DNA from: Actinoplanes sp. L3-i22
Lineage (GTDB): Bacteria; Actinomycetota; Actinomycetes; Mycobacteriales; Micromonosporaceae
Assembly (NCBI RefSeq): GCF_019704555.1
Contig: NZ_AP024745.1
Span: 9,060,501-9,124,500 of the forward strand
Reading direction: 5' to 3'
DNA length: 64,000 bases
Numbering within the stretch: position 1 is the first letter of the stretch; each line of letters starts with the position of its first letter. Below the pieces are notes generated by a model that was not told the DNA's origin, did not search any database, and saw nothing but the letters and a program-made list of their open reading frames with translations. The translations under genes were made by a program, and so were the position numbers. This document shows, piece by piece, positions 1-64,000 of the stretch.

Positions 1-1
1 G

Positions 2-2551
2 CTGAACTTCACACCCACGGTCGACGCAGCGTTGGAAGGCTACGTGCAGCGGCTTCCGCAGGTCGGCACCGTCGGCGCGATGCAGGCGCTTACGATTCTC
101 GCCTACGCCGAGGCCCCCGGTTTGCCGGTTTCGCTGTGGCGAATGGGCCTGGAGGCCTTCGGCACCACGGTCACCGACGACAAATTGATCTCTTTCGCAC
201 GCTCGTCCGCGGCGAACTTTCTCGTGGAAACCAGCGGCGGGCCGTCGACACCCACGTTCCGGCTCTTCCATCAGGCCCTCAACGATGCCCTCCTGCGCGC
301 ACGCGACGACCGGGCGTCCCGCGCCGAAGACCAGCGACGGCTGACGCGCCGGTGGGCCGCTTACGGCCGTTCGACCGGGTGGACATCAGCCGCACGCTAC
401 CTCCTGCGCACCTTGCCGGCACATGCAGACCAGGCCGACATGGTTGACGATCTACTCGTTGACCGCGACTACGTCGTTCGGGCCGACCTGCACCGGCTCG
501 TACCGGTCAGCTCTCACGCGGTCTCCGAGGTGAGTGCTCGGCGGGCCCGCCTACTCCAGCTGACGCCGCACGCGGCCACCGCAGAGCCAGGCGTACGGGC
601 CGCGATGTTCACCGTCACCGAGGCACTCGAGGATCTGGGAGACGACTTCCGTGACATGCCCGGCCTGCCCTATCGGGCGTTGTGGGCCGATGCCGTTCCC
701 AGTATCGAACGCGCCGTCCTCGCCAGCCACACGGGCTTCGTTCTGGCCGTCTGCCGAGCCGACATCGGGGATCGGACGATGTTGGCCACCGCCGGATACG
801 ACTGCACCATTCGGCTTTGGGACACCGCTGCTGGACAGACCGAACTACTCCTGGACGGTCACGAGGGTCCGATTCGCGGAATCTGCGCCGCACAGGTCGA
901 CGGCGACCTACGGCTGATCTCTGCCTCCAACGACGGCACGGTGCGGATCTGGAACATCACCACCGGCAAGTCCGACCGTATCCTTCGTGGGCACGACGGG
1001 ATCGTACGGGCGGTCTGTGCCGTTAACACTGGCCAGCATGACCTGGTCGTCTCCGCAGGCGACGACGGCACTGTCCGGGTGTGGAACGTGACGACCGACC
1101 AATACGAGTCCGTACTGCGCGGTCATGACGGACCTGTGACCGGTCTCTGCACGATTGCCGTCGGCGGCAACTCGTTCGTCGCCTCGGCGGGAGACGACGG
1201 CACCGTCCGGATATGGAGCTTGGGATTCGGCGCCGACAAAATGGTGCGCACCGGCCAAGGGCGACTACGCGCATTGTGCGCAGTCAATTTATCTGGCCGA
1301 GCACTACTCGCGACAGCCGGCACCGACCAAGACGTCCGACTCTGGGACGCGGTCACTCTTCAGCCTGCCGGAATCTTCTCCAACGAGACTCCTGGCATCC
1401 TCGGCGGCCTCTGCCAGATCCGGATCGGCAGCATCCCGCACCTGGCAGCGGCCGGCGACGATCATGTAATCCGGCTCTGGAGTCTCATCGACCACAGTCC
1501 TCCCCGTCATCTGAAGGGCCACACCGGTGCGGTGAATGCAGTCGCCGCGATATCCACGGGCGGTGTGGAGATACTCGCGTCCGGAAGCGGCGACCGCACG
1601 GTTCGCCTCTGGGACACAGAGGTGACCGAGGCCTCCTCTTCACGGGAGAGTTCGTCGACGGAGCTGCGCGGTATCAATGCCGTCTGCGCGGTGGGTCCTT
1701 CGCACAAAGGTCTTTTCGCAGTCGGCCACGCCAACGGCGACTTGGAGCTCCGAGACCGCCGAACGGGCACACCGACTACTAGGATCAGGTTCACGTCGGG
1801 CATTAGCACCCTCTTCCCCGTCGAGATCGATGGCCGCAACCTGATAGCCGTAGGCCTCGCCGACCGCAAGCTCGTCTTTTTCGACACTGAAACAGGAGAT
1901 GAGCGCGATTCAGGCGCGCAATGTCCTCTTACCATGCGTGGTGAAATCTCGGCTTGCGCCGTTCTGGTCGGCGGACGGTTGCTGGTCGCCACTGCGAGGT
2001 GGTCCAGAGTCCACTTATGGGATCCGGTCGCTCGTCACGAGACGATTCTGACCGCTCAGGGCGCAAATTTGCTAGCGGTGATCTGCCCCGCCGGACCGGC
2101 AGAGAAACCGTTGTTGGCCGTCGGCGGCTCGGGCGACGGATATGTGTGGCTCTGGAATCCAGCAACGGGTGCGATGGTGCATCAACTGGATGGGGAAAGG
2201 CCTACAAGCGCGCTTTGCTCGCTTCACGCTGGTGGCCGCGACCTACTGGTATCTGGCGCGCTCGACGGCAGCATCCGGGTCTGGGACACCGCGAAAGGTG
2301 ACTGTGTGGCCACCCTCGTCGGCCACACCAGCGGCGTCAGGGCGTTGTGCTCGATCAAGCACAAAGGGAAGCCGGCGATCGCGTCCGTGGGATACGACCG
2401 GATCCTGCGCCTGTGGGACCCGCTCACTGGATCGCAGCAAGCCGTCATCCCGATACACCATCCCGCATACGCCTGTATCCAGGTCGGCGACTCGCTGATC
2501 CTGGCCCTCAGCGCCGGTCTCCTGGGCCTCCAGACCGACCTCCAAACCTAG
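2..2551 (+). CDS. WD40 repeat protein, C-terminal part of a STAND-type signalling protein (5' partial)
   Basis: The reading frame is open to the left edge, so the true start and probably an N-terminal ATPase lie outside the window; 849 codons are visible. The first 200 or so residues are helical and look like the winged-helix/linker region that follows a NACHT or NB-ARC ATPase. From about residue 235 onward there are 13 to 14 WD40 blades, many with a GH near the start and a terminal [VI]R[IVL]W[DN] (for example VRIWN, VRVWN, IRLWD), enough for two seven-bladed propellers. Such proteins are usually cytosolic scaffolds or sensors with the ATPase as a switch. The substrate or partner cannot be read from the sequence. 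It is convergent with the glycerol kinase downstream, about 165 bases away. Confidence 0.8.
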   Translation: MNFTPTVDAALEGYVQRLPQVGTVGAMQALTILAYAEAPGLPVSLWRMGLEAFGTTVTDDKLISFARSSAANFLVETSGGPSTPTFRLFHQALNDALLRARDDRASRAEDQRRLTRRWAAYGRSTGWTSAARYLLRTLPAHADQADMVDDLLVDRDYVVRADLHRLVPVSSHAVSEVSARRARLLQLTPHAATAEPGVRAAMFTVTEALEDLGDDFRDMPGLPYRALWADAVPSIERAVLASHTGFVLAVCRADIGDRTMLATAGYDCTIRLWDTAAGQTELLLDGHEGPIRGICAAQVDGDLRLISASNDGTVRIWNITTGKSDRILRGHDGIVRAVCAVNTGQHDLVVSAGDDGTVRVWNVTTDQYESVLRGHDGPVTGLCTIAVGGNSFVASAGDDGTVRIWSLGFGADKMVRTGQGRLRALCAVNLSGRALLATAGTDQDVRLWDAVTLQPAGIFSNETPGILGGLCQIRIGSIPHLAAAGDDHVIRLWSLIDHSPPRHLKGHTGAVNAVAAISTGGVEILASGSGDRTVRLWDTEVTEASSSRESSSTELRGINAVCAVGPSHKGLFAVGHANGDLELRDRRTGTPTTRIRFTSGISTLFPVEIDGRNLIAVGLADRKLVFFDTETGDERDSGAQCPLTMRGEISACAVLVGGRLLVATARWSRVHLWDPVARHETILTAQGANLLAVICPAGPAEKPLLAVGGSGDGYVWLWNPATGAMVHQLDGERPTSALCSLHAGGRDLLVSGALDGSIRVWDTAKGDCVATLVGHTSGVRALCSIKHKGKPAIASVGYDRILRLWDPLTGSQQAVIPIHHPAYACIQVGDSLILALSAGLLGLQTDLQT

Positions 2552-2717
2552 TCTTGTCTTAACCTTCATGCGGTTCTGCCTGCTGTTTCACGGTGTTGTG
2601 ATTGGACAGAGAGGCGGCCTTCGGACTCACCTCGCCTGTATGCCGGACACCGCCTGGCAATAAACGGACACCGCCAGATTCCTCCCAACGGCAACCACAT
2701 GGCCGATGCCAACCGCG

Positions 2718-4211
2718 TCAGTGTGGATAACCGGTTTCCTCACTGAAGAAGACGGCCGCGGCGACGGCGCGGCGCCAGGTCGCGTGGCCGGCCGCGCGGT
2801 CGGCCGGCGACATCTTCGGGGCCCAGCCCGCCGCCCGGTGCCGGTTGCCGCGCAGGTCACGCAGGTCCGACCAGTAACCGACGGCCAGCCCGGCCGCGTA
2901 CGCCGCGCCCAGTGACACCGTCTCGGCGACCATCGGGCGGGACACCGGCACGTCGAGGACGTCCGCCACGATCTGCATCAGCAGGTTGTCCGCGGTCATC
3001 CCGCCGTCGACATTCAGCGCGCTCAGCGCCAGCCCCGAGTCCGCGTTCATCGCGTCGACCACGTCGCGGGTCTGCCAGGCGGTCGCCTCGAGGACCGCGC
3101 GGGCCAGGTGCGCCTTGGTGATGTACGAGGTCAGCCCGACGATCACCCCGCGCGTGTCGCTGCGCCAGTGCGGGGCGAACAGGCCGGCGAACGCGGGCAC
3201 GATGTAGCACCCGCCGTTGTCCGCGACGCTCGCCGCCAGCGTCTCGATCTCGGCCGGGGTGCCGATCAGCCCGAGCCCGTCGCGCATCCACTGGACCAGC
3301 GAGCCGGTGATCGCGATCGATCCCTCCAACGCGAAGACCGGGGCCGCGGCGCCGATCCGGTAGCCGACCGTGGTGATCAACCCGTGGGTCGAGCGGACCG
3401 GTTCGGTTCCGGTGTTGAGAAGAAGAAAACCGCCTGTTCCGTACGTACATTTCGCGTCCCCGGGCGCAAAGCACGTCTGCCCGAACAGCGCCGCCTGCTG
3501 GTCCCCGATCGCCGCGGCGATCGGCACCCCGTCCAGCGCGGTCCCGTAGATCTCCGCCGACGAGCGAATGGCCGGCAGCATCGCGGCCGGAATGCCGAAC
3601 AGTGCCAGCAGTTCCGGGTCCCATTCCAGGGTCGCCAGGTTCATCAGCTGGGTGCGGCTGGCATTTGTCACGTCGGTCACGTGCAGCCCGCCGGTCAGAT
3701 TCCAGATCAGCCAGCTGTCCATCGTGCCGAACAGGATCTCGCCGCGTTCGGCGCGAGTCCGCAGCCCGGGAAGGTTCGCCAGCAGCCATTGCACCTTGGT
3801 GGCGGAGAAATAGGTGGCCGCCGGAAGCCCGGTTTTCGCCCGCAGCATTTCCGAGTCGAGCGCGGCCACCGCCGGCGCGGTCCGGGTGTCCTGCCAGACG
3901 ATCGCGGGCGCGACCGGCTTTCCGGTGGCCCGGTCCCACAGGACCACGGTCTCGCGCTGGTTGGCGATGCCGATCGCGGCGATCCGGTCCGCGGTCAGGC
4001 CCGCGTCGTGCAGTGCCCGGCTGATGAGTTTGGGCACGTCACGCCAGATCCGCGCGGCGTCGTGCTCGACCCAGCCGGGCTGCGGGTAGGACTGCGGATG
4101 TTCCGCGCGGGCCACCGCGACGACGGTGGCCCGCCGGTCGAAGACGATGCACCGGGTCGACGTGGTGCCCTGGTCGATCGCCAGGATGTAGCGGTCGGCC
4201 CGGGAGGTCAC
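2718..4211 (-). CDS. glpK: glycerol kinase (copy 1)
   Basis: ATP-dependent phosphorylation of glycerol to glycerol 3-phosphate in the cytoplasm. The 497-residue product has the full FGGY-kinase layout: phosphate-binding IDQGTT near residue 12, the family block [14 protein letters not shown], the central [11 protein letters not shown], and a C-terminal DGGMTADN block followed by GAAYAAG. Start: the GTG overlaps the stop of the upstream IclR gene as GTGA, so the two are translationally coupled; the longer open frame upstream is only the antisense of the regulator. It is strongly similar to the second kinase gene at 5079, also at DNA level, in opposite orientation. The C-terminus ([11 protein letters not shown]) differs from copy 2. 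No glycerol facilitator gene is nearby. Confidence 0.93.
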
Positions 4212-4969
4212 GGCTCGACCAGGGCGCGGGAGATCGAGCGGGCGGCGGCCACGACGTAGTCGACCAGGGCGGGGCGGGCCTGCCGCCGGGTGTCGCAGAG
4301 CCGCTCGACCGGCCCGCTGATCCCGATCGCGCCGGCGACGAGGCCGCCGAACGTGCGCAGTGGCGCGGCGATCCCGGCGCGGCCGGCCTGCCATTCCTCG
4401 ACCGATAGAGACCAGCCCTGGGCGCGGGTCTCGGTGAGCGCACGGGTGAGGGCTTGCCGGGTGGTCACGGTCCTTCGGGTGTACGCCGTCAGCCCGCCCG
4501 CGGCAACGTCGTCCGCGGCCGCGGCCTGGTAGGCGAGCAGCACCTTGCCCAGCGCGGTGGCGTGCGCGGGCACGACGCTGCCGGTGTCCATCGACTGGGC
4601 CGAGTCGTCCGGGCGGAACACGTGGTGCACGACCAGCACGCCCTGCTCGCGCAGCGCGCCGACGTGCACCTCCTCGCCGCTGCGCGAGGCCAGCGTGTCG
4701 GCCCAGTTCAGCGCGCGGGCGCGCAGCTCGTTGGCGTCCAGGCCGGTGGAGCCGAGGTCGAGCAGCCCGCGGCCCAGCCGGTAGCGGGCGGTGCGCGGGT
4801 CCTGCTCGGCGAAACCGATGTGTGTCAACGTACGCAAAATGCTCTGTGCCGTTGATTTTGGCAGGCCGAGGGCGTCGGCGATCTCCTTGACCCGCAGCCG
4901 GCCGGGGCCGGTGGCGAGCAGGCGCAGGACCGCCGAGGACCGTTCGATGGACTGGATCAGGCCGGGCAT
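4208..4969 (-). CDS. IclR-family transcriptional regulator of glycerol genes (GylR-like)
   Basis: 253 residues with an N-terminal winged helix-turn-helix ([21 protein letters not shown], residues about 25 to 50) and a C-terminal IclR effector domain. In Streptomyces the glycerol operon is controlled by the IclR-type GylR; the flanking kinases and dehydrogenase make the same role likely here (inference). I take the ATG at 4969 (MPGLIQ) because a perfect 19-base palindrome lies directly upstream; an ATG at 4987 would put that palindrome inside the coding region. It is coupled to the downstream kinase by a GTGA overlap and read divergently from the second kinase gene. Confidence 0.9.
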
Positions 4970-4988
4970 CGTGCGACATTGTCGCACG
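4970..4988. promoter_or_regulatory. palindromic candidate IclR operator
   Basis: Perfect inverted repeat with 8-base arms and a 3-base centre: cgtgcgac att gtcgcacg. It touches the IclR start codon and lies about 90 bases upstream of the divergent glycerol kinase, the place expected for an autoregulating IclR protein controlling both directions. Binding is inferred, not shown. Confidence 0.6.
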
Positions 4989-5078
4989 CTCGGCGTTGCC
5001 GCGGGCGATTTCGCTTCCTAACGTCGCGGCCAGAGCGCAAACAACAGCAAGCACTCGGCGCGGGCAGAGGAGGACAAC

Positions 5079-6542
5079 GTGGCGGACTTCGTCGGCGCGA
5101 TCGATCAGGGGACCACCAGCTCGCGCTTCATGATCTTCGACCGGAACGGATCAGAGATCGCCCGGCGCCAGGTCGAGCACCGGCAGCTGCTGCCGGCGGC
5201 CGGCCGGGTCGAGCACGACGCGCGCGAGATCTGGGAGAACGTCCGCAAGACGATGGACGCGGCGCTGGCCGACGCCGGTCTGGTCGCGGCCGACCTGGCG
5301 GCGATCGGGATCGCGAACCAGCGGGAGACGGTCGTGCTCTGGGAGCGCGCCACCGGCGAGCCGGTCGCCCCGGCGATCGTCTGGCAGGACACCCGGACCG
5401 CCGCCGATCTCAAGGATCTGGACGCGGAACTGCTGCGCGAACGGACCGGACTGCCGCCGGCCACGTATTTCTCCGCGACGAAAGTGCGCTGGCTGCTCGA
5501 CGATCAGCCCGGGCTGCGGAAAAGAGCCGAACGCGGCGAGGTGCTGTTCGGGACGATCGACAGCTGGCTGATCTGGAATCTGACCGGCGGCGGGCTGCAC
5601 ATCACCGACGTGACAAATGCCAGCCGCACCCAGCTGATGAATCTGGCGACCCTGGAATGGGACCCGGAACTGCTGGCGCTGTTCGACATCCCGGCCGCGA
5701 TGCTGCCGGCCATTCGCTCCTCGGCGGAGGTCTACGGCGAGGCGCTGGGCACGGTTCCGCTGGCCGCGGCGATCGGGGATCAGCAGGCGGCGCTGTTCGG
5801 GCAGACGTGCTTTGCGCCCGGGGACGCGAAATGTACGTACGGGACAGGGAATTTTGTTCTTCTCAACACCGGAACCACGCCGGTGCGCTCGACGCACGGT
5901 CTGCTGACCACCGTCGCCTACAAATTCAAGAACCAATTGCCGGTGTACGCCCTGGAGGGCTCCGTCGCGGCGAGCGGCTCGGCGATCCAGTGGCTGCGCG
6001 ACCAGCTCGGCATCCTGGACAGCGCGGCGGACAGCGAGACCCTGGCCGCCAGCGTCGAGGACAGCGCCGGGGTGTGCTTCGTGCCGGCGTTCTCCGGTCT
6101 GTTCGCGCCCTACTGGCGGCCGGACGCGCGGGCCGCGATCGTCGGGCTGTCCCGGTTCCACACCGCCGCGCACATCACCCGGGCCGCGCTCGAGGCGATC
6201 TGCCACCAGACCCGCGACGTGGTCGTGGCGATGGCCCGCGACTCCGGCACCGAACTCGACTGTCTGCAGGTGGACGGCGGGGTGACCGCGAACGCGCTGT
6301 GCATGCAGCTGCAGGCCGACATCCTCGGCGTGCCGGTCCGCCGGCCGGCGGTCGCCGAGACCACGGCGCTCGGCGCGGCCTACGCGGCCGGGCTGGCCGT
6401 CGGGTTCTGGCGCTCCGAGGACGAGCTGCGCGCCCACCGCCGGGAGGCGCGGGTCTGGCAGCCGACGTGGCCGGCCGCACGACGTACCGAATCCATCGAC
6501 CGCTGGAACAAGGCCGTCAGCCGCACCCTCGACTGGGTCTAG
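5079..6542 (+). CDS. glpK: glycerol kinase (copy 2)
   Basis: 487-residue FGGY kinase, the normal GlpK length, making glycerol 3-phosphate from glycerol and ATP. It shows [10 protein letters not shown] at the N-terminus, [14 protein letters not shown] in the middle, and VDGGVTANA with [14 protein letters not shown] near the C-terminus. The GTG start at 5079 has a strong GAGGAGG ribosome site about 6 bases upstream. Twelve bases after its stop comes glpD, so kinase and dehydrogenase form a two-gene operon converting glycerol to dihydroxyacetone phosphate. It is nearly identical in long blocks to copy 1, including shared less-common codons, which indicates recent duplication or gene conversion. 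Confidence 0.95.
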
Positions 6543-6554
6543 GAAGGATCTGTC

Positions 6555-8270
6555 ATGAACACCGGAAAGATCTCATCGCAGTCGCGCGCGGCCGCCCTGA
6601 CGGCCATGGCAAGTGAAGAGCTCGACGTGCTGGTGGTCGGCGCCGGCGTGGTCGGGGCGGGCGCGGCCCTGGACGCGGCGACCCGCGGCCTGAGCGTCGG
6701 CCTGCTGGAGGCTCGGGACTTCGCCAGCGGCACGTCCAGCCGGTCCAGCAAGCTGATCCACGGCGGCCTGCGCTACCTGGAGATGCTCGACTTCGCGCTG
6801 GTCCGGGAGGCGCTCAAGGAACGCGGCCTGCTGATCAACCGGCTCGCCCCGCACCTGGTCCGGCCGGTGCCGTTCCTCTACCCGCTGCAGCACCGCGCGT
6901 GGGAGCGGCTCTACGTGGGCGCCGGCATCGCGCTCTACGACACCCTGGCGCTGGCCGGCAGCGGCGGCGTGGGCGTGCCGATGCACCGGCACCTGAGCCG
7001 GACCGAGGCGCTGCGGGCGTTCCCGTCGCTGCGGCCGGAGTCGCTGGTCGGCGCGATCCGCTACTACGACGCGCAGGTCGACGACGCGCGGCACACCATG
7101 TTCCTGGTCCGCACGGCCGCCGCCAACGGCGCGCAGGTGGCCTCGCGCACCGAGGTCGTCGGCTTCCTGCGGGAGGACCGCCGGGTGGTCGGGGTCCGGG
7201 CCCGCGACGCCGAGACCGGGCAGGAGATCGAGATCCGGGCGCGCACCGTGATCAACGCGACCGGTGTGTGGACCGGGGACAGCCAGGCGCTGCTCGACGG
7301 CGAGCGCGGCCAGTTCCGGATCACCGCCAGCAAGGGCATCCACATCGTGGTGCCGCGCGAGAAGATCGCCGGGCACACCGGGATGATCCTGCGGACCGAG
7401 AAGAGCGTGCTGTTCGTGATCCCGTGGGACCACCACTGGATCATCGGCACCACCGACACCAAGTGGGAGCTGGACAAGGCGCACCCGGCGGCGTCCCGGG
7501 CCGACGTCGACTACCTGCTCGACGAGGTCAACAAGACCCTGGCCACGCCGCTGACCAGGGAAGACGTTCAGGGCGTGTACGCCGGACTGCGCCCGCTGCT
7601 GTCGGCGCAGGCGGACAGCACGGCCAAGCTGTCGCGCGAGCACGCGGTCGGCACGCCGGCGCCCGGGATGGTGGTGGTCGCCGGCGGCAAGTACACGACG
7701 TACCGGGTGATGGCCAAGGACGCGGTGGACGCCGCGGTCGGACAGCTGGACACCCGGGTGCCGGCGTCGTGCACCGAGCACGTGCCGCTGCTCGGCGCGG
7801 ACGGCTACCGCGCGGCGTGGAACCGGCGGGCGCAGCTGGCCCGGGCCCACAAGCTGCCGGTGTTCCGGATCGAGCACCTGCTGCGCCGCTACGGGACGAT
7901 GCTCGACGAGGTGCTGGCGCTGGTCGCGGCCGACCCGGTGCTCGGCGAGCCGCTGGACGGGGCGTCCGGGTATCTCAAGGCCGAGGTCGTCTACGCGGCC
8001 AGCCACGAAGGGGCCCGGCATCTCGAGGACGTGCTGACCCGCCGTACCCGGATCTCGATCGAAACGCCGGACCGCGGCGTCGCCGCGGCCCGGACCACCG
8101 CGCGGTTGATCGCCGGCCACCTCGGCTGGGACGACGCCGACGCCGAGCGGGAGATCGACCTGTACGAGGCCCGGGTGGTCGCCGAGCTCGCCGCCCAGGA
8201 ACAGCCGGACGACGAGAGCGCCGACGCCACCCGCCGCAAGGCCGGCGACGTCGCGCCGCTGGCCGCCTGA
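6555..8270 (+). CDS. glpD: FAD-dependent glycerol-3-phosphate dehydrogenase
   Basis: Oxidises glycerol 3-phosphate to dihydroxyacetone phosphate at the inner face of the membrane, passing electrons to quinone. 571 residues, the usual GlpD length. The N-terminal dinucleotide fold VLVVGAGVVGAGAAL (about residues 25 to 39) binds FAD, SSRSSKLIHGGLRYLE is the typical GlpD block, and GLRPLL with VAGGKYTTYR lies near the end of the DAO domain; a helical C-terminal GlpD domain follows. The ATG has aggaagg 9 bases upstream and follows the kinase by 12 bases. The stop is 5 bases from the end of a convergent cyclase gene. Confidence 0.95.
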   Translation: MNTGKISSQSRAAALTAMASEELDVLVVGAGVVGAGAALDAATRGLSVGLLEARDFASGTSSRSSKLIHGGLRYLEMLDFALVREALKERGLLINRLAPHLVRPVPFLYPLQHRAWERLYVGAGIALYDTLALAGSGGVGVPMHRHLSRTEALRAFPSLRPESLVGAIRYYDAQVDDARHTMFLVRTAAANGAQVASRTEVVGFLREDRRVVGVRARDAETGQEIEIRARTVINATGVWTGDSQALLDGERGQFRITASKGIHIVVPREKIAGHTGMILRTEKSVLFVIPWDHHWIIGTTDTKWELDKAHPAASRADVDYLLDEVNKTLATPLTREDVQGVYAGLRPLLSAQADSTAKLSREHAVGTPAPGMVVVAGGKYTTYRVMAKDAVDAAVGQLDTRVPASCTEHVPLLGADGYRAAWNRRAQLARAHKLPVFRIEHLLRRYGTMLDEVLALVAADPVLGEPLDGASGYLKAEVVYAASHEGARHLEDVLTRRTRISIETPDRGVAAARTTARLIAGHLGWDDADAEREIDLYEARVVAELAAQEQPDDESADATRRKAGDVAPLAA

Positions 8271-8275
8271 GCCCC

Positions 8276-9742
8276 TCAGACGGGCACCGCGGCGGCGCGG
8301 CGGCCGGGGCGGGTGGACTTGATCGCGTACATCGACTCGTCCGCCCGCCGCAGCAGCGCGTCCACCGACACATCGCCCGGCTCGCGCAGGCCCACCCCGA
8401 CGCTCGCGCCGATGCGCACCTGGTGGCCGAGGATCAGGAACGGCTCGGCCAGCCGCTCGGTCAGCCGCCGGCCCAGCTCCTCGGCCTCGGACCGGTCGGT
8501 CACACCGGGCATCAGCACGGCGAACTCGTCGCCGCCGAGGCGGGCCACCAGATCCGGCTCCCGGGTCTCGGCCCGCAGCAGCCGGCCGACCTCGACCAGC
8601 AGCGCGTCCCCGGCGGCGTGCCCGTGCCGGTCGTTGACCGGCTTGAAGCCGTCCAGGTCCAGGTAGAGCACGGCGAGCGGGCCGTCGTCGGCGGCCTCGG
8701 CGCTGTCCACGAACAGCGCACGGTTGGCCAGCCCGGTCAGCGGGTCGTGGTAGGCGAGATGGTGCAGCTCGCTCTCCCGGTCCCGCAGCTGGGCGACCAC
8801 CCGGTGCAGGTCCCGGCTGAGCGCGGTGTTGTCCCGCAGCGCCACCATCTGCCGGGCCAGCACCAGCAGGATCACCGCGCCGAGCAGCATCGACGGGAAC
8901 GCGGTGAGCCGCTGCCCGGAGGCGAGCAGGTCGGCGGCGGCCAGGATCGCCACCGCCAGCGGCGCGTACGGCATCCAGACCAGGATCGGCACGCTCTGCT
9001 CCGGGCGCTGCCGGGTCGCCGGCGCCCGGCGCGCGGCCAGCGCGATCAGGACGAACCCGGCGACCCAGCCGGTGTCGATCGGATCGCCGCAGGTGTAGGT
9101 GCTGTGCTGGTTGAGGTAGGCGAACCCGAGGTCGCCCACGCTGAGCGCGAGCGCGGCGGCCAGGATCAGCGCGGCCGTGGCCCGGTAGCCGGCCGCGGCC
9201 CGCGGCAGCAGGATCAGCGCGACCGCGGCCAGCAGCACGTCACTGAGCGGGTAGGCCAGCGACACCGCCTTGGCACCCGCGGTCAGGTTGCCCGCCCGGT
9301 ACACCGGCTCGAGGACGAACGCCCAGCTCAGGAACAGCAGGGAGCCGGCGATGACGAGCCCGTCCAGCATCACCCGCAGCAGGCCGCGGCGCACCCCGAG
9401 GACCGCCACCATGCCGGCGACGGCGCCCGGCACCATCAGCAGGAAGCCGAAGTCGCCCAGGTTCGGGAACGGGGCGTGGCCCTGCCGGAACGTGACGTAG
9501 AACGCCCACACCGACTCGCCGAACGCCCAGCCGACCATGCCGAGCGCGAGGGCCGACCAGCCGTACCGGGCCCGCCCGGCGCACCGGCGCGCGGTGCCGG
9601 CGGCACTGGCCGCGGCGATCAGCGCGGAGAGGATCAGCACGCCGACGCTCAGGTTCGTGGCGGCCTGCGAACCCGACGGCAACACCCGCAACGCGATGAA
9701 GTGCCCGGCGACCAGGGCAACCCCGAGGAGAATGGCTCGCAT
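8276..9742 (-). CDS. membrane-anchored diguanylate cyclase (GGDEF)
   Basis: Makes cyclic di-GMP from two GTP. The first 300 residues are mostly hydrophobic and give about eight to ten membrane segments with no recognisable extracytoplasmic sensor. The C-terminal GGDEF domain starts with the family block DPLTGLANR and keeps an intact LGGDEFAVL signature at about residue 402. The product-inhibition I-site is present: REPD lies exactly five residues before GGDEF. So it should be an active, feedback-inhibited cyclase. No EAL domain. Monocistronic, with its 3' end almost touching glpD. Confidence 0.93.
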   Translation of the reverse strand: MRAILLGVALVAGHFIALRVLPSGSQAATNLSVGVLILSALIAAASAAGTARRCAGRARYGWSALALGMVGWAFGESVWAFYVTFRQGHAPFPNLGDFGFLLMVPGAVAGMVAVLGVRRGLLRVMLDGLVIAGSLLFLSWAFVLEPVYRAGNLTAGAKAVSLAYPLSDVLLAAVALILLPRAAAGYRATAALILAAALALSVGDLGFAYLNQHSTYTCGDPIDTGWVAGFVLIALAARRAPATRQRPEQSVPILVWMPYAPLAVAILAAADLLASGQRLTAFPSMLLGAVILLVLARQMVALRDNTALSRDLHRVVAQLRDRESELHHLAYHDPLTGLANRALFVDSAEAADDGPLAVLYLDLDGFKPVNDRHGHAAGDALLVEVGRLLRAETREPDLVARLGGDEFAVLMPGVTDRSEAEELGRRLTERLAEPFLILGHQVRIGASVGVGLREPGDVSVDALLRRADESMYAIKSTRPGRRAAAVPV

Positions 9743-9798
9743 CCCTTCGACCTTCGAGGGCTTCGGTTGCGGAACGGGTGTGGGTAAGGTCGTTTTCG

Positions 9799-10575
9799 AT
9801 GAGTATCAGCAGTAGTGAGAGCAGCGCCGCGCGCCTGGCGGTGCTCGTCGACGCGGACAACGCCCAGCCGGCGATCGTCGAGGGGTTGCTGGCCGAGGTC
9901 GCCAAGTACGGGACGGCGCACGTCAAGCGCGCCTACGGCGACTGGACCGGGACGAACCTGCGCGGCTGGAAGGAGCACCTGCTCGCGTACAGCATCCAGC
10001 CGATCCAGCAGTTCGCGTACACCACCGGCAAGAACGCCACCGACGCGGCGATGGTGATCGACGCGATGGACCTGCTCTACTCCGGGCGCCTCGACGGATT
10101 CTGCATCGTCTCCAGTGACAGCGACTTCACCCGGCTGGCCGCGCGGATCCGGGAGTCCGGCCTGATCGTGTACGGCTTCGGCGAGCGCAAGACCCCGAAA
10201 CCGTTCGTGGCGGCGTGCGACAAGTTCATCTACACCGAGAACCTGACCGCCCCGCACAGCCCGGCCGAGCCCGCCGACGCGCCCGCGGAGACCCGCACCC
10301 CGCTCTCCGGCGCCCGCCTGAAGTCGGACAGCGCGCTGGTCAACAAGCTCCGCAACGCGGTCGAGGCGGCCTCCGACGACGACGGCTGGGCGTCGCTGGC
10401 CGCGGCCGGCCACATCCTGATCAAGCAGAGCCCGGACTTCGACTCGCGGAACTGGGGCTACACCAAGCTCAGCGACCTGCTCGCGGCCACCGGGCTGTTC
10501 GAGTCGGAACGCCGCCCCACCGAGAAGGGCAAGACCGCGGTCATCTACGTCCGCGACCGCCGCCGCCGCTCCTGA
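9799..10575 (+). CDS. NYN-domain ribonuclease-like protein with OST-HTH/LOTUS domain
   Basis: 258 residues. Residues 10 to 150 form an NYN (LabA/PIN-like) domain with the expected acidic residues: VLVDADNAQ, DAAMVIDAMDLL and CIVSSDSDFTRLA. The C-terminal third (about 180 to 255; LRNAVEAASDDDGWASLAAAGHILIKQ onward, ending in TAVIYVRD) fits an OST-HTH/LOTUS RNA-binding domain. This pairing is known in bacteria and suggests RNA cleavage or RNA-linked regulation; the target is unknown. I chose the ATG at 9799; an in-frame codon at 9778 is possible but has no better ribosome site. Confidence 0.85.
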   Translation: MSISSSESSAARLAVLVDADNAQPAIVEGLLAEVAKYGTAHVKRAYGDWTGTNLRGWKEHLLAYSIQPIQQFAYTTGKNATDAAMVIDAMDLLYSGRLDGFCIVSSDSDFTRLAARIRESGLIVYGFGERKTPKPFVAACDKFIYTENLTAPHSPAEPADAPAETRTPLSGARLKSDSALVNKLRNAVEAASDDDGWASLAAAGHILIKQSPDFDSRNWGYTKLSDLLAATGLFESERRPTEKGKTAVIYVRDRRRRS

Positions 10576-10597
10576 CCCCACCGCAGGTCCGCGCGGG

Positions 10598-11017
10598 TCA
10601 CACCCGCCGCGGATCGCTGTGATCGCTGTGGCCGGTGTCCCGGTTCTGCCGGAGGCCGTCGAGGCGGGCCTGGGCGCGCTCGACCGCGGCCCGGGACCGC
10701 TCCAGGAACGCGTTGCTGCGGTCCAGCCGGGCGACCTCGCGGGCGAACGCGTCCTCGATTCCCTCGATCGGGTCGGGCTGCTCCGGCAGGACCGTCGACG
10801 CCCGCTGGTCGAGCACCCGCTCGCGGGCCACCTGCAGCGACTCCCGCTCGTTCGCCCGGGCCTCGCGCTGGTCGGCCGCCAGCAGCTGCTCGTCGAGGAG
10901 CTGCTCGCGGATCAGAACCAGACGCTCGCGCTCGGCGAGCGCCTGCTCGCGCAGGAGCAGGGCTTCCTCCCGGAGCTCCAGCTGCCGGTTGTCGAAGAAG
11001 AAGTCGGGAGGCACCAC
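10598..11017 (-). CDS. coiled-coil protein of unknown function
   Basis: About 139 residues, almost entirely charged helix: long runs of Glu, Arg, Leu and Gln in heptad-like order (ELREEALLLREQALAERERL) predict a coiled coil over residues 10 to 80, and a second helix follows near the C-terminus. No enzyme motif, signal peptide or membrane segment. It follows the PilZ gene by about 22 bases on the same strand, so they probably share a transcript. The start is uncertain: tandem GTG codons at 11017 and 11014, or an ATG at 11065 that would overlap the PilZ gene. Function unknown; a partner of the PilZ protein is only a guess. Confidence 0.6.
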   Translation of the reverse strand: MVPPDFFFDNRQLELREEALLLREQALAERERLVLIREQLLDEQLLAADQREARANERESLQVARERVLDQRASTVLPEQPDPIEGIEDAFAREVARLDRSNAFLERSRAAVERAQARLDGLRQNRDTGHSDHSDPRRV

Positions 11018-11039
11018 CCGATGATAGAAAGCGTTCCGG

Positions 11040-11630
11040 TCAGCGCGAAAGCACGTAGGCGGCAAGTGCCTTCGCGTCGCCCGCGTCGATCCACTCGAAG
11101 GTGCCGCGCAGCTGATCGGAGCGCTGGTCGACGGTAGCGACGGCGGCGGTCATCTCCCCCCAGGGCATCGTGACGTGCAGCAGGGTGCGCAGGATCGCAC
11201 TGGGCAGGTGCGGCCGGCCGTCGTCGGCGGTGGCCCGCAGCAGCAGGCCACTGGTGGAGACGTCCTGCACGTGCCCGGCGACGGCGACCAGGCGCTCGGT
11301 GTCGCCGGTGTCGACCTGCGCGGTGCCGGACGCCGGATAGGAGCCGGGCCGGCGGGGCGAGTCGCGCCGCTGGACGACGCCGGTCGGGCTGTCGCCGAGC
11401 ACAGTCATCAGGCCACCCCGCAGCTCCGCCTCGACCCAGGCGACGCCGGCGCTGCTGGTCAGCTCGAGGATGCCGTAGCGCCGGACGCCGGGCTCGTCGA
11501 GGCTGAGCACCGGCAGGGGTGGCAGGTCGGCGATGAAGGGCGCTTTCACCTCGGCGAGGCAGACCAGCGGGATCGCCTCCATCCCCTGGCAGCGCAGCGT
11601 GAGCGTGCTTCCGGCGGATACGGTGATCAT
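11040..11630 (-). CDS. PilZ-domain protein (cyclic di-GMP receptor)
   Basis: 196 residues. The N-terminal half resembles a YcgR-type barrel, and the C-terminal half has both parts of the PilZ ligand signature: an arginine-rich QRRDSPRRP around residue 88 and DVSTSG around residue 123 (the [DN]xSxxG motif). In known PilZ proteins these residues wrap around a c-di-GMP dimer. The ATG at 11630 has an AGGAGGAG ribosome site. Three other proteins of c-di-GMP turnover are encoded in the window, so signal and receptor are both present. The output is unknown. Confidence 0.82.
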   Translation of the reverse strand: MITVSAGSTLTLRCQGMEAIPLVCLAEVKAPFIADLPPLPVLSLDEPGVRRYGILELTSSAGVAWVEAELRGGLMTVLGDSPTGVVQRRDSPRRPGSYPASGTAQVDTGDTERLVAVAGHVQDVSTSGLLLRATADDGRPHLPSAILRTLLHVTMPWGEMTAAVATVDQRSDQLRGTFEWIDAGDAKALAAYVLSR

Positions 11631-11783
11631 CGTCTCCTCCTTGACTCTCCTCTGACGTTCTCACGCACAGCGGCTCCGCTGGGCCGGTTGCCGCAGACCG
11701 CACCGGATCAGCCCCTCGTGGGACGGTGACGGTCGGCTGTCGTCGTTAGGATCGGTGGTACGCCGACGGAGGGGAGGCCGGCC

Positions 11784-12476
11784 TTGCCGAACAACGCACA
11801 CGACGTGGCGGCATCCGTGCTGGCTTTCGTCGGCCCGATGGAGGCCATGCGGCTGCAGAAACTCGTCTACTACAGCCAGGCGTGGCACCTCGCGCTCCTC
11901 GACGAGCCGCTCTTCACCGACACCATCCAGGCCTGGCGCGACGGTCCGGTCACGATGACGCTCTGGGACCAGCATCGCGGCCAGCGCACCGTCAGCAGTT
12001 GGCCGGCCGGCGACCCGGCACGCCTGAACGCCGCCGGCGCCCGGGTGGTGGAGTTGGTGTGCCAGGTCTACGGCGCGCTGTCCGGGGATGACCTTTCCGA
12101 ACTGACGCACAACGAGCTTCCGTGGCGGGTCGCCCGTCAGGGGCTGCCCGATCATCAGCCCAGCCGGTCGACCATCCAGCCGGAGGAGATGAAGCGCTTC
12201 TACCGCCGGCGCTCCCTGGCCGGTCTACGGGTGGCCGACCTCGTCTCGGGCGCGCTCGAAGGCATTGCCGATCCGGAGATCAGCGCCGCCGAACGGAGTC
12301 AGATCCTGGCCGACATCCGCGCCGAGGCACGTCGCAGCGTCCCGGAAGAGCCGGATGACGCCACGCCGATCGTCTCCGTGGTCGGCACGGACTGCAGGCA
12401 CGAGCAGCCGCCGCGGGTCGCGGCACGGATCGACCGGGAGCGCCCCCAGCGTGGCAGTGCAGCGCAGCGCGGCTGA
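11784..12476 (+). CDS. Panacea (DUF4065/SocA-like) domain antitoxin
   Basis: 230 residues. The N-terminal 150 residues match the Panacea/SocA-like antitoxin fold: AMRLQKLVYYSQAWHLAL, then FTDTIQAWRDGPV and a terminal helix with SRSTIQPEEMKRFYRR. Panacea domains are known antitoxins that neutralise adjacent, unrelated toxins. The gene uses a TTG start, supported by a strong GGAGGGGAGG ribosome site 6 to 7 bases upstream; no better start is near. Its last 26 bases overlap the start of the PIN-domain gene, the classic antitoxin-first, overlapping toxin-antitoxin layout. A -10-like TAGGAT lies about 35 bases upstream. The last 50 residues are Arg/Glu-rich and look disordered. Confidence 0.8.
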   Translation: MPNNAHDVAASVLAFVGPMEAMRLQKLVYYSQAWHLALLDEPLFTDTIQAWRDGPVTMTLWDQHRGQRTVSSWPAGDPARLNAAGARVVELVCQVYGALSGDDLSELTHNELPWRVARQGLPDHQPSRSTIQPEEMKRFYRRRSLAGLRVADLVSGALEGIADPEISAAERSQILADIRAEARRSVPEEPDDATPIVSVVGTDCRHEQPPRVAARIDRERPQRGSAAQRG

Positions 12477-13113
12477 ACCCGACCTGCACACGGTCGTCTT
12501 CGACGTCAACATCCTGCTGGATGTCGCGGATCTGCTCGGGCCACCGTTCGCCTGGGAGAAATTCCGGGACACCGCGGCCCGGGAGAGCCGGTCACCCGTC
12601 CCCCACCCGACGGACAGACGCGTCGACAGTCTGCGGGCCGTCGCCCTGACCACGAGTGGCCGGTTCGCGGGACCGGAACTGCTGCAGGTCTGGACCTCTG
12701 ATCACATCGACAGGTTGGTTGTCGCCAAGGCCACCCAGCCTCGTCATGGCGCGACCGCGGAGACCCGTGGTCTCGGCTGGTCCGCCGAGCACGCCGACGG
12801 TCTGCTGCACGACTTCGTCTATGACCTCGTGTTCGACATGACCGGTGGCGGTCGCATCGAGATCCTGGCGGTGGACGGGCATCCGCCACTCGACCACGAG
12901 GACGCCTGCGTGTTCACCACCGCGCTGCAGGCCGCCGACGACGCGGCTCCGCCGTCGATCAAGTACTGCGTGACCCGGGACCGCGCCTTCCGGCGGGCGC
13001 CGAATCTCCACCCCGATGTGTTGATCTTGCATCCGGACGAGTTCGTCATGCTGGTCCGGCGCTCACGTGGCGCCCTGGCCACAAGGAAGATGCGCCCCCC
13101 GTTCCTGCCGTGA
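12451..13113 (+). CDS. PIN-domain ribonuclease toxin (putative)
   Basis: 220 residues starting at GTG 12451, with GGGAG ten bases upstream inside the antitoxin gene. PIN signatures are visible: VVFDVNILLDVADLL at residues 14 to 29 (first catalytic Asp), an acidic DHEDACVFTTAL block in the middle and CVTRDRAFRR near the C-terminus, the usual PIN order D, E/D, D. PIN toxins cleave RNA with Mg2+ or Mn2+. The overlap with a Panacea antitoxin makes a toxin role likely; the target RNA is unknown. The C-terminus after the last Asp is basic. Confidence 0.75.
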   Translation: MAVQRSAAEPDLHTVVFDVNILLDVADLLGPPFAWEKFRDTAARESRSPVPHPTDRRVDSLRAVALTTSGRFAGPELLQVWTSDHIDRLVVAKATQPRHGATAETRGLGWSAEHADGLLHDFVYDLVFDMTGGGRIEILAVDGHPPLDHEDACVFTTALQAADDAAPPSIKYCVTRDRAFRRAPNLHPDVLILHPDEFVMLVRRSRGALATRKMRPPFLP

Positions 13114-13159
13114 CGCGGTTGTTAGGGTTTGCCGCAAGATCGTCGGGACGGGGAGTGGG

Positions 13160-13639
13160 ATGACCGAGCGGGAGACGCTGACCTGGGAGGCCTTCGGCCG
13201 GGTGGGGCGGGAGCTGGCGCAGGCGATCGCGGACGACGGCTTCCGGCCGGACCTGATCCTGGCGGTGGCCCGCGGCGGACTGTTCGCCGCCGGGTCGATC
13301 GGCTACGCGCTGGACGTGAAGAACACCCACCTGATCAACGTCGAGTTCTACACCGGGGTCGACGAGCGCCTGGACCTGCCGGTGATGCTGTCCCCGGTGC
13401 CGGACGCCGACGCGCTCAACGGCGCGCGCGTGCTGATCGTCGACGACGTGGCCGACACCGGGGCCACACTGAAACTGGTCCGGGACTTCTGCGCGGGGCA
13501 CGCGGCCGAGGTGCGGACCGCGGTGATCTACGAGAAGTCGCAGTCCGAGGTGCAGTGCGATTTCGTGTGGGCCCGCACCGACAAGTGGATCAACTTTCCC
13601 TGGTCGAGCGAGCCCACCATCAGCGTCAGGAGTGCTTGA
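13160..13639 (+). CDS. phosphoribosyltransferase (type I, xanthine/guanine-like)
   Basis: 159 residues with the type I PRPP-binding motif VLIVDDVADTGATL at about residues 93 to 106 and an upstream LILAVARGG loop, as in xanthine-guanine and hypoxanthine phosphoribosyltransferases. It would transfer a base to PRPP with release of pyrophosphate; the base specificity cannot be told. The ATG at 13160 has a GGGAG site. It follows the toxin gene by 46 bases but has its own TTAGGGT -10-like box. Its last 14 bases overlap the convergent alginate lyase gene. Confidence 0.85.
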   Translation: MTERETLTWEAFGRVGRELAQAIADDGFRPDLILAVARGGLFAAGSIGYALDVKNTHLINVEFYTGVDERLDLPVMLSPVPDADALNGARVLIVDDVADTGATLKLVRDFCAGHAAEVRTAVIYEKSQSEVQCDFVWARTDKWINFPWSSEPTISVRSA

Positions 13640-14408
13640 CGGTCAGGCTGTAGAACTTGACCTTCGCGCCGTTGCTGGTGCTCTCCGAGGACGACTGGTT
13701 GTACGAGCCGGCCTTGAAGTACTGCTTGTACGGGTTGAACGAGGACGGGATCGAGTAACTGGTCTTCGTCCCGTTCACGGTCAGGTTGATGGTGTTGCCG
13801 GTGACGTTGATGACGTAGGTCCACTTCACGCCGAGCGCCACGTTGCCCACCAGGTGCAGGGTCTGCCCGCCGTCGGGCGAGTTCTCGGTGCCGAGGTAGA
13901 TGTCGCCGTTGGGCCGGTAGTAGAGCTCCAGCAGCGGCTTGGTCGACGAGCCGCCGGAGCCCAGGTGCACCTGGCCGACGCAGACGTTCTTGGTCACCGA
14001 GACGATGCGCAGCTGGGCGGTGAGCGTGTGGTTGCCGGACAGGGTCCAGTCGGCGGCGCTGCCGTTGGTGTTCATCTCGCGGAACTCGGAGCGGGCGTAG
14101 TTGGAGTTCGGGGTGGTCACGCCCTTCTCCGGCGCCCAGAACGTCATCGAGCCGTCGTTCTTGTCGGTCCAGAAGTAGGCCGGGTTGCTGTAGCCGGTGG
14201 GGCCCTTGAGCTGCGCCGGCGAGATGGTGTCCGGCTTGCCGGGCGAGCCGGTGGGCAGCTGCAGCTGCCAGACCGACAGGTCGAAGTTCCCGCCGGGCGG
14301 CAGCGTCGGGTCGAGGGTGGCCGCGGACGCCGCGGTGATGCCGGCGACGCCCAGGCCGGTGACCACGACTGCGGAGAGAGCGACCGCGAGGAAGGTGCGT
14401 TTACGCAT
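13626..14408 (-). CDS. secreted alginate lyase, polysaccharide lyase family 7
   Basis: 260 residues with a Sec signal peptide (MRKR, hydrophobic core, cleavage after ITAASA near residue 29). The mature part is one PL7 jelly-roll with the three family signatures: RSEFREM (R[ST]E[LVF]R), GQVHLG and YFKAGSYNQ. It cleaves alginate by beta-elimination. In PL7 the middle motif is QIH or QVH; QVH has been linked to mannuronate-preferring enzymes, so that preference is a guess here. The enzyme is extracellular. A perfect palindrome lies 45 to 65 bases upstream of the ATG, suggesting repression. Sole carbohydrate lyase in the window. Confidence 0.92.
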   Translation of the reverse strand: MRKRTFLAVALSAVVVTGLGVAGITAASAATLDPTLPPGGNFDLSVWQLQLPTGSPGKPDTISPAQLKGPTGYSNPAYFWTDKNDGSMTFWAPEKGVTTPNSNYARSEFREMNTNGSAADWTLSGNHTLTAQLRIVSVTKNVCVGQVHLGSGGSSTKPLLELYYRPNGDIYLGTENSPDGGQTLHLVGNVALGVKWTYVINVTGNTINLTVNGTKTSYSIPSSFNPYKQYFKAGSYNQSSSESTSNGAKVKFYSLTVKHS

Positions 14409-14452
14409 GTGGGGACCTCGATACGGGTGAGTGAGGGGCTTGCCGCGGGGGA

Positions 14453-14473
14453 ATTGGCAAGTTGATTGCCAAT
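14453..14473. promoter_or_regulatory. palindromic operator upstream of alginate lyase
   Basis: Perfect inverted repeat attggcaa / ttgccaat with a 5-base centre (gttga), 45 to 65 bases before the alginate lyase ATG. Its size and position suit a LacI- or GntR-type repressor. No matching regulator gene is adjacent. Confidence 0.45.
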
Positions 14474-14563
14474 AAATCAGGCGGCGTATGCCCGGTCAAT
14501 CGATCGGCGAGGGTCAAACCCTTAAACAACCTTAAATATCGCCGTACGGCGATGAGCGCGCCC

Positions 14564-14661
14564 GTCATGTTGACGTGTTGACTCGACATGACGCAGTCAA
14601 CGTGTTGAGTTGCCGCGTCCGTCAAGTGCAGTCAACAGTCCAGTCAACACGTCAACATGAC
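14564..14661. repeat. 20-base inverted repeat built of GTTGAC/GTCAAC units
   Basis: The arms 14564-14583 and 14642-14661 are exact reverse complements (gtcatgttgacgtgttgact / agtcaacacgtcaacatgac), separated by 58 bases. Six GTTGAC or GTCAAC hexamers occur in about 100 bases, two in each arm and others in the loop. It may be a multi-site protein-binding element or a cruciform; it is not a CRISPR because unit spacing is irregular. Confidence 0.6.
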
Positions 14662-14666
14662 AACGC

Positions 14667-14702
14667 GACGCCGACCCGGATCAAGTGATCCGAGCCGGCG
14701 TC
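14667..14702 (-). terminator. hairpin, likely terminator of the secreted-protein gene
   Basis: 17-base arms with two mismatches and a 2-base loop (gacgccgacccggatca ag tgatccgagccggcgtc). It lies 58 bases past the stop of the minus-strand secreted-protein gene. No T-run follows, as is common in actinobacteria. Confidence 0.5.
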
Positions 14703-14711
14703 GTGTCGATG

Positions 14712-14767
14712 GTCAGCGTCCGACGGACGTCAGCCGACGGTCGTCAGCGTCCGACGGACGTCAGCCG
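14712..14767. repeat. two 25-base direct repeats, period 31
   Basis: Copies at 14712-14736 and 14743-14767 are identical, and each contains the small palindrome gtccgacggac. The second copy covers the stop codon of the secreted-protein gene, so the repeat spans the end of a coding region. Confidence 0.6.
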
Positions 14768-15696
14768 GCGATCGTCACGCCGAAGTTGGCGATGTTGGCC
14801 GAGTCGGTCTGGCCGGGGCCGCCGTTGAGGGTGAAGCGGACGATGCCGGGAGCCTGCGCCCCGGCCGTCGCCTCCGCGGGGGCGGTCACGGTCACGTCGT
14901 ACGTCTGGGTCTCGCCCTCGGCGATCCGGCTGAAGATCAGGCAGCCCTCGGTGTTGTAGTCGGCCGGCACCGGGAAGTCGGTGCTCCCGCCGACGCACGG
15001 GCCCTCCGGCGTGATCCGCGGCCACGGGTCGAGCGTGTTCGGGGTGGCGACGTCGAAGTTGAGGTCGTGCTGCTTGGCGTCACCATCGCTGTGCAGGGTG
15101 ACCGTGCTGTGCCCGGCGAACGTGCCGTCCTCCTGCCGGGTCAGCGTCGCGTCGGTCGCGGTGACGCTGAGCTTGGCGACGGTGTCCTGCACGTACGGAC
15201 GGGGGTTGGTGGTCTTGCCCTTGGTCGAGCGGAAGACCGCGCCGAACGACGCCGTCTTGCCGGCCACCTCGACGGTGCCGAGCTCGGGCGCGATCTGGGC
15301 GTAGGGCTGCGGCTTGGCCGTCGACTTGAAGGCGAGCGTGATGACGCTGGTCGTGCCCGGCTGGACGGCGCTGGACAGCGAGCAGGACTGGATGTCCCGG
15401 TGGTCGGCCGTCTCGGCCAGGCCGCACGCCTCGGCGCCGACCTGGTTGACCCAGTCGAACGTGCCGGCGATCGGCTCGGTGAGGATGATCCCGCCGTTGT
15501 ACGGCTCGGCCGTGGTGTTCTTGACCAGTACCTGGACGCTGCCGGTGTGGCCGTAGGGAGCGCCGGGATCGAGGATCAGGCGGTTGACGCTGACCGAAAT
15601 CTTGCCGGCCGGTGCGGCCTGGGCGGCGACGCCACCGCCGAGAACGACGGATCCGGCGGCGAGGGCGACGACGCCCGCACGCATGAGTGTGCGCAT
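14761..15696 (-). CDS. secreted protein of unknown function
   Basis: 311 residues with a Sec signal peptide cut after AAQA (about residue 27). The mature protein is rich in Val, Thr and Gly, and looks like beta-sandwich repeats: VQVLVKNTTAEPYNGG, GTTSVITLAFKS and ETQTYDVTVTAPAE resemble bacterial DUF11- or CARDB-like surface modules. Four cysteines (in ACGLAE, QSCSLS, GPCVGG and EGCLIF) could form two disulfides. No catalytic motif. The long 5' region carries no clear operator. Role unknown; an extracellular or envelope structural protein is the most I can support. Confidence 0.75.
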   Translation of the reverse strand: MRTLMRAGVVALAAGSVVLGGGVAAQAAPAGKISVSVNRLILDPGAPYGHTGSVQVLVKNTTAEPYNGGIILTEPIAGTFDWVNQVGAEACGLAETADHRDIQSCSLSSAVQPGTTSVITLAFKSTAKPQPYAQIAPELGTVEVAGKTASFGAVFRSTKGKTTNPRPYVQDTVAKLSVTATDATLTRQEDGTFAGHSTVTLHSDGDAKQHDLNFDVATPNTLDPWPRITPEGPCVGGSTDFPVPADYNTEGCLIFSRIAEGETQTYDVTVTAPAEATAGAQAPGIVRFTLNGGPGQTDSANIANFGVTIAG

Positions 15697-15884
15697 GTTG
15701 AACTGCTCCTTATCGAAAACCCCGTGTGCCGGGTGAGCCCCGGCCGATCGACTGGGATCAACCTATTGACGGGTGGGACCCGACTCCCGGCGCGATCGTC
15801 CTATGTGGCACAAACCCGGGAGACAGTTCACACACGTACCGAAAACGTGTTTTGACCTTGGGTTTGATCGGGCAAGCTCGGCGC

Positions 15885-17261
15885 ATGACGAACGACGGCT
15901 CCGCGCAAACGCTGCTGATCCTGGGCGCCTCCGGCGACCTGACCGCGCGACTGCTGCTGCCCGGGCTGGGCGCGCTGCTCGCGACCGGGGACGCGCCGCC
16001 GTTGACCCTGCTCGGCGCCGGCATCGACGACTGGGACGCCGAGCACTGGCGCAAGCGGGTCAGCGACGCGTTCGGGGAGCACCGCGACGCCGGGCAGGCC
16101 GCGCCGACCCTGGCCGGGACGCGGTACCGCAGCGCCGACGTGACCAAGGCCGACGACCTGCGCGCGCTGCTGGCGGACGCGGACGGCACCGTGTCGATCT
16201 TCTTCGCGCTGCCGCCGGCGATCACCGCGAAGGCGTGCGAGGCGCTGCTGGACGTGCAGCTCCCGGAGGGCACCCGGCTGGTGCTGGAGAAGCCGTTCGG
16301 GACCGGTGCCTCGTCGGCGGCGGCGCTGAACCGGCTGCTCACCCGGCTCGCGCCGGAGGAGAAGATACACCGGATCGACCACTTCCTCGGCAAGTCGACC
16401 GTGCTGAACATTCTCGGACTCCGGTTCGCCAACCGGATCTTCGAGCCGCTGCTCGGCTCGGAGCACGTGGAGAGCGTCGACATCGTCTTCGACGAGGATC
16501 TCGCGCTGGAGGGGCGGGCCGGGTACTACGACAAGGCCGGCGCGCTCGCCGACATGATCCAGAGCCACCTGCTGCAGATCCTCGCGCTGCTCACGATGGA
16601 GGCGCCGCAGTCGCTGGACCCGCAGGTGTTCCGGGACGCGACCGCCGAGGCGCTGCGGTCCACCCGGCTCTGGGGCGGGGATCCGGCGGCGTCCAGCCTG
16701 CGGGCCCGCTACAGCGCGGGGTCGTTGAACGGGCGGGATCTGCCGGCGTACACGCAGGAGAAGGACGTCGACCCGGCGCGGGAGACCGAGACGCTCGCCG
16801 AGCTGGTGCTGGCCGTCGACACGTGGCGCTGGGCGGGCGTGCCGTTCCGGCTGCGCTCCGGCAAGGCGGTCGCGAACAGCCGCAAGGAAGCGGTGGTCAC
16901 GTTCAAGGAGCCGCAGCGGCTGCCGGACGGGCTGCACGGGCCGGACGGGCCGAACCGGCTGCGGATCGGTTTCGGACCGGACCGGCTCGAGCTGGACTTC
17001 ACCGTCAACGGGCCGGGCGATCCGTTCACCCTGGACCCGATCACGCTGCGGGCCGACTTCGGTCCGGGAGAGCTTCCGCCGTACGGCGAGGTCCTGCGCG
17101 GCGTGTTCGAGGACGATCCGCTGCTGTCCGTGCGCGGCGACACCGCCGAGCAGTGCTGGCGCATCGTCGAGCCGGTCACCAAGGCCTGGCACGACGGGGG
17201 GGTGCCGATCGTGGAGTACCCGGCGGGCAGCGCCGGCCCGTCGAACTCCCTGCTGAGCTAG
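15885..17261 (+). CDS. zwf: glucose-6-phosphate 1-dehydrogenase
   Basis: Oxidises glucose 6-phosphate to 6-phosphogluconolactone with NADP+, first step of the pentose phosphate pathway. 458 residues. The N-terminal nucleotide fold has LILGASGDLTARLLLP, the substrate block LVLEKPFG follows, and the active-site signature HRIDHFLGK is intact near residue 165. I start at the ATG at 15885; the open frame extends further left but without homology-like sequence. It stands alone, with no opcA, gnd or tal beside it, so it may be a second zwf copy. A strong hairpin follows. Confidence 0.92.
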   Translation: MTNDGSAQTLLILGASGDLTARLLLPGLGALLATGDAPPLTLLGAGIDDWDAEHWRKRVSDAFGEHRDAGQAAPTLAGTRYRSADVTKADDLRALLADADGTVSIFFALPPAITAKACEALLDVQLPEGTRLVLEKPFGTGASSAAALNRLLTRLAPEEKIHRIDHFLGKSTVLNILGLRFANRIFEPLLGSEHVESVDIVFDEDLALEGRAGYYDKAGALADMIQSHLLQILALLTMEAPQSLDPQVFRDATAEALRSTRLWGGDPAASSLRARYSAGSLNGRDLPAYTQEKDVDPARETETLAELVLAVDTWRWAGVPFRLRSGKAVANSRKEAVVTFKEPQRLPDGLHGPDGPNRLRIGFGPDRLELDFTVNGPGDPFTLDPITLRADFGPGELPPYGEVLRGVFEDDPLLSVRGDTAEQCWRIVEPVTKAWHDGGVPIVEYPAGSAGPSNSLLS

Positions 17262-17269
17262 CCGGCTTC

Positions 17270-17313
17270 CCAGGCGGCGCCCGCCGCTGCTCACGGCAGC
17301 GGAGGCCGCCTGG
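17270..17313. terminator. nested hairpin between zwf and kup (bidirectional terminator)
   Basis: Outer arms ccaggcggc/gccgcctgg and inner arms ccgctgc/gcagcgg pair perfectly around a 5-base loop, 9 bases after the zwf stop. It lies between convergent genes, so it may serve both. Confidence 0.7.
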
Positions 17314-17372
17314 CAAGCACACCCTGACCAGCAGGAACCGCAAGCAGCGGCAACAACCGAGAGCAGAGCGGG

Positions 17373-19286
17373 TCAGACCTCGATGTGCGAGCCCATGATG
17401 ACGGTCCGGTCGCGGGGCAGGCGGAAGTGTTCGGCGGCGTCCGCGGTCAGGTACGACGTCGCGATGAACAGGCGTTTGCGCCAGGCCGCCATGGTCGGCG
17501 CGCTCCCCCGGCGCAGCTCGATCTTGGAGAGGAAGAACGACGCCTGGTCGATCTGCAGGCGGCCCTCGGTGCTCTCGTCGTCGAGGGTGCGCAGGGCGGG
17601 CAGCAGGTCCGGGGTCTCGGCGTAGCCGAAGCGCACCGTCACGTGGATGATCCCGTCGTCGGCGAAGCCCAGGCCGTCGACGACGGTCCGGCACTCGCCG
17701 GGCGCGATCCGCGGCACCGTCTCGATCTTGATGGCGCAGATCAGCACGTGCTCGTGGCGCACGTGGTTGTGCTCGACGTTGGCCCGCAGTGCCAGCGGCG
17801 CGGACTCGATGCCCCGGTTGAGGAAGACCGCCGTGCCGCCGACCTGGACCGTCCGGTCCGGGTCCGCCCGCAGCCCGGCGACGAAGTCGCGCAGCGAGCC
17901 CTCGTGCCGCCCGCGCTCCGCGGTGATCACCGCCCGGCCGCGCTGCCAGGTGGTCATGATGGTGAACGCGGTGAGCGCGATGAGCAGCGGCAGCCAGGCG
18001 CCGTGCACCAGCTTGGTCAGGTTCGCGCCGACGAACAGCAGGTCGACCAGGAGCAGGGCGGCCGCACCGGCGCCGAGCAGCCACGGCGGGGTGCGCCAGG
18101 TGTCCCGGGCGACCCGGAAGAACAGCAGCGTGGTGATGGTGATCGTGCCGGTCGCGGCCATCCCGTAGGCGTAGGCGAGCGCGGCCGACGAGCGGAACGC
18201 GAAGACCAGGGTGAGCACCGAGAACAGCAGCAGCCAGTTGATGAACGGGACGTAGATCTGCCCGATCGACGAGTCGGAGGTGTGCGCGATCCGCAGCCGG
18301 GGCAGGTAGCCGAGTTGCGCGGCCTGTGAGGTGACCGAGAACGCCCCGGTGATCACCGCCTGGGACGCGATCACCGTGGCCGCGGTGGCCAGCAGCACCA
18401 GCGGCAGCCGCGCCCACGCCGGCGCCAGCAGGAAGAACGGGCCGCTGAGGTTGGCGTGGTCGTCGAGGATCAGCGCGCCCTGCCCGAGGTAGCTGAGCAC
18501 GCAGGCGGGCAGCGCCAGGAACAACCAGCCACGGCTGATCGCCTTGCGCCCGAAATGGCCCATGTCGGCGTACAGCGCCTCGGCGCCGGTCACCGCGAGC
18601 ACGATCGCGGCCAGCGAGAAGAAGGCAATACCGAAATGCCCGAGCAAAAACCCGATGGCGTACGTCGGGGACAGCGCCCGCAGAATCCCGGGATGTCGCA
18701 CGATCCCGCCGACGCCGAGCGCGCCGATCACCGTGAACCAGGTGACCATGATCGGGCCGAAGACCCGCCCGACCGCCGCCGTGCCGTGCCGCTGCACCAG
18801 GAACAGCAGCAGGATGATCACCGCGGTGCCGGGAACCACGAAGTCGCCCAGCGACGGCTCGACGATCCGCAGCCCCTCGACCGCGGAGAGCACCGAGATG
18901 GCCGGCGTGATCATGCTGTCGCCGAAGAACAGGGCGGCCCCGAAGATGCCGAGCGCGGCCAGCGCCATCGTGGTCCGCCGGGTGCGCTGGGCGCCGGCCC
19001 GGCGCAGCAGCGTGATCAGCGCCATGATGCCGCCCTCGCCGTCGTTGTCGGCGTGCAGGGCGAGCAGGATGTAGGTGACGGTCACGATGATCATCACGGA
19101 CCAGAAGATCAGCGAGACGACGCCGTAGACGTTGTCGCTGCTCACCGGGACCGGGTGCGGATCCTCCGGGTTGAACACGGTCTGCAACGTGTAGATCGGG
19201 CTGGTCCCGATGTCGCCGAACACGACACCCAGCGCGCCGACCACCACGCCCAGACAGACTCGGTCACCCGCTGCGGCCCCGGACAC
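17373..19286 (-). CDS. kup: KUP-family potassium uptake protein
   Basis: 637 residues, normal for bacterial Kup. The family opening GVVFGDIGTSPIYTL is at residues 20 to 34. About twelve membrane segments fill residues 15 to 450, with FGDSMITPAISVLSAVEG as the conserved third-helix region, and a soluble C-terminal domain of about 180 residues follows. It would bring in K+ with protons at the cytoplasmic membrane. It sits 22 bases downstream of the LAL regulator gene on the same strand, so the two may be cotranscribed. No kdp or trk genes nearby. Confidence 0.95.
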   Translation of the reverse strand: MSGAAAGDRVCLGVVVGALGVVFGDIGTSPIYTLQTVFNPEDPHPVPVSSDNVYGVVSLIFWSVMIIVTVTYILLALHADNDGEGGIMALITLLRRAGAQRTRRTTMALAALGIFGAALFFGDSMITPAISVLSAVEGLRIVEPSLGDFVVPGTAVIILLLFLVQRHGTAAVGRVFGPIMVTWFTVIGALGVGGIVRHPGILRALSPTYAIGFLLGHFGIAFFSLAAIVLAVTGAEALYADMGHFGRKAISRGWLFLALPACVLSYLGQGALILDDHANLSGPFFLLAPAWARLPLVLLATAATVIASQAVITGAFSVTSQAAQLGYLPRLRIAHTSDSSIGQIYVPFINWLLLFSVLTLVFAFRSSAALAYAYGMAATGTITITTLLFFRVARDTWRTPPWLLGAGAAALLLVDLLFVGANLTKLVHGAWLPLLIALTAFTIMTTWQRGRAVITAERGRHEGSLRDFVAGLRADPDRTVQVGGTAVFLNRGIESAPLALRANVEHNHVRHEHVLICAIKIETVPRIAPGECRTVVDGLGFADDGIIHVTVRFGYAETPDLLPALRTLDDESTEGRLQIDQASFFLSKIELRRGSAPTMAAWRKRLFIATSYLTADAAEHFRLPRDRTVIMGSHIEV

Positions 19287-19308
19287 ATGATCGAGCCTAC
19301 GGCCGCCG

Positions 19309-21915
19309 TCACCGCTCCGGGACGAGATCGCGCAGCTGGTGCCGCCCGGCGACGCCGAGCTTCGGATACGACCGGTACAGGTGCGACGCGACCGTGCGCG
19401 GGGACAGGAACAGCCGGTCGGCGATCTCCGCGTTGGTCAGACCGCGGGCGGCCAGCACGACGATCTCGCGCTGCTGGGTGGTCAGCCCGGCCAGCTTGTC
19501 CGGGGCGGCCGGCGCGGCGGCCACGCCACACGCGCGCAACTCCGCCTCGGCCCGCCGCGCCCACGGCGCCGCCCGCAGCCGCTGGAACGTCTCCAGGGCC
19601 TCGGCCAGCACCGGCTTGGCGTCGTTGATCCGGCGCTCGCGGCGCAGCCGTTCCCCCTGGTCGAGCCGGAGCTGGGCATGCTCGAACGGCCACTGCTCAC
19701 CGGCCGGCTCCGGCTCGCCGATCGCCTCGCCGAGCAGGCCGCGGGCGCGGGCGGCGAGCTGCCGCAGCCGGGGGCTCGCCGCGGCGTCGAGGGGTGCCAG
19801 CGCCGGCCGCGGGAACGGGCGGCCGGTGCGGACCGCGGCCGCCGCCAGGTCGGCGATCCCCAGATACGACACCCGGTGGTGCAGTGGCTCGCCGTCGTCG
19901 TCGAACAGGTGCCGGAGCTGGGCGTACGCCGCCGGATAGGCGCCCCGGGCGAACGCCGCCAGACCCGCCACGTGCCGGGCCCGGGCGGTCGCCGCGCGGT
20001 ACTCCATCGCGTCGGCGTTCGCCAGGTGCGCGCCCACCTCGACGTCCTCGCCGCGCAGCGCCCGCACCGCGGCGACGCACAGGTCGGCAGAGGCCGCGAC
20101 GGGATCCATCCGGTACGCCGCCGCCGCGTCCCGCGCCTCCCGGGCCACCGAGAGCGCCTCGTCCCAGCGGCCGCTGTCGAAGCACGCCCACGGCAGCGCG
20201 GTCAGCACCCCGCCGCTGCCGCCACGCATCCCCGGCTCCCGCAGCCCGGCCAGGGCCTGGCGCAGCAGCCGCACGGCCAGGTCGGTCTCCTCCAGCAGCC
20301 ACGCGGCCGAGCCGACCAGGGTCCGGTCCCGCGGCCCGGCGACCGCGATCCGGTGCAGCTCGGCGCGGGTCGAGGCGTGCTCGCCGGGCGCCTCGGCGCA
20401 GGCCCGCACCCACAGCCGCGCCTCGTCGCCGCCCGGCCCGGGCATCCGGTCGAGGGCGCGCAGCACCGCGCCGCGGTCGCCGGGTGTGCCGGAGCGGTGC
20501 GCGAGGGTCGCCGCGAACGCGAGCGCCGACCAGGCCGTGGCCGGCGCGGCGGCACCGGCCACCGACAGCAGGGTGTCCAGGGCGGTGGCGTGCTCACCGG
20601 ACCAGACCTGCGCCCAGCCGATCCGCTGCCGGGCGGCGAGCCGCTGAGCCGGCTCGGCGGCGGACCGGGTCAGCACCCGGCCGGCCAGGTCACGGACCCA
20701 GTCGCCCTGGCCGGCGGCCTGCGCGTGACCGGCCGCGGCCAGCAGCCGGCGCACCTGATCGGTCTCGGACGGGCTCAGCGCGGCGGCCCGCTCCAGGACC
20801 CGGGCCGCCGCGGCCGCGCCACCGCGGCGTCGGGCGTGCGCGGCGCTCTCCTCGAGGCGGGCCGCGACCGTCTCGTCCGGTGCGCCGGCGGCGGCCGCGA
20901 GGTGCCACGCGTACCGGTCGGGCTGGTCGCGCACCGTCTCGGCGACCCGCCGGTGGGCCGCGGCCCGCTCCGCGAACGGGACCGCGTGGTAGACGGCCGC
21001 CCTGGTCAGCGGGTGGGTGAAGTGCAGTCCGGCGGCGTCGATCCGGATCAGCCCGGCCCGTTCGGCCGGGGCCGGCCGGTCCGGGCCGGTCACCCGGGCC
21101 GCCACCTCGGGACTGTCGGCGACCGCGGCCAGCAGCAGCGTGTCGCGGACCGGGCCGGGCAGCGCCTCGAACCGGACGGCCAGCAGCGCGGTGAGCCGGT
21201 CGGTGAGCGGGAGCGGCTCGGCGGCCCAGCGACGGGCGGCGGCCGGGTCGGCGGCGAGCGCCGCGGACAGCTCGATCAGGGCCAGCGGGTTGCCCGCGGC
21301 CTGGGCCAGGACCTGCTCCCGGGCCGGGCCGTAGGGCGGCGCCGGTTGCGCGTCGAGCAGCCGGCCGGCGTCCGCCGGGTCGAGCGGCTCGAGCCGGGTC
21401 CCGGGCAGGCCCGGCCCGAGCCCGGCCGGGTCCCGGGTGGCCAGCAGCACCACGATCGGCTCCAGTTCCAGGCGCCGGGCCGCGAAGGTCAGCGCGCCCA
21501 GCGACGCCGCGTCCAGCCACTGCGCGTCGTCGACGGTGACCAGCAGCGGGCCGTCCTCGGCCAGCGCGGCCAGCAGGGTGAGCACGGCCAGCCCGGTCAG
21601 CAGCGCGTCCGCCGGCACCGGGTCGTCGGTCAGCGCGAACGCGCCGAGCAGCGCCCGGGCCTGCCGCCCGGGCAGCGCCGGCACCCGGTCGAGGACCGGC
21701 CGCAGCAACTGGTGCAGCCCGGCGAAGGCCAGGTCCTGTTCGGACTCCCGGCCGGTCACCGCGAGCGTGCGCATCGCCGCGGATCGGGCCACACCGGTCA
21801 GCACCGCGGTCTTGCCCAGCCCCGGATCGCCGATCAGGACGTGCACGTGGGCGCGGCGCGGCGGCGGGTCGACCAGGGCGCGCAGGCGGGCGAGCTCCCG
21901 CTCCCGGCCGATCAT
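19309..21915 (-). CDS. LAL-type LuxR-family transcriptional regulator with AAA ATPase
   Basis: 868 residues. The N-terminal ATPase has Walker A GDPGLGKTAVL (about residue 28) and Walker B LLVTVDDAQWLD (about residue 124). A long helical, TPR-like middle follows, and the last 65 residues are a LuxR helix-turn-helix (LTTQQREIVVLAARGLTNAEIADRL onward). Large ATP-binding LuxR regulators of this type usually activate nearby metabolic genes. Its own targets are unclear; the divergent alpha/beta hydrolase and the downstream kup gene are candidates. The intergenic region before the hydrolase holds the 12-base palindrome accggcgccggt. Confidence 0.9.
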   Translation of the reverse strand: MIGRERELARLRALVDPPPRRAHVHVLIGDPGLGKTAVLTGVARSAAMRTLAVTGRESEQDLAFAGLHQLLRPVLDRVPALPGRQARALLGAFALTDDPVPADALLTGLAVLTLLAALAEDGPLLVTVDDAQWLDAASLGALTFAARRLELEPIVVLLATRDPAGLGPGLPGTRLEPLDPADAGRLLDAQPAPPYGPAREQVLAQAAGNPLALIELSAALAADPAAARRWAAEPLPLTDRLTALLAVRFEALPGPVRDTLLLAAVADSPEVAARVTGPDRPAPAERAGLIRIDAAGLHFTHPLTRAAVYHAVPFAERAAAHRRVAETVRDQPDRYAWHLAAAAGAPDETVAARLEESAAHARRRGGAAAAARVLERAAALSPSETDQVRRLLAAAGHAQAAGQGDWVRDLAGRVLTRSAAEPAQRLAARQRIGWAQVWSGEHATALDTLLSVAGAAAPATAWSALAFAATLAHRSGTPGDRGAVLRALDRMPGPGGDEARLWVRACAEAPGEHASTRAELHRIAVAGPRDRTLVGSAAWLLEETDLAVRLLRQALAGLREPGMRGGSGGVLTALPWACFDSGRWDEALSVAREARDAAAAYRMDPVAASADLCVAAVRALRGEDVEVGAHLANADAMEYRAATARARHVAGLAAFARGAYPAAYAQLRHLFDDDGEPLHHRVSYLGIADLAAAAVRTGRPFPRPALAPLDAAASPRLRQLAARARGLLGEAIGEPEPAGEQWPFEHAQLRLDQGERLRRERRINDAKPVLAEALETFQRLRAAPWARRAEAELRACGVAAAPAAPDKLAGLTTQQREIVVLAARGLTNAEIADRLFLSPRTVASHLYRSYPKLGVAGRHQLRDLVPER

Positions 21916-22023
21916 CAGCGCCTCCGGGAGGTAGTGCAGTCAACATGCCGATACCGGCGCCGGTGCCCCGCGGGCCAGCATGACTATGCACCAACACCGG
22001 TGCCGGGGAAAGGAAGCACCGAC

Positions 22024-22731
22024 ATGGACACACTGCCGAACATCGTCCTCGTGCACGGCGCGTGGGCCGACGGCTCCAGCTGGAGCGAGGTCATTCCGCG
22101 CCTGCAGGCGGACGGGTACCGGGTGACCGCCCCGCAGTTCCCGCTCACCTCGCTCGCCGCCGACGTGGCCCGGCTGCGGCAGGTGCTGGAGGCACAGGAC
22201 GGGCCGACCGTGGTGGCCGGGCACTCGTACGGCGGGCAGATCATCACCGCGCTGGGCACCGACGCGCCGAACGCGGTCGCGCTGGTCTACGTCGCGGCGT
22301 TCGCCCTGGACGAGGGCGAGTCGCTGGGCGCGCTGCTGGCCCAGGGGCCCACGCCGGCCGCGCTGGAGCACCTGATCACCGACAAGCAGGGCCAGGTCTG
22401 GCTGCCGGAGGGCGACTTCGTCGAGCGCTTCGCGGCCGGCGTCGACCCGGCCCGGGCCCGTGTGCTGCACGCCGTGCAGCAGCCGATCGCCGGTTCGTCG
22501 TTCGCCGACGTGCTGGGCGCGCCGGCCTGGAAGTCGCTGCCCTCCTGGTACCTGGTCGCCGAGCGGGACCAGGCGATCCCGCCGCAGGCCGAGCAGCTGT
22601 TCGCGAGCCGGATGGGCGCCACCACGGTCTCGGTCCCGGCCGGTCACCTGGCGATGCTCTCGCACCCCGCGGAGACCACCGACCTGATCAAGGCGGCGGC
22701 CGGGTCAGTCGGTGGGCAGCTCCCGGCGTAG
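22024..22731 (+). CDS. alpha/beta hydrolase
   Basis: 235 residues, compact single-domain hydrolase. The fold's landmarks are all present: oxyanion loop VHGAWADGSSW (residue 10 onward), nucleophile elbow VAGHSYGG (Ser about 61), acid in AERDQAIP and catalytic His in AGHLAML. This resembles the small esterases related to salicylate methylesterase and pyrethroid hydrolase. The substrate is unknown. ATG at 22024 with AAGGAAG upstream. The last 27 bases overlap the convergent acyl-CoA synthetase gene, so the two cannot be read fully without antisense pairing. Probably controlled by the divergent LAL regulator. Confidence 0.88.
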   Translation: MDTLPNIVLVHGAWADGSSWSEVIPRLQADGYRVTAPQFPLTSLAADVARLRQVLEAQDGPTVVAGHSYGGQIITALGTDAPNAVALVYVAAFALDEGESLGALLAQGPTPAALEHLITDKQGQVWLPEGDFVERFAAGVDPARARVLHAVQQPIAGSSFADVLGAPAWKSLPSWYLVAERDQAIPPQAEQLFASRMGATTVSVPAGHLAMLSHPAETTDLIKAAAGSVGGQLPA

Positions 22732-24297
22732 CACCTTGCCGGTCGCGTTGCGGGGCAGCTCGTCGAGGAAGAGCACGTCGCGCGGGACCTTGTAGCGGGC
22801 CAGCAGCGCCCGTACGTAGTCGCGGATCTCCTGCGGATCGCGGGCGGCGCCCTCGGCCGGGACGATGAAGGCGCGCAGGCGGGTGCCGAACTCCGGGTCC
22901 TCGACGCCGATCACGGCGGCCTCGATCACGTCGTCGCGCTCGGCGAGCAGGTTCTCCACCTCCAGCGGGTACACGTTCTCGCCGCCCGAGATGATCATGT
23001 CGTCGTCCCGGCCGTCGATGTGCAGCAGGCCGGCGTCGTCGAGGTGGCCGCGGTCGCCGGTGGCCATGAAACCGTCGATGACCTGCTTGTGCCGGCCGTC
23101 GGTGTAGCCCTCGAACGGGATGCCGGTGCGGACGAAGACCCGGCCGGTGACGTGCGGCCGGGTCACCCGGGCGTCCTGGTCGTCGTAGATCGCCAGGTGC
23201 ACGGTGACCGGCGGTTTGCCGACCGTGCCGGGCGCGCGGCGCGACTCGGCCGGCTGGGCGACCGACGCGACGGCGACCTCGGTGGACCCGTACACGTTGT
23301 AGATCACCTCGCCGAAGGTGTCCTGGAAGCGGTTGGTCAGCTCGGGGGCCAGCGGGGAGCCGGCGACGAAGACCGACCGCAGCGACGACGTGTCGTACTT
23401 GGCGATCACCTCCGGCCCCAGCGCCAGGATCCGGGTGAGCATGGTCGGCACCGCGACCAGCATCGCCGCCTTGTGCTCGGCGATCGCTTGCAGGATCCGC
23501 TCGGCGTCGAAGCGGCGCAGCAGGATCGCGTGGTCGGCCAGCGACAGCCCGACCGTCCAGGCGCCGAAGCCGGTGCTGTGGAACAGCGGGGAGGCGACCA
23601 CGATCGCGCCCTGCCGCGGGAACGGGATGCGGTCCGCGATCAGGGCGCTGGCCAGCGGGGACACCTTGGTGCGCGGGGCGCCCTTGGGCAGACCGGTGGT
23701 CCCGCTGGTCAGGATGATGAACCCGGCCGGCCGCTCGGGCATCGGCAGCGGGGTGATCGGCCGCCCGGCCATCAGCATGTCGATCGTCGGGTCGGCGGCG
23801 CCCTCGTCGGCCCAGGTCAGATAGCGCGGGAGGTCGTCCGGGACGGCGTCGACCAGCGCCGCGAACTCGCTGTCGTAGAGCACCGCCCGCACCTGCTCCC
23901 GGGCCACCACCTCGGCGAACTGCTGCGCGGCCAGGCCGGTGTTCATCAGCGCCAGGCGCAGGTTCGCCCGGGCCGCCGCGCTGATCGTCAGCACCAGCCC
24001 GCGGTGGTCGCGGGCCACCACCCCGATCACGGCGCGCGGCGGCAGCCCCAGCTCGCGCAGCGCGTGCGCGAGCGCGTTGGACTGCTCGTCGAGCTGCCGG
24101 TAGTTGAGCGTGCCACGGTCGTCGGTCAGCGCCGGCATGTGTGGGTGCTCGGTGGCCGCTTTCATGATCAGGGCGGCCTGCGGGCCGAGCCGCGCGTTGC
24201 GGACCGCGGCGCCGGCCAGCCGGTCCGGGCGCAGCAGGTTGACGATGCCGATCTGGTGCATCCGCAGTACCGCGTGCAGGTTTTCCAGCGCGCTCAC
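22705..24297 (-). CDS. acyl-CoA synthetase (AMP-forming, FadD-like)
   Basis: 530-residue ANL-superfamily adenylating enzyme that activates a carboxylic acid with ATP and CoA. Core motifs: LTSGTTGLPKG (A3), YGSTEVAV (A5), TGDRGHLDDAGLLHIDGR (A7/A8), the GGENVYP loop and the catalytic Lys in NATGKVLRR at the C-terminus. The first 45 residues are extra to the core. The GTG start overlaps the stop of the upstream fusion gene (GTGA), so both are coupled. With the adjacent dehydrogenase, crotonase and thiolase domains it fits a beta-oxidation-type pathway for an unknown acid. Confidence 0.92.
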   Translation of the reverse strand: MSALENLHAVLRMHQIGIVNLLRPDRLAGAAVRNARLGPQAALIMKAATEHPHMPALTDDRGTLNYRQLDEQSNALAHALRELGLPPRAVIGVVARDHRGLVLTISAAARANLRLALMNTGLAAQQFAEVVAREQVRAVLYDSEFAALVDAVPDDLPRYLTWADEGAADPTIDMLMAGRPITPLPMPERPAGFIILTSGTTGLPKGAPRTKVSPLASALIADRIPFPRQGAIVVASPLFHSTGFGAWTVGLSLADHAILLRRFDAERILQAIAEHKAAMLVAVPTMLTRILALGPEVIAKYDTSSLRSVFVAGSPLAPELTNRFQDTFGEVIYNVYGSTEVAVASVAQPAESRRAPGTVGKPPVTVHLAIYDDQDARVTRPHVTGRVFVRTGIPFEGYTDGRHKQVIDGFMATGDRGHLDDAGLLHIDGRDDDMIISGGENVYPLEVENLLAERDDVIEAAVIGVEDPEFGTRLRAFIVPAEGAARDPQEIRDYVRALLARYKVPRDVLFLDELPRNATGKVLRRELPTD

Positions 24298-27200
24298 GAT
24301 CGGGCCTTTCGCTCAAGGTCGAAGTTCGCGGAGCCGAGCACCTCACCGGCGATCTCGGCGAGGTGCTCGAACGCCTCGTCGCCGCGCCAGTCGAGCTGCT
24401 CGTCGACGATGCGTTTGGAGCTCAGGACGGCCGCCGTCGGATGGCCGGCAATCAAAATCGCAAGATCAATTGCGCTTTGGTACGTCGTTCCGGGCGCCAC
24501 CACCCGGTTGATCAGTCCCAGGTCGTGCAGTCGCCGAGCGGGCATCGGCTCGCCGGTCAGCGCGAGTTCGAGCGCGGTCGCCCGGGGCAGCGCGCGGGCC
24601 AGCCGGAGCACCCCGCCGGCCGCGGCGACCAGGCCGCGCTTGACCTCGGGGATGCCGAACAGGCTGTCCTCGGCGGCGACGATCAGGTCGGCGGCCAGCG
24701 CCAGCTCGCAGCCGCCGGCCAGGGCCGCGCCCTCGACCGCGGCGATCAGCGGTTTCCGCGGCGGCCTGGCGGTCAGGCCGAGCAGGCCGCGGCCCTCGGT
24801 GATCGGGTACTCGCCGCGGGCCGCGGCCTTGAGGTCCATGCCGGCGCAGAAGACCGGGCCGGCGCCGGTCAGCACCGCGACCCGGGCGTCCGGGTCGGCG
24901 TCGAAGGCGTCGATCGCGCGTTCCAGGGCGCGGGCGGTGGCCAGGTCGACGGCGTTGCGGACCTCGGGGCGGTTGAGCCGGATCACGGTGACCGGCCCGT
25001 GCCACTCGACCAGCACCGGCGGCTCCCCCGGCGGCGGCAGTGCCCTTCCGAACACCAGGCGCCCGCCCTTGTCGCCGCGCTCCGCCTCGCCGCCCGCTGT
25101 CTCGCCGTGCTCCGGCGCACCGCGCTCCGGCTCGCCGCGCTCCGCCTCGCCGCTGCCGCCGGGGAGTTTCTCCGGGGGGACGGTTCGGACCACTCGGGTG
25201 CCGTTGTTCAGGATCGCGGTGGTGATGCCGGTTTCCGGGGTGCCGTCGCGGCGGTAGGTGACGGTGTAGGCCTCCGGGGTGCCGGGCTCGTCGGACTCGG
25301 CGATCACCCGCCGGGCCGGGCGGGTCAGGCGCAGGCCGGCGTCGATGTCGCGGAACTCCGCGGCCGGCGGGCGGGCCGAGAGCACGGTCATCGCGTGCTT
25401 GGTCAGGTACCAGCCGAGGGCGGTGGCCAGGCCGAACCCGTCCGGATCGGCGCGCAGCCGCGGGACCAGGCTCGCGACCGCGTGACTCGCGTAGTTGTTG
25501 CCCGGGCCGCCGGCGAACGTCAGTCCGCCGGTGACCGTGAGCGGGCGGTCGAGGGGCAGGCCCAGTTCGGCGGCGGCGATCTGCACTGCGGCGGGGAAAC
25601 ACGCGTACAGATCGAGGTGCTCGATGTTCTCGATCTTCAGGCCGGTGTGCGCCAGGACGGCCTGGCCGACGGCGTGGATCGCGGGGGACGCGGCCAGGTC
25701 GGCGCGCTCGGTCACGAACCACTCGTCCTCGGCGTGCGCCCCGGCGTGCACGAAGATCCACTTGTCCTGCGGGATGCCGGCCTCGTGTGCGGCCTGGGCG
25801 CTGCACATGATCAGGCCGGTGGCCTGGTTGACCTGCAGGTTCGCGGTGAGCAGCTTGGTGTAGGGGGCGCTGACCGGCCGGTTGTCCCGGTCCGGGGTGG
25901 CGAGTTCGGCGGCGGTCCGGGGCTGGGGCAGCCAGGCGTGCGGGTTGGCGGCGGCGACCTGCGAGAACCGGGACCACAGCTCGGTGATCCGGGCCTGGTG
26001 CTGCGCGGGGCTCAGGCCCAGCCGGGCGCGGATCGCGGTCTCGATCAGGGCGTACAGGTGCAGCGGGGAGGTCAGGCCGGCCGCGGTCTCCGGGTCGTTG
26101 TTCGGTTCCCGGTCGGAGCCGAGAGTCCTGGTCGGGGCCGTGCCCTCGGGTTGCACCGGCCAGTCGGGCTCCACCCCGGCACGTTCCGCGGCGGCCGTGG
26201 TTGCCGCGGATTCCCCACCCGCGATCAACGCGATGCTGGTCTCGCCACGGGTGATCGCGGCGGCGATGTCGTTGATCAGGCGCAGCGGGCCGTCGCCACC
26301 GAAGAGGCTGGTCTGCACGGTCCGCACCGCCGCGCCGCTGTCCGCTCCCGCGAATCCGGTTCCCGCTCCGGACGCCGGTCGGGTGGCGCCGACGGCTTCG
26401 GCGATCAGGGCGGCGGCGTTGGCGTATTGCCAGGAGACGCTGGCTACCCAGCCGATCGTGTCCGCTTTTTTCAGGATTTCGGGGGTGCCGGCATCGGTGG
26501 CGGCGCTGGTCAGGGCGCGGATGGCGAGCGTCACGGGGTCGCCGTGGCGGGGGTTGGTGGAGCGTTCGCTGAGTTGGCCGGCGCCCACGATGACCGGGGT
26601 CCACGGATCGAGTTCTGTCCCCGTACGCAAATGGGGGATTTTTTGGGATTTTTGGGGTCTTGGTGGGTGGGCGGATGCCACGGGTGCGGAGACTTTGAGG
26701 TCGGCTTGGGTCAGGCGCCGCAGGGAGGCGCGCAGGGCGTCGGTGAGGTTGCGGGCGACCATCCGGCCGAGCGGGCCGTCGGTCGGTCCGCCCTGGACGC
26801 CGCCTTCCAGGCGCACCACGGTCTCGCCGCCACCGGCCACGAGGGGCGGGCCCTCGCGGTCGCTGGGCGTGAGGGAGAGGTAGAGGCCGACCTCGATGCC
26901 CATCGGGCCGGTGCCGTCCAGCCAGATCGCGCGGCCCGGGGTGATGCCGGTGATCGTCCAGCGGACCTCGACCGGGGTGTTCATCAGCTTGACCCGCTGC
27001 CGGAACCGCTCCCCCGCCGTGAGCACGCCGGGCGGATCCGCGGGCCAGCCGGCGTGCATGACCAGCCAGTCCGCCATCGTCGAGGCGTTCGCCAGGTAGC
27101 CGAAGACCTGATCAGCGGCGGCGTCGACGGTGACGGACAGCGACCACGGCCGCCGCAGCCGGCGCGGCGCGGCAAGGGACGCGGGCGGCGACGTCGGGGC

Positions 27201-27347
27201 AGGCTCGGGCAGGGAGGCGGCAGGCGGTGCGGGTGGAGGGGTCGGAGCCGACGCGGAAGGTGAGGCGGCGGGCGGCGCGGATGGAGGGGTCGGGGCGGTT
27301 GCGGGCGGGGTTGCGGGCATGGCGCGGCGACGGAAGCGCATCGACAC
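24294..27347 (-). CDS. SRPBCC - thiolase-like - enoyl-CoA hydratase triple-domain fusion
   Basis: One uninterrupted 1017-residue frame with three parts normally encoded separately. Residues 1 to 65 are a Pro/Ala-rich tail. Residues 68 to 225 form an SRPBCC domain (SLSVTVDAAADQVFGYL). Residues 245 to 725 match the acetyl-CoA acetyltransferase/thiolase-like family (TPVIVGAGQLSE at the start and GGLTFAGGPGNNYASHAVA late). A Gly/Glu linker follows, then a crotonase domain at 770 to 1017 with VFCAGMDLKAA and AGGCELALAADL. The thiolase part lacks an obvious canonical nucleophilic Cys motif. Coupled to the acyl-CoA synthetase by GTGA and divergent from a TetR gene. A sequencing fusion seems unlikely since every junction is in frame over long linkers. 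Confidence 0.85.
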   Translation of the reverse strand: MSMRFRRRAMPATPPATAPTPPSAPPAASPSASAPTPPPAPPAASLPEPAPTSPPASLAAPRRLRRPWSLSVTVDAAADQVFGYLANASTMADWLVMHAGWPADPPGVLTAGERFRQRVKLMNTPVEVRWTITGITPGRAIWLDGTGPMGIEVGLYLSLTPSDREGPPLVAGGGETVVRLEGGVQGGPTDGPLGRMVARNLTDALRASLRRLTQADLKVSAPVASAHPPRPQKSQKIPHLRTGTELDPWTPVIVGAGQLSERSTNPRHGDPVTLAIRALTSAATDAGTPEILKKADTIGWVASVSWQYANAAALIAEAVGATRPASGAGTGFAGADSGAAVRTVQTSLFGGDGPLRLINDIAAAITRGETSIALIAGGESAATTAAAERAGVEPDWPVQPEGTAPTRTLGSDREPNNDPETAAGLTSPLHLYALIETAIRARLGLSPAQHQARITELWSRFSQVAAANPHAWLPQPRTAAELATPDRDNRPVSAPYTKLLTANLQVNQATGLIMCSAQAAHEAGIPQDKWIFVHAGAHAEDEWFVTERADLAASPAIHAVGQAVLAHTGLKIENIEHLDLYACFPAAVQIAAAELGLPLDRPLTVTGGLTFAGGPGNNYASHAVASLVPRLRADPDGFGLATALGWYLTKHAMTVLSARPPAAEFRDIDAGLRLTRPARRVIAESDEPGTPEAYTVTYRRDGTPETGITTAILNNGTRVVRTVPPEKLPGGSGEAERGEPERGAPEHGETAGGEAERGDKGGRLVFGRALPPPGEPPVLVEWHGPVTVIRLNRPEVRNAVDLATARALERAIDAFDADPDARVAVLTGAGPVFCAGMDLKAAARGEYPITEGRGLLGLTARPPRKPLIAAVEGAALAGGCELALAADLIVAAEDSLFGIPEVKRGLVAAAGGVLRLARALPRATALELALTGEPMPARRLHDLGLINRVVAPGTTYQSAIDLAILIAGHPTAAVLSSKRIVDEQLDWRGDEAFEHLAEIAGEVLGSANFDLERKARS

Positions 27348-27433
27348 CTCCTCAAACAGTCTGGCGTGACGGTAAGCCAGTGACCTGCATCACGACAAGA
27401 CCGAAAACGGCCAGGACAATCCGCAGTGGACCG

Positions 27434-27461
27434 CACTAACCGTCAGGCCGTACGGTAAGTG
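27434..27461. promoter_or_regulatory. palindromic TetR operator candidate
   Basis: Inverted repeat cactaaccgt / acggtaagtg (9 of 10 positions pair) around an 8-base centre. It ends 2 bases before the TetR GTG and about 90 bases before the divergent fusion gene, typical for an autoregulated TetR repressor acting on both. Confidence 0.6.
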
Positions 27462-27463
27462 CC

Positions 27464-28090
27464 GTGAGGCGCACCCAGGCCCAGCGCAGCGGGGCCACCC
27501 GGGCCCGCATCCTCGACGCGACCCTGCAGGCCCTGGTCGAGCGGGGTTATGCGGAGACCACGACCGCCGAGGTGCTGGCGCGTGCCGACGTCCCGCGCGG
27601 CACCCTGCTGCACCACTTCCCGACCAAGGTCGACCTGCTGGTCGCCTCGGTGCAGCACGTCGCCCGGCGCCGGCTCGGCGCGCTGGACGCCGAGCTGAGC
27701 GCGCTGGACGGCGACGCCGACGCGCTGGACGCGTTTGTCGACGGGGTCTGGCACCACTTCTCGTCGCCGCTGTTCTGGGCCGCGCTCGAGCTGTGGAACG
27801 CGGCCCGCACCGACCCCGAGCTGCGCGCCGCGCTGATGCCGGTGGAGAAGGAGATCTTCGGGGTGCTGCACGAGCGGGCGCGGGCGCTGCTCGGGCCGGA
27901 CCCGCGGGTGGCGACCGTGGTGCAGATGACCTTCGAGATGATGACCGGCCTGGTGATGACCGGGATCGTCAGCGGCGAGCTGGGCCGCCGTGAGCTGCTG
28001 ATCCGCCGGTGGAAGCGGGCGGCCGCGATCCTGCTCGGGCGCCGCGACCCGGACACCCTGCTGGAACGCGACCGTGCGAAGGGGAACTGA
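27464..28090 (+). CDS. TetR-family transcriptional regulator
   Basis: 208 residues. Residues 8 to 60 form the helix-turn-helix (RARILDATLQALVERGYAET, TTAEVLARADVPRGTLLHHF, then PTK). The remaining helical domain should bind an effector, most likely an acyl-CoA made by the neighbouring enzymes. The GTG start at 27464 has a palindrome immediately upstream, implying autoregulation. The acyl-CoA dehydrogenase gene begins 2 bases after the stop, so regulator and dehydrogenase share an operon, while the fusion and synthetase genes run the other way. Confidence 0.9.
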   Translation: MRRTQAQRSGATRARILDATLQALVERGYAETTTAEVLARADVPRGTLLHHFPTKVDLLVASVQHVARRRLGALDAELSALDGDADALDAFVDGVWHHFSSPLFWAALELWNAARTDPELRAALMPVEKEIFGVLHERARALLGPDPRVATVVQMTFEMMTGLVMTGIVSGELGRRELLIRRWKRAAAILLGRRDPDTLLERDRAKGN

Positions 28091-28092
28091 GC

Positions 28093-29244
28093 ATGTATGA
28101 GGATCCGTTCGAGACCGCGGAACGCTCGGCGCTGCGCGAGGCGGTGGCCTCCTTCGTACACAAGGAGGTCTTTCCGTCTCTGAATGCTTGGGAGCGGGCC
28201 GGGGAGATCCCGCGGGAGCTGCATGTCAAGGCGGCGAAGGCCGGGCTCTACGGCGTCGGGTTCCCCGAGGAGGCCGGCGGCGACGGCGGGGACACCGTCG
28301 ACATGGTCGTCGCGACCGAGGCGTTCATCGAGGCCGGCGGCTCGTCCGGGGCCCACGCGGCGCTGTTCACGCACGGCATCGCGCTCCCCCACATGATCGC
28401 GTCCGGCGATCCGGAGCTGATCGCCCGGTTCGTCCGTCCGGCGCTGGCCGGCGAGCTGATCTGCTCGCTGGGCGTCACCGAGCCGGACGCCGGCTCGGAC
28501 GTCGGCGCGCTGCGCACCACCGCGGTCCGCGACGGCGACGACTACGTCGTGAACGGCGCGAAGATGTTCATCACCTCGGGGACCCGCGCCGACTTCGTGA
28601 CCACCGCGGTGCGCACCGGCGGGCCCGGCGCGGCCGGCCTGAGCCTGCTGGTGATCGAGCGGGGCACGCCCGGCTTCACGGTCTCCCGCAAGCTGGACAA
28701 GATGGGCTGGCTCTGCTCGGACACCGCCGAGCTGTCGTTCGCCGACTGCCGCGTCCCGGCCGCGAACCTGGTCGGCGCGGAGAACGGCGGCTTCCCGCTG
28801 ATCGCCCGGGTCTTCGTCCCGGAGCGGATCATCGCGGCGGTGCACGCGTACTCGGTGGCGCAGCGCTGCCTGCAGTTGACCCTGGGCTACGTGCGGGAGC
28901 GGGAGACGTTCGGGCGGCCGCTGATCAGCCGGCAGGTGGTGCGGCACAAGCTGGTCGAGATGCGGCAGCGGATCGAGCTGGCCCGCACGTTCACCCGCCG
29001 GGTCGCGGCCCGGCACGCCGCCGGCGAGTGGGTGGCCGGCGAGGTCTGCCTGGCCAAGAACGCCGCGGTCGACGCCGCCCGGCACGTGGTCGACGAGGCG
29101 GTGCAGCTGCACGGCGGGGCCGGCTACCTGCGCGACTCCGAGGTGGAACGGCACTACCGCGACGTGCGGATCCTGCCGATCGGGGCGGGCGCCACCGAGG
29201 TGATGACCGACCTGGCCGCCAAGATCTTCGAGTACGACCGCTGA
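28093..29244 (+). CDS. acyl-CoA dehydrogenase
   Basis: 383-residue FAD flavoenzyme introducing the alpha,beta double bond in an acyl-CoA. FAD and substrate motifs: CSLGVTEPDAGSD (residues 124 to 136), FITSGTRADF, LHGGAGYLRDSEVERHYRDVRI near the C-terminus. At the usual C-terminal catalytic position the sequence reads IGAGATEVM rather than YEGTxEI, so that Glu is missing. A Glu at residue 244 (FVPERIIAA) sits where long-chain and isovaleryl-CoA dehydrogenases keep their base. A branched or long substrate is therefore plausible. ATG with AAGGGGAA upstream. Confidence 0.92.
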   Translation: MYEDPFETAERSALREAVASFVHKEVFPSLNAWERAGEIPRELHVKAAKAGLYGVGFPEEAGGDGGDTVDMVVATEAFIEAGGSSGAHAALFTHGIALPHMIASGDPELIARFVRPALAGELICSLGVTEPDAGSDVGALRTTAVRDGDDYVVNGAKMFITSGTRADFVTTAVRTGGPGAAGLSLLVIERGTPGFTVSRKLDKMGWLCSDTAELSFADCRVPAANLVGAENGGFPLIARVFVPERIIAAVHAYSVAQRCLQLTLGYVRERETFGRPLISRQVVRHKLVEMRQRIELARTFTRRVAARHAAGEWVAGEVCLAKNAAVDAARHVVDEAVQLHGGAGYLRDSEVERHYRDVRILPIGAGATEVMTDLAAKIFEYDR

Positions 29245-29254
29245 CCGGCGCCCG

Positions 29255-30058
29255 TCACCGGGGGCGGTTGGCGCGCATCCACTGCGCGGCGTAGCTGACC
29301 GCGCCGTCGATCGGGAACAGCCGGCACCACGCCGAGCCGACCCGGCCGGCGGTCACCGCGCCGCTGTCCGCCTCGAAGTCCGCGCCGAGCCGGGCGAAGT
29401 CGCGGTCGTCGAGGACCACGTCCTCGTACTCCAGCCAGCGGCGGCCGCCCTCCGGCGTGCGTACCGCGCAGGCGTAGATCCGCCGGGCCGGGGCCGGCAG
29501 CCGGTACTCGGCCAGGTGGAACGCGGTCGTCTTGGCGAAGCCGACGCCGAGCAGCAGGGTCGACGCGCCGGCCGCGGCCAGCTTGGCCAGCGGTGACTCC
29601 TCGCCGTGGTGACAGTCGGTGTGGTGGTCGTGCATGAGCTCCTTGGCCCGCGGCCCGAGCGCCGCGTACGACGTCTGCGGATGGGTGCTGCGGACCGCGC
29701 CGGGCCAGGTGCGCACCTGCTCGGTGATCACGCCGACGCCGACGCTCGGTGTCCGATCCGGATCAAAGCCGGGCAGGGTCGCCCGGATCGACGGCCACCA
29801 CTCCCGCGGCGGTGGCGACGACCAGGTCGACGGGTCGCGGTTGTTCGCGGTCTGACTGGGAACGACCAGGGTGCCGTCCGGGCCGAGCACGTCCAGCAGC
29901 GCCTGCACCACGGCCAGCGCACCGCCGCTGACCCAGCCGAGCGAGCTCAGCGAGGTGTGGATGAGCAGGATCCCGCCGCGGGGGACGCCCAGAGCCCGGA
30001 AATCCGCGGCGAGCGAGGCCCGGGTTCGCGGTTCCGGCGCGCAATAGCTGATCGGCAC
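29255..30058 (-). CDS. AAC(3)-type aminoglycoside N-acetyltransferase family protein
   Basis: 267 residues from the GTG at 30058. Matches the antibiotic N-acetyltransferase family: LLIHTSLSSLGWVSGGA near the N-terminus, HPQTSYAALGPRA in the middle and LLLGVGFAKTTAFHLAEY toward the end. Known members acetylate the 3-amino group of aminoglycosides with acetyl-CoA. The frame stays open up to 30178, but a -10-like TAATTAT lies on this strand near 30105, so the shorter start is preferred. Divergent from the Fxs operon; as I recall such genes often neighbour Fxs loci, so it may act on the RiPP or another local metabolite. Drug resistance itself is not shown. Confidence 0.82.
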   Translation of the reverse strand: MPISYCAPEPRTRASLAADFRALGVPRGGILLIHTSLSSLGWVSGGALAVVQALLDVLGPDGTLVVPSQTANNRDPSTWSSPPPREWWPSIRATLPGFDPDRTPSVGVGVITEQVRTWPGAVRSTHPQTSYAALGPRAKELMHDHHTDCHHGEESPLAKLAAAGASTLLLGVGFAKTTAFHLAEYRLPAPARRIYACAVRTPEGGRRWLEYEDVVLDDRDFARLGADFEADSGAVTAGRVGSAWCRLFPIDGAVSYAAQWMRANRPR

Positions 30059-30384
30059 GCCGTAGTGTGGCCGGTCCGCCGGGTGCGCAACACCTCCGAC
30101 CGGATAATTACCTCTCCCAGGGCTACCGAAAATGATCAAAGGCGTGATCTTCGGGAATGGGGAAACCAGGTCTGGCAACTGTCCGAATTGCTGGTCCGAG
30201 CGGGTTTTCGGATGGTGGGCCCCCCGAAGCGGCGTGTGCAGGTGGCGACCGGTGGACCAGTGAAAATCGTCTGTCTATTCGCGATCTTGATCGACACACA
30301 TGTTTCACCGAGCATCAGGATTAATGTACGGTGCGTTACGCGGCACCGTCCGCCGCATAGGCCCTGACCTTTGTCGGAGACTGC

Positions 30385-31653
30385 GTGCTGTACTTCTTCC
30401 TGAGCTATGCCCGCGGCGGCGACGACGTTTACGTGCGACAGTTCTTCAGCGACTTGTGCCACGAGGTTCGCGTGCTGGAAGGCCTCGGCCGCGACGTCGA
30501 GGTCGGTTTTCTGGATGCCCGCAACATCCATCCAGGTCAAGCGTGGTCCGAGTCGCTGATCGACGCGCTGGCCCAGAGCCGGTCGTTTCTCGCGCTCTGT
30601 TCCCCGGCCTACTTTCTCAGTGAGCCGTGCGGCAAGGAATGGGCGATCTTCGAGGAGCGGGTGGAGGAGCACGAGCGCCGCACCGGCCAGCGACCACCGG
30701 GCCTGATCCCGCTGCAGTGGCTGCCACCGCGCACGCTGCCGCCCACCGCGGCCCGGATCCAGTACTTCGAGGAGCCGGTGGGCGCCGGCCAGCAGGCCGA
30801 CCAGCGGTTGCGCGGGATCCGCCAGCTGCTGCGCCTGCAGCGCAACCGGGACGACTACCTGGAGTTCGTCACGCTGGTGGCCGAGCGGGTGGTCGAGGCC
30901 TCGCTGGTCGACCCGATGCCGCCGATGCAGAACGAGCGCCGGCAGCGGTTCGAGGCGGTCGCCAGCGCGTTCCACAAGCCGGTGCCGGTGCACGCCGGCG
31001 CGGTCAACGGGGTGCAGCCCGGCCCGATCGCGGACGTCGAGATGCCGATCTCCCGCAAGGTCTACTTCGTGATGTCGGCGCCGACCCGGGTGGAGGCCGA
31101 GGACGAGGAGCTGGGCCGCCGGGACCGGCGCTTCTACGGCGACTCGGCGCCGGACTGGGCGCCCTACCGGCCCAGCTCCGAGGAGGCGCTGGCCAGCTAC
31201 GCGACCCGGATCGCCCACGAGCGCAGCCTGCTCGCCGACGTGATCGAGGTGGGCGAGCTGGAGCAGTGCATCGCCCGGGCCGAACGCGACAACCAGATCG
31301 TGGTGCTGCTGGTCGACCCGTGGAGCACCCAGATGCCGCGCTATCACGAGATCCTCAAGGACTACGACGGCCGGGACGAGCCGTCGGCCGCGGTGATGAT
31401 CCCGTGGAGCCGCGACGACTCCGAGATCCGCGACAACGCCCAGCGGCTGCACAACTCGATCAACGAGACGTTCCCCCGCAACGTGCGCAAGCCACCCAAC
31501 ACGCTCTTCCGCCCGGCGGTGATGTCCACCGAGATCTTCGGCGCCGACCTGCACGTGGTGCTGGAGGAGTCCCGGAACCTGGTGATGGCCAAGGGCCGGG
31601 CGCGGCGGCCGTTGCCGGACCCGCCCAGCAGCCGACCCGTCATCGAGAGTTAG
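30385..31653 (+). CDS. fxsC: TIR-domain protein FxsC of the Fxs RiPP locus
   Basis: 422 residues. The N-terminal TIR domain (1 to about 160) begins FFLSYARGGDD and keeps a cysteine/glutamate pair C82-x-x-E85 in the position of the NADase catalytic Glu. A long linker leads to the C-terminal FxsC domain (about 240 to 400; QIVVLLVDPWSTQMPRYHEIL, then VMIPWSRDDSEI). The exact role in Fxs loci is unknown. The GTG start has GGAGA 4 to 5 bases upstream. The stop is 9 bases before fxsT, whose AGGAGG site overlaps this stop, so the two are an operon. Confidence 0.88.
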   Translation: MLYFFLSYARGGDDVYVRQFFSDLCHEVRVLEGLGRDVEVGFLDARNIHPGQAWSESLIDALAQSRSFLALCSPAYFLSEPCGKEWAIFEERVEEHERRTGQRPPGLIPLQWLPPRTLPPTAARIQYFEEPVGAGQQADQRLRGIRQLLRLQRNRDDYLEFVTLVAERVVEASLVDPMPPMQNERRQRFEAVASAFHKPVPVHAGAVNGVQPGPIADVEMPISRKVYFVMSAPTRVEAEDEELGRRDRRFYGDSAPDWAPYRPSSEEALASYATRIAHERSLLADVIEVGELEQCIARAERDNQIVVLLVDPWSTQMPRYHEILKDYDGRDEPSAAVMIPWSRDDSEIRDNAQRLHNSINETFPRNVRKPPNTLFRPAVMSTEIFGADLHVVLEESRNLVMAKGRARRPLPDPPSSRPVIES

Positions 31654-31662
31654 GAGGCGACG

Positions 31663-34600
31663 ATGAGCAGCGGTCACATCGTGACGTTCTACTCGTACAA
31701 GGGTGGCACCGGGCGCACCATGAGCGTCGCCAACATGGCCTGGCTGCTCGCCGCCAACGAACTGCGGGTGCTGGTGGTCGACTGGGACCTGGAGTCGCCC
31801 GGGCTGCACCGCTACTTCCACCCGTTCCTGCTCGACAAGGAGCTGGCCGCCTCGCCGGGCGTGATCGACATGGTGCGCGACTTCGCCTCGACGGCGATGG
31901 AGCCCGATCACACCGACTCGCGCGACTGGATCCGCGAGCACGCCGCGGTGCTGGACTACGCCGTCTCGCTGAACTACCGGTTCCCCGGCAAGGGCGGCAT
32001 CGACCTGCTGCCGGCCGGGCGGCAGGACCAGTCCTACGCACGCAGCGTCAGCACGTTCGAGTGGCCCAACTTCTGGGACCGGCTCGGCGGTGGCGCCTTC
32101 ATCGAGGCGCTGGCCAAGGACATGCGGGCCAACTACGACTTCATCCTGATCGACAGCCGGACCGGGCTCAGCGACAGCGCCGGGATCTGCACGATCCAGC
32201 TGCCGGACACCATCGTCAACTGTTTCACGTTCAGCACGCAGAGCATCGACGGCGCGGTCTCGGTGGCGCACTCGGTGACCAAGCAGCGCGGCCAGCGCAC
32301 GGTCCGGATCCTGCCGGTGCCGATGCGGGTGGAGAACTACGAGGCGTCCAAGCTGGAGGCCGGCCGCGACTACGCCCGCCAGGAGTTCCGCTCCTTCCTG
32401 ACCGAGCTCGGCGACGAGCTCGACCACTACTGGGGCGACGTCGAAATTCCCTACAAACCCCTCTATGCGTACGAGGAGATCCTGGCCACGATCGCCGAGC
32501 GTCCCCTGGTGGAGAACTCGGTGCTGGCCTCCTACGAGCGGCTGGCCGGCTGGCTCACCGACCGTCAGGTGACCAGTCTGCCGCCGCTGGACGAGGAGAC
32601 CCGGCGCAAACTGCTCGTCCAGTTCGAGCGGCGCCGGCCGACCACCAGTTACGACGTGCTGATCAGCTACGCGCCGGTGGACCGGATGTGGGCCGAGTGG
32701 GTCGCCTCGGAGCTGTCCGCGGTCGGGCTGCGCGCCCAGCTGTGGGACATCGACTTCGTCTCGGTGAACCAGGCCCAGGAGCTGGCCCGGTCGCTGGCCG
32801 GGGTCCGGTTCGCCCTGCCGCTGCTGTCCAAGGAGTACGTGCACTCGCCGCACGCGGGCGCGGTGTGGCAGCAGTTCTCCAACGTGGGCTCCGGCAGTCG
32901 CGTCCCGGTGATCCCGGTGCGCCTGGACGGCACGCATCTGGACTGGCCGTTCACCACGCTGCAGCCGGTCGACGTGACCGGCGCGACCGCCGAGCGCGCC
33001 CGGGAGCTGCTGCTGACCGCGGTCGGCAGCGCGCCCACCGCGGCGCCGGCCCGGCGTACCGGCCCCCGGTTCCCCGGCACGCTGCCGCCGATCTGGAACG
33101 TGCAGCAGCGCAACTCGGCCTTCACCGGCCGTGGCAGCGTGCTGGCCCAGCTGCGGGAACGGCTCTCGGCCAGCATCACCACCGTCGTCCCGCAGGCCCT
33201 GTTCGGCCTCGGCGGCGTCGGCAAGACCCAGCTCGCGCTGGAGTACGCGCACCGGTTCGCGGCCAACTACGACGTGGTGTGGTGGATCTCCGCGGAGCAG
33301 CCGCACATGGCCCGCTCCTCGCTGGCCGAGCTCGGCCGGGCGTTGCAGCTGGAGGGCGGCGACAACCTCGACGAGGCGGTGCGCATCGTGCTGGAGGCGC
33401 TGCGCCAGGGCCGGCCGCACCAGCGCTGGCTGATCATCTTCGACAACGTCGACCGGCCCGAGGAGATCCGGCACCTGATCCCGCAGGGGTCCGGGCACGT
33501 CCTGCTGACCTCGCGCAACCAGGCGTGGAACGAGGAGAACCGGGCGCTGCAGCTGGGCGTGTTCACCCGGGAGGAGTCGGTGGCGATGCTCAACCGCCGG
33601 CTGCCGCAGCTCGACCCGGAGGAGGCCGGCCAGGTCGCCGAGCGCCTCGGTGACCTGCCGCTGGCGATCGAGCAGGCGGCCGCCTGGCTGACCGCCACCG
33701 GGATGCCGGTCACCCAGTACATGGAGCTGCTCGACACCCAGCTGATCCGGGTGCTGGACGAGAACCCGCCGCTGGGCTACGAGAAGACCACCGCCGCCAC
33801 CTGGCTGCTCTCGCTGGACCGGCTGCGCCAGACCAAGCGGGCCGCCGCGAAGCTGCTGGAGGTCTGCGCGTTCTTCGCGCCCGAGCCGATCTCCACCAAG
33901 CTGATCTACAGCAGCCGGTTCACCCAGGTGCTGCTGCCGCACGACCCGAGTCTGCGGGACCCGATCCTGCAGGGGCAGCTGCTGCGCGAGATCGGCCGGT
34001 ACGCGCTCGCCACCCTGGACAACGCCCGCACCGGCATGCAGATCCACCGGCTGGTCCAGGCCGTCATCCGCAACAGTCTGACCGAGTCCGAGCAGGCCGC
34101 GAACCGGGCGGACGTGCAGATGATCCTGGCCACCTACGAGCGGGGCGCGCCGGAGAACCCGGAGAACTGGCCGTCGTACGCCCTGATCTGGCCGCACCTG
34201 CGGGCCTCCGGGGCGCTGGAGTCGGCGGACCCGGCGGTCCGGCAGCTGGTCTCGGACATGGCCCGCTATCTGGAGCAGCGCAGTGACTACTCCAGCAGTC
34301 AGGAACTGGCCGAGAACGCGCTGGCGATCTGGCATGATCGCTTCGGCGAGGACACCGCGACGGTGCTGCTCACCTTCCACATGGCCAACGCGCTGCGCTG
34401 GCAGGCCCGCTACGAGGAGGCCTACGCGGCGGACAGCCGGGTGCTGGAACGGCTGACCGAGACCGAGGGCCCGGACCACCCGTACACGGTGATCGTCGCC
34501 GGGAGCGTGGGCGCCGACCTGCGCGCCCTGGGCCGGTACGAGGAGGCGCTGGAGATCTCGGAGAGCGCGCGGACCCGGGCGCTCGACGTGTTCGGCGACG

Positions 34601-35553
34601 CCGACGACCGTACGCTCAAGGCCGCGATGAACCTGGCCGTGTCGCTGCGGCTGGTCGGCAATTTCGCCAAGGCCGCGGAGATCGACGAGAGCGTGGTGAT
34701 GGACCGGCAGCGGTACTTCGGGGCCGACTATCCGATGACCCTGCAGGCCACCGACAACCTGGCGCACGACTACCGGGCGCTGGGCCGGTTCCGCGAATCC
34801 CGGGGTCTGCTGGAGCGAATCCTGGAACGCTACCGGGAAGTGCTGGGACCGGGCGCCTCCCTGACCTTGCGGACTGCCAAGAGCCTGGCCGCCACGCTGC
34901 GCAAACTGGGCGAGTTCAACGCGGCGCACGCCCTGACCAACGACACTCTGCGCCGCTACCGCGAAACGGTCGGCCTGGAGCACCCGGAGGCGCTGTCCTG
35001 CCTGATGAACCGGGCCTGCGAGGAGTCCGCGCTGGACGACCACCGCCGGGCCCGGGTGACCGCCCAGCAGGCGGTCGACGGCTTCCGGGCGGTGTACGTG
35101 ACGAATCACCCGTTCGTCCTGGCCGGGGCGAACAACCTGGCGATCTTCACCCGCCTGGCCGGCCACGTCGAGGAGGCCAAGACCCTGCACAACGAGGTGT
35201 ACCGGGCGTTCCTCGAGGTGCTCGGCGAGCGGCATCCCTATACGCTGTCCACCCAGGTCAACCTGGCCAGCGACATGTACGAGGACAGCATGTTCGACGC
35301 GGCCCGGGAGATGGACGAACGGAGCGTGGCGACGATGCGGGAGGTGCTCGGTGAGGACAACCCGGACACGCTCGCGGCCGCCGCGAACCTGGCGATCAGT
35401 CGCCGCAAGGTCGGCGACATGGCCGCGGCGGAGGAGCTGCGGGTCGACACGCTGCGGCGGGCCAAGCGGGTCCTCGGGGAGACCCATCCGACCGTGCTCC
35501 TGATGTCCGAGTCGCGGCGCCTCAACTGCGACATCTCGCCCCCGCCGAGTTAG
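31663..35553 (+). CDS. fxsT: FxSxx-COOH system TPR/NB-ARC/TIR protein FxsT
   Basis: 1296 residues, four modules. Residues 1 to 310: ParA/MinD-like P-loop (YSYKGGTGRTMS, with Arg where Lys is usual; VVDWDLESPG is the switch region). Residues 327 to 430: TIR domain (YDVLISYAPVDRMW), whose catalytic-Glu region reads SPHAGAVWQQF, so no Glu. Residues 480 to 750: NB-ARC with Walker A GLGGVGKTQLA, Walker B WLIIFDNVD and DLPLAIEQA. Residues 870 to 1290: about ten 42-residue TPRs. It looks like a cytosolic STAND sensor. It belongs with FxsC and the RiPP genes in known Fxs clusters, but its task there has not been established to my knowledge. Confidence 0.92.
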   Translation: MSSGHIVTFYSYKGGTGRTMSVANMAWLLAANELRVLVVDWDLESPGLHRYFHPFLLDKELAASPGVIDMVRDFASTAMEPDHTDSRDWIREHAAVLDYAVSLNYRFPGKGGIDLLPAGRQDQSYARSVSTFEWPNFWDRLGGGAFIEALAKDMRANYDFILIDSRTGLSDSAGICTIQLPDTIVNCFTFSTQSIDGAVSVAHSVTKQRGQRTVRILPVPMRVENYEASKLEAGRDYARQEFRSFLTELGDELDHYWGDVEIPYKPLYAYEEILATIAERPLVENSVLASYERLAGWLTDRQVTSLPPLDEETRRKLLVQFERRRPTTSYDVLISYAPVDRMWAEWVASELSAVGLRAQLWDIDFVSVNQAQELARSLAGVRFALPLLSKEYVHSPHAGAVWQQFSNVGSGSRVPVIPVRLDGTHLDWPFTTLQPVDVTGATAERARELLLTAVGSAPTAAPARRTGPRFPGTLPPIWNVQQRNSAFTGRGSVLAQLRERLSASITTVVPQALFGLGGVGKTQLALEYAHRFAANYDVVWWISAEQPHMARSSLAELGRALQLEGGDNLDEAVRIVLEALRQGRPHQRWLIIFDNVDRPEEIRHLIPQGSGHVLLTSRNQAWNEENRALQLGVFTREESVAMLNRRLPQLDPEEAGQVAERLGDLPLAIEQAAAWLTATGMPVTQYMELLDTQLIRVLDENPPLGYEKTTAATWLLSLDRLRQTKRAAAKLLEVCAFFAPEPISTKLIYSSRFTQVLLPHDPSLRDPILQGQLLREIGRYALATLDNARTGMQIHRLVQAVIRNSLTESEQAANRADVQMILATYERGAPENPENWPSYALIWPHLRASGALESADPAVRQLVSDMARYLEQRSDYSSSQELAENALAIWHDRFGEDTATVLLTFHMANALRWQARYEEAYAADSRVLERLTETEGPDHPYTVIVAGSVGADLRALGRYEEALEISESARTRALDVFGDADDRTLKAAMNLAVSLRLVGNFAKAAEIDESVVMDRQRYFGADYPMTLQATDNLAHDYRALGRFRESRGLLERILERYREVLGPGASLTLRTAKSLAATLRKLGEFNAAHALTNDTLRRYRETVGLEHPEALSCLMNRACEESALDDHRRARVTAQQAVDGFRAVYVTNHPFVLAGANNLAIFTRLAGHVEEAKTLHNEVYRAFLEVLGERHPYTLSTQVNLASDMYEDSMFDAAREMDERSVATMREVLGEDNPDTLAAAANLAISRRKVGDMAAAEELRVDTLRRAKRVLGETHPTVLLMSESRRLNCDISPPPS

Positions 35554-35750
35554 TCATCTGATATCCCTCGCCAGGGGATCGCTTCCCGCAGTCGTACGAC
35601 TACCCAGAGAAAGGCAGGCAGCTCAACCTATTTGTCCGATCCACGAGCCCGAGTCGGCTGGTCAGCCGTCTCGCGGTTCGGTGCTGCCGTGTTGCCGAAA
35701 TGTGGTTTACTTGGGCGTCTTTTCTAAAGTCCAACTTCATCGAGGACCGC

Positions 35751-35936
35751 ATGCCCAGGACGCTTGGTGACGACCAGATCGTCACTTCAGAGCTGGTCGA
35801 CTTGTCGCACGTCCGGCTCCTGGAGCTGCGTGAGAGCGATGTCCCGCCCGCTCTTCAGGCGGTTATCGACGACATTCTCGAGTCCTCCGAAGAGATCTTC
35901 CCGTTCGGTTCCTACGCCGACCGCCCCACCGGCTGA
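35751..35936 (+). CDS. fxsA: FxsA-type cyclophane RiPP precursor with extended C-terminus
   Basis: 61 residues from the ATG at 35751, with GAGG 6 bases upstream; an in-frame ATG at 35700 lacks a ribosome site. The leader matches the family (LVDLSHVRLLELRESDVPPALQAV). The C-terminus is F52-G-S-Y-A56 followed by DRPTG, so the canonical FxSxx motif is present but not terminal. FGS and YAD are consecutive aromatic-x-Ser/Asp triplets of the type joined by three-residue-cyclophane radical SAM enzymes. The last 25 bases overlap the 3' end of the HExxH gene on the other strand. It lies 197 bases after fxsT. Confidence 0.8.
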   Translation: MPRTLGDDQIVTSELVDLSHVRLLELRESDVPPALQAVIDDILESSEEIFPFGSYADRPTG

Positions 35937-37549
35937 CCCTGCATCCAGCCCGCGACCGTCGCCGGATCGGCGCCGTCCTCGCGGGCTGACCTGTGCAGCA
36001 CGGCCCGGGCCAGGTCCGGCCGGTCCCGCAGCACCGGCCGCCGCGGCGCGGCGTCACTGACCGCGAGCGCGAACCCCACCCAGGCGTCGTCGGTGTCGTT
36101 CAGGCGCTTGGCGTACAACTCGGCCGCCAGCTCCAGATCCCCGCTCAGATAGGCGTGGTCCGCCGGATCCTCGGCCTGACCGCCGGTCAGCACGTCGCGG
36201 AGCACGCCGACGATCCCCGGAAGGTGCAGCGGCTCGTTGCGGGCCGCACCGCGCAGCCGGCCGGCGCTCGCGACCGGGCCCAGCGCACGTCCGGACCGCC
36301 AGGCCGCCAGTACCGCGTCCACCTCGGCGTCGGCCGGCGACCAGTTCCTCGAACGCCACCGGATCGTCTGCGCCCGGACCATCGCCGCCACCAGCGCCAC
36401 CGTCCGGCCGGGCAGCTCCGGGTCCGGCCACGCGGCCAGCGTGTCGCGCAGGAGCCCGACGAACCGTGTGCCCTGCGCGGTCAGCTCGTCGCTGCCGGCC
36501 AGTTCGTCGGCGGCCAGGCCGCTCTGGCGGTGCCAGTACGAGAACTCCACGTCGGCGATCGCCGGCGCGCCCGCGTCCCGGCGGCGCTGCCGCCAGTAGT
36601 CGGTGACCCCGGTGTGCGCGTAGACGCCCTGCAGCAGCGCCGGAACCGGACGCGGATCCATCCGCCACGGCGCGTAGTGCCGGCCCACCGGGCTCTTCAC
36701 GTGCAGGGGCGTCAGATCCCGCAGCGCGTCCAGCTTCATGTGCATGAACTCGTGCAGCAGCAGCAGGCACAGGTTCTCCGCCTCCGGGGGGATCACCACG
36801 GCGACCGAGCCGGAGGCCCGGCGCGAGGCCGCGCTGACCAGGTCGCCGGAGGGCGGGGTGGCCAGCGGCACGACCATGGTCAGCAGCACCCGCATCGCGG
36901 CCGCGTGCTCCGGATGCCGGCGCACCAGGATCGCCCAGGCCGCGCGCAGCAGCTCCGCGAACCGGTCGGCGGCCGGCTCGTCGAGCCGCGGCTGCGGACG
37001 CCACTGGTAGGTGTCCCGGTACAGCTCCTGGTCCTCGACGACGATCGAGTAGCCCGGCTCCAGCTCGACCCGCCGGGTGGCCGCCCAGCCGGGCCCGCCG
37101 AGCCGCACCGGGCCGATCCGGGTCGTCCCGTCCGCCGCGCCGGTGACCTCGACCCGGTCGCCGGTGACCGTCGCCGCGCCCAGGGTCGGCAGGTGGACCG
37201 AGCCGCCGACCACCGGCACCTCGATCGTGAAGGTCACCCCCGCCCGGACCGCGGCCGCCGCCGCGACCTGCGCCAGATAGCCCAGGTCGCCGCCGGACTT
37301 CAGCGCCTGCCCGAGGCCGGCGTCGAGGTGCGGGTGCCGCAGCACCTGCTCCACCGCCGCCGGATCCCGCTGCTCGGCCCGGATCAGCAGGTCGATCGCG
37401 GCGGCCGAGGCCGGCATCGCCATGATCCGCTGCAGCAGCTGCTTGCGCTTGGTGAGCTGGACGGCGCGCAGGACGGCGAGCGCGTCCGGGGTGCCGTAGC
37501 CCGCGCCCAGCCCGTCGAACTGGGCCGTGGTGAGCGTGAAGCCGGTCAT
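35912..37549 (-). CDS. HExxH-type peptide beta-hydroxylase of the Fxs locus
   Basis: 545 residues. Begins MTGFTLTTAQFDGLGAG, and the metal-binding motif LLLHEFMHMK is at about residues 263 to 272 (His 266, Glu 267, His 270). This matches the family of HExxH peptide-modifying proteins that sit next to radical SAM maturases and are thought to hydroxylate the RiPP precursor with 2-oxoglutarate. The ATG overlaps the FxsB stop by four bases (ATGA), so both enzymes are coupled; a longer upstream frame is the antisense of fxsB. The 3' end overlaps the precursor gene, whose Tyr55 codon on the other strand forms this stop codon. Confidence 0.85.
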   Translation of the reverse strand: MTGFTLTTAQFDGLGAGYGTPDALAVLRAVQLTKRKQLLQRIMAMPASAAAIDLLIRAEQRDPAAVEQVLRHPHLDAGLGQALKSGGDLGYLAQVAAAAAVRAGVTFTIEVPVVGGSVHLPTLGAATVTGDRVEVTGAADGTTRIGPVRLGGPGWAATRRVELEPGYSIVVEDQELYRDTYQWRPQPRLDEPAADRFAELLRAAWAILVRRHPEHAAAMRVLLTMVVPLATPPSGDLVSAASRRASGSVAVVIPPEAENLCLLLLHEFMHMKLDALRDLTPLHVKSPVGRHYAPWRMDPRPVPALLQGVYAHTGVTDYWRQRRRDAGAPAIADVEFSYWHRQSGLAADELAGSDELTAQGTRFVGLLRDTLAAWPDPELPGRTVALVAAMVRAQTIRWRSRNWSPADAEVDAVLAAWRSGRALGPVASAGRLRGAARNEPLHLPGIVGVLRDVLTGGQAEDPADHAYLSGDLELAAELYAKRLNDTDDAWVGFALAVSDAAPRRPVLRDRPDLARAVLHRSAREDGADPATVAGWMQGQPVGRSA

Positions 37550-38772
37550 CGGGCCACCCGGAGATCCGCGGTGACCCGCGACTGGATGTGCCGGATCAAC
37601 GCGTAGAGGTCGTCGCAGTACGCGGACGGGTTGTCGTACGACCCGTCCCGGAACCGGTGCGCCCGCAGGCCACCGCCGCAGACCGCGACGACCGGGCACT
37701 GCAGACACTGGGCACCCAGCGGCGACGGCGTGTCCACCAGGGCCAGCACGTCGTCGAGCGAGTCGGTGAGCACGCTCAGGCCGGTGGCGGCGGCGCCGTT
37801 CTCGGTGGTCCGCAGCGAGTCGGTCGCCTCGTACGAGCCGTCGGTCTCGATCACCACCACGCCGGTCTGGTCGCCGCCGATCGCCTCGGTCGCGCTGTGG
37901 CCGCCGAGCAGGCGCATCATGATCGACTCGAAGAGGCGGATGCGGGTGCGCAGCTCGGGGCCGCCGTACCAGTCGTCGAAGATCGCGATCAGCCAGTCCG
38001 CGTACGACATCGCCCCGGCCGGCCGCGGTGGCGGGTTGGTCCAGTTGCCGTGCGGCAGCAGCAGGTCGATCAGCGGCGGCTCGAAGGCGAGCAGGTCACG
38101 GTAGGTCTGCACCGGGTCGTTGCGGACGTCGATCGTGCACAGCAGACCGCTGTAGACGGCACGGTGCTCGGGGCGGGCCAGCAGGCGCAACCCGGTCGCG
38201 GTCTGGTCGTAGGAGTCGCGGCCGTTGGCGTAGACCCGGTGCCGGTTGGCGGCCCGGCCACCGTCCAGGCTGACCCCGACCCGGACCCCGAACTCGTGGA
38301 AGATCTCCAGGAAGCGCTGGTCCAGCAGGATGCCGTTGGTCTGCATGCCGAACCGCACACGGGTCCCGGCCGGCACCGCGTCGCGCAGCTCGCGCAGCAG
38401 CGCGGCGGTCCGGTCGGGCCCGGCCAGCAGCGGCTCGCCGCCGTGCAACACGATCGACAGCGACGGCGGGCGGTGGCGCAGCACGTGCTCCCGGACGCGC
38501 TCGCCGATCCGGGCCGAGGTCGCCGCGTCGATCGTCAGCGGCTGGCGCTTCCAGGAATCGTCCACGCTGTGATAGACGTAGCAGTACGTGCAGGAGAGGT
38601 TGCAGCGGCTGTGCACCTTGAGCACGATCTGCCGAACGGTGTCGGGCACGCGTGAAATAGTGCCAGCCGCCCGCGCCCGCCGGAACAGAAACGCCGTGAC
38701 ATCACCCACCCGGCCATCGTCAAAAATTGAACGAATCGGGCGCAAAGCCGCCGGACCGCGATAGCCGGGCAT
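37546..38772 (-). CDS. fxsB: radical SAM/SPASM cyclophane maturase FxsB
   Basis: 408 residues from the upstream ATG. The N-terminus before residue 42 is not conserved-looking and no ribosome site is seen; the GTG at 38649 (VPDTVRQIVLKVHS) is an equally good start, giving 367 residues. Radical SAM core: CNLSCTYC (Cys 57, 61, 64) for the first [4Fe-4S], then LHGGEPLL and GMQTNGILLD. The C-terminal SPASM region has CLQCPVVAVCGGGL and a later Cys for auxiliary clusters. It should form Phe-to-Ser carbon-carbon cyclophane links in the precursor. Coupled by ATGA to the hydroxylase; 60 bases from the divergent GGDEF-EAL gene. Confidence 0.9.
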   Translation of the reverse strand: MPGYRGPAALRPIRSIFDDGRVGDVTAFLFRRARAAGTISRVPDTVRQIVLKVHSRCNLSCTYCYVYHSVDDSWKRQPLTIDAATSARIGERVREHVLRHRPPSLSIVLHGGEPLLAGPDRTAALLRELRDAVPAGTRVRFGMQTNGILLDQRFLEIFHEFGVRVGVSLDGGRAANRHRVYANGRDSYDQTATGLRLLARPEHRAVYSGLLCTIDVRNDPVQTYRDLLAFEPPLIDLLLPHGNWTNPPPRPAGAMSYADWLIAIFDDWYGGPELRTRIRLFESIMMRLLGGHSATEAIGGDQTGVVVIETDGSYEATDSLRTTENGAAATGLSVLTDSLDDVLALVDTPSPLGAQCLQCPVVAVCGGGLRAHRFRDGSYDNPSAYCDDLYALIRHIQSRVTADLRVAR

Positions 38773-38832
38773 CGGTCAACGTCGAACGTTCGGGGGAGAT
38801 TAGCTCCACATCGGACACGCTAGGGTCGGCCG

Positions 38833-41190
38833 GTGACGTGGGAGAGGCTTCAGCCGACGGCTCAGCTGTACGTGCGGGCGGCCGCCGCCGTGGCGGTGCT
38901 CGGCACCCTCTGGTGCGTGGCCTACCTGGGCTTCGGCATCGGTGTCGAAGCGGTTGCGTACGTCTTCGCCCCGCTCGGCGGGCTGTTCGCCGCCCCGGCC
39001 GTGCGGCACCTGCTCCGGCGCAACCCCGCGCTCGATCCGGTCGCCGCCCGGTTCTGGCGGGCGATCCTGCTCGCCGTCACCGTGGTCGCCGGCGGTTACG
39101 CCTGGCTGGCGGTGGACATGCTGACCCACGCCGACCAGGCCGCCACCCGCAGCATGCCGGTGCCGGCCGCGGGCCTGGCCGCCCTCGGCTTCCTGATCGC
39201 GATCTGGGCGCTGGCCCGGGTGCCGATCGTCACCCCGAGCGGCGTCGAGCGGTGGCGGATGGCGCTGGACCGCACGATCGCGTTCCTCGGCTGCGCGGCC
39301 GTGCTGTGGTACGCCGGGCTCGCCCCGATGCTCTCGGCCCGCGAGCCGTGGAGTCCGCAGGCGATGGTCCTGGTCGGGCTCGGCCTGCTGGTCGCGGTGG
39401 GCGCGGCGACGAAGGTGTCGTACCTGGCCGACGGGCCGATCGACCGGGTCGCGATGCGGTTCGTCGCGGCCGCCGGCGGTGTGCCGACCGGGCTGTCCGC
39501 GGTGCTGGCGGCGCAGTTCGGCCTGATCGGCAGCGTCCCGGCGCAGACCATCGTGCTGCCGCTGGCCCCGCTGATGATCACGCTCGGCGTCGCCGCGCAG
39601 CTCCGCGCCGACCAGGGGCGGCGCGTGCCGGGCCGGCCCGGCTCGGTGCTGCCGTACCTGGCGATGATCCTGGCCGACGTGCCGCTGGTCGCCGTCGCGT
39701 TCGGCGCGCCGCTGCGCTGGCCGGTCCGGGTGGTCCTGGTCGCCGCGGTGGTGGTGACCGCGCTGGTGATGATCCGGCAGTACCTGGCGTACCGGGAGAA
39801 CGCCCGGCTGCTGCACACCTCCCGGGTCCAGGAGGAGCGCCTGCAGCACGAGGTCAGCCACGACGGCCTGACCGGGCTGGCGAACCGGGCGCTGTTCCGC
39901 GAGCGGCTGACCGCCGCGCTGGCCACCCCCGGCCCGGTGTCGGTGCTGCTGATCGACCTGGACGACTTCAAGACCGTCAACGACCTGCTCGGGCACGGGG
40001 TCGGGGACCGGCTGCTGGTCTCGGTCGCGGGCCTGCTGCGGGCCGCGGCGGGGGAAAAAGCCTTGCCGGTACGGGTCGGTGGCGACGAGTTCGCGGTCCT
40101 GCTGACCGGCGGCGACGACGATCCGGCGGACCTCGCCGTGGCGATCCTGGCCGCGCTCGCCCAGCCGATCAGCGAGCACCGCCTGCTGGTGCAGGCCAGC
40201 ATCGGGATCGCCGGCGCGGCCGGGCCGGAAGTCACCGCCGACACCGTGCTGCGCAACGCCGACGTCGCGTTGTACGCGGCCAAGCAGCGCGGCAAGGCCG
40301 GCTTCGTGCGCTACACCGACGGCATGGAGGAGCCGGTGCTGGCCCACATGCAGCTCGGCGGCGAGCTGCGGCGGGCCCTGGACGACGACGAGTTCCGGGT
40401 GGTCTACCAGCCGATCGTGCGGCTGGACTGCAACCTGGTGACCGGTGTCGAGGCGCTGGTGCGCTGGCATCACCCGACCCGCGGCGTGGTCAGCCCGGCC
40501 GAGTTCATCCCGGCCGCCGAGCGCACCGGCCTGATCGTGCCGCTGGGCCGGTTCGTGCTGCGCGAGACGTGCCGGCAGGCGGCCGCGTGGCTGGCCGAGT
40601 TCGGCCCGGACGCGCTGGGCGAGGCCGGGCTCAACGTGTCCCCCCGGCAGCTGCACGACCCGGACTTCGTGGCCGACGTGACGAGCGCGCTCGCCGACAG
40701 CGGGCTGCCCTGCGAGCGGCTGGTGCTGGAGGTGACCGAGTCGGCGGTGCTGCGCGGCCGGCAGGTCTCGCGCGCGCTGTACGAGCTGGACCGGATGGGC
40801 ATCCGGCTGGCCCTGGACGACTTCGGCACCGGCGAGTCGTCGCTGAGCCTGCTGCGGGCGTTCCCGGCCGCGATCGTCAAGCTGGACAAGTCGTTCGTCG
40901 ACGGGATCGAGATCGACGACGGTCAGCCGGCCGCCACCGACGCCCGGCGGGCAGTGGCCCGCGCGGTGATCCAGCTGGCGCACGCGCTGCGCCTGGACAC
41001 CGTCGCCGAGGGCATCGAGAGTCCCGAGCAGGTGGCCGCGCTGCTGGAGCTCGGCTACACCCGCGGCCAGGGCTTCTACCTGGGCGAGCCGATGACCGCC
41101 GGCGCGGTGTCCGGCCTGCTGGCCCGCCAGCGGTCGGTGGCGCCGCGGAGCGCGGACGAGAAAGTTGCCTTCCGGAGCCATGAACGATAG
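38833..41190 (+). CDS. membrane GGDEF-EAL c-di-GMP protein
   Basis: 785 residues. Residues 10 to 330 hold about eight to nine membrane segments without an obvious sensor domain. The GGDEF domain (about 345 to 500) has DGLTGLANRALF and an intact RVGGDEFAVL, but no RxxD I-site five residues before it (GEKA there). The EAL domain (about 515 to 760) keeps GVEALVRWHHP, the metal ligands in LDDFGTG, and DTVAEGIE. Both activities look possible. GTG start at 38833; the gene is divergent from fxsB. Nothing links it directly to the RiPP genes. Confidence 0.92.
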   Translation: MTWERLQPTAQLYVRAAAAVAVLGTLWCVAYLGFGIGVEAVAYVFAPLGGLFAAPAVRHLLRRNPALDPVAARFWRAILLAVTVVAGGYAWLAVDMLTHADQAATRSMPVPAAGLAALGFLIAIWALARVPIVTPSGVERWRMALDRTIAFLGCAAVLWYAGLAPMLSAREPWSPQAMVLVGLGLLVAVGAATKVSYLADGPIDRVAMRFVAAAGGVPTGLSAVLAAQFGLIGSVPAQTIVLPLAPLMITLGVAAQLRADQGRRVPGRPGSVLPYLAMILADVPLVAVAFGAPLRWPVRVVLVAAVVVTALVMIRQYLAYRENARLLHTSRVQEERLQHEVSHDGLTGLANRALFRERLTAALATPGPVSVLLIDLDDFKTVNDLLGHGVGDRLLVSVAGLLRAAAGEKALPVRVGGDEFAVLLTGGDDDPADLAVAILAALAQPISEHRLLVQASIGIAGAAGPEVTADTVLRNADVALYAAKQRGKAGFVRYTDGMEEPVLAHMQLGGELRRALDDDEFRVVYQPIVRLDCNLVTGVEALVRWHHPTRGVVSPAEFIPAAERTGLIVPLGRFVLRETCRQAAAWLAEFGPDALGEAGLNVSPRQLHDPDFVADVTSALADSGLPCERLVLEVTESAVLRGRQVSRALYELDRMGIRLALDDFGTGESSLSLLRAFPAAIVKLDKSFVDGIEIDDGQPAATDARRAVARAVIQLAHALRLDTVAEGIESPEQVAALLELGYTRGQGFYLGEPMTAGAVSGLLARQRSVAPRSADEKVAFRSHER

Positions 41191-41238
41191 ACAGTTGTGG
41201 TTCTTGGCGGGTGTCCGAAGAGGTTCATTGGGGGAACG

Positions 41239-42045
41239 GTGGCGGAGTCGAACGACTGGGTGCCGGCGGGGATCGACGTCAACGTCCCCAGCGCCGCGCG
41301 GGTGTACGACTACTTTCTCGGCGGGGCGCACAACTTCGCGGTGGACCGGGCGCTCGCCGGGCAGATCGCGTCGATGACGCCGAACATCGGCGAGACGATG
41401 CGCTCCAACCGGGTCTTCCTGCGCCGGGCCGTGCGCTACCTGGCCGCGCAGGGCGTCCGGCAGTTCCTCGACATCGGCTCCGGCATCCCGACCGCCGGCA
41501 ACGTGCACGAGATCGCGCTGGAGGCGGCGCCCGGCGCGCGCGTCGTCTACGTCGACATCGACCCGGTGGCGGTCGAGCACAGCCGGGCGATCCTGGCCGG
41601 GGTCGACGGCACCGGGGTGATCCTGGCCGACATGCGCGACGTGGACCGGGTGCTCGCCGAGTCGGAGAAGCTCGGCCTGGACTTCGGCCGGCCGGTCGCG
41701 GTGCTGCTCGCCGGGGTGCTGCACTTCGTGCCGGACGCCGACGGGCCGGCCGCGCTGGTGGCGGCGCTCGGCGCGGCCGTCGCGCCGGGCAGCTACCTGC
41801 TGATCTCGCACGCCACCGCGGACGGGCAGCCGCCCGAGGTGATCGAGGCGCAGCGGCTCTCCGGGCGCACCGGGACGGAGATCGCGTTGCGGTCGGGGGC
41901 GGAGATCACGACGTACTTCGCCGGCTTTGATCTTGTTGATCCTGGTCTGGTCTTCATCCCGCGGTGGCGGCCGGACCCGCAGGACCCAGCCGACGAGCAC
42001 CCGGAGCGAGTGGGGGCCTACGCCGGCGTCGGCCGCAAACGGTGA
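41239..42045 (+). CDS. SAM-dependent methyltransferase, DUF574 family
   Basis: 268 residues typical for the actinobacterial DUF574/PF04672 methyltransferases: YDYFLGGAHNFAVDR at the N-terminus and the SAM-binding FLDIGSGIPTAGNVHEIA at about residue 75, then VYVDIDPVAV. The acceptor is unknown for most members. GTG at 41239 follows a GGGGGAA site. The last four bases overlap the start of the next gene (GTGA), so this enzyme is translationally tied to a PAS-GGDEF-EAL protein. It starts 48 bases after the previous GGDEF-EAL gene and may belong to the same transcript. Confidence 0.9.
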   Translation: MAESNDWVPAGIDVNVPSAARVYDYFLGGAHNFAVDRALAGQIASMTPNIGETMRSNRVFLRRAVRYLAAQGVRQFLDIGSGIPTAGNVHEIALEAAPGARVVYVDIDPVAVEHSRAILAGVDGTGVILADMRDVDRVLAESEKLGLDFGRPVAVLLAGVLHFVPDADGPAALVAALGAAVAPGSYLLISHATADGQPPEVIEAQRLSGRTGTEIALRSGAEITTYFAGFDLVDPGLVFIPRWRPDPQDPADEHPERVGAYAGVGRKR

Positions 42046-44048
42046 CCGAATTCGCCCGGCTCTGGTTCCAGCGGATCGCGGCGCGCGAGGGTTTCGTCCC
42101 GCTGGACGGCGCCGACCTCGAGGCGCTGCTGGAACGGCTCGCCGACCAGCTGCCGCAGGCCGCCCGTGAGGTCGGCGCGGCGCTGGTCGGCGCGCACCTG
42201 ACCGACCCGGCGGTGCTGGCCGAGACGATCACCCTGCTCGCCGAGCACCCGCACGGGTCGACCGAGGTGCAGGCGGCGCTGGCCGCCGGGTACGCCCAGG
42301 CCCTGCGCGAGGCGACGATGGCCGAGCAGGAGCAGCTCACCCGGGCCGTGCTGGACGCGCACGCGGCGGTCGAACGGGCGTTGCGCGGCAGCGAGTCCCG
42401 GCTGCGGGCGATCTTCGACAACGCCGCGGTCAGCATCGGGGTCAGCACCATGGACGGGCGCATCGTCCGGGTCAACCAGGCGTTCGCCGACCTGCTGGGC
42501 TACCGGCCCGACGAGATGTGCACGATGGCCGTGCCGCAGCTGGCCCACCCGAGCGACCCGCCCGGCATGTGGCAGCTCTACGCGGAGATGATCCGCGGGG
42601 AGCGCGACCACGTGCGGCTGGAGAAGGCGTACTACCGCAAGGACGGCACCGCGGTCTGGACCGACATGACCTCGTCGCTGATCCGCGACGAGCACGGCGC
42701 GCCCGAGCTGACCATGGTGATGGTGCAGGACATCACCGGCCGGCGCCGGCTCGAGGCCAGCCTGCAGCACCAGGCCACCCACGACCCGCTGACCGGCCTG
42801 CCGAACCGGACGATGATCTCCGCGCACCTGGACATGATCTTCGCGAACGCGGGCCGGGTCGGGCTGTGCTACCTGGACCTGGACGGCTTCAAACGGGTCA
42901 ACGACACACTCGGGCACCAGGTCGGCGACGCGCTGCTGGTCGCGGTCGCCGAGCGGCTCACCGGGTGCGCGGACGAGCCGTGCCGGATCGCCGGGCGGAT
43001 GAGCGGCGACGAGTTCGTGCTCGCGGTCCGCGACCCGTCCGGGCCGGCCGAGATGCGCGCGCTGGCCGAGCGGGTGTTCACCGAGCTGAGCCGGCCGTAC
43101 GAGATCGAGCGGCACCGGCTGCGGGTCTCGGCCAGCATCGGCGTGGTGGACAGCGACGTCGCCGACACCACGCCCGCCGAGCTGATGAAGGCCGCCGACC
43201 TGACCCTCTACACCGCCAAGTCGGCGGGCCGGGCCCGCTACATGATGTACGACGCGGACCGCAACGCCCGCCAGGCCGCCCGCTACGCGCTGGCCGCCGA
43301 CATGCCCGACGCGCTCGACCGCGACGAGTTCACCGTGCTCTACCAGCCGATGGTCTCGCTCGCCGACGAACGGCTGCGCGGCGTGGAGGCCCTGGTCCGC
43401 TGGCGGCACCCGGATCTGGGCCTGCTCTCGCCGGACAGGTTCATCCCGCTCGCCGAGGAGACCGGGGTGATCGTCGCCCTCGGCCGGCACGTGCTGCAGC
43501 AGGCCTGCGCGCAGGCCGCCGAGTGGGCCCGCCGGTTCCCGGACAACCCGATCTTCGTCAGCGTGAACGTGACCGTCGCCCAGGCTCGCGAGCCGGGGTT
43601 CCCGGCCGAGGTGGCCAAGATCCTCGCGGACACCGGCCTGGACCCGCGCCTGCTGGTGCTGGAGCTGACCGAGAGCGCGATCATGGACACCGACGGGGCG
43701 CCGCTGGCCGCGCTCGACGGGCTGGCGGCGAGCGGGATCCGGATCGCCATCGACGACTTCGGCACCGGCTACTCGAACCTGGCCTACCTGCGCCGGCTGC
43801 CGATCCACATCCTGAAGCTGGCCGGCCCGTTCGTGGACGGCCTGCGCGACCCGGACGCCGCCGTCGACGAGCAGATCGTGGAGACGATCGTGCGGCTGGC
43901 GCACGCGCTCGGGGTCAGCGTCACGGCCGAGGCGGTGGAGACCCGGCCGCAGGCGGACCGGCTCCGCCACCTGGGGTGCGACACCGGGCAGGGCTATCTG
44001 TTCGCCCGGCCGTTGCCGCCGGCGGCGCTGCTGCCTCTACTTGGTTGA
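42042..44048 (+). CDS. PAS-GGDEF-EAL c-di-GMP protein
   Basis: 668 residues, soluble. Residues 1 to 115 are a helical N-terminal region rich in Glu and Ala. A PAS domain (about 128 to 250; SRLRAIFDNAAVSIGV, then GYRPDEMC) carries the sensing function. GGDEF (about 255 to 420): DPLTGLPNRTM and a variant RMSGDEFVLA; SGDEF can be active in known cyclases, and the I-site is not visible. EAL (about 430 to 668): GVEALVRWRHP, IDDFGTGYSN and TAEAVET, ligands intact. The GTG start overlaps the methyltransferase stop, so both are made together. Confidence 0.92.
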   Translation: MTEFARLWFQRIAAREGFVPLDGADLEALLERLADQLPQAAREVGAALVGAHLTDPAVLAETITLLAEHPHGSTEVQAALAAGYAQALREATMAEQEQLTRAVLDAHAAVERALRGSESRLRAIFDNAAVSIGVSTMDGRIVRVNQAFADLLGYRPDEMCTMAVPQLAHPSDPPGMWQLYAEMIRGERDHVRLEKAYYRKDGTAVWTDMTSSLIRDEHGAPELTMVMVQDITGRRRLEASLQHQATHDPLTGLPNRTMISAHLDMIFANAGRVGLCYLDLDGFKRVNDTLGHQVGDALLVAVAERLTGCADEPCRIAGRMSGDEFVLAVRDPSGPAEMRALAERVFTELSRPYEIERHRLRVSASIGVVDSDVADTTPAELMKAADLTLYTAKSAGRARYMMYDADRNARQAARYALAADMPDALDRDEFTVLYQPMVSLADERLRGVEALVRWRHPDLGLLSPDRFIPLAEETGVIVALGRHVLQQACAQAAEWARRFPDNPIFVSVNVTVAQAREPGFPAEVAKILADTGLDPRLLVLELTESAIMDTDGAPLAALDGLAASGIRIAIDDFGTGYSNLAYLRRLPIHILKLAGPFVDGLRDPDAAVDEQIVETIVRLAHALGVSVTAEAVETRPQADRLRHLGCDTGQGYLFARPLPPAALLPLLG

Positions 44049-44129
44049 CGGTTCTCACGCCGTACCCAAGGAAAGGGTTTATGGTCTCGTCGCCGCGACC
44101 GTTTCCGCGGCGGCGTCGTTGAGCCGGGC

Positions 44130-44555
44130 ATGTCTCGCAAGCTTGTCATCGCCGTCACCGCGCTCGCCGTCTGCCTCACCGGATGTTCCAGCGGCTCCAA
44201 GTCGACGATCGCCCCGGCGGCGCAGAACTCCGCCGCCGTGCAGTCGCAGCCCGACCTGCGGGCCAGCATGGAGGCGCAGCTCGGCTTCCCGCCGCGGCCG
44301 GACGCGACGACCGCCCAGGCGTTCCTGGCCGACCTGAAGACCATCGACCCGCAGCTGGTCGCCTCGCAGGACGCGGACTCGCTGGTCAACCGGGGTCGCG
44401 ACCAGTGCCGCGACCTCAAGGCGCGCCCGGCCAAGGAGTGGGTGACGGTCGCGAACGAGCGGTTCGTCACGCCGCAGGCGCCGAAGGGTCTCGGCGAGCC
44501 GACCGCCGAGAAGATCATCAAGGTGGTGCGCGCCCGGCTCTGCCCGCAGTTCTGA
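44130..44555 (+). CDS. small lipoprotein of unknown function
   Basis: 141 residues with a lipoprotein signal: MSRK, hydrophobic core and lipobox LTGC, Cys 19. After cleavage a Ser-rich linker is followed by a helical domain with Cys in DQCRDLK and a final CPQF, which could pair as a disulfide and resembles the small DUF732-like secreted proteins. It would be tethered on the outer face of the membrane. A GC-rich hairpin (cgccgcg/cgcggcg, 44091-44112) lies before it. No partner genes adjacent; role unknown. Confidence 0.75.
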   Translation: MSRKLVIAVTALAVCLTGCSSGSKSTIAPAAQNSAAVQSQPDLRASMEAQLGFPPRPDATTAQAFLADLKTIDPQLVASQDADSLVNRGRDQCRDLKARPAKEWVTVANERFVTPQAPKGLGEPTAEKIIKVVRARLCPQF

Positions 44556-44601
44556 CCGGATATCGATTGACGACCATGCCCGGGGTGGACAACGCTCGGG
44601 T

Positions 44602-45591
44602 ATGGACTCGGATCGGGTGACCATGGCGGCCATCGCGCAGCTGGCGGGTGTCTCGGTGCCGACCGTGTCCCGGGTGCTCAACGGGCGCGACGGGGTCTCC
44701 GCCGCGAACCGGGAGCGGGTCGAGGACCTGCTGCGCGAGCACGGCTACCGCGCGCGGCACTGGGCCCGGTCCGACGACGTCGCGCTGATCGACGTGGTCT
44801 TCCCGGAGATCGACTGCTCCTGGGAGACCGAGCACATCCAGGGCATCGAGGCGGCCGCGACCGCCGCCGGCGTCGGGATCGTGGTGTCGTCGCTGAGCGG
44901 CGGCGCGACCGCGACCGAGCAGCTGCTGCGCCGGCTGCGCCTGGGCCGCACCGACGGGGTGATCCTCGCCGGGGGCAGCTCGGCGGACCCGATGCGGGCC
45001 GCGCTGAGCAGCCTGAACGTCCCGATGGTGGCGCTCGACCCGGCGACCCGGGCCTCCGGCGAGCTGCCGACCGTCGACGCGGCGAACTTCCTGGGCGCGC
45101 ACACCGCCACCCGCCACCTGATGGATCTCGGTCACCGGCGGATCGCGATGATCACCGGGCATCCGGAGATCCGGTGCAGCCAGGCCCGGCTGGACGGCTA
45201 CCGGGCCGCGCTCGGCGGCCCCGGCCAGGTCGAGCCGGGCGACTTCTACTTCGGCTCGGGGCGCACCGCCGCGCTGCGGCTGCTGTCCGGCTCCACCCCG
45301 CCGACCGCGATCTTCGCGTCCAACGACTACATGGCGCTCGGCGTCTACGAGGCCGCCCGCCGGCTCGGGATCGCCGTCCCGGCGCAGCTCAGCGTGGTCG
45401 GGTTCGACGACGTGCCGAGCGCGCGCTGGGCGTCGCCGCCGCTGACCACGATCCGCCAGCCGCTGCGCGACATGGGCCGGCGGGCGGCCGGCACGCTGCT
45501 GGCGCTGGCGCGCGGCGAGTCGATCGGCGCCGGGCACATCGAGATGACCACGAACCTGATCGTCCGGGCGAGCACCGCCGAGGTCTACTGA
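44602..45591 (+). CDS. LacI-family transcriptional regulator
   Basis: 329 residues. N-terminal HTH MAAIAQLAGVSVPTVSRVLNG (residues 8 to 28), then a periplasmic-binding-protein-like effector domain with GHRRIAMITGH and AIFASNDYMALG, and the C-terminal PPLTTIRQPLRDMG block. LacI regulators of this type sense sugars. No sugar transporter or hydrolase lies next to it, so its target is unknown; the alginate lyase operator 30 kb away is a speculative candidate. The 3' end overlaps the convergent nucleotidyltransferase gene by 7 bases. Confidence 0.92.
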   Translation: MDSDRVTMAAIAQLAGVSVPTVSRVLNGRDGVSAANRERVEDLLREHGYRARHWARSDDVALIDVVFPEIDCSWETEHIQGIEAAATAAGVGIVVSSLSGGATATEQLLRRLRLGRTDGVILAGGSSADPMRAALSSLNVPMVALDPATRASGELPTVDAANFLGAHTATRHLMDLGHRRIAMITGHPEIRCSQARLDGYRAALGGPGQVEPGDFYFGSGRTAALRLLSGSTPPTAIFASNDYMALGVYEAARRLGIAVPAQLSVVGFDDVPSARWASPPLTTIRQPLRDMGRRAAGTLLALARGESIGAGHIEMTTNLIVRASTAEVY

Positions 45592-46328
45592 AGCAGCGCC
45601 CAGTCCAGCTCGGCGAACAGCTCTTCCGGTACGGAATCGGTCAGCCGTCGCCAGTAGCCGCGCCCGCAGCGCCACGCCGCTTCGATCCCCGCCCGCAGCG
45701 AGTCGGCGTCCGCCGTGGCCGTGGCCCGGTGCAGTGCCGCGACCACCTCGGCCGGCAGATCGGTCTCGGCGGCCCGGGACGGGGTCAGCCAGTGCTGGGT
45801 GCGCCCCTCGGCGAGCCGGGCCATCCACAGCAGATGCCGTTGCACCTGTGCCATCGCGTCGACCGCGCGCAGCAGCTCACCGCGGGTGGCGACCCGATGC
45901 GCGAGCAGCAGCCAGTTCGCGAACCGCCCGCAGATCGCCGCGCCGTCGGTCTCCACCGCCGGCGCCGGCACCTCGAGAGCGGCCCGCAGCGCGCCGTCGC
46001 GGTCCACGAGCAGTTCGATGTCGCGTGCCGGCCAGTTCCCCACGTCGGCGATGTCCGCCACGGTGGCGAAGTGGAACTCTCCCCGGATCAGTCCCGGAAA
46101 GAACGCCACCTGCGCCCCGAACTCATTTATCGCGACATATCCGGTATTGCCGATCTGTCGCAGCCACTCGCCGGGCGCGACCGCCGCGTCGAAGAACAGC
46201 CAGAACTCGATGTCACTGTGTTCGTCCGCCTCCCCGGTCACGAACGAGCCGTACATCAACGCGGCGGCCAGCCGATCATCCGCCGCACACAGCTCACGGA
46301 CCCGCTCGATCAGCCGCCGCTGGATCAC
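45585..46328 (-). CDS. lincosamide nucleotidyltransferase-like protein (Lnu(B/F) family)
   Basis: 247 residues. The nucleotidyltransferase signature is AALMYGSFVTGEADEHSDIEF, with G-S then S-D-x-E carrying the metal ligands, and the region YVAINEFGAQVAFFPGLIRGEFHF is typical of Lnu(B/F) enzymes that adenylylate lincomycin and clindamycin. Homology suggests, but does not show, drug modification. The GTG start overlaps the stop of the Asp23 gene (GTGA), so it is translated with an envelope-stress-type protein. About 250 residues is close to the family length. Confidence 0.8.
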   Translation of the reverse strand: MIQRRLIERVRELCAADDRLAAALMYGSFVTGEADEHSDIEFWLFFDAAVAPGEWLRQIGNTGYVAINEFGAQVAFFPGLIRGEFHFATVADIADVGNWPARDIELLVDRDGALRAALEVPAPAVETDGAAICGRFANWLLLAHRVATRGELLRAVDAMAQVQRHLLWMARLAEGRTQHWLTPSRAAETDLPAEVVAALHRATATADADSLRAGIEAAWRCGRGYWRRLTDSVPEELFAELDWALLQ

Positions 46329-46792
46329 TCCGGCATCAGGATGTCGTCGACCTTCACGGTGCAGTTGTTGACGTGCACCCCGTACTTCTCGACCGCCTCG
46401 ATCACCCGGCTGCGCACCTCGCCGGTCACCTCCGAGACGACCTCGCCGGCGCGCAGGCAGAGAATCACGGTGATGTCCACATAGGTGCCCTCGACCCGGG
46501 CCGAGACCCCGCGGGTGGCGTCGCCGACCTTGTCCAGGCCGACCTTGTCGAGCACCGAGTTGAAGAACCGGGCCACGTCCCCGCCGAGCTCGGCCACCCC
46601 GGGCACCGAACGCGCCGCGGCCGCCGCCAGCTTCTCCACCACCTCCCGCTCGAAGACGGTGTCCCCTCGGTAGGCGGCCGCCTCGATGACCCCCGCCCCG
46701 CCGTCCTGCGGCGGCACCGGCGTGGCATGCGCCACGGTGGGAAGGAACATCTCCTGCGTACGGTCCGGGTGAAACGCGGACTCGTCGTTCAT
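46325..46792 (-). CDS. Asp23/Gls24 family envelope stress protein
   Basis: 155 residues. After a 35-residue variable tail, the Asp23/Gls24 domain runs from about 40 to 150: VFEREVVEKLAAAAARSVPGVAEL, a typical YVDITVILCLRAG strand and VIEAVEKYGVHVNNCTVKVDDIL. Related proteins sit at the cell membrane and are induced by envelope or alkaline stress. It is first in a two-gene operon with the nucleotidyltransferase. ATG at 46792, with about 425 bases of gene-free DNA upstream. Confidence 0.88.
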   Translation of the reverse strand: MNDESAFHPDRTQEMFLPTVAHATPVPPQDGGAGVIEAAAYRGDTVFEREVVEKLAAAAARSVPGVAELGGDVARFFNSVLDKVGLDKVGDATRGVSARVEGTYVDITVILCLRAGEVVSEVTGEVRSRVIEAVEKYGVHVNNCTVKVDDILMPE

Positions 46793-47063
46793 GTTGCGGA
46801 TCCCTCGAGTCGCATCGACGTGCGTGTCCGGGCGAGCCTACAAGAGATCATCCGCGCCCTCGCGAACACGTCGAAGACCTTCAAGATCTTCATTGCCTAT
46901 GCTGCGGCCAATAACTGATCGTCGCTCCCGCGGGGACCCTTCCGGGCCTCGCAGGGCGCTGCGCGCCCAGAACGCGAGCCCCTCCAGGGCGACGTCCGAG
47001 GGTGGTCGCGGTTTCAAAGGACCCACGCGAGCCGGTTGCCGGGTCAAGGCCCAGCCGCGCCCC

Positions 47064-47096
47064 ACGGTCACGGGTTCGAGTCCCGCCCGGCCCACC
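47064..47096 (+). pseudogene. tRNA 3'-end-like fragment (possible att-site remnant)
   Basis: A T-arm with the consensus loop ttcgagt, stem acggg/cccgc (one mismatch), a 7-base acceptor half ccggccc, discriminator a and cc, then tttt. The matching 5' acceptor (gggccgg), D-arm and anticodon arm are absent upstream, so this is not a complete tRNA gene. It may be a remnant left by an integrated element, or chance. Confidence 0.35.
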
Positions 47097-47105
47097 TTTT
47101 CCTGC

Positions 47106-47140
47106 CTGGGGGCGACCCCCAGACCCCACGTTACGTGGGG
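47106..47140. terminator. two tandem perfect hairpins after the tRNA-like fragment
   Basis: Hairpin 1: ctggggg cga cccccag (47106-47122). Hairpin 2: ccccacg tta cgtgggg (47124-47140). Both have 7-base perfect stems and 3-base loops, one base apart. They lie between convergent-facing units and could terminate transcripts on either strand. Confidence 0.5.
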
Positions 47141-47217
47141 CGCCGTGGGCGGGCCGGTCACGGCCCCCCGTTCGCATGGTGCCAACCTTCGGCCCGCCTT
47201 CACCGGCAGGGCGGCTT

Positions 47218-50200
47218 CTAGCGGGAGCTGCGTTTCAACAGCCCTTCCGGACAGGCGGGTGGGAGGCTGAACCAGAAGGTTGCCCCCTGGCCGTCCGCAC
47301 CCTCGGCCCACGTTTCCCCGCCGTGTCGTTCCACGGCCCGGTGCACGGTGGTCAGCCCGATCCCGGTGCCGGGGTAGTTGTCGGCACTGTGCAGCCGTGC
47401 GAACGGCTGGAACAGCTCAGCGGCTCTGCCAGCCGGGAAGCCGGCGCCGTTGTCGCGGACGAAGAATCCTCGTGACGTCCTACCGATCGCGACGGTGGGC
47501 CACTCGGCGTTGCGGGTGAACTTGACGGCGTTGTTGATCAGGTTCTCCAGGACGACCCGGACCAGGCCCTCGTCGGCGTCGGCGGTCATCGCCTCCTGCA
47601 CGGTGAAGCTGACCTTGGTGTCCGGGTTGCGGCATTCCACGTCGTCGATCACCTGCCGGGCCGTCGCACTGAGATCGAAGGGTGCACGGCGCAGCTGCCC
47701 GCGGCTGGCCCGGGCCAGGACCAGCAGCGAATCGACCAGTTCGCCCATCCGGACCGCGGCGGTTTGGACGCGGCTCAGGCAGCGGCGGCTCTCCGGGCTG
47801 AGCGTGTCCTGCTCGTCCTCGAAGATCTGCTCGGAGTAGCTGCTGATCACCTGGAGCGGCCCGCGCAGATCGTGCGAGACCGAGCCGGAGAAGGCCTCCA
47901 GTTCCCGGTTGCGCCACTCCAACTCCTCGACGAGGGCGGCGCTGGTCGCGGTACGTTCGGCCACCTTACTTTCCAGCGACGCGTAGAGCAGGGCGTTGTC
48001 GACGGACACGGCGAGCTGGCCGGAGATGAGGCGGACGGCATCGAGCCGGTCGACGGTGAACGCGCCGCGAGCGAGCCGGTTCTCCAGCAGCAGCATGGCC
48101 CGCGGCAGCCCTTGGGCGAAGATGGGCACCACCATCAGCGAGCAGCAGGCCAAGCCGGTCAGGTAGGGATCCCGGGCGAAGCGGTCGTCGTGTGCCGCGT
48201 CCTCGACCAGCAGCGGCTCGCGGGTGCGTTCGGCGTAGCGGACCACCGACATCGGTACGAGACCCTCATCGACTGCGACGGTCGCACCGGGGCCGCGGAG
48301 GCACCAGCTGCCGGCGGTGTCGTCGCGGAGCAGGAGCTGGACGCCGGTGGCGCCGGTCATGGCGCTCAGCACCCCGCTGACCTGGGCTCGGATGCGGTCG
48401 AGGTTGGTTTCCGAGCTGAGTGCCTGGGAGGCGTTGAGGACGGCGAGCAGATCGATGGTGTCGGTGGACATGTCACTGTCGCTGCGGCTGGTGTCGTAAC
48501 AGAGGTCCACCTGATGCCCGGTGGGCAGACCGGGGTGGGCCGCGTCGATCTGGCGGACTTTCGCCGTGGCGCCCCAGGCCTCGTAGGCGGCGCGAGCTTC
48601 GGCCATCAGGGTCCGGCCGGTGTGGTCGAGTCCCTGAGCGAGGTGGAACAGGGCGGCGCGTTCGTGGATCAGCGCACGATGCCAGTGGCGTCCGGTCGTC
48701 CCGGCCGCGCGGACCGCCGCGTCGAACGCGGCCGCGGCCGGCCATGCGTCCCCAAGAGCCCACGCCTGCTCGGCCTCGATGAGGTGGGCGAGGTGCGCGA
48801 AGTTGGCGGGCGCGTCCACGGCGCGGGCCACGAACCAGCGGCAGCAGGCAGCGAGGCCGGCGGTGGCCTGCTCGTCCGCCGCTGTGGTCCGGACCTGCTC
48901 GGCGAGGGCGAACCCGCGCAGCAGTTGCGCGATCGCCGTGCAGTAGCCGCCGGAGTTGTCCGGCAGCACGGTGGTCGCCGCCGCGTTGGCGTTGAGCCGT
49001 GACGTGCTCCCGCAGAGGAGTTCGGCGACACCGCGCATCGTGTGGAACGTCAAGGCGCCGATGAGATGCCCGGCCAGCCGGCCGGCGACCGCAGCCTCGT
49101 CGAACGACTCGTCGTCGAAGCAGTCCGGCGCCGCGGTCTCTCCCCGCAGGGCACGGACCAGCTGGCGGATCGACGTCAGCGTGTCGACGACGATCCGGTC
49201 GTCGGTCCGGCTGGTGCACGCGATCGCGGCCTCCAGCTCGGTGAGCAGGCCGGTGAGTGTCGGCGAGCAGTCGACCAGGACGCTGCCGATCGCGACACGG
49301 CAGTAGCTCGCGATGCACGTGTCCCCTACGCGTTGCAGGCCTTCGTGTGCCCGCCGCAGGATGGTGACGGTCTCCTCCAGCGGTTCGAACCAGTGCGCGA
49401 CCCCGGTGCCGAACACCAGGAGCGCGTTCGGGGCGGTGGGGTACCCGCGTGCCTCGGCGACCGTGACAGCGTGCCGCGCCATCGCGTGGCCGCCGTCCCG
49501 GAGCTCGTGCCGCACCGCCTGTTCGATGAAGGCCACGCAGCTGATCGGGACGATCAGGTCGGCGCAGGGTCCGTGTTCGACCCAGAGGCGCCAACCTTCG
49601 AACACCATCCAGCCGTACGTGGCCGGATCGCCGATGTGGGCGACGGGCATCAGGCGGTTCAGCAGCCGGGCGACAGAGAGCACCCGTGAGTCGGTCACGT
49701 CCGGCCGGTCGAGGTCCGCGGCCGGTCCGCCCTCGGCCGCCCAGCGTTCGACGGCGGTCAGGCCGTCGGCGATCCGGGCGTCCATCGTCTCTGCCGTCGG
49801 CTTGGCCAGGCCGAGCCGGCCGAGCAGGTCCAGGCCCAGTGCCATCGCCTCGCTCGCCCGGTCGCGGTTGACCAGGCTGGAAATCTGGGCGTACGCGGCC
49901 GCCGCGAGCGCTTCCGGTCCGGAGCCGCGGCGCTCGATCGAGCGGTAGACCTCGTCCGCCTCCGCCATCCGACCGAGAGCGAACAGGGCGGCATGCCAGT
50001 CGATCTCCAGCCGCATCAGCAACGGTTCGCCGGCCACCGGCTGGTCGCCGCCGGCCAGGGTCAGTGCCGTGGACAGCAGGAGCTCGGCCGTCACCGGGTT
50101 GACCAGTCGCAGAGCCGCCGCCTGGTCACGGAACAGTTCGGCGACCAGCAGCCGCTCATCGCCGCCGGTCACCTCGCCGGCCACCGGCAGGTACTGTTCC

Positions 50201-52299
50201 GCCGCGGCACCCCGGAACCGCGGCGCCGAGGCCAGCCGCCGGGCCAGTGTCAGGTGCAGGCCGGGCCGGGCCGGCGGCGCGAGGTGGAGGAACGCCGCTT
50301 CCTGAACCCGGTCGTGACGGAACCGGACCGAGGGGACGGCGCCGCGTTCCATCAGCAGCAGGCCGTCCTCGAGCGCGGGCCGTAACCCTTCCTCGACGGC
50401 CTCGGCGCGCTGGCCCGCCGCGGCCGCCAGCATGTCGATCGTGATCTCGCTGCCCAGCATCGCCATCATCTCCAGGAGTTCCCGGGTGGGCGGCGGTAGC
50501 GTGTCGATGCGGGCCAGTCCGAGTTCCGGCAGGTCGGCACGGCCGAGATGGCGGCGCACCGCGTCCGCGTCCCACTGCCATCCGTCGCCGCCGGGTACGA
50601 GCAGGCCCTCCCGGCGCAACGAGTTGACCACCTCGACGCAGTCGTAGGGATTGCCACCGGTGCGGGCGGTGAGCACGTCGGCCAAGCCGGCCGCACGGTC
50701 CGGTTCCAGCCGCAACATCTGTGCGAGCAGCGTGCCCAGGTCGGCCGGTGGCAGGTTCATCAGCCGGATCCGCTCCGGCCCCGGCCCGTCCGGCGCCCAC
50801 CGGGACAGCAGCGCGGTGAGCGGATGGGCCCCGTCGATCTCGGTCTCCCGGTACGCGCCGACCAGCAGGAGTCCCCTCATCTGTGCATCGGTGAGAACCG
50901 CGTCGACCAGGCCGATCTGCGTGGCCCCCGCCCATTGCAGGTCGTCGAGGACCAGCACCAGCGGCTGTTCCGGCGAGGCGACGACGCGCAGCACGTCGAG
51001 CCCGACCCGCACCAGTCGTCGTTCGACGGTCATCGGGTCCGGCGGCGTCAGGTCCGGCATCACATCCATCAGCACCGCGAATTCCGGCACGATCGCCGCG
51101 GCCAGGCCGGTGTTGACGCCCAACGCGTCGTGCAGGCGCTTCCGCAGGGCCGCCACGGCTTCCTCCGGCTCGGCCAGCAGGAGGCGGCACAACGCGCGCA
51201 GGGCCTGGCGTACCGCGTCGGAGTTCAGTTCTCGCCGGTACTGGTCGCATTTTCCCGTCACCAGCCAGCCGCCGCGCCCGGTCACGTACGGCCGCAACTC
51301 GTCGATCAGGCTGGACTTGCCGACCCCGGGGCCGCCGCTGACCAGCACGCCACGTCCCCGGCCGGCCATCATCTCGTCGAACGCGGCCCGCAATCGGGCG
51401 ATTTCGGCGTTCCGGCCGACCGGCCGCGACGGCGGAGCCAGCCGGATCGGGAAGTCCCGTTCACCGAGCGGGAAGACGGCCGGCCCGGCATTGCGCAGGC
51501 CGTCACGCAGCCGCAGCAGGTCATGGGCGAGACCGTCGGCGCTCTGGTACCGCTGGTCCGGCTCCTTCTCCAGCAGTCGCAGAACGATGTCGGACAGCAG
51601 CCGTGGCATCAGGGGGTTCACCTCGGCCGGCGGGGCCGGCACGCGGGCCAGGTGGTCGTGGGTCAGCCGCAGCGGGTCACCGGCCCCGAACGGCGGCCCA
51701 CCGGTCAGCGTCTCGTACAACGTGGCGCCGAACCCGTACAGGTCGGCGCGGTGGTCCACCGACCGGGCGGTGCGCCCGGTCTGCTCCGGCGCCAGATACG
51801 CCAGCGTGCCCACGATCTGGTTCTGGTGGGTGAAGGCCGGCCGTTCCTCGGCGAAGGTCGTCGCCAGGTCGAAATCGATCAGCGCCGGATGTCGTGGCGT
51901 TCCGGACAGCAACACGTTCGACGGGGTGATGTCCCGGTGCACGACACCCCGGCGGTGCACGGACGCGAGGACGCCGGCCAGTTCCGCGGCGAGGTCCACG
52001 GCCTCCGCCGGATCGAGCGGTCCCGCGGCGAGAACGGCGTCGAGGCTGACACCGGACGTGTCCGTCGACACGATTGCCTCGTCACTGTCGTGGTGTACCA
52101 ACTCGGGTACACCCTGGACGCCGGCCAGCCGCTCCAGGATCGCCTGCTCGTGACGGTACCGCCCCGCCGCCTGGACGCCGAAAGCCTCCTTGCGGATCAC
52201 CGCCCCGGCATCCGATCGCACCCGGGTCACCCGCGTGCGGTCGCTCTCGTGCAGCACCTCCTCGGCGGCGTAGACAGCCGAGGTCTCACCCGTCGCCAT
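47218..52299 (-). CDS. trifunctional Ser/Thr kinase - ATPase - GAF - sensor histidine kinase
   Basis: 1693 residues. Residues 10 to 275: protein kinase lobe with VVHRDITPSNVLL and LIDFDLAT, where DFD replaces DFG; the glycine-rich loop is weak. Residues 290 to 600: AAA ATPase with VSGGPGVGKSSLI and VLVLDDLQWAG. A TPR-like helical middle runs to about 1260. GAF domain at 1285 to 1440. Histidine kinase: VSHDLRGPLQVI (His box, about 1470), NLINNAVKF, DNGAGF and GTGIGL. No membrane segment. Such proteins act as cytosolic signalling hubs; no response regulator gene is adjacent, so the partner is unknown. Confidence 0.93.
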   Translation of the reverse strand: MATGETSAVYAAEEVLHESDRTRVTRVRSDAGAVIRKEAFGVQAAGRYRHEQAILERLAGVQGVPELVHHDSDEAIVSTDTSGVSLDAVLAAGPLDPAEAVDLAAELAGVLASVHRRGVVHRDITPSNVLLSGTPRHPALIDFDLATTFAEERPAFTHQNQIVGTLAYLAPEQTGRTARSVDHRADLYGFGATLYETLTGGPPFGAGDPLRLTHDHLARVPAPPAEVNPLMPRLLSDIVLRLLEKEPDQRYQSADGLAHDLLRLRDGLRNAGPAVFPLGERDFPIRLAPPSRPVGRNAEIARLRAAFDEMMAGRGRGVLVSGGPGVGKSSLIDELRPYVTGRGGWLVTGKCDQYRRELNSDAVRQALRALCRLLLAEPEEAVAALRKRLHDALGVNTGLAAAIVPEFAVLMDVMPDLTPPDPMTVERRLVRVGLDVLRVVASPEQPLVLVLDDLQWAGATQIGLVDAVLTDAQMRGLLLVGAYRETEIDGAHPLTALLSRWAPDGPGPERIRLMNLPPADLGTLLAQMLRLEPDRAAGLADVLTARTGGNPYDCVEVVNSLRREGLLVPGGDGWQWDADAVRRHLGRADLPELGLARIDTLPPPTRELLEMMAMLGSEITIDMLAAAAGQRAEAVEEGLRPALEDGLLLMERGAVPSVRFRHDRVQEAAFLHLAPPARPGLHLTLARRLASAPRFRGAAAEQYLPVAGEVTGGDERLLVAELFRDQAAALRLVNPVTAELLLSTALTLAGGDQPVAGEPLLMRLEIDWHAALFALGRMAEADEVYRSIERRGSGPEALAAAAYAQISSLVNRDRASEAMALGLDLLGRLGLAKPTAETMDARIADGLTAVERWAAEGGPAADLDRPDVTDSRVLSVARLLNRLMPVAHIGDPATYGWMVFEGWRLWVEHGPCADLIVPISCVAFIEQAVRHELRDGGHAMARHAVTVAEARGYPTAPNALLVFGTGVAHWFEPLEETVTILRRAHEGLQRVGDTCIASYCRVAIGSVLVDCSPTLTGLLTELEAAIACTSRTDDRIVVDTLTSIRQLVRALRGETAAPDCFDDESFDEAAVAGRLAGHLIGALTFHTMRGVAELLCGSTSRLNANAAATTVLPDNSGGYCTAIAQLLRGFALAEQVRTTAADEQATAGLAACCRWFVARAVDAPANFAHLAHLIEAEQAWALGDAWPAAAAFDAAVRAAGTTGRHWHRALIHERAALFHLAQGLDHTGRTLMAEARAAYEAWGATAKVRQIDAAHPGLPTGHQVDLCYDTSRSDSDMSTDTIDLLAVLNASQALSSETNLDRIRAQVSGVLSAMTGATGVQLLLRDDTAGSWCLRGPGATVAVDEGLVPMSVVRYAERTREPLLVEDAAHDDRFARDPYLTGLACCSLMVVPIFAQGLPRAMLLLENRLARGAFTVDRLDAVRLISGQLAVSVDNALLYASLESKVAERTATSAALVEELEWRNRELEAFSGSVSHDLRGPLQVISSYSEQIFEDEQDTLSPESRRCLSRVQTAAVRMGELVDSLLVLARASRGQLRRAPFDLSATARQVIDDVECRNPDTKVSFTVQEAMTADADEGLVRVVLENLINNAVKFTRNAEWPTVAIGRTSRGFFVRDNGAGFPAGRAAELFQPFARLHSADNYPGTGIGLTTVHRAVERHGGETWAEGADGQGATFWFSLPPACPEGLLKRSSR

Positions 52300-52899
52300 C
52301 CGTCGCCCCCCAAAAACCCGGTTCGCTGGTCTCCGCCATGTCCCAGGTGCCGTGCCAGGCCGGTGGACACGGCACTTCCTTGATCATTCCTCTTGGTAAA
52401 GAGCAACTTCGGATTTCGCCAAGGCCCGGCAGAACGGACGATCGGCGACTAGCCTGACTTTCCCCGGCGCACAGCGAGAGATGACCACACCTCCCCTGGC
52501 CACGGATGGACATCTCCGGGGATGGCTACGGCGGGAAGAGGGCGGCCGCTTTGCTGCCACGTGAGCTGATCAAACGTCCCTGTAGTGGTGCGCCCGAGGC
52601 GACGGTGGGATGGTTCGCATGGTGCAACGTCCGGCCCACCAGCAGGTTGACCTGCTTGGACGTCTAGTTCGGTTGGAGTATTGCGCGAACCGTCTGCGAA
52701 TCATCGACAGCGCTGGCGCACGTAGCGGCGGTCTGGCCTTTGCCGGCCGCCGCCCAGTGTCCGACGTGGCAGCGAATCGGGTGGCTCGTACCAGCCGACT
52801 AGCGGACTGGAGGAGAATCGGACTTCGACGTCTGCGCAGTTGGAGGGGCGCTCAGCGCCTTGTCAGCGGCGTGAGGTCCACTTCGATGTCGTGTCCGCT
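52300..52899. other. intergenic region, no convincing gene
   Basis: 600 bases upstream of the kinase gene and beyond the 3' end of the alcohol dehydrogenase gene. Base composition and codon-position pattern differ from the neighbouring genes. A 97-codon frame at 52610 is not supported. Apart from one inverted repeat, I see nothing definite. Confidence 0.5.
52347..52375. promoter_or_regulatory. inverted repeat upstream of the large kinase gene
   Basis: Perfect 8-base arms gtgccgtg/cacggcac around 13 bases, 48 to 76 bases before the kinase ATG. Could be an operator or a leader hairpin. Confidence 0.35.
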
Positions 52900-53949
52900 C
52901 TAACGACTGTTGAAAGTGAGCACCGGTTTGATCGTGTGGCCGGCCAGCATGTCGGTGGCGGCCTGCTCGATGTCGGCGAACGGGTAGGTGGTGATCAGCT
53001 TCTCCAGCGGGAAACGGCCCGCCCGGTGCAGGTCGATCAGGTGGGGCAGGAAGTCGGCCGGACTGGCGTCGCCCTCGATCACGCCGCGGATCCGGAGGCC
53101 GCCGGCCATGACGGTCATGATGTCGAACGAGGCCGCACCGCCCATGCCGACCAGGGCCAGGGTGCCCCGCCGGCGCAACGACGCGAGCGCGGCCTCGATC
53201 GCGTCCGACCGGCCGGTCGTGTCCAGCGCGTGATGAGCGCTCGGCAGCGGGGCGCCGGGTTCGACGGCGTCGGCCGCGCCCAGGGACAGGGCCAGTTCCC
53301 GGCGCGCGGGCCGGGGTTCCACGACGGTCACCACGCACGAGCGGGTGAGCGCGGCCAGCAGCGCGCTGAGCCCGACTCCCCCGCCGCCGAAGATCAGGAT
53401 GCGGTCACCCGGGGCGGGGTCGAGCACGTTGAGAACCGTCCCGGCTCCGGTCTGGACGCCACAGCCGAGCGGCGCGGCCAGCTCGGCGGGGAGGTCGGCG
53501 GGGATCGGGACGGTGTTCGTCTCGTACGCAATCGCATGGGTTGAAAAGCTTGATTGCCCGAAAAATCCGGAGAAGACAGGCTGCCCGTCGCGGCTGACCA
53601 GACCGGTGGCGCCGCGCGTGTTCAGCTCGCCGCGCAGGCAGTAGGCCGGCTGCCCGAGCCGGCACTCGGAACAGGCCCCGCAGCTGCGAAAACTCAGGCA
53701 CACCCGGTCCCCCACGGCGACCGTCGTGACCCCGGATCCGACCGCCGCCACCACCCCGGCGCCCTCGTGACCGAAGATCATCGGCAGCCGCGCGGCCGGC
53801 CACCGCCCGCGCATCGCCAGGTCGGTGTGGCAGATCCCGGCCGCCTCGATCCGCACCAGGATCTCCCCGTCGCCCGGCCCGGCGAGCTCAACGTCCCGCG
53901 GCACGAACGGCCCACCGGCCGCCTCGACGAGCGCCGCCCGAATCCGCAC
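52900..53949 (-). CDS. zinc-dependent NAD(P) alcohol dehydrogenase (aryl-alcohol type)
   Basis: 349 residues. Catalytic zinc ligands in GICHTD and GHEGAGVV, structural zinc in SCGACSECRLGQPAYC (four Cys), and the cofactor fold LIFGGGGVGLSALLA at about residue 180. This is the medium-chain dehydrogenase layout, closest in flavour to aryl- or benzyl-alcohol dehydrogenases; the substrate is not certain. The GTG at 53949 lies 4 bases after the stop of the DUF4334 gene, so they form a unit; a longer start at 53997 would overlap that gene by 44 bases. Confidence 0.9.
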   Translation of the reverse strand: MRIRAALVEAAGGPFVPRDVELAGPGDGEILVRIEAAGICHTDLAMRGRWPAARLPMIFGHEGAGVVAAVGSGVTTVAVGDRVCLSFRSCGACSECRLGQPAYCLRGELNTRGATGLVSRDGQPVFSGFFGQSSFSTHAIAYETNTVPIPADLPAELAAPLGCGVQTGAGTVLNVLDPAPGDRILIFGGGGVGLSALLAALTRSCVVTVVEPRPARRELALSLGAADAVEPGAPLPSAHHALDTTGRSDAIEAALASLRRRGTLALVGMGGAASFDIMTVMAGGLRIRGVIEGDASPADFLPHLIDLHRAGRFPLEKLITTYPFADIEQAATDMLAGHTIKPVLTFNSR

Positions 53950-53953
53950 CGGC

Positions 53954-54412
53954 TCAGTCCCGCTCGAGCCGGAACCAGTAGTGCCGGCCCTGATCACGGA
54001 CCCCCTTGCCGTTCATCACCCCGAGCAGCGTGTCCGCCCCGGCCCACTTGAAGTGGTCGAACACCGGCTGCCCGTCGTAGACCATGGTCGCCGTCGACTC
54101 CCCGCGGAACTCCACGCTCCACAGGCTCGCCCCGCCCTTGGCCAGCTCCACGTTGTCGTAGAGGCGCCCGTCGGCGCCCCGGCACACGATCGGCGCCACC
54201 TCGGTCAGCGAGGTGAACCGCTTGCCGTACCACCCGACCCGGCCCAGCGTCCCCTCGAACCGGTGCCCGGTGATCAGCTCGGCACCCCGCCACAACCCGA
54301 GCATCTCCACCGGCCGCACCACCGGCAGCGCCGCCCAGATCTCGTCCAGCTCCGCAGTGTCGAACTTGTTCTCACCGGCCAGCCGACCCCGCGCCACATC
54401 AGCATCCATCAC
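53954..54412 (-). CDS. GXWXG/DUF4334 domain protein
   Basis: 152 residues. The first half carries the GXWXG signature as LGLWRGAELITGH followed by WYGKRF, and the second half fits DUF4334 (DNVELAKGGASLWSVEF, VFDHFKWAGADTLLGVMNGK, ending GRHYWFRLERD). Function of the family is not established; a small-ligand-binding barrel is likely. It is the first gene of a two-gene operon with the alcohol dehydrogenase, so a role with the same aldehyde or alcohol is plausible. Two ATG codons in a row open the frame; either could be used. Confidence 0.85.
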   Translation of the reverse strand: MMDADVARGRLAGENKFDTAELDEIWAALPVVRPVEMLGLWRGAELITGHRFEGTLGRVGWYGKRFTSLTEVAPIVCRGADGRLYDNVELAKGGASLWSVEFRGESTATMVYDGQPVFDHFKWAGADTLLGVMNGKGVRDQGRHYWFRLERD

Positions 54413-54524
54413 CGCACTCTAGCTGCCCGGACAGAAGATCGGGGAATCACTTCCCGGCTTCGGTCAGTCAGCAAGCAGCCATGTCCACATTGGGCAAGAT
54501 CATTGGGCGCAATCTCACAGTAAA

Positions 54525-54554
54525 TTGACGTTAATATATATTCAACCTCATACT
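54525..54554 (+). promoter_or_regulatory. sigma-70-type promoter of the phospholipase D-like gene
   Basis: TTGACG (54525-54530), an 18-base AT-rich spacer, and CATACT (54549-54554), about 38 bases before the ATG. GGGAGG forms the ribosome site at 54581. Confidence 0.55.
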
Positions 54555-54592
54555 CCCCGTTCCGACATGAACGTGACACGGGGAGGCATTTC

Positions 54593-55822
54593 ATGCGGGG
54601 TAACTTCATGCTGCGCGCCGGACTGGCCGTGGCGCTCAGCGCCATCGCGCTGACTCCGCCGGCCGCCGCGGTGGCCACCACGAGCGACACGGTGCAGGCG
54701 ACGATCGGTGGATATCCGGTCTGGGCGCACTTCAACGACCCGTACGCCAGCGGTGCCAAGGGCGCCGACAACACCATCCACCTGGAACTGGAGCGGCTGA
54801 TCAACAACGCGCCGGCCGGCTCCACGATCCGCGGCACGATCCACTCGCTGAGCGTCGACGGGCCGGCGAACGCGCTGAAGGCGGCCCAGGATCGCGGGGT
54901 CAACGTCTCGATCGTCATCGACGGCAAGAACGAGGCCTCGACCGACAGCGGGGTGGCCAAGCTCAAGGAGCTGACCAACCACAAGTTCTGTACCTACGGC
55001 ACCGGCCGGGCCTGCATCAGCACCAGCGCCGACGGTGACATGCACACGAAGATGTTCACGTTCAGCGCCACCAAGGACCCCAACGGCGTCGACCGCACCA
55101 ACGTCTCGTGGTTCGGCTCGGCGAACCTGACCTACACGACCGGGCCCAACTCGTTCAACAACACCATCACGGTGTACGGCGACACCGCGCTGATGAACGG
55201 GCTGAACACCAACTTCACCGACATGTGGAACCGCAAGCACTACACGGGCAACGACTACTACGACGCCGCCTCGGGCCGTGGCTACTACCAGGCGACGGCG
55301 GCGGACGCGTACGCGTCTCCGGAGGCGCCCGGCCAGACCGACACCATCGTCACCCGGCTCAACGACGCCACCCCGGACGCCAACTGCCAGATGCGCATCG
55401 GCATGGCGTTCATCACCGCGGGCCGGCCCGGCATCACCAGCCTGGTCAAGCGCTTCGCGGCGGCCGGCTGCCGGATCTGGATCGTGGCCGGCAGCACCGA
55501 GGCCGGTGGGATCAACGTGACCGAGAGCGTCTACGACGACCTGATCGGCGCCGGCGTGAAGATCCACCGGATGAGCGACGTGCACGACAAGTTCTTCGCC
55601 GTCTACGCCAAGTACGGCAGCGCCTACGAGTACCGGGTCTACACCGGCTCGCAGAACTGGAGCCAGGACGCGCTCAGCGAGAACGAGGAGATCTTCGTCA
55701 AGATGGCCCCGGAGTCGGGCACCACGCACCCGCTCTACAACGGGTTCTACAACCACTTCAACGACGCGTACAACAGCACCTTCGGCACCGCCTGCACCGC
55801 CTCGAACTACCCCTGCGCATAG
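54593..55822 (+). CDS. secreted phospholipase D-like protein
   Basis: 409 residues with a Sec signal peptide cut after about residue 27 (PPAAAVA). Two HKD-type half sites: DMHTKMFTFSATKD (about residue 150) and DVHDKFFAVYAKYGS (about residue 330), each followed by the SxN block (WFGSANLTY and YTGSQNWSQ). This is the PLD fold, where the two His make and break a phosphodiester intermediate. A lipid or nucleic-acid substrate is possible. Extracellular. It has its own promoter upstream and a perfect terminator hairpin downstream, so it is monocistronic. Confidence 0.9.
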   Translation: MRGNFMLRAGLAVALSAIALTPPAAAVATTSDTVQATIGGYPVWAHFNDPYASGAKGADNTIHLELERLINNAPAGSTIRGTIHSLSVDGPANALKAAQDRGVNVSIVIDGKNEASTDSGVAKLKELTNHKFCTYGTGRACISTSADGDMHTKMFTFSATKDPNGVDRTNVSWFGSANLTYTTGPNSFNNTITVYGDTALMNGLNTNFTDMWNRKHYTGNDYYDAASGRGYYQATAADAYASPEAPGQTDTIVTRLNDATPDANCQMRIGMAFITAGRPGITSLVKRFAAAGCRIWIVAGSTEAGGINVTESVYDDLIGAGVKIHRMSDVHDKFFAVYAKYGSAYEYRVYTGSQNWSQDALSENEEIFVKMAPESGTTHPLYNGFYNHFNDAYNSTFGTACTASNYPCA

Positions 55823-55828
55823 TCGCCG

Positions 55829-55860
55829 ACCGGCCGCGCCCGTCCTCGGGCGCGGCCGGT
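55829..55860. terminator. perfect 14-base stem-loop terminator
   Basis: accggccgcgcccg tcct cgggcgcggccggt, 7 bases after the stop of the phospholipase D-like gene. Perfect stem, 4-base loop, no T-run. Confidence 0.8.
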
Positions 55861-55885
55861 GTGCTGCACTGGTGGCGTGCCGGAC

Positions 55886-56227
55886 ATGGGTGAGCTGACC
55901 GAACGGGTGCGGGCGTTCGCCCGCGAGCGCGACTGGGAGCAGTTCCACACGCCGAAGAATCTGGCGATGGCGCTGGCCGGCGAGGTCGGTGAGCTGCTCG
56001 CCGAGCTGCAGTGGCTGACCCCGGAGCAGTCGGCCGCGGTGATGGCCGACCCGGAGCTCGGGCCGCGGGTGCGCGCCGAGCTCGGCGACGTCACCATCTA
56101 CCTGGTGCGCCTGGCCGACGTGCTCGGCATCGACCTGGTCGACGCGGCCCTCGACAAGCTCGGCGAGGCGGGCCGGCGCTACACCGTCGAGGCGGCCCGC
56201 GGCACCGCCGCGAAGATCAAGGACTAG
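55886..56227 (+). CDS. MazG-like nucleotide pyrophosphohydrolase
   Basis: 113 residues from the ATG at 55886 (GTG at 55877 also possible). All-alpha MazG/dCTPase-type fold: GEVGELLAELQW gives the first ExxE pair and RAELGDVTIYLVRLAD the second ExxD pair that hold Mg2+. Such enzymes hydrolyse (d)NTPs to monophosphate and pyrophosphate and clear odd nucleotides. The length is normal for the single-domain type. It lies between a terminator and a CPBP gene, without functional neighbours. Confidence 0.88.
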   Translation: MGELTERVRAFARERDWEQFHTPKNLAMALAGEVGELLAELQWLTPEQSAAVMADPELGPRVRAELGDVTIYLVRLADVLGIDLVDAALDKLGEAGRRYTVEAARGTAAKIKD

Positions 56228-56331
56228 ACGGTACGGCGATCGCGCGCCCGCCACGACGTCAGGTGCGGTGACATCTGCGGGTCACCCCGGCGTCGCATGC
56301 CGGATGCCCGGGGCGGTTACCGTCCCCGCTG

Positions 56332-56943
56332 GTGATCGTGGAGCATCTGCTCGTCTTCTACGGGCTGGTCGGGCTGTTCATCGTGGCCCACATCCCGGGT
56401 GGCCCCATCCCGTTGCTGCTGGTGGCGGGGGCGGCGGCGGTGATCTGGCTCCGCCGTACCCCCAATTTTGACAACCGTGATCTGTGGCGGCCGCAAGCGT
56501 TGCGCCCGGCCCTGCCCGCCATGATCGCCCCATGGGCGATCTTCTCGGTTCTCGCCGCGGCCGGCGTGGCCGTCTTCGACCGGGGGCACCTGTTCGACAT
56601 GCCGCGGCAGCACACGCTGTTGTGGCTGCTGATCGTGGTGTTCTATCCGCTGGCGTCGGTGTATCCGCAGGAGCTGTTGTACCGGGCGTTCCTGCTGCAC
56701 CGCTACGCGCCGCGGTTCGGTGCCGGGCGGCTGGCGGCGGGGGCGAGCGCGGCGGCGTTCGGGTTCGCGCATCTGCTGTTCGGCAACGTGCTCGCGGTGG
56801 TGCTGACCATCGGCGGCGGGTGGCTGTTCGCGCGCCGCTATCAGCGGACCCGATCGCTGCTGACCGTGTCGGTCGAGCACGCCCTCTACGGCATCACGAT
56901 CTTCACGGTCGGGCTGGGACGGCTCTTCTACCACGGGGCGTAG
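56332..56943 (+). CDS. CPBP-family intramembrane glutamic protease-like protein
   Basis: 203 residues, about six membrane helices. The CPBP motif is YPQELLYRAFLLHRY: the usual EExxxR reads QExxxR, so the first Glu is a Gln. The second motif, FGFAHLLF, and the later EHALYG provide the His ligands. Related proteins include eukaryotic CAAX proteases and bacteriocin-immunity proteins; activity with QE is not certain. GTG start at 56332. Its last 27 bases form one side of a perfect hairpin with downstream DNA. Confidence 0.78.
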   Translation: MIVEHLLVFYGLVGLFIVAHIPGGPIPLLLVAGAAAVIWLRRTPNFDNRDLWRPQALRPALPAMIAPWAIFSVLAAAGVAVFDRGHLFDMPRQHTLLWLLIVVFYPLASVYPQELLYRAFLLHRYAPRFGAGRLAAGASAAAFGFAHLLFGNVLAVVLTIGGGWLFARRYQRTRSLLTVSVEHALYGITIFTVGLGRLFYHGA

Positions 56944-56954
56944 AAGAGCCGTCC
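56917..56954. terminator. 15-base perfect stem-loop overlapping the CPBP gene end
   Basis: Arms ggacggctcttctac and gtagaagagccgtcc around 8 bases. The first arm is the last codons of the CPBP gene and the stop lies in the second arm; it also faces the end of the convergent membrane protein gene, 8 bases away. Probably bidirectional. Confidence 0.75.
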
Positions 56955-56961
56955 GCCCGAA

Positions 56962-59202
56962 CTACTTGACGATCAGCTTCTGGAACTGGGCCTTCACGTC
57001 GGCGGCGTTGACCTTGACGTCCATGTGGCGCGGCGGCCCGAGATCGGCCCCCAGCGTCGAGGTGTAGGACACCGTGGACGGGCAGCTGGACCCGCCGAAC
57101 TGCATCGTCGTGCTGAAGACCTGCTTGCCGGTGCGGATCTCGTAGCCCTTCACGGTGATCTTGACCTTGTGGAACGTCACCGGGTAGCGGCCGGTGCCCA
57201 GGCCACTGCGGTAGTCACAGGTGCGCACCGCCGAGCCCTGCGTGTCCGAGCCGATGCACAGGACCAGGGTCGCGGCCTCCGGGTTCGTCGTCTTCCACGA
57301 CGCCGGCAGCCGGTTGGACTGCGTGGTGTTGCCGAACACCATCGCCTTGTTGACGCCCTTGCCGTAGCCCTTGGCCGCGCTGTACTTCGACGGATTCTGG
57401 CAATAGTCCGCCGTGGTGCCGGTGGTGCGCTCGCGCAGCGTGTCCAGCTCGATGGCCAGGTCCGCCTTGGCGATGCCCTCCTTCGCCTTGACCGTGCCCG
57501 GATCGCTCGGGTACGCGTTGATCAGCTGCTGGTACGCCCCTTTGGCGGCGGTCCAGTTCTTCGTCGACATGTACCCGTCGCCGCAGCCGAGCAGCGCGGT
57601 CGGCTCGTGCTGGGGCACCACGTCGGCGGCGCGGTCCAGCGTGTTACCGGTCTTCGCCCGGTCGCCGAGCCACTCGGTGATCTTCACGGTCGAGCAGGCG
57701 TCGCTGACCGGCAGGCCGGACAGGAACTGGTCGAGCACCTTGTCGGTCATCCGCTCGTGGCCGGGCATCGAGGTCAGCACCAGGTTGAGCCGGTCGAACC
57801 CGTTGTTGAGCTCGGTCGTGTCGGCCGCGGCGAGTCCGGCCGCGATCTGGTCCCGGGCATCGTTGAGCTGGTGGCAGGCGGAGACCGTGTCGTCGTCCTT
57901 GGCGGCCAGCGGCGCGTCCGCGATGCGCAGGCCGAGCCAGACCTTGTCCAGCTTCTCCAGCGCGTGCGAGCAGTCACCGTTGGCCTTCGCGTCGGTGACG
58001 GCCTGGCCGATGCCGCCGGCCTGCACCCGCAGCAGGCCCAGGACCAGCAGGACGACCACCGCGGCGGCGAGCCCGATGATCCGCTGGCGCAGCTTCGCGG
58101 ACGGCTCGACCGGGCCGCGGGCCAGGAACCAGCCGTGCACGATCATCGCCAGCCACCAGAGCACGGCGACGATCTCGATCAGCACGGTGTGCACCGACGG
58201 GACGACGAAGAACATCAGGATGAACGAGACGATCAGGGTGAGCACGCCCAGGCCGGGGCGGCGCATCATGAAGTAGCCCAGGCTCAGGAACGAGGCGTTG
58301 CCGGCGGCGGCGGCGAGGCGGTCGGTCTTGGCCGGCTCGCGCGGCGGGGGCGGGGGCATCGGCGGGGCCTGCTGCCAGCCCTGTTGCTGCTGCCAGTTGG
58401 GCGGCGGCGGCTGCGGCGACCAGGGCTGGCCGGGCTGGGGCTGGCCGGGCGGTCCCCAGGGCTGACCCGGCTGGGGCTGACCCGGCTGGGCCCAGGGCTG
58501 ACCTGGCTGCGGCTGGCCGGGCTGCGCCCACGGCTGACCCGGCTGGGGCTGACCCGGCTGAGGCTGACCTGGCTGAGGCTGACCTGGCTGAGGCTGACCT
58601 GGCTGAGGCTGACCTGGCTGAGGCTGACCTGGCTGAGGCTGACCTGGCTGGGGCTGCCACTGCTGGCCAGGCTGCTGCCACGGCTGGGCCGGCGGTTGCC
58701 AGGGCTGCTGCGGCCAGGCCGGCTGCTGCGGGGGTGGCGGCAGGTGGGGCCAGCCGGAGATCGGGGCGGTCGGGTCCGGCTGCTGCGGGGCGTGCGGGAC
58801 CGCGGAGATCGGGGTGGTCGGATCAGGATCCTGGTGCGGCTCGCCCTCGACCGGGGCGGCCTCAGCAGGGGCGGCCTCAGCAGGGGCGGCCTCAACTGGG
58901 GCGGTGTGCTGCGACGCGGCCTCGGCAGGAACGTCCTGCTGCGACGCGCCTTCGGCAGGAGTGGCCTGCGGCAAAGCGGCTTCGGCAGAGGCGGGCGGCG
59001 GCGGGGTGGCTTCGGCAGAGGCGGGCTGCTGCGGCTCGCCTTCGACAGGAGTGGCCTGCTGCGGGGCGCCCGCAGTGGGGGCGTCGGGGACCGGCGTGGA
59101 CGGCTCGTCCTGCGGGCGGCGCTGTTGCGGCACCTGCGGCGGTTGCCAGGTCTGGTCGGACGGCGGTTGTTCCGGCGGCTGCCAGGGCGGCGGCTGAGTC
59201 AT
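56962..59202 (-). CDS. proline/glutamine-rich membrane protein of unknown function
   Basis: 746 residues from the ATG at 59202 (GGGGGAT ribosome site). Residues 1 to 290 are disordered: Glu/Ala/Pro stretches, then about a dozen PQPGQ repeats. Two to three hydrophobic stretches follow (LGVLTLIVSFILMFFVV, LIEIVAVLWWLAMIVHG, IIGLAAAVVVLLVLGLL). The C-terminal 350 residues are extracytoplasmic, with about seven Cys and tetratricopeptide-like helices (NWTAAKGAYQQLINAYPSDPG). The design resembles actinobacterial surface-sensing or cell-envelope assembly proteins. No enzymatic motif; role unknown. Confidence 0.75.
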   Translation of the reverse strand: MTQPPPWQPPEQPPSDQTWQPPQVPQQRRPQDEPSTPVPDAPTAGAPQQATPVEGEPQQPASAEATPPPPASAEAALPQATPAEGASQQDVPAEAASQHTAPVEAAPAEAAPAEAAPVEGEPHQDPDPTTPISAVPHAPQQPDPTAPISGWPHLPPPPQQPAWPQQPWQPPAQPWQQPGQQWQPQPGQPQPGQPQPGQPQPGQPQPGQPQPGQPQPGQPQPGQPWAQPGQPQPGQPWAQPGQPQPGQPWGPPGQPQPGQPWSPQPPPPNWQQQQGWQQAPPMPPPPPREPAKTDRLAAAAGNASFLSLGYFMMRRPGLGVLTLIVSFILMFFVVPSVHTVLIEIVAVLWWLAMIVHGWFLARGPVEPSAKLRQRIIGLAAAVVVLLVLGLLRVQAGGIGQAVTDAKANGDCSHALEKLDKVWLGLRIADAPLAAKDDDTVSACHQLNDARDQIAAGLAAADTTELNNGFDRLNLVLTSMPGHERMTDKVLDQFLSGLPVSDACSTVKITEWLGDRAKTGNTLDRAADVVPQHEPTALLGCGDGYMSTKNWTAAKGAYQQLINAYPSDPGTVKAKEGIAKADLAIELDTLRERTTGTTADYCQNPSKYSAAKGYGKGVNKAMVFGNTTQSNRLPASWKTTNPEAATLVLCIGSDTQGSAVRTCDYRSGLGTGRYPVTFHKVKITVKGYEIRTGKQVFSTTMQFGGSSCPSTVSYTSTLGADLGPPRHMDVKVNAADVKAQFQKLIVK
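58435..58655. repeat. tandem 15-base repeat coding PQPGQ
   Basis: On the minus strand the unit is cagcctcagccaggt and close variants, read as QPQPG. The six central copies (about 58547 to 58650) are almost identical, flanked by diverged ones. Length change by slippage in multiples of five residues is expected. Confidence 0.75.
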
Positions 59203-59920
59203 TGGCGATCCCCCGAGCGGAAAGCGGTTCAATAAGATCGGTAGGGGTGACTTTCACATTCGATACGACGGCAGCGTCGTTAGCGATGGTCGATGGCTTA
59301 GCCGGAAGGAGCGCGCACGGTCAAGTCCATTACCTCCCCGTGGCCGATTGGCGATCCATCGACCAGGATTGCAGCCTACCGGACCGCCGCCAGCAGGTTT
59401 CATACCGGACATCACTGTCCGAAATGGTGTGATTACGGGTTTGGAAAATGGATCACCCGGGGCGAAAAGCCGCAGTAGCGACAGCTTGGCTGCGGCTTTC
59501 CTACGGCATTTATTCGGCGTCGGCGGGCGACGAAACGGGACCGTCCACGTCGACGGAGCGGGTGGTCGGGCACTCTCGGATGCGAGCCGCCCGGGTGTCG
59601 CCGCTCGCGGGGGCATCCCGACCCCGCCCGGCCCAGCCCTGCCTGACCCCGCCCGGCCCAGCCCCGCCCGGCCCCGCCCGGCCCCGCCTGGCCCCGCCTG
59701 GCCTTGCGCAAGGATCACGGCCCATTCGGGGGATTTGCCGATTTCGACGCGATGTGCGCTGCGGAGCTTGCGGCACCGTGGACCGCCGTCCTGGCCTGCG
59801 CGCCGCCCGTGCCGGCCCCGACTCGATTGTGTGTCGCTTGTGCCACAAGAACCGGTGCGGTCGCCGTTATCGCCTTCCCTCACTAGGATCGTCCCGTCCG
59901 GTTACGGATAGGAGTTGTAG
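59203..59920. other. divergent intergenic region with GC-rich repeat
   Basis: 718 bases between two divergent proline-rich membrane protein genes. It should hold both promoters; the right gene has ggagtt 8 bases before its GTG. No open frame has convincing composition. The middle contains a run of ccccgcccgg-type units described separately. Confidence 0.5.
59622..59703. repeat. ccccgcccgg-type tandem repeat, G-quadruplex-prone on the minus strand
   Basis: About eight imperfect 10-base units of ccccgcccgg, some with t for c. On the minus strand runs of three to four G separated by one or two bases (ggggccgggcggggcc) meet the usual G-quadruplex pattern several times over. Confidence 0.65.
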
Positions 59921-62638
59921 GTGGGTTCGGAGCGCGACGAAGGCGAACGGGAGCACTATCCGGGGCCGTGGGACACGCCGCCGCGGAAGGGGGCGCCGTC
60001 TTCGGCGGATCGACCTGCCTCCGGGCGGCCGTCGATCGCGCACGCCGAATCGCCGCCCGATCCCTCGCCGCCTTCTCCGCCCTCGCGGTCGCCTGATCCA
60101 TCGCCGCCGGCTGCCTCGCCGGCCGCTCCATCGCCACGGGCTGCCGCCCCGGCCGCTCCATCGCCGTCAGTTGCCGCCCCGGCCGCTCCATCGCCGTCAG
60201 TTGCCGCCCCGGCCGGTTCGCCTGAACCGCCGCGGGTCACCACCCCGGTTGCGCAGTCCACGGCGCCGGCTCGGTCGAATCCGTGGGCCGGCGGTGCCCC
60301 GCAGAAAAAGGCCCCTGCGGAAACTCCGGCGCCTGCCCGGGCTTCCACCGCGCCGCCCGCTCCGGTGGCGCCCCCGCAGCGCACTCCCCCAAGCTCGCCT
60401 TCGCAGGGCGCTCCCCCAGGTCCGCCGCCGCAGGGCGCTGCTCCCGGGCCTGCGGTGCACGTCCCGCGAGCGCGGCGCAACGTCGAGCCGCCATGGGGTG
60501 GCCCTCCGCCCCGGACTCCGACGCCGATGCAGCCTCCGCCGAGCGCGCCCGAGCCCGTAGCCCCGCCACCGCGCGTGCCATCCGCGCCGCCGTCGTCTCG
60601 TGCACCGTCCGCGCCACCGCCGCCGCTCACCCGCGAGTCGCCCGCGGCACCACCGCTCACGCGTGAATCGTCCGCACCGCCACTGACGCGCGAGCCGTTC
60701 GCGCCCCGCGAGCCGTTCGTGCCGCCGTCTCGGGTGCCGCCCGCGCCGCCACTCGCGCCGCCCCCCGCTCCATCATTCGGTTCCGAGATTCCGCGGCAGC
60801 GTGCGACGTCACTGCCACCCCCACCGCAGCTGACATCGGCGCCGCCATTTCAGCCGGCTCCGCCCGTACCCCCGCAAGAAAGCGCAATCGAAGCGGAGCC
60901 GCAGCCGCGCCGCACGCATTATCTGCTGATCGCCCTCGCGTTGTTGTTGGCTCTGGCCGCCGGCGGGGGGCTGGTCTATCTGCAGAAACGCGACGATCCC
61001 GCGCCGAAGCCGGCGGTCGCCGCGGCGCAGGCGGCGGACGCCTTGCGCGGGCAGAAAGCCGCGTCGCTCAAGGTCAGCTACTTCGATCAGGGCGGATTGG
61101 ACGTCACCGGCGATCTGACGATCGCGAAGGGCGGCGCGACGAGCGGCACGCTCACCGATTCCGGTGGCGGAAAAGCCGAATACCTGGCCTCCGGCGGCAA
61201 TGCCGCGGTCCGCGGCGATCAGGATTGGTGGGCCCGTCGCGACTCCGGCCGGGTCACGGTTCTCAAGGACCATTGGGTACGGCCGAAGAACTACGCGTTC
61301 CCGGTGGAGGGATCCGGCCTGGAACCGGAGGCGCTGGCCGGAACCGTGGAATGGGTGCGCAGCGGCGGAGTGTCCGCCGACGACGTGGAAACGGTCGCCG
61401 GTCAGCCGGTGGTCGGCATGCGGCGCGACGGATGGCTGGTGTTGTTCAGCCGGGCGCAACCGCATCGACTCGTGTGGCTGGGCGGGCCGTTGCGAACGGA
61501 CACGCCGATCGCGACCGGTGCGTCGTCCGGGCCGCAGGCGCCGCCGTACATCAGTGTTCTGGTCAATCCCGAGCCGGACGACGTCAAGAATGTCAGCCTG
61601 CCGAAGGACGTCCTGATCGAGGAGAAGACCGCCGCGAATCTGCCGGCCTTCGACGTGAACGTGAACGCGACCACCTGCAAGACGGTGAATTGCTCGTGGA
61701 CGGTGACGGTGACCAATACCGGAACCGTGGCGGGCACCGCCTCGGTGATCGCCTCGGTCTCGCCCGGGATGCCGAAGACGCAGGTCAAGGAGCTGGGGAA
61801 GCTGTCGCCGGGGCAGACCGCGACGACCCCTGCAATGAGCTTCCCGAATCCGGCGCCGACCAACAAGAACGTGCCCGCCGACTATCAGGCGCAGGTGTAC
61901 TCGCCCGAGTTGCACGGCGCGAATCTCAAGCTCATGCGGCAATTGCAGGAGAAGGGCATGGTCCCCGGCCGGTCACAGATCCTGAGCCGGCTCGACCCCA
62001 GCCAGACCTCGGCGATGCTGTTCACCCTGGACGCGATGGCCGAAGCGCCCAAACTCGACGCGGACAAGGCGATCGAGGCGATGGAGAACACGGTCGAACT
62101 CGGGGTGCTTCCGGAGGTCGGCGAACTGGTCCGGTCCCGGCGCCTGGAGAATCCCGCGGTTCTCTACCCCAAACTGCAGAACCAGTTCTTCGAGTACGAC
62201 ACCGGCGCGTCCGGGACCCCGGTGCAGGAGAAGACCGGGAATCGGCGGGAACTGCAGATCGCGGCCGGAATCCTGAAACAGGACCCGGACGCGACCGTGC
62301 GGCTCGACACCGACGGGGTGGACATTCTGGTCCACACCTCGCAGCAACGGGTGTTCGCGATCCAGACCCGGTCGGTGGGCAGTGACTCGGTCGCCGCCAA
62401 TGCCCGCAGTGCGGTCAAGGACCTGACCAAACACGCGCCCGACGGGAGCAAGCGGGTCGTGCTGCTCTATGTGGAGGCGCCGGCCGGGATCGTGCACGCG
62501 GCCGGGCGCGACTATTTCGAGGCGCAGTTCCGGCCGCTCAGTTCCGTGCTGTGCCACGCCGATCTGAATGAGGTCGTGGTGGTCAATCAGACCGGCGTGC
62601 AGCGCTGGACTCCGGATCAGTTGCCTGGTTGCCGGTGA
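59921..62638 (+). CDS. proline-rich single-pass membrane protein with possible nuclease-like C-terminal domain
   Basis: 905 residues. Residues 1 to 325 are Pro/Ala/Ser-rich and disordered, cytoplasmic. One membrane segment at about 331 to 350 (YLLIALALLLALAAGGGLVYL), then an extracytoplasmic part: an LppX-like beta region (VSYFDQGGLDVTGDLTI, 375 to 520), an Ig-like stretch with Cys in TCKTVNCSW, and a C-terminal domain at 755 to 905. That last part (GNRRELQIAAGILKQ then DGVDILVHTSQQRVFAIQTRS) follows the helix, strand-Asp, strand-Gln/Lys pattern of PD-(D/E)xK folds, with Gln and Arg in catalytic places. Family not recognised; function unknown. Confidence 0.72.
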   Translation: MGSERDEGEREHYPGPWDTPPRKGAPSSADRPASGRPSIAHAESPPDPSPPSPPSRSPDPSPPAASPAAPSPRAAAPAAPSPSVAAPAAPSPSVAAPAGSPEPPRVTTPVAQSTAPARSNPWAGGAPQKKAPAETPAPARASTAPPAPVAPPQRTPPSSPSQGAPPGPPPQGAAPGPAVHVPRARRNVEPPWGGPPPRTPTPMQPPPSAPEPVAPPPRVPSAPPSSRAPSAPPPPLTRESPAAPPLTRESSAPPLTREPFAPREPFVPPSRVPPAPPLAPPPAPSFGSEIPRQRATSLPPPPQLTSAPPFQPAPPVPPQESAIEAEPQPRRTHYLLIALALLLALAAGGGLVYLQKRDDPAPKPAVAAAQAADALRGQKAASLKVSYFDQGGLDVTGDLTIAKGGATSGTLTDSGGGKAEYLASGGNAAVRGDQDWWARRDSGRVTVLKDHWVRPKNYAFPVEGSGLEPEALAGTVEWVRSGGVSADDVETVAGQPVVGMRRDGWLVLFSRAQPHRLVWLGGPLRTDTPIATGASSGPQAPPYISVLVNPEPDDVKNVSLPKDVLIEEKTAANLPAFDVNVNATTCKTVNCSWTVTVTNTGTVAGTASVIASVSPGMPKTQVKELGKLSPGQTATTPAMSFPNPAPTNKNVPADYQAQVYSPELHGANLKLMRQLQEKGMVPGRSQILSRLDPSQTSAMLFTLDAMAEAPKLDADKAIEAMENTVELGVLPEVGELVRSRRLENPAVLYPKLQNQFFEYDTGASGTPVQEKTGNRRELQIAAGILKQDPDATVRLDTDGVDILVHTSQQRVFAIQTRSVGSDSVAANARSAVKDLTKHAPDGSKRVVLLYVEAPAGIVHAAGRDYFEAQFRPLSSVLCHADLNEVVVVNQTGVQRWTPDQLPGCR

Positions 62639-62639
62639 A

Positions 62640-62660
62640 GGTCCCGCTCTTCACGGGACC
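62640..62660. terminator. hairpin between convergent genes
   Basis: ggtcccg ctcttca cgggacc: perfect 7-base stem with a 7-base loop, 2 bases after the stop of the plus-strand gene and 12 bases before the end of the DUF3500 gene on the other strand. Likely serves both. Confidence 0.65.
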
Positions 62661-62671
62661 CGTTCGTGGGC

Positions 62672-63985
62672 TCAGGCAAAGGTGAACTCGCCGCCGTAGT
62701 CACGGGTGTGGTCGCGGTAGACGGTGTGATAGTGGATCTGGTTCTGCAGGACGATGCCGTTCTGGCAGACGAATTCGATCCAGACACTGGGGCCGTCGAT
62801 GCGTACGTAATCGGCATGGTTTGTCAGACCCAGCGTGCCGGACCAACCGATGTAGGTCTTGTCCAGCTCGCTCTCGTAGGTCTTCATCAGTGCTGCCGCG
62901 GTGGCGTCGTCGGCATTCGCGACCCAGGGTTTGATGGCGGCCAGGACCAGTTTCTTCTGATCCGCGGTCAATGTGCTGACCGGCAGGCCCTCCTTCTTCG
63001 CCGGGAACTGGCCGTCCTTCTGCGGGCCGACCAGGACGTCGCTGAACGACTCCGCCAATTTGGCGGTGGCCTGATCCTGCTGGCTGAGGCTGCCGGTCAT
63101 GGCCAGGATGGCCGCTTTCATGTCCTGCATCGGGGCGTGATCGGTGCCGTTGTCGTCGGTCCAGGTGGTGGGTTCGACACCGACGAAGAACGGGGAGGCG
63201 CCGGTTACCTGGCCGGCTTTGTAGGTCAGGTGGACGGCCAGGTGGTGGCCGCCGAAGTTGAGTTGCCAGGTGCCGGTGGTGCTGGGGGTGCCGAGGAAGG
63301 CGAGGAAATAGGTGCCGGCGGAATAGCCGCTGTCGGCGCCGCCCGGGCCGCCCTGTCCGCCTTGATTTCCACCCGGGGCTCCGCTCGGATTTCCACCCGG
63401 GAAGCCGCCGGGGGCTCCGCTCGCGTTTCCGCCCGGAAATCCGCCGGGAGCTCCGCTCGGGAAGCCGCCCGGCGCGCCGCCATTCGGTCCGCCGTTCGCT
63501 GCGCCGTTCGGTGCGCCGGATGCATTGGCGCCGGGGAATCCGCCGCCCGGGGCTCCGCCTGCTCCCGGGCCGCCGCCGGTGCCGCTTTCCTGGGCGTTCT
63601 TGAGGTAGTCGTCGGCCAGCATGATCTGCTCGACACGCTCGTAGCCGGCGCCCTCGGTCGTACCGAAAGCGGTCTTTAAAACGCTCTTCGCCGCGGCGAG
63701 CTGGGTCGCATTCAGGTCGCCGAGCTTCACGCCGGGCCGGCAGCTGGAACCGCACGGCAGGTTGGACCAGGACGTCGCGGTGCTCTGCGTGAGCTCGAGC
63801 TGCGCCTTGGTCTTCTGGTCCGCGGACAGCGTGGCGAGGAAGGCGTCGGCCGCCTCGACGACCCCGGCCACGCTCTTGTCGTAGGACTTGACCTCCGGAG
63901 CCGGCTTGTCGTCACCTCCCCCACCGCATCCGGCGACGCCGAGCAGCAGGACGGCCGAAGCCACCCATCGACCTGTGTGGACCAC
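62672..63985 (-). CDS. DUF3500 lipoprotein with Gly/Pro-rich insert
   Basis: 437 residues, lipobox GVAGC with Cys 20 followed by GGGG, so a membrane-tethered lipoprotein. DUF3500 signatures are clear: YFLAFLGTPSTTGTWQLNFGG, GHHLAVHLTY, a late RIDGPSVWIEFVCQNG and HYHTVYRDHTRDYGGEF. The conserved His residues suggest metal or ligand binding, but the family has no proven role. Between about residues 135 and 220 lies a Gly/Pro/Ala/Asn-rich insert (GAPGGFPGGN repeated). The GTG at 63985 has AAGGGAG upstream; the gene starts 15 bases from the window end, so its promoter is not visible. Confidence 0.85.
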   Translation of the reverse strand: MVHTGRWVASAVLLLGVAGCGGGGDDKPAPEVKSYDKSVAGVVEAADAFLATLSADQKTKAQLELTQSTATSWSNLPCGSSCRPGVKLGDLNATQLAAAKSVLKTAFGTTEGAGYERVEQIMLADDYLKNAQESGTGGGPGAGGAPGGGFPGANASGAPNGAANGGPNGGAPGGFPSGAPGGFPGGNASGAPGGFPGGNPSGAPGGNQGGQGGPGGADSGYSAGTYFLAFLGTPSTTGTWQLNFGGHHLAVHLTYKAGQVTGASPFFVGVEPTTWTDDNGTDHAPMQDMKAAILAMTGSLSQQDQATAKLAESFSDVLVGPQKDGQFPAKKEGLPVSTLTADQKKLVLAAIKPWVANADDATAAALMKTYESELDKTYIGWSGTLGLTNHADYVRIDGPSVWIEFVCQNGIVLQNQIHYHTVYRDHTRDYGGEFTFA

Positions 63986-64000
63986 GAAGCACTCCCTTGG

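Follow-up and report, generated by a model that had tools for sequence, protein, structure and literature searches.

The locus described here raises the question of whether a short peptide in which the F-x-S motif is internal can be a genuine FxsA precursor and, if so, how its additional C-terminal residues arose and how many rings its core might carry. The open reading frame, fxsA, occupies 35751..35936 on the + strand of the window (the whole stretch of 64,000 nucleotides that was analysed), and encodes 61 amino acids with the C-terminus PFGSYADRPTG on the strand opposite to that of FxsH and FxsB. Direct reading of the window agreed with the preliminary description of the ORF in its start (ATG, 35751), frame, stop (TGA, 35934-35936), internal FxS and two adjacent aromatic-x-x triplets; the protein ends E-E-I-F-P-F52-G-S54-Y55-A-D57-R-P-T-G61. 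A GAGGA sequence (35742..35746, + strand), read directly 4 nt upstream of the ATG, is the likely ribosome-binding site. An alternative in-frame ATG is located upstream at 35700, and the start at 35751 is favoured because the orthologous precursors are 63 amino acids long when their starts are chosen by hand.

The Fxs locus and the identity of the precursor

The gene belongs to a complete Fxs locus consisting of FxsC, FxsT, FxsA, the HExxH protein FxsH, and FxsB. FxsC (30385..31653, + strand) is a TIR-like protein that scored 154 bits against NF040588 (cut-off 130) and 129 bits against TIGR04276 (cut-off 55), and it also matched TIR_2. FxsT (31663..35553, + strand) combines MinD/ParA-like, TIR, NB-ARC and TPR regions according to its Pfam domains, and reached 991 bits against NF040586 (cut-off 300). 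On the - strand, FxsH (35912..37549) was assigned as an aKG-HExxH-type peptide beta-hydroxylase with the motif HEFMH, scoring 139.6 bits against TIGR04267 (cut-off 40). Among solved structures it matched 22nu (E 5.6e-42) and, over the motif region only, ChlH (8s5f, E 0.0013); the HExxH and the following PWRxDxRP are kept in the alignments with both, as befits a member of the aKG-HExxH family. FxsB (37546..38772, - strand), the predicted cyclophane-forming radical SAM/SPASM maturase, scored 417.9 bits against TIGR04269 (cut-off 370), and its best solved-structure match was ChlB (9gm3, E 1.2e-64). The CNLSCTYC motif and the C-terminal cysteines are kept across three aligned orthologs, and both the score and the cysteines are those of a TIGR04269 protein. 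The ortholog alignment indicates that FxsB may in fact start some 40 codons inside the ORF given here.

Several features of the surroundings were recorded. The stop codon of fxsB and the start codon of fxsH overlap as ATGA at 37546-37549, which suggests that the two genes are translationally coupled. The strand opposite to fxsB carries a GGDEF-EAL gene (38833-41190), which starts about 60 nt away from the start of fxsB. No sigma-70 promoter or terminator was found in the region 35400-36000, and PADLOC reported nothing beyond the N-terminus of FxsT, which partially matched PDC-M28B. The host genome is a single contig of 12.0 Mb. Its additional FxsA at L154, L156 and L152, which end in FSSFIDKS, FNSAL and FQSAL, respectively, mean that several Fxs systems coexist in this host. 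Across the genus, HExxH-domain and FxsT-type genes scored over the cut-off in 67 of 67 genomes and FxsB in 64 of 67.

Homology of the ORF to FxsA was assessed with an HMM made from 90 other FxsA, from which the window protein and its two orthologs were left out. The window FxsA scored 15.8 bits against this model. When all 322 window ORFs of 30-170 amino acids were scored, fxsA read from the upstream start was the top hit (15.6 bits) and the runner-up had 9.8 bits. Of 500 shuffled versions of the window FxsA, 499 were scored and none reached 15.8 bits, the maximum being 13.1. Residues 1-51, that is, the protein without its last ten residues, gave 13.8 bits, above every scored shuffle; the leader by itself is therefore homologous, and the match does not depend on the FxS motif alone.

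The curated precursor model, TIGR04268 (cut-off 28 bits), gave no hmmscan match to the window FxsA at E values up to 10, although the HMMER filters discard most weak matches; nor was the protein among the 45 own-genome matches, for which 150 of 852 candidates were scored. The curated model passes just one of the nine FxsA validly tested (L151, 33 bits). Because two of those that fail, L192 (18.0 bits) and L193 (9.3 bits), have ordinary FxSxx tails, failure is not specific to the tail. A PDB search with one ordinary FxsA, that of L121, returned no match. As to membership of the FxSxx-COOH group, the homologous leader and the FxsB and FxsT/FxsC neighbours are present, and the C-terminal FxSxx with its free carboxylate is absent, seven residues following FGS. 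Judged by its sequence, the window ORF is a genuine FxsA-like precursor that falls outside the curated FxSxx-COOH definition.

Orientation of fxsA and origin of the DRPTG tail

Searching 354 genomes from this family with FxsH identified the closest relatives of the locus. The best match outside the window was in Pseudosporangium ferrugineum DSM 45348 (genome G053; 60% identity over residues 5-536), followed by Amorphoplanes nipponensis NBRC 14063 (G037; 56%), and the other matches up to E 1e-60 were 35-46% identical. The corresponding loci, L142 in G053 and L143 in G037, are orthologous to that of the window, with 71-74% identity in FxsB and 74% in FxsT. In a quick FxsB tree, computed without a mixture model and subject to long-branch warnings, the window grouped with L142 and L143 (SH-aLRT 100), and L193 of Dactylosporangium vinaceum (G147) came next (SH-aLRT 99). 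The FxsA proteins of L142 and L143 end in FGSYVS and FTSYLP, and that of the sister locus L193 ends in FGSAL. Thus, PFxSYx, including the Tyr, is common to the window, L142 and L143 (3/3), and DRPTG occurs in the window only. The FxsH protein of P. ferrugineum itself ends in SSFGS (L142:7396-7426), which resembles part of an FxS motif, probably by chance.

In L142, L143 and L193, fxsA lies in the gap between fxsH and fxsT, downstream of fxsH and on the fxsH strand. The window fxsA is in the same gap but on the opposite strand, and hence is flipped relative to its three relatives. In consequence, the 3' ends of fxsA and fxsH converge and overlap by 25 nt (35912..35936): the + strand encodes Y-A-D-R-P-T-G-stop, and the - strand encodes the last FxsH residues and the fxsH stop. 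The preliminary description did not mention this overlap. Position 35912 is the last base of the Ser54 codon, and TAC, which encodes Tyr, has bases in common with the stop codon of fxsH. FxsH has 32 residues after RPDL in the window, 32 in P. ferrugineum and 27 in A. nipponensis, and the L193 protein has 24 after RPEL as counted by eye; the last FxsH residues are not conserved. Because the length of FxsH matches that in P. ferrugineum, on which the argument mainly depends, the fxsH 3' end within the overlap is apparently native and the fxsA tail would be the new part. We propose that fxsA was flipped between fxsT and fxsH such that its 3' end entered the antisense of the fxsH end. Since fxsA is flipped and its codons from Tyr to stop are antisense in the fxsH 3' end, DRPTG is probably an accidental by-product of this rearrangement.

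A second convergent fxsA/fxsH pair was found in L151 (genome G057), so the convergent arrangement did not necessarily arise by a recent accident. The FxsA of L151, which ends in FDNYAGDPGEPDPTV, resembles the window protein in being convergent with the fxsH 3' end and in having a paired aromatic triplet and a long tail; it differs in the third residues of its triplets, which are Asn and Gly, in its score over the TIGR04268 cut-off and in the absence of an fxsH overlap. Inverted repeats that could have mediated the flip were sought, and none of the nine pairs of 10-18 nt was convincing, including an 18-nt, 72% pair that flanks fxsA. Tracing of the flipped segment by DNA similarity gave a weak signal confined to the coding strand, in which 1 of 100 shuffles was as good for L142, 5 of 100 for L143 and 22 of 100 for L193; for the upstream parts and the reverse strands, 9 to 95 of 100 shuffles were as good, and the intergenic DNA showed no clear similarity.

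The preliminary description suggested that the FGSYADRPTG-type tail may define a precursor subtype, to be sought near other HExxH genes. We abandoned the idea of DRPTG as a conserved subtype: both orthologs end otherwise, the tail is antisense in fxsH, and DRPTG was present in none of the other FxsA candidates listed in the survey and in the HMM pass that supplemented it. In a whole-protein search of 100 genomes, the E values of all other matches were 0.0057 or worse. No conspecific genome was found in which the tail could be compared. Overlap with an adjacent gene can determine how a peptide ends, which calls for caution in interpreting unusual RiPP C-termini.

Paired aromatic triplets among FxsA precursors

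The survey of FxsA tails covered loci L112-L161 and L192-L330 in addition to the window, and included 166 distinct FxsB, 101 with an automatic FxsA candidate and 65 without. Except in four loci, a candidate had to lie upstream of FxsB on the same strand, and the pattern was F-x-S/N followed by 2 to 26 residues, other cores and shorter tails not being counted. Two candidates (L195 and L288) were judged to be chance ORFs and dropped, leaving 99. The cores were curated: for L142 and L143 those of the orthologous FxsA, recognised by eye, were substituted, and those of L126, L133, L192, L204 and L211 were corrected. The less certain rows L299, L320, L252 and L255 were retained.

At least three residues follow F-x-S/N in 48 of the 99 curated FxsA adjoining distinct FxsB, and the starting premise that FxsA end in FxSxx was, therefore, too narrow. 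Examples of longer tails are FGSFVAED, FASFVSTD, FSSFIDKS (from the window's own genome), FNSFVDADL, FSNFMSVHPG and FGNFAPDDPGPI. An aromatic residue (F/Y) directly after F-x-S/N was found in 36 of the 48 longer-tailed FxsA as compared with 6 of the 51 with two-residue tails (p 8.6e-11). The link between tail and aromatic was retained when FxsB proteins were clustered at 80% identity (27/38 versus 5/31, p 7.6e-6) and at 65% identity (12/17 versus 4/21, p 0.0026). Six independent pairs drawn from the FxsB tree gave a mean of 3.3 in the same direction, 0.0 opposite and 2.7 with no difference (a few pairings had one opposite); the median p of 0.25 is not significant, the pairs being too few. Aromatics are confined largely to this position, i+3 from the core Phe: the frequencies were 36/48 at i+3 in the longer-tailed proteins, 4/343 from i+4 onward and 39/3255 among the 35 residues that precede the core. 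Given the counts in longer- and two-residue-tailed FxsA, back-to-back aromatic triplets constitute a recurrent variant and, as far as sequence comparison goes, the window clade is one of several lineages that have it.

Scanning the loci that lacked a candidate with an HMM gave 20 matches at E values up to 1e-4, one of which (L234) was already in the set; these were kept outside the statistics. They include FxsA with non-aromatic tails (for example L222, L246 and L263), ordinary FxSxx (L235 and L238) and paired triplets (L151 and L159), and three FxsA-like genes (L151, L261 and L264) are opposite in strand to FxsB. The gene in L261 (7583-7807, - strand; E 7e-5), from Actinomadura sp. OS1-43, is divergent from FxsB and encodes repeated aromatic triplets ending in YGSFTDEGVFPGFTEEGAFTDPPERDEDA. 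Other variations were seen in passing. In L276, L279, L282 and L253 there are FxsA-like genes whose core Phe is replaced by His (AAHGTTP, AAHSSSP and, in L253, a weak NHGST match at E 0.0016). L276, L279 and L282 each have two FxsA-like genes, which in L279 and L282 comprise one with Phe and one with His. L145, L147, L148, L149 and L150 each contain two FxsB genes, with precursors that are mostly FxNFVS and FxN-F/Y-xG, and no HExxH gene was found beside FxsB in those of these loci that were tested.

No description of paired-triplet FxsA was found among the open-access literature matches listed, and the primary triceptide and ChlB papers may contain one.

Predicted ring formation and hydroxylation, and known systems

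The three-residue cyclophanes of the MscB/YxdB class span residues i and i+2; MscB joins Phe C4 to the Ser beta carbon, and YxdB joins Tyr C3 to the Asp beta carbon (PMC11002830). The suggestion that FGS and YAD both fit aromatic-x-residue triplets holds, inasmuch as each has a link precedent there. We predict that, in the first triplet (F52-G53-S54; 35904..35912, + strand), FxsB forms a bond between Phe52 and the Ser54 beta carbon, giving a Phe-Ser cyclophane as with MscB. The second triplet (Y55-A56-D57; 35913..35921, + strand), with its recurrent aromatic position and the YxdB precedent, is a possible site of another cyclophane, and one could envision two scenarios for it.

One scenario, to which we give close to an even chance, is that the F-G-S ring forms alone, that the i+3 aromatic serves in recognition or packing, and that the residues beyond it are a follower tail. 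All 36 paired-triplet FxsA have S, D, G, P, T, A or N at i+5. This residue is Gly in six and Pro in four of them, 10 of 36 together, as would suit a position outside any ring, and i+4 is mostly hydrophobic, like the mostly hydrophobic last residue of an ordinary FxSxx. A single ring does not readily account for the concentration of aromatics at i+3, given that they make up about 1% of residues elsewhere in the surveyed precursors.

The other scenario, which we entertain tentatively, is that FxsB makes two rings, Phe52-Ser54 and Tyr55-Asp57, and that paired-triplet FxsA represent a two-ring Fxs variant. The association of the i+3 aromatic with longer tails, the restricted set of residues at i+5 and the retention of Tyr throughout the window clade are consistent with a second ring, and Tyr-Asp and Phe-Ser links are both known from other three-residue cyclophane enzymes (PMC11002830). 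In addition, ChlB, the best structural match of FxsB, is termed a "multiple cyclophane synthase" in the title of a paper cited in PMC12636437. Because the single enzymes XncB, OscB and YhhB make more than one link type (PMC11002830), formation of both links by one FxsB would not be out of line. On the other hand, Gly cannot form a bond through a beta carbon, the window orthologs carry S and P at i+5, and the association of tail and aromatic did not reach significance on independent pairs. The preliminary description had envisaged two fused rings. A second ring is possible, since the i+3 aromatic recurs and tracks with the longer tail; the rings would be adjacent and not fused, because F52-S54 and Y55-D57 have no residue in common. 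That paired-triplet FxsA form a recurrent class whose cores each receive two adjacent three-residue cyclophanes from a single FxsB (Phe-Ser and Tyr-Asp in the case of the window) is plausible from the sequences, if somewhat short of an even prospect. If so, the product would have a rigid six-residue, two-ring core, and the residues beyond it would be free to vary, even by gene overlap. The set FGSYAD, FGSYVS, FSSFID, FNSFVD and FTNFVS offers a concrete basis for testing whether FxsB makes two neighbouring rings.

The iron/alpha-ketoglutarate HExxH enzyme FxsH would then hydroxylate some residue of the peptide. Asp57, put forward earlier as the beta-hydroxylation target, is an improbable choice. 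An acidic residue at i+3 to i+7 was more frequent in longer-tailed FxsA with FxsH (21/31) than in those without (5/17, p 0.016), but eight independent pairs, a test of little power, gave on average 0.4 in the same direction, 1.0 opposite and 6.6 with no difference. The argument from co-occurrence was, therefore, rejected. Moreover, FxsH with its HExxH is present in the orthologous loci whose precursors end in FGSYVS and FTSYLP, yet neither core contains Asp, and Asp is likewise missing from FESSF cores beside FxsH; the Asp target is thus unsupported. As for the notion that the tail reflects an error in frame or annotation, which could draw on the overlap with fxsH and the lack of a TIGR04268 match, it is highly improbable given that the leader, PFGSY and the tail share one open frame with no need for an indel and that in-frame tails of comparable length occur at other loci.

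We, therefore, regard it as rather probable that the ORF encodes an FxsA-like precursor of a triceptide-type Fxs system whose DRPTG came from the flip of fxsA into the antisense of fxsH. By its sequence the window FxsA is a new member of the recurrent paired-triplet variant, and its tail is probably accidental. The mature product probably works with the TIR/NB-ARC/TPR proteins FxsC and FxsT.

Compared with the FxSxx-COOH precursors of TIGR04268, the window FxsA is likewise short, with an FxsA-type leader, an F-x-S near the C-terminus and FxsB, FxsC and FxsT as neighbours; it differs in having seven residues after FxS instead of two, in lacking a match to the curated model, and in the flipped position of its gene overlapping fxsH. 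Relative to the MscB/YxdB triceptides, FGS is of the Phe-Ser type and YAD of the Tyr-Asp type, whereas a single enzyme placing both links on the same precursor is not described in the passages of PMC11002830 consulted. The fused radical SAM and aKG-HExxH system ChlB/ChlH (PMC12636437; PDB 9gm3 and 8s5f), for which Asp/His hydroxylation is reported, has homologous enzymes; unlike these, FxsB and FxsH are separate proteins in the window, and FxsH matches ChlH only around the motif. The other radical SAM clusters of PMC9062424, in which aromatic motifs are repeated, are similar in that their precursors are predicted to have at least two adjacent or repeated cyclophane motifs, but those are predictions for other enzymes and other motifs (Aro-Xaa-Xaa-Asn and Tyr-Asn-Arg/His-Asn-Arg), not for FxsA. 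A counterpart of the locus as a whole is found in PMC7159879, which describes standalone actinobacterial TIR/AP-ATPase/TPR peptide-processing systems with this gene set: a small FxSxx protein, an HExxH protein, a radical SAM-SPASM enzyme and an AP-ATPase with a MinD/ParA-like domain. The peptide is suggested there to be a toxin or a signal that amplifies a conflict system, a role that the window peptide may share by analogy. The HExxH protein was read in that work as a peptidase, whereas the NCBIfam assignment is now beta-hydroxylase.
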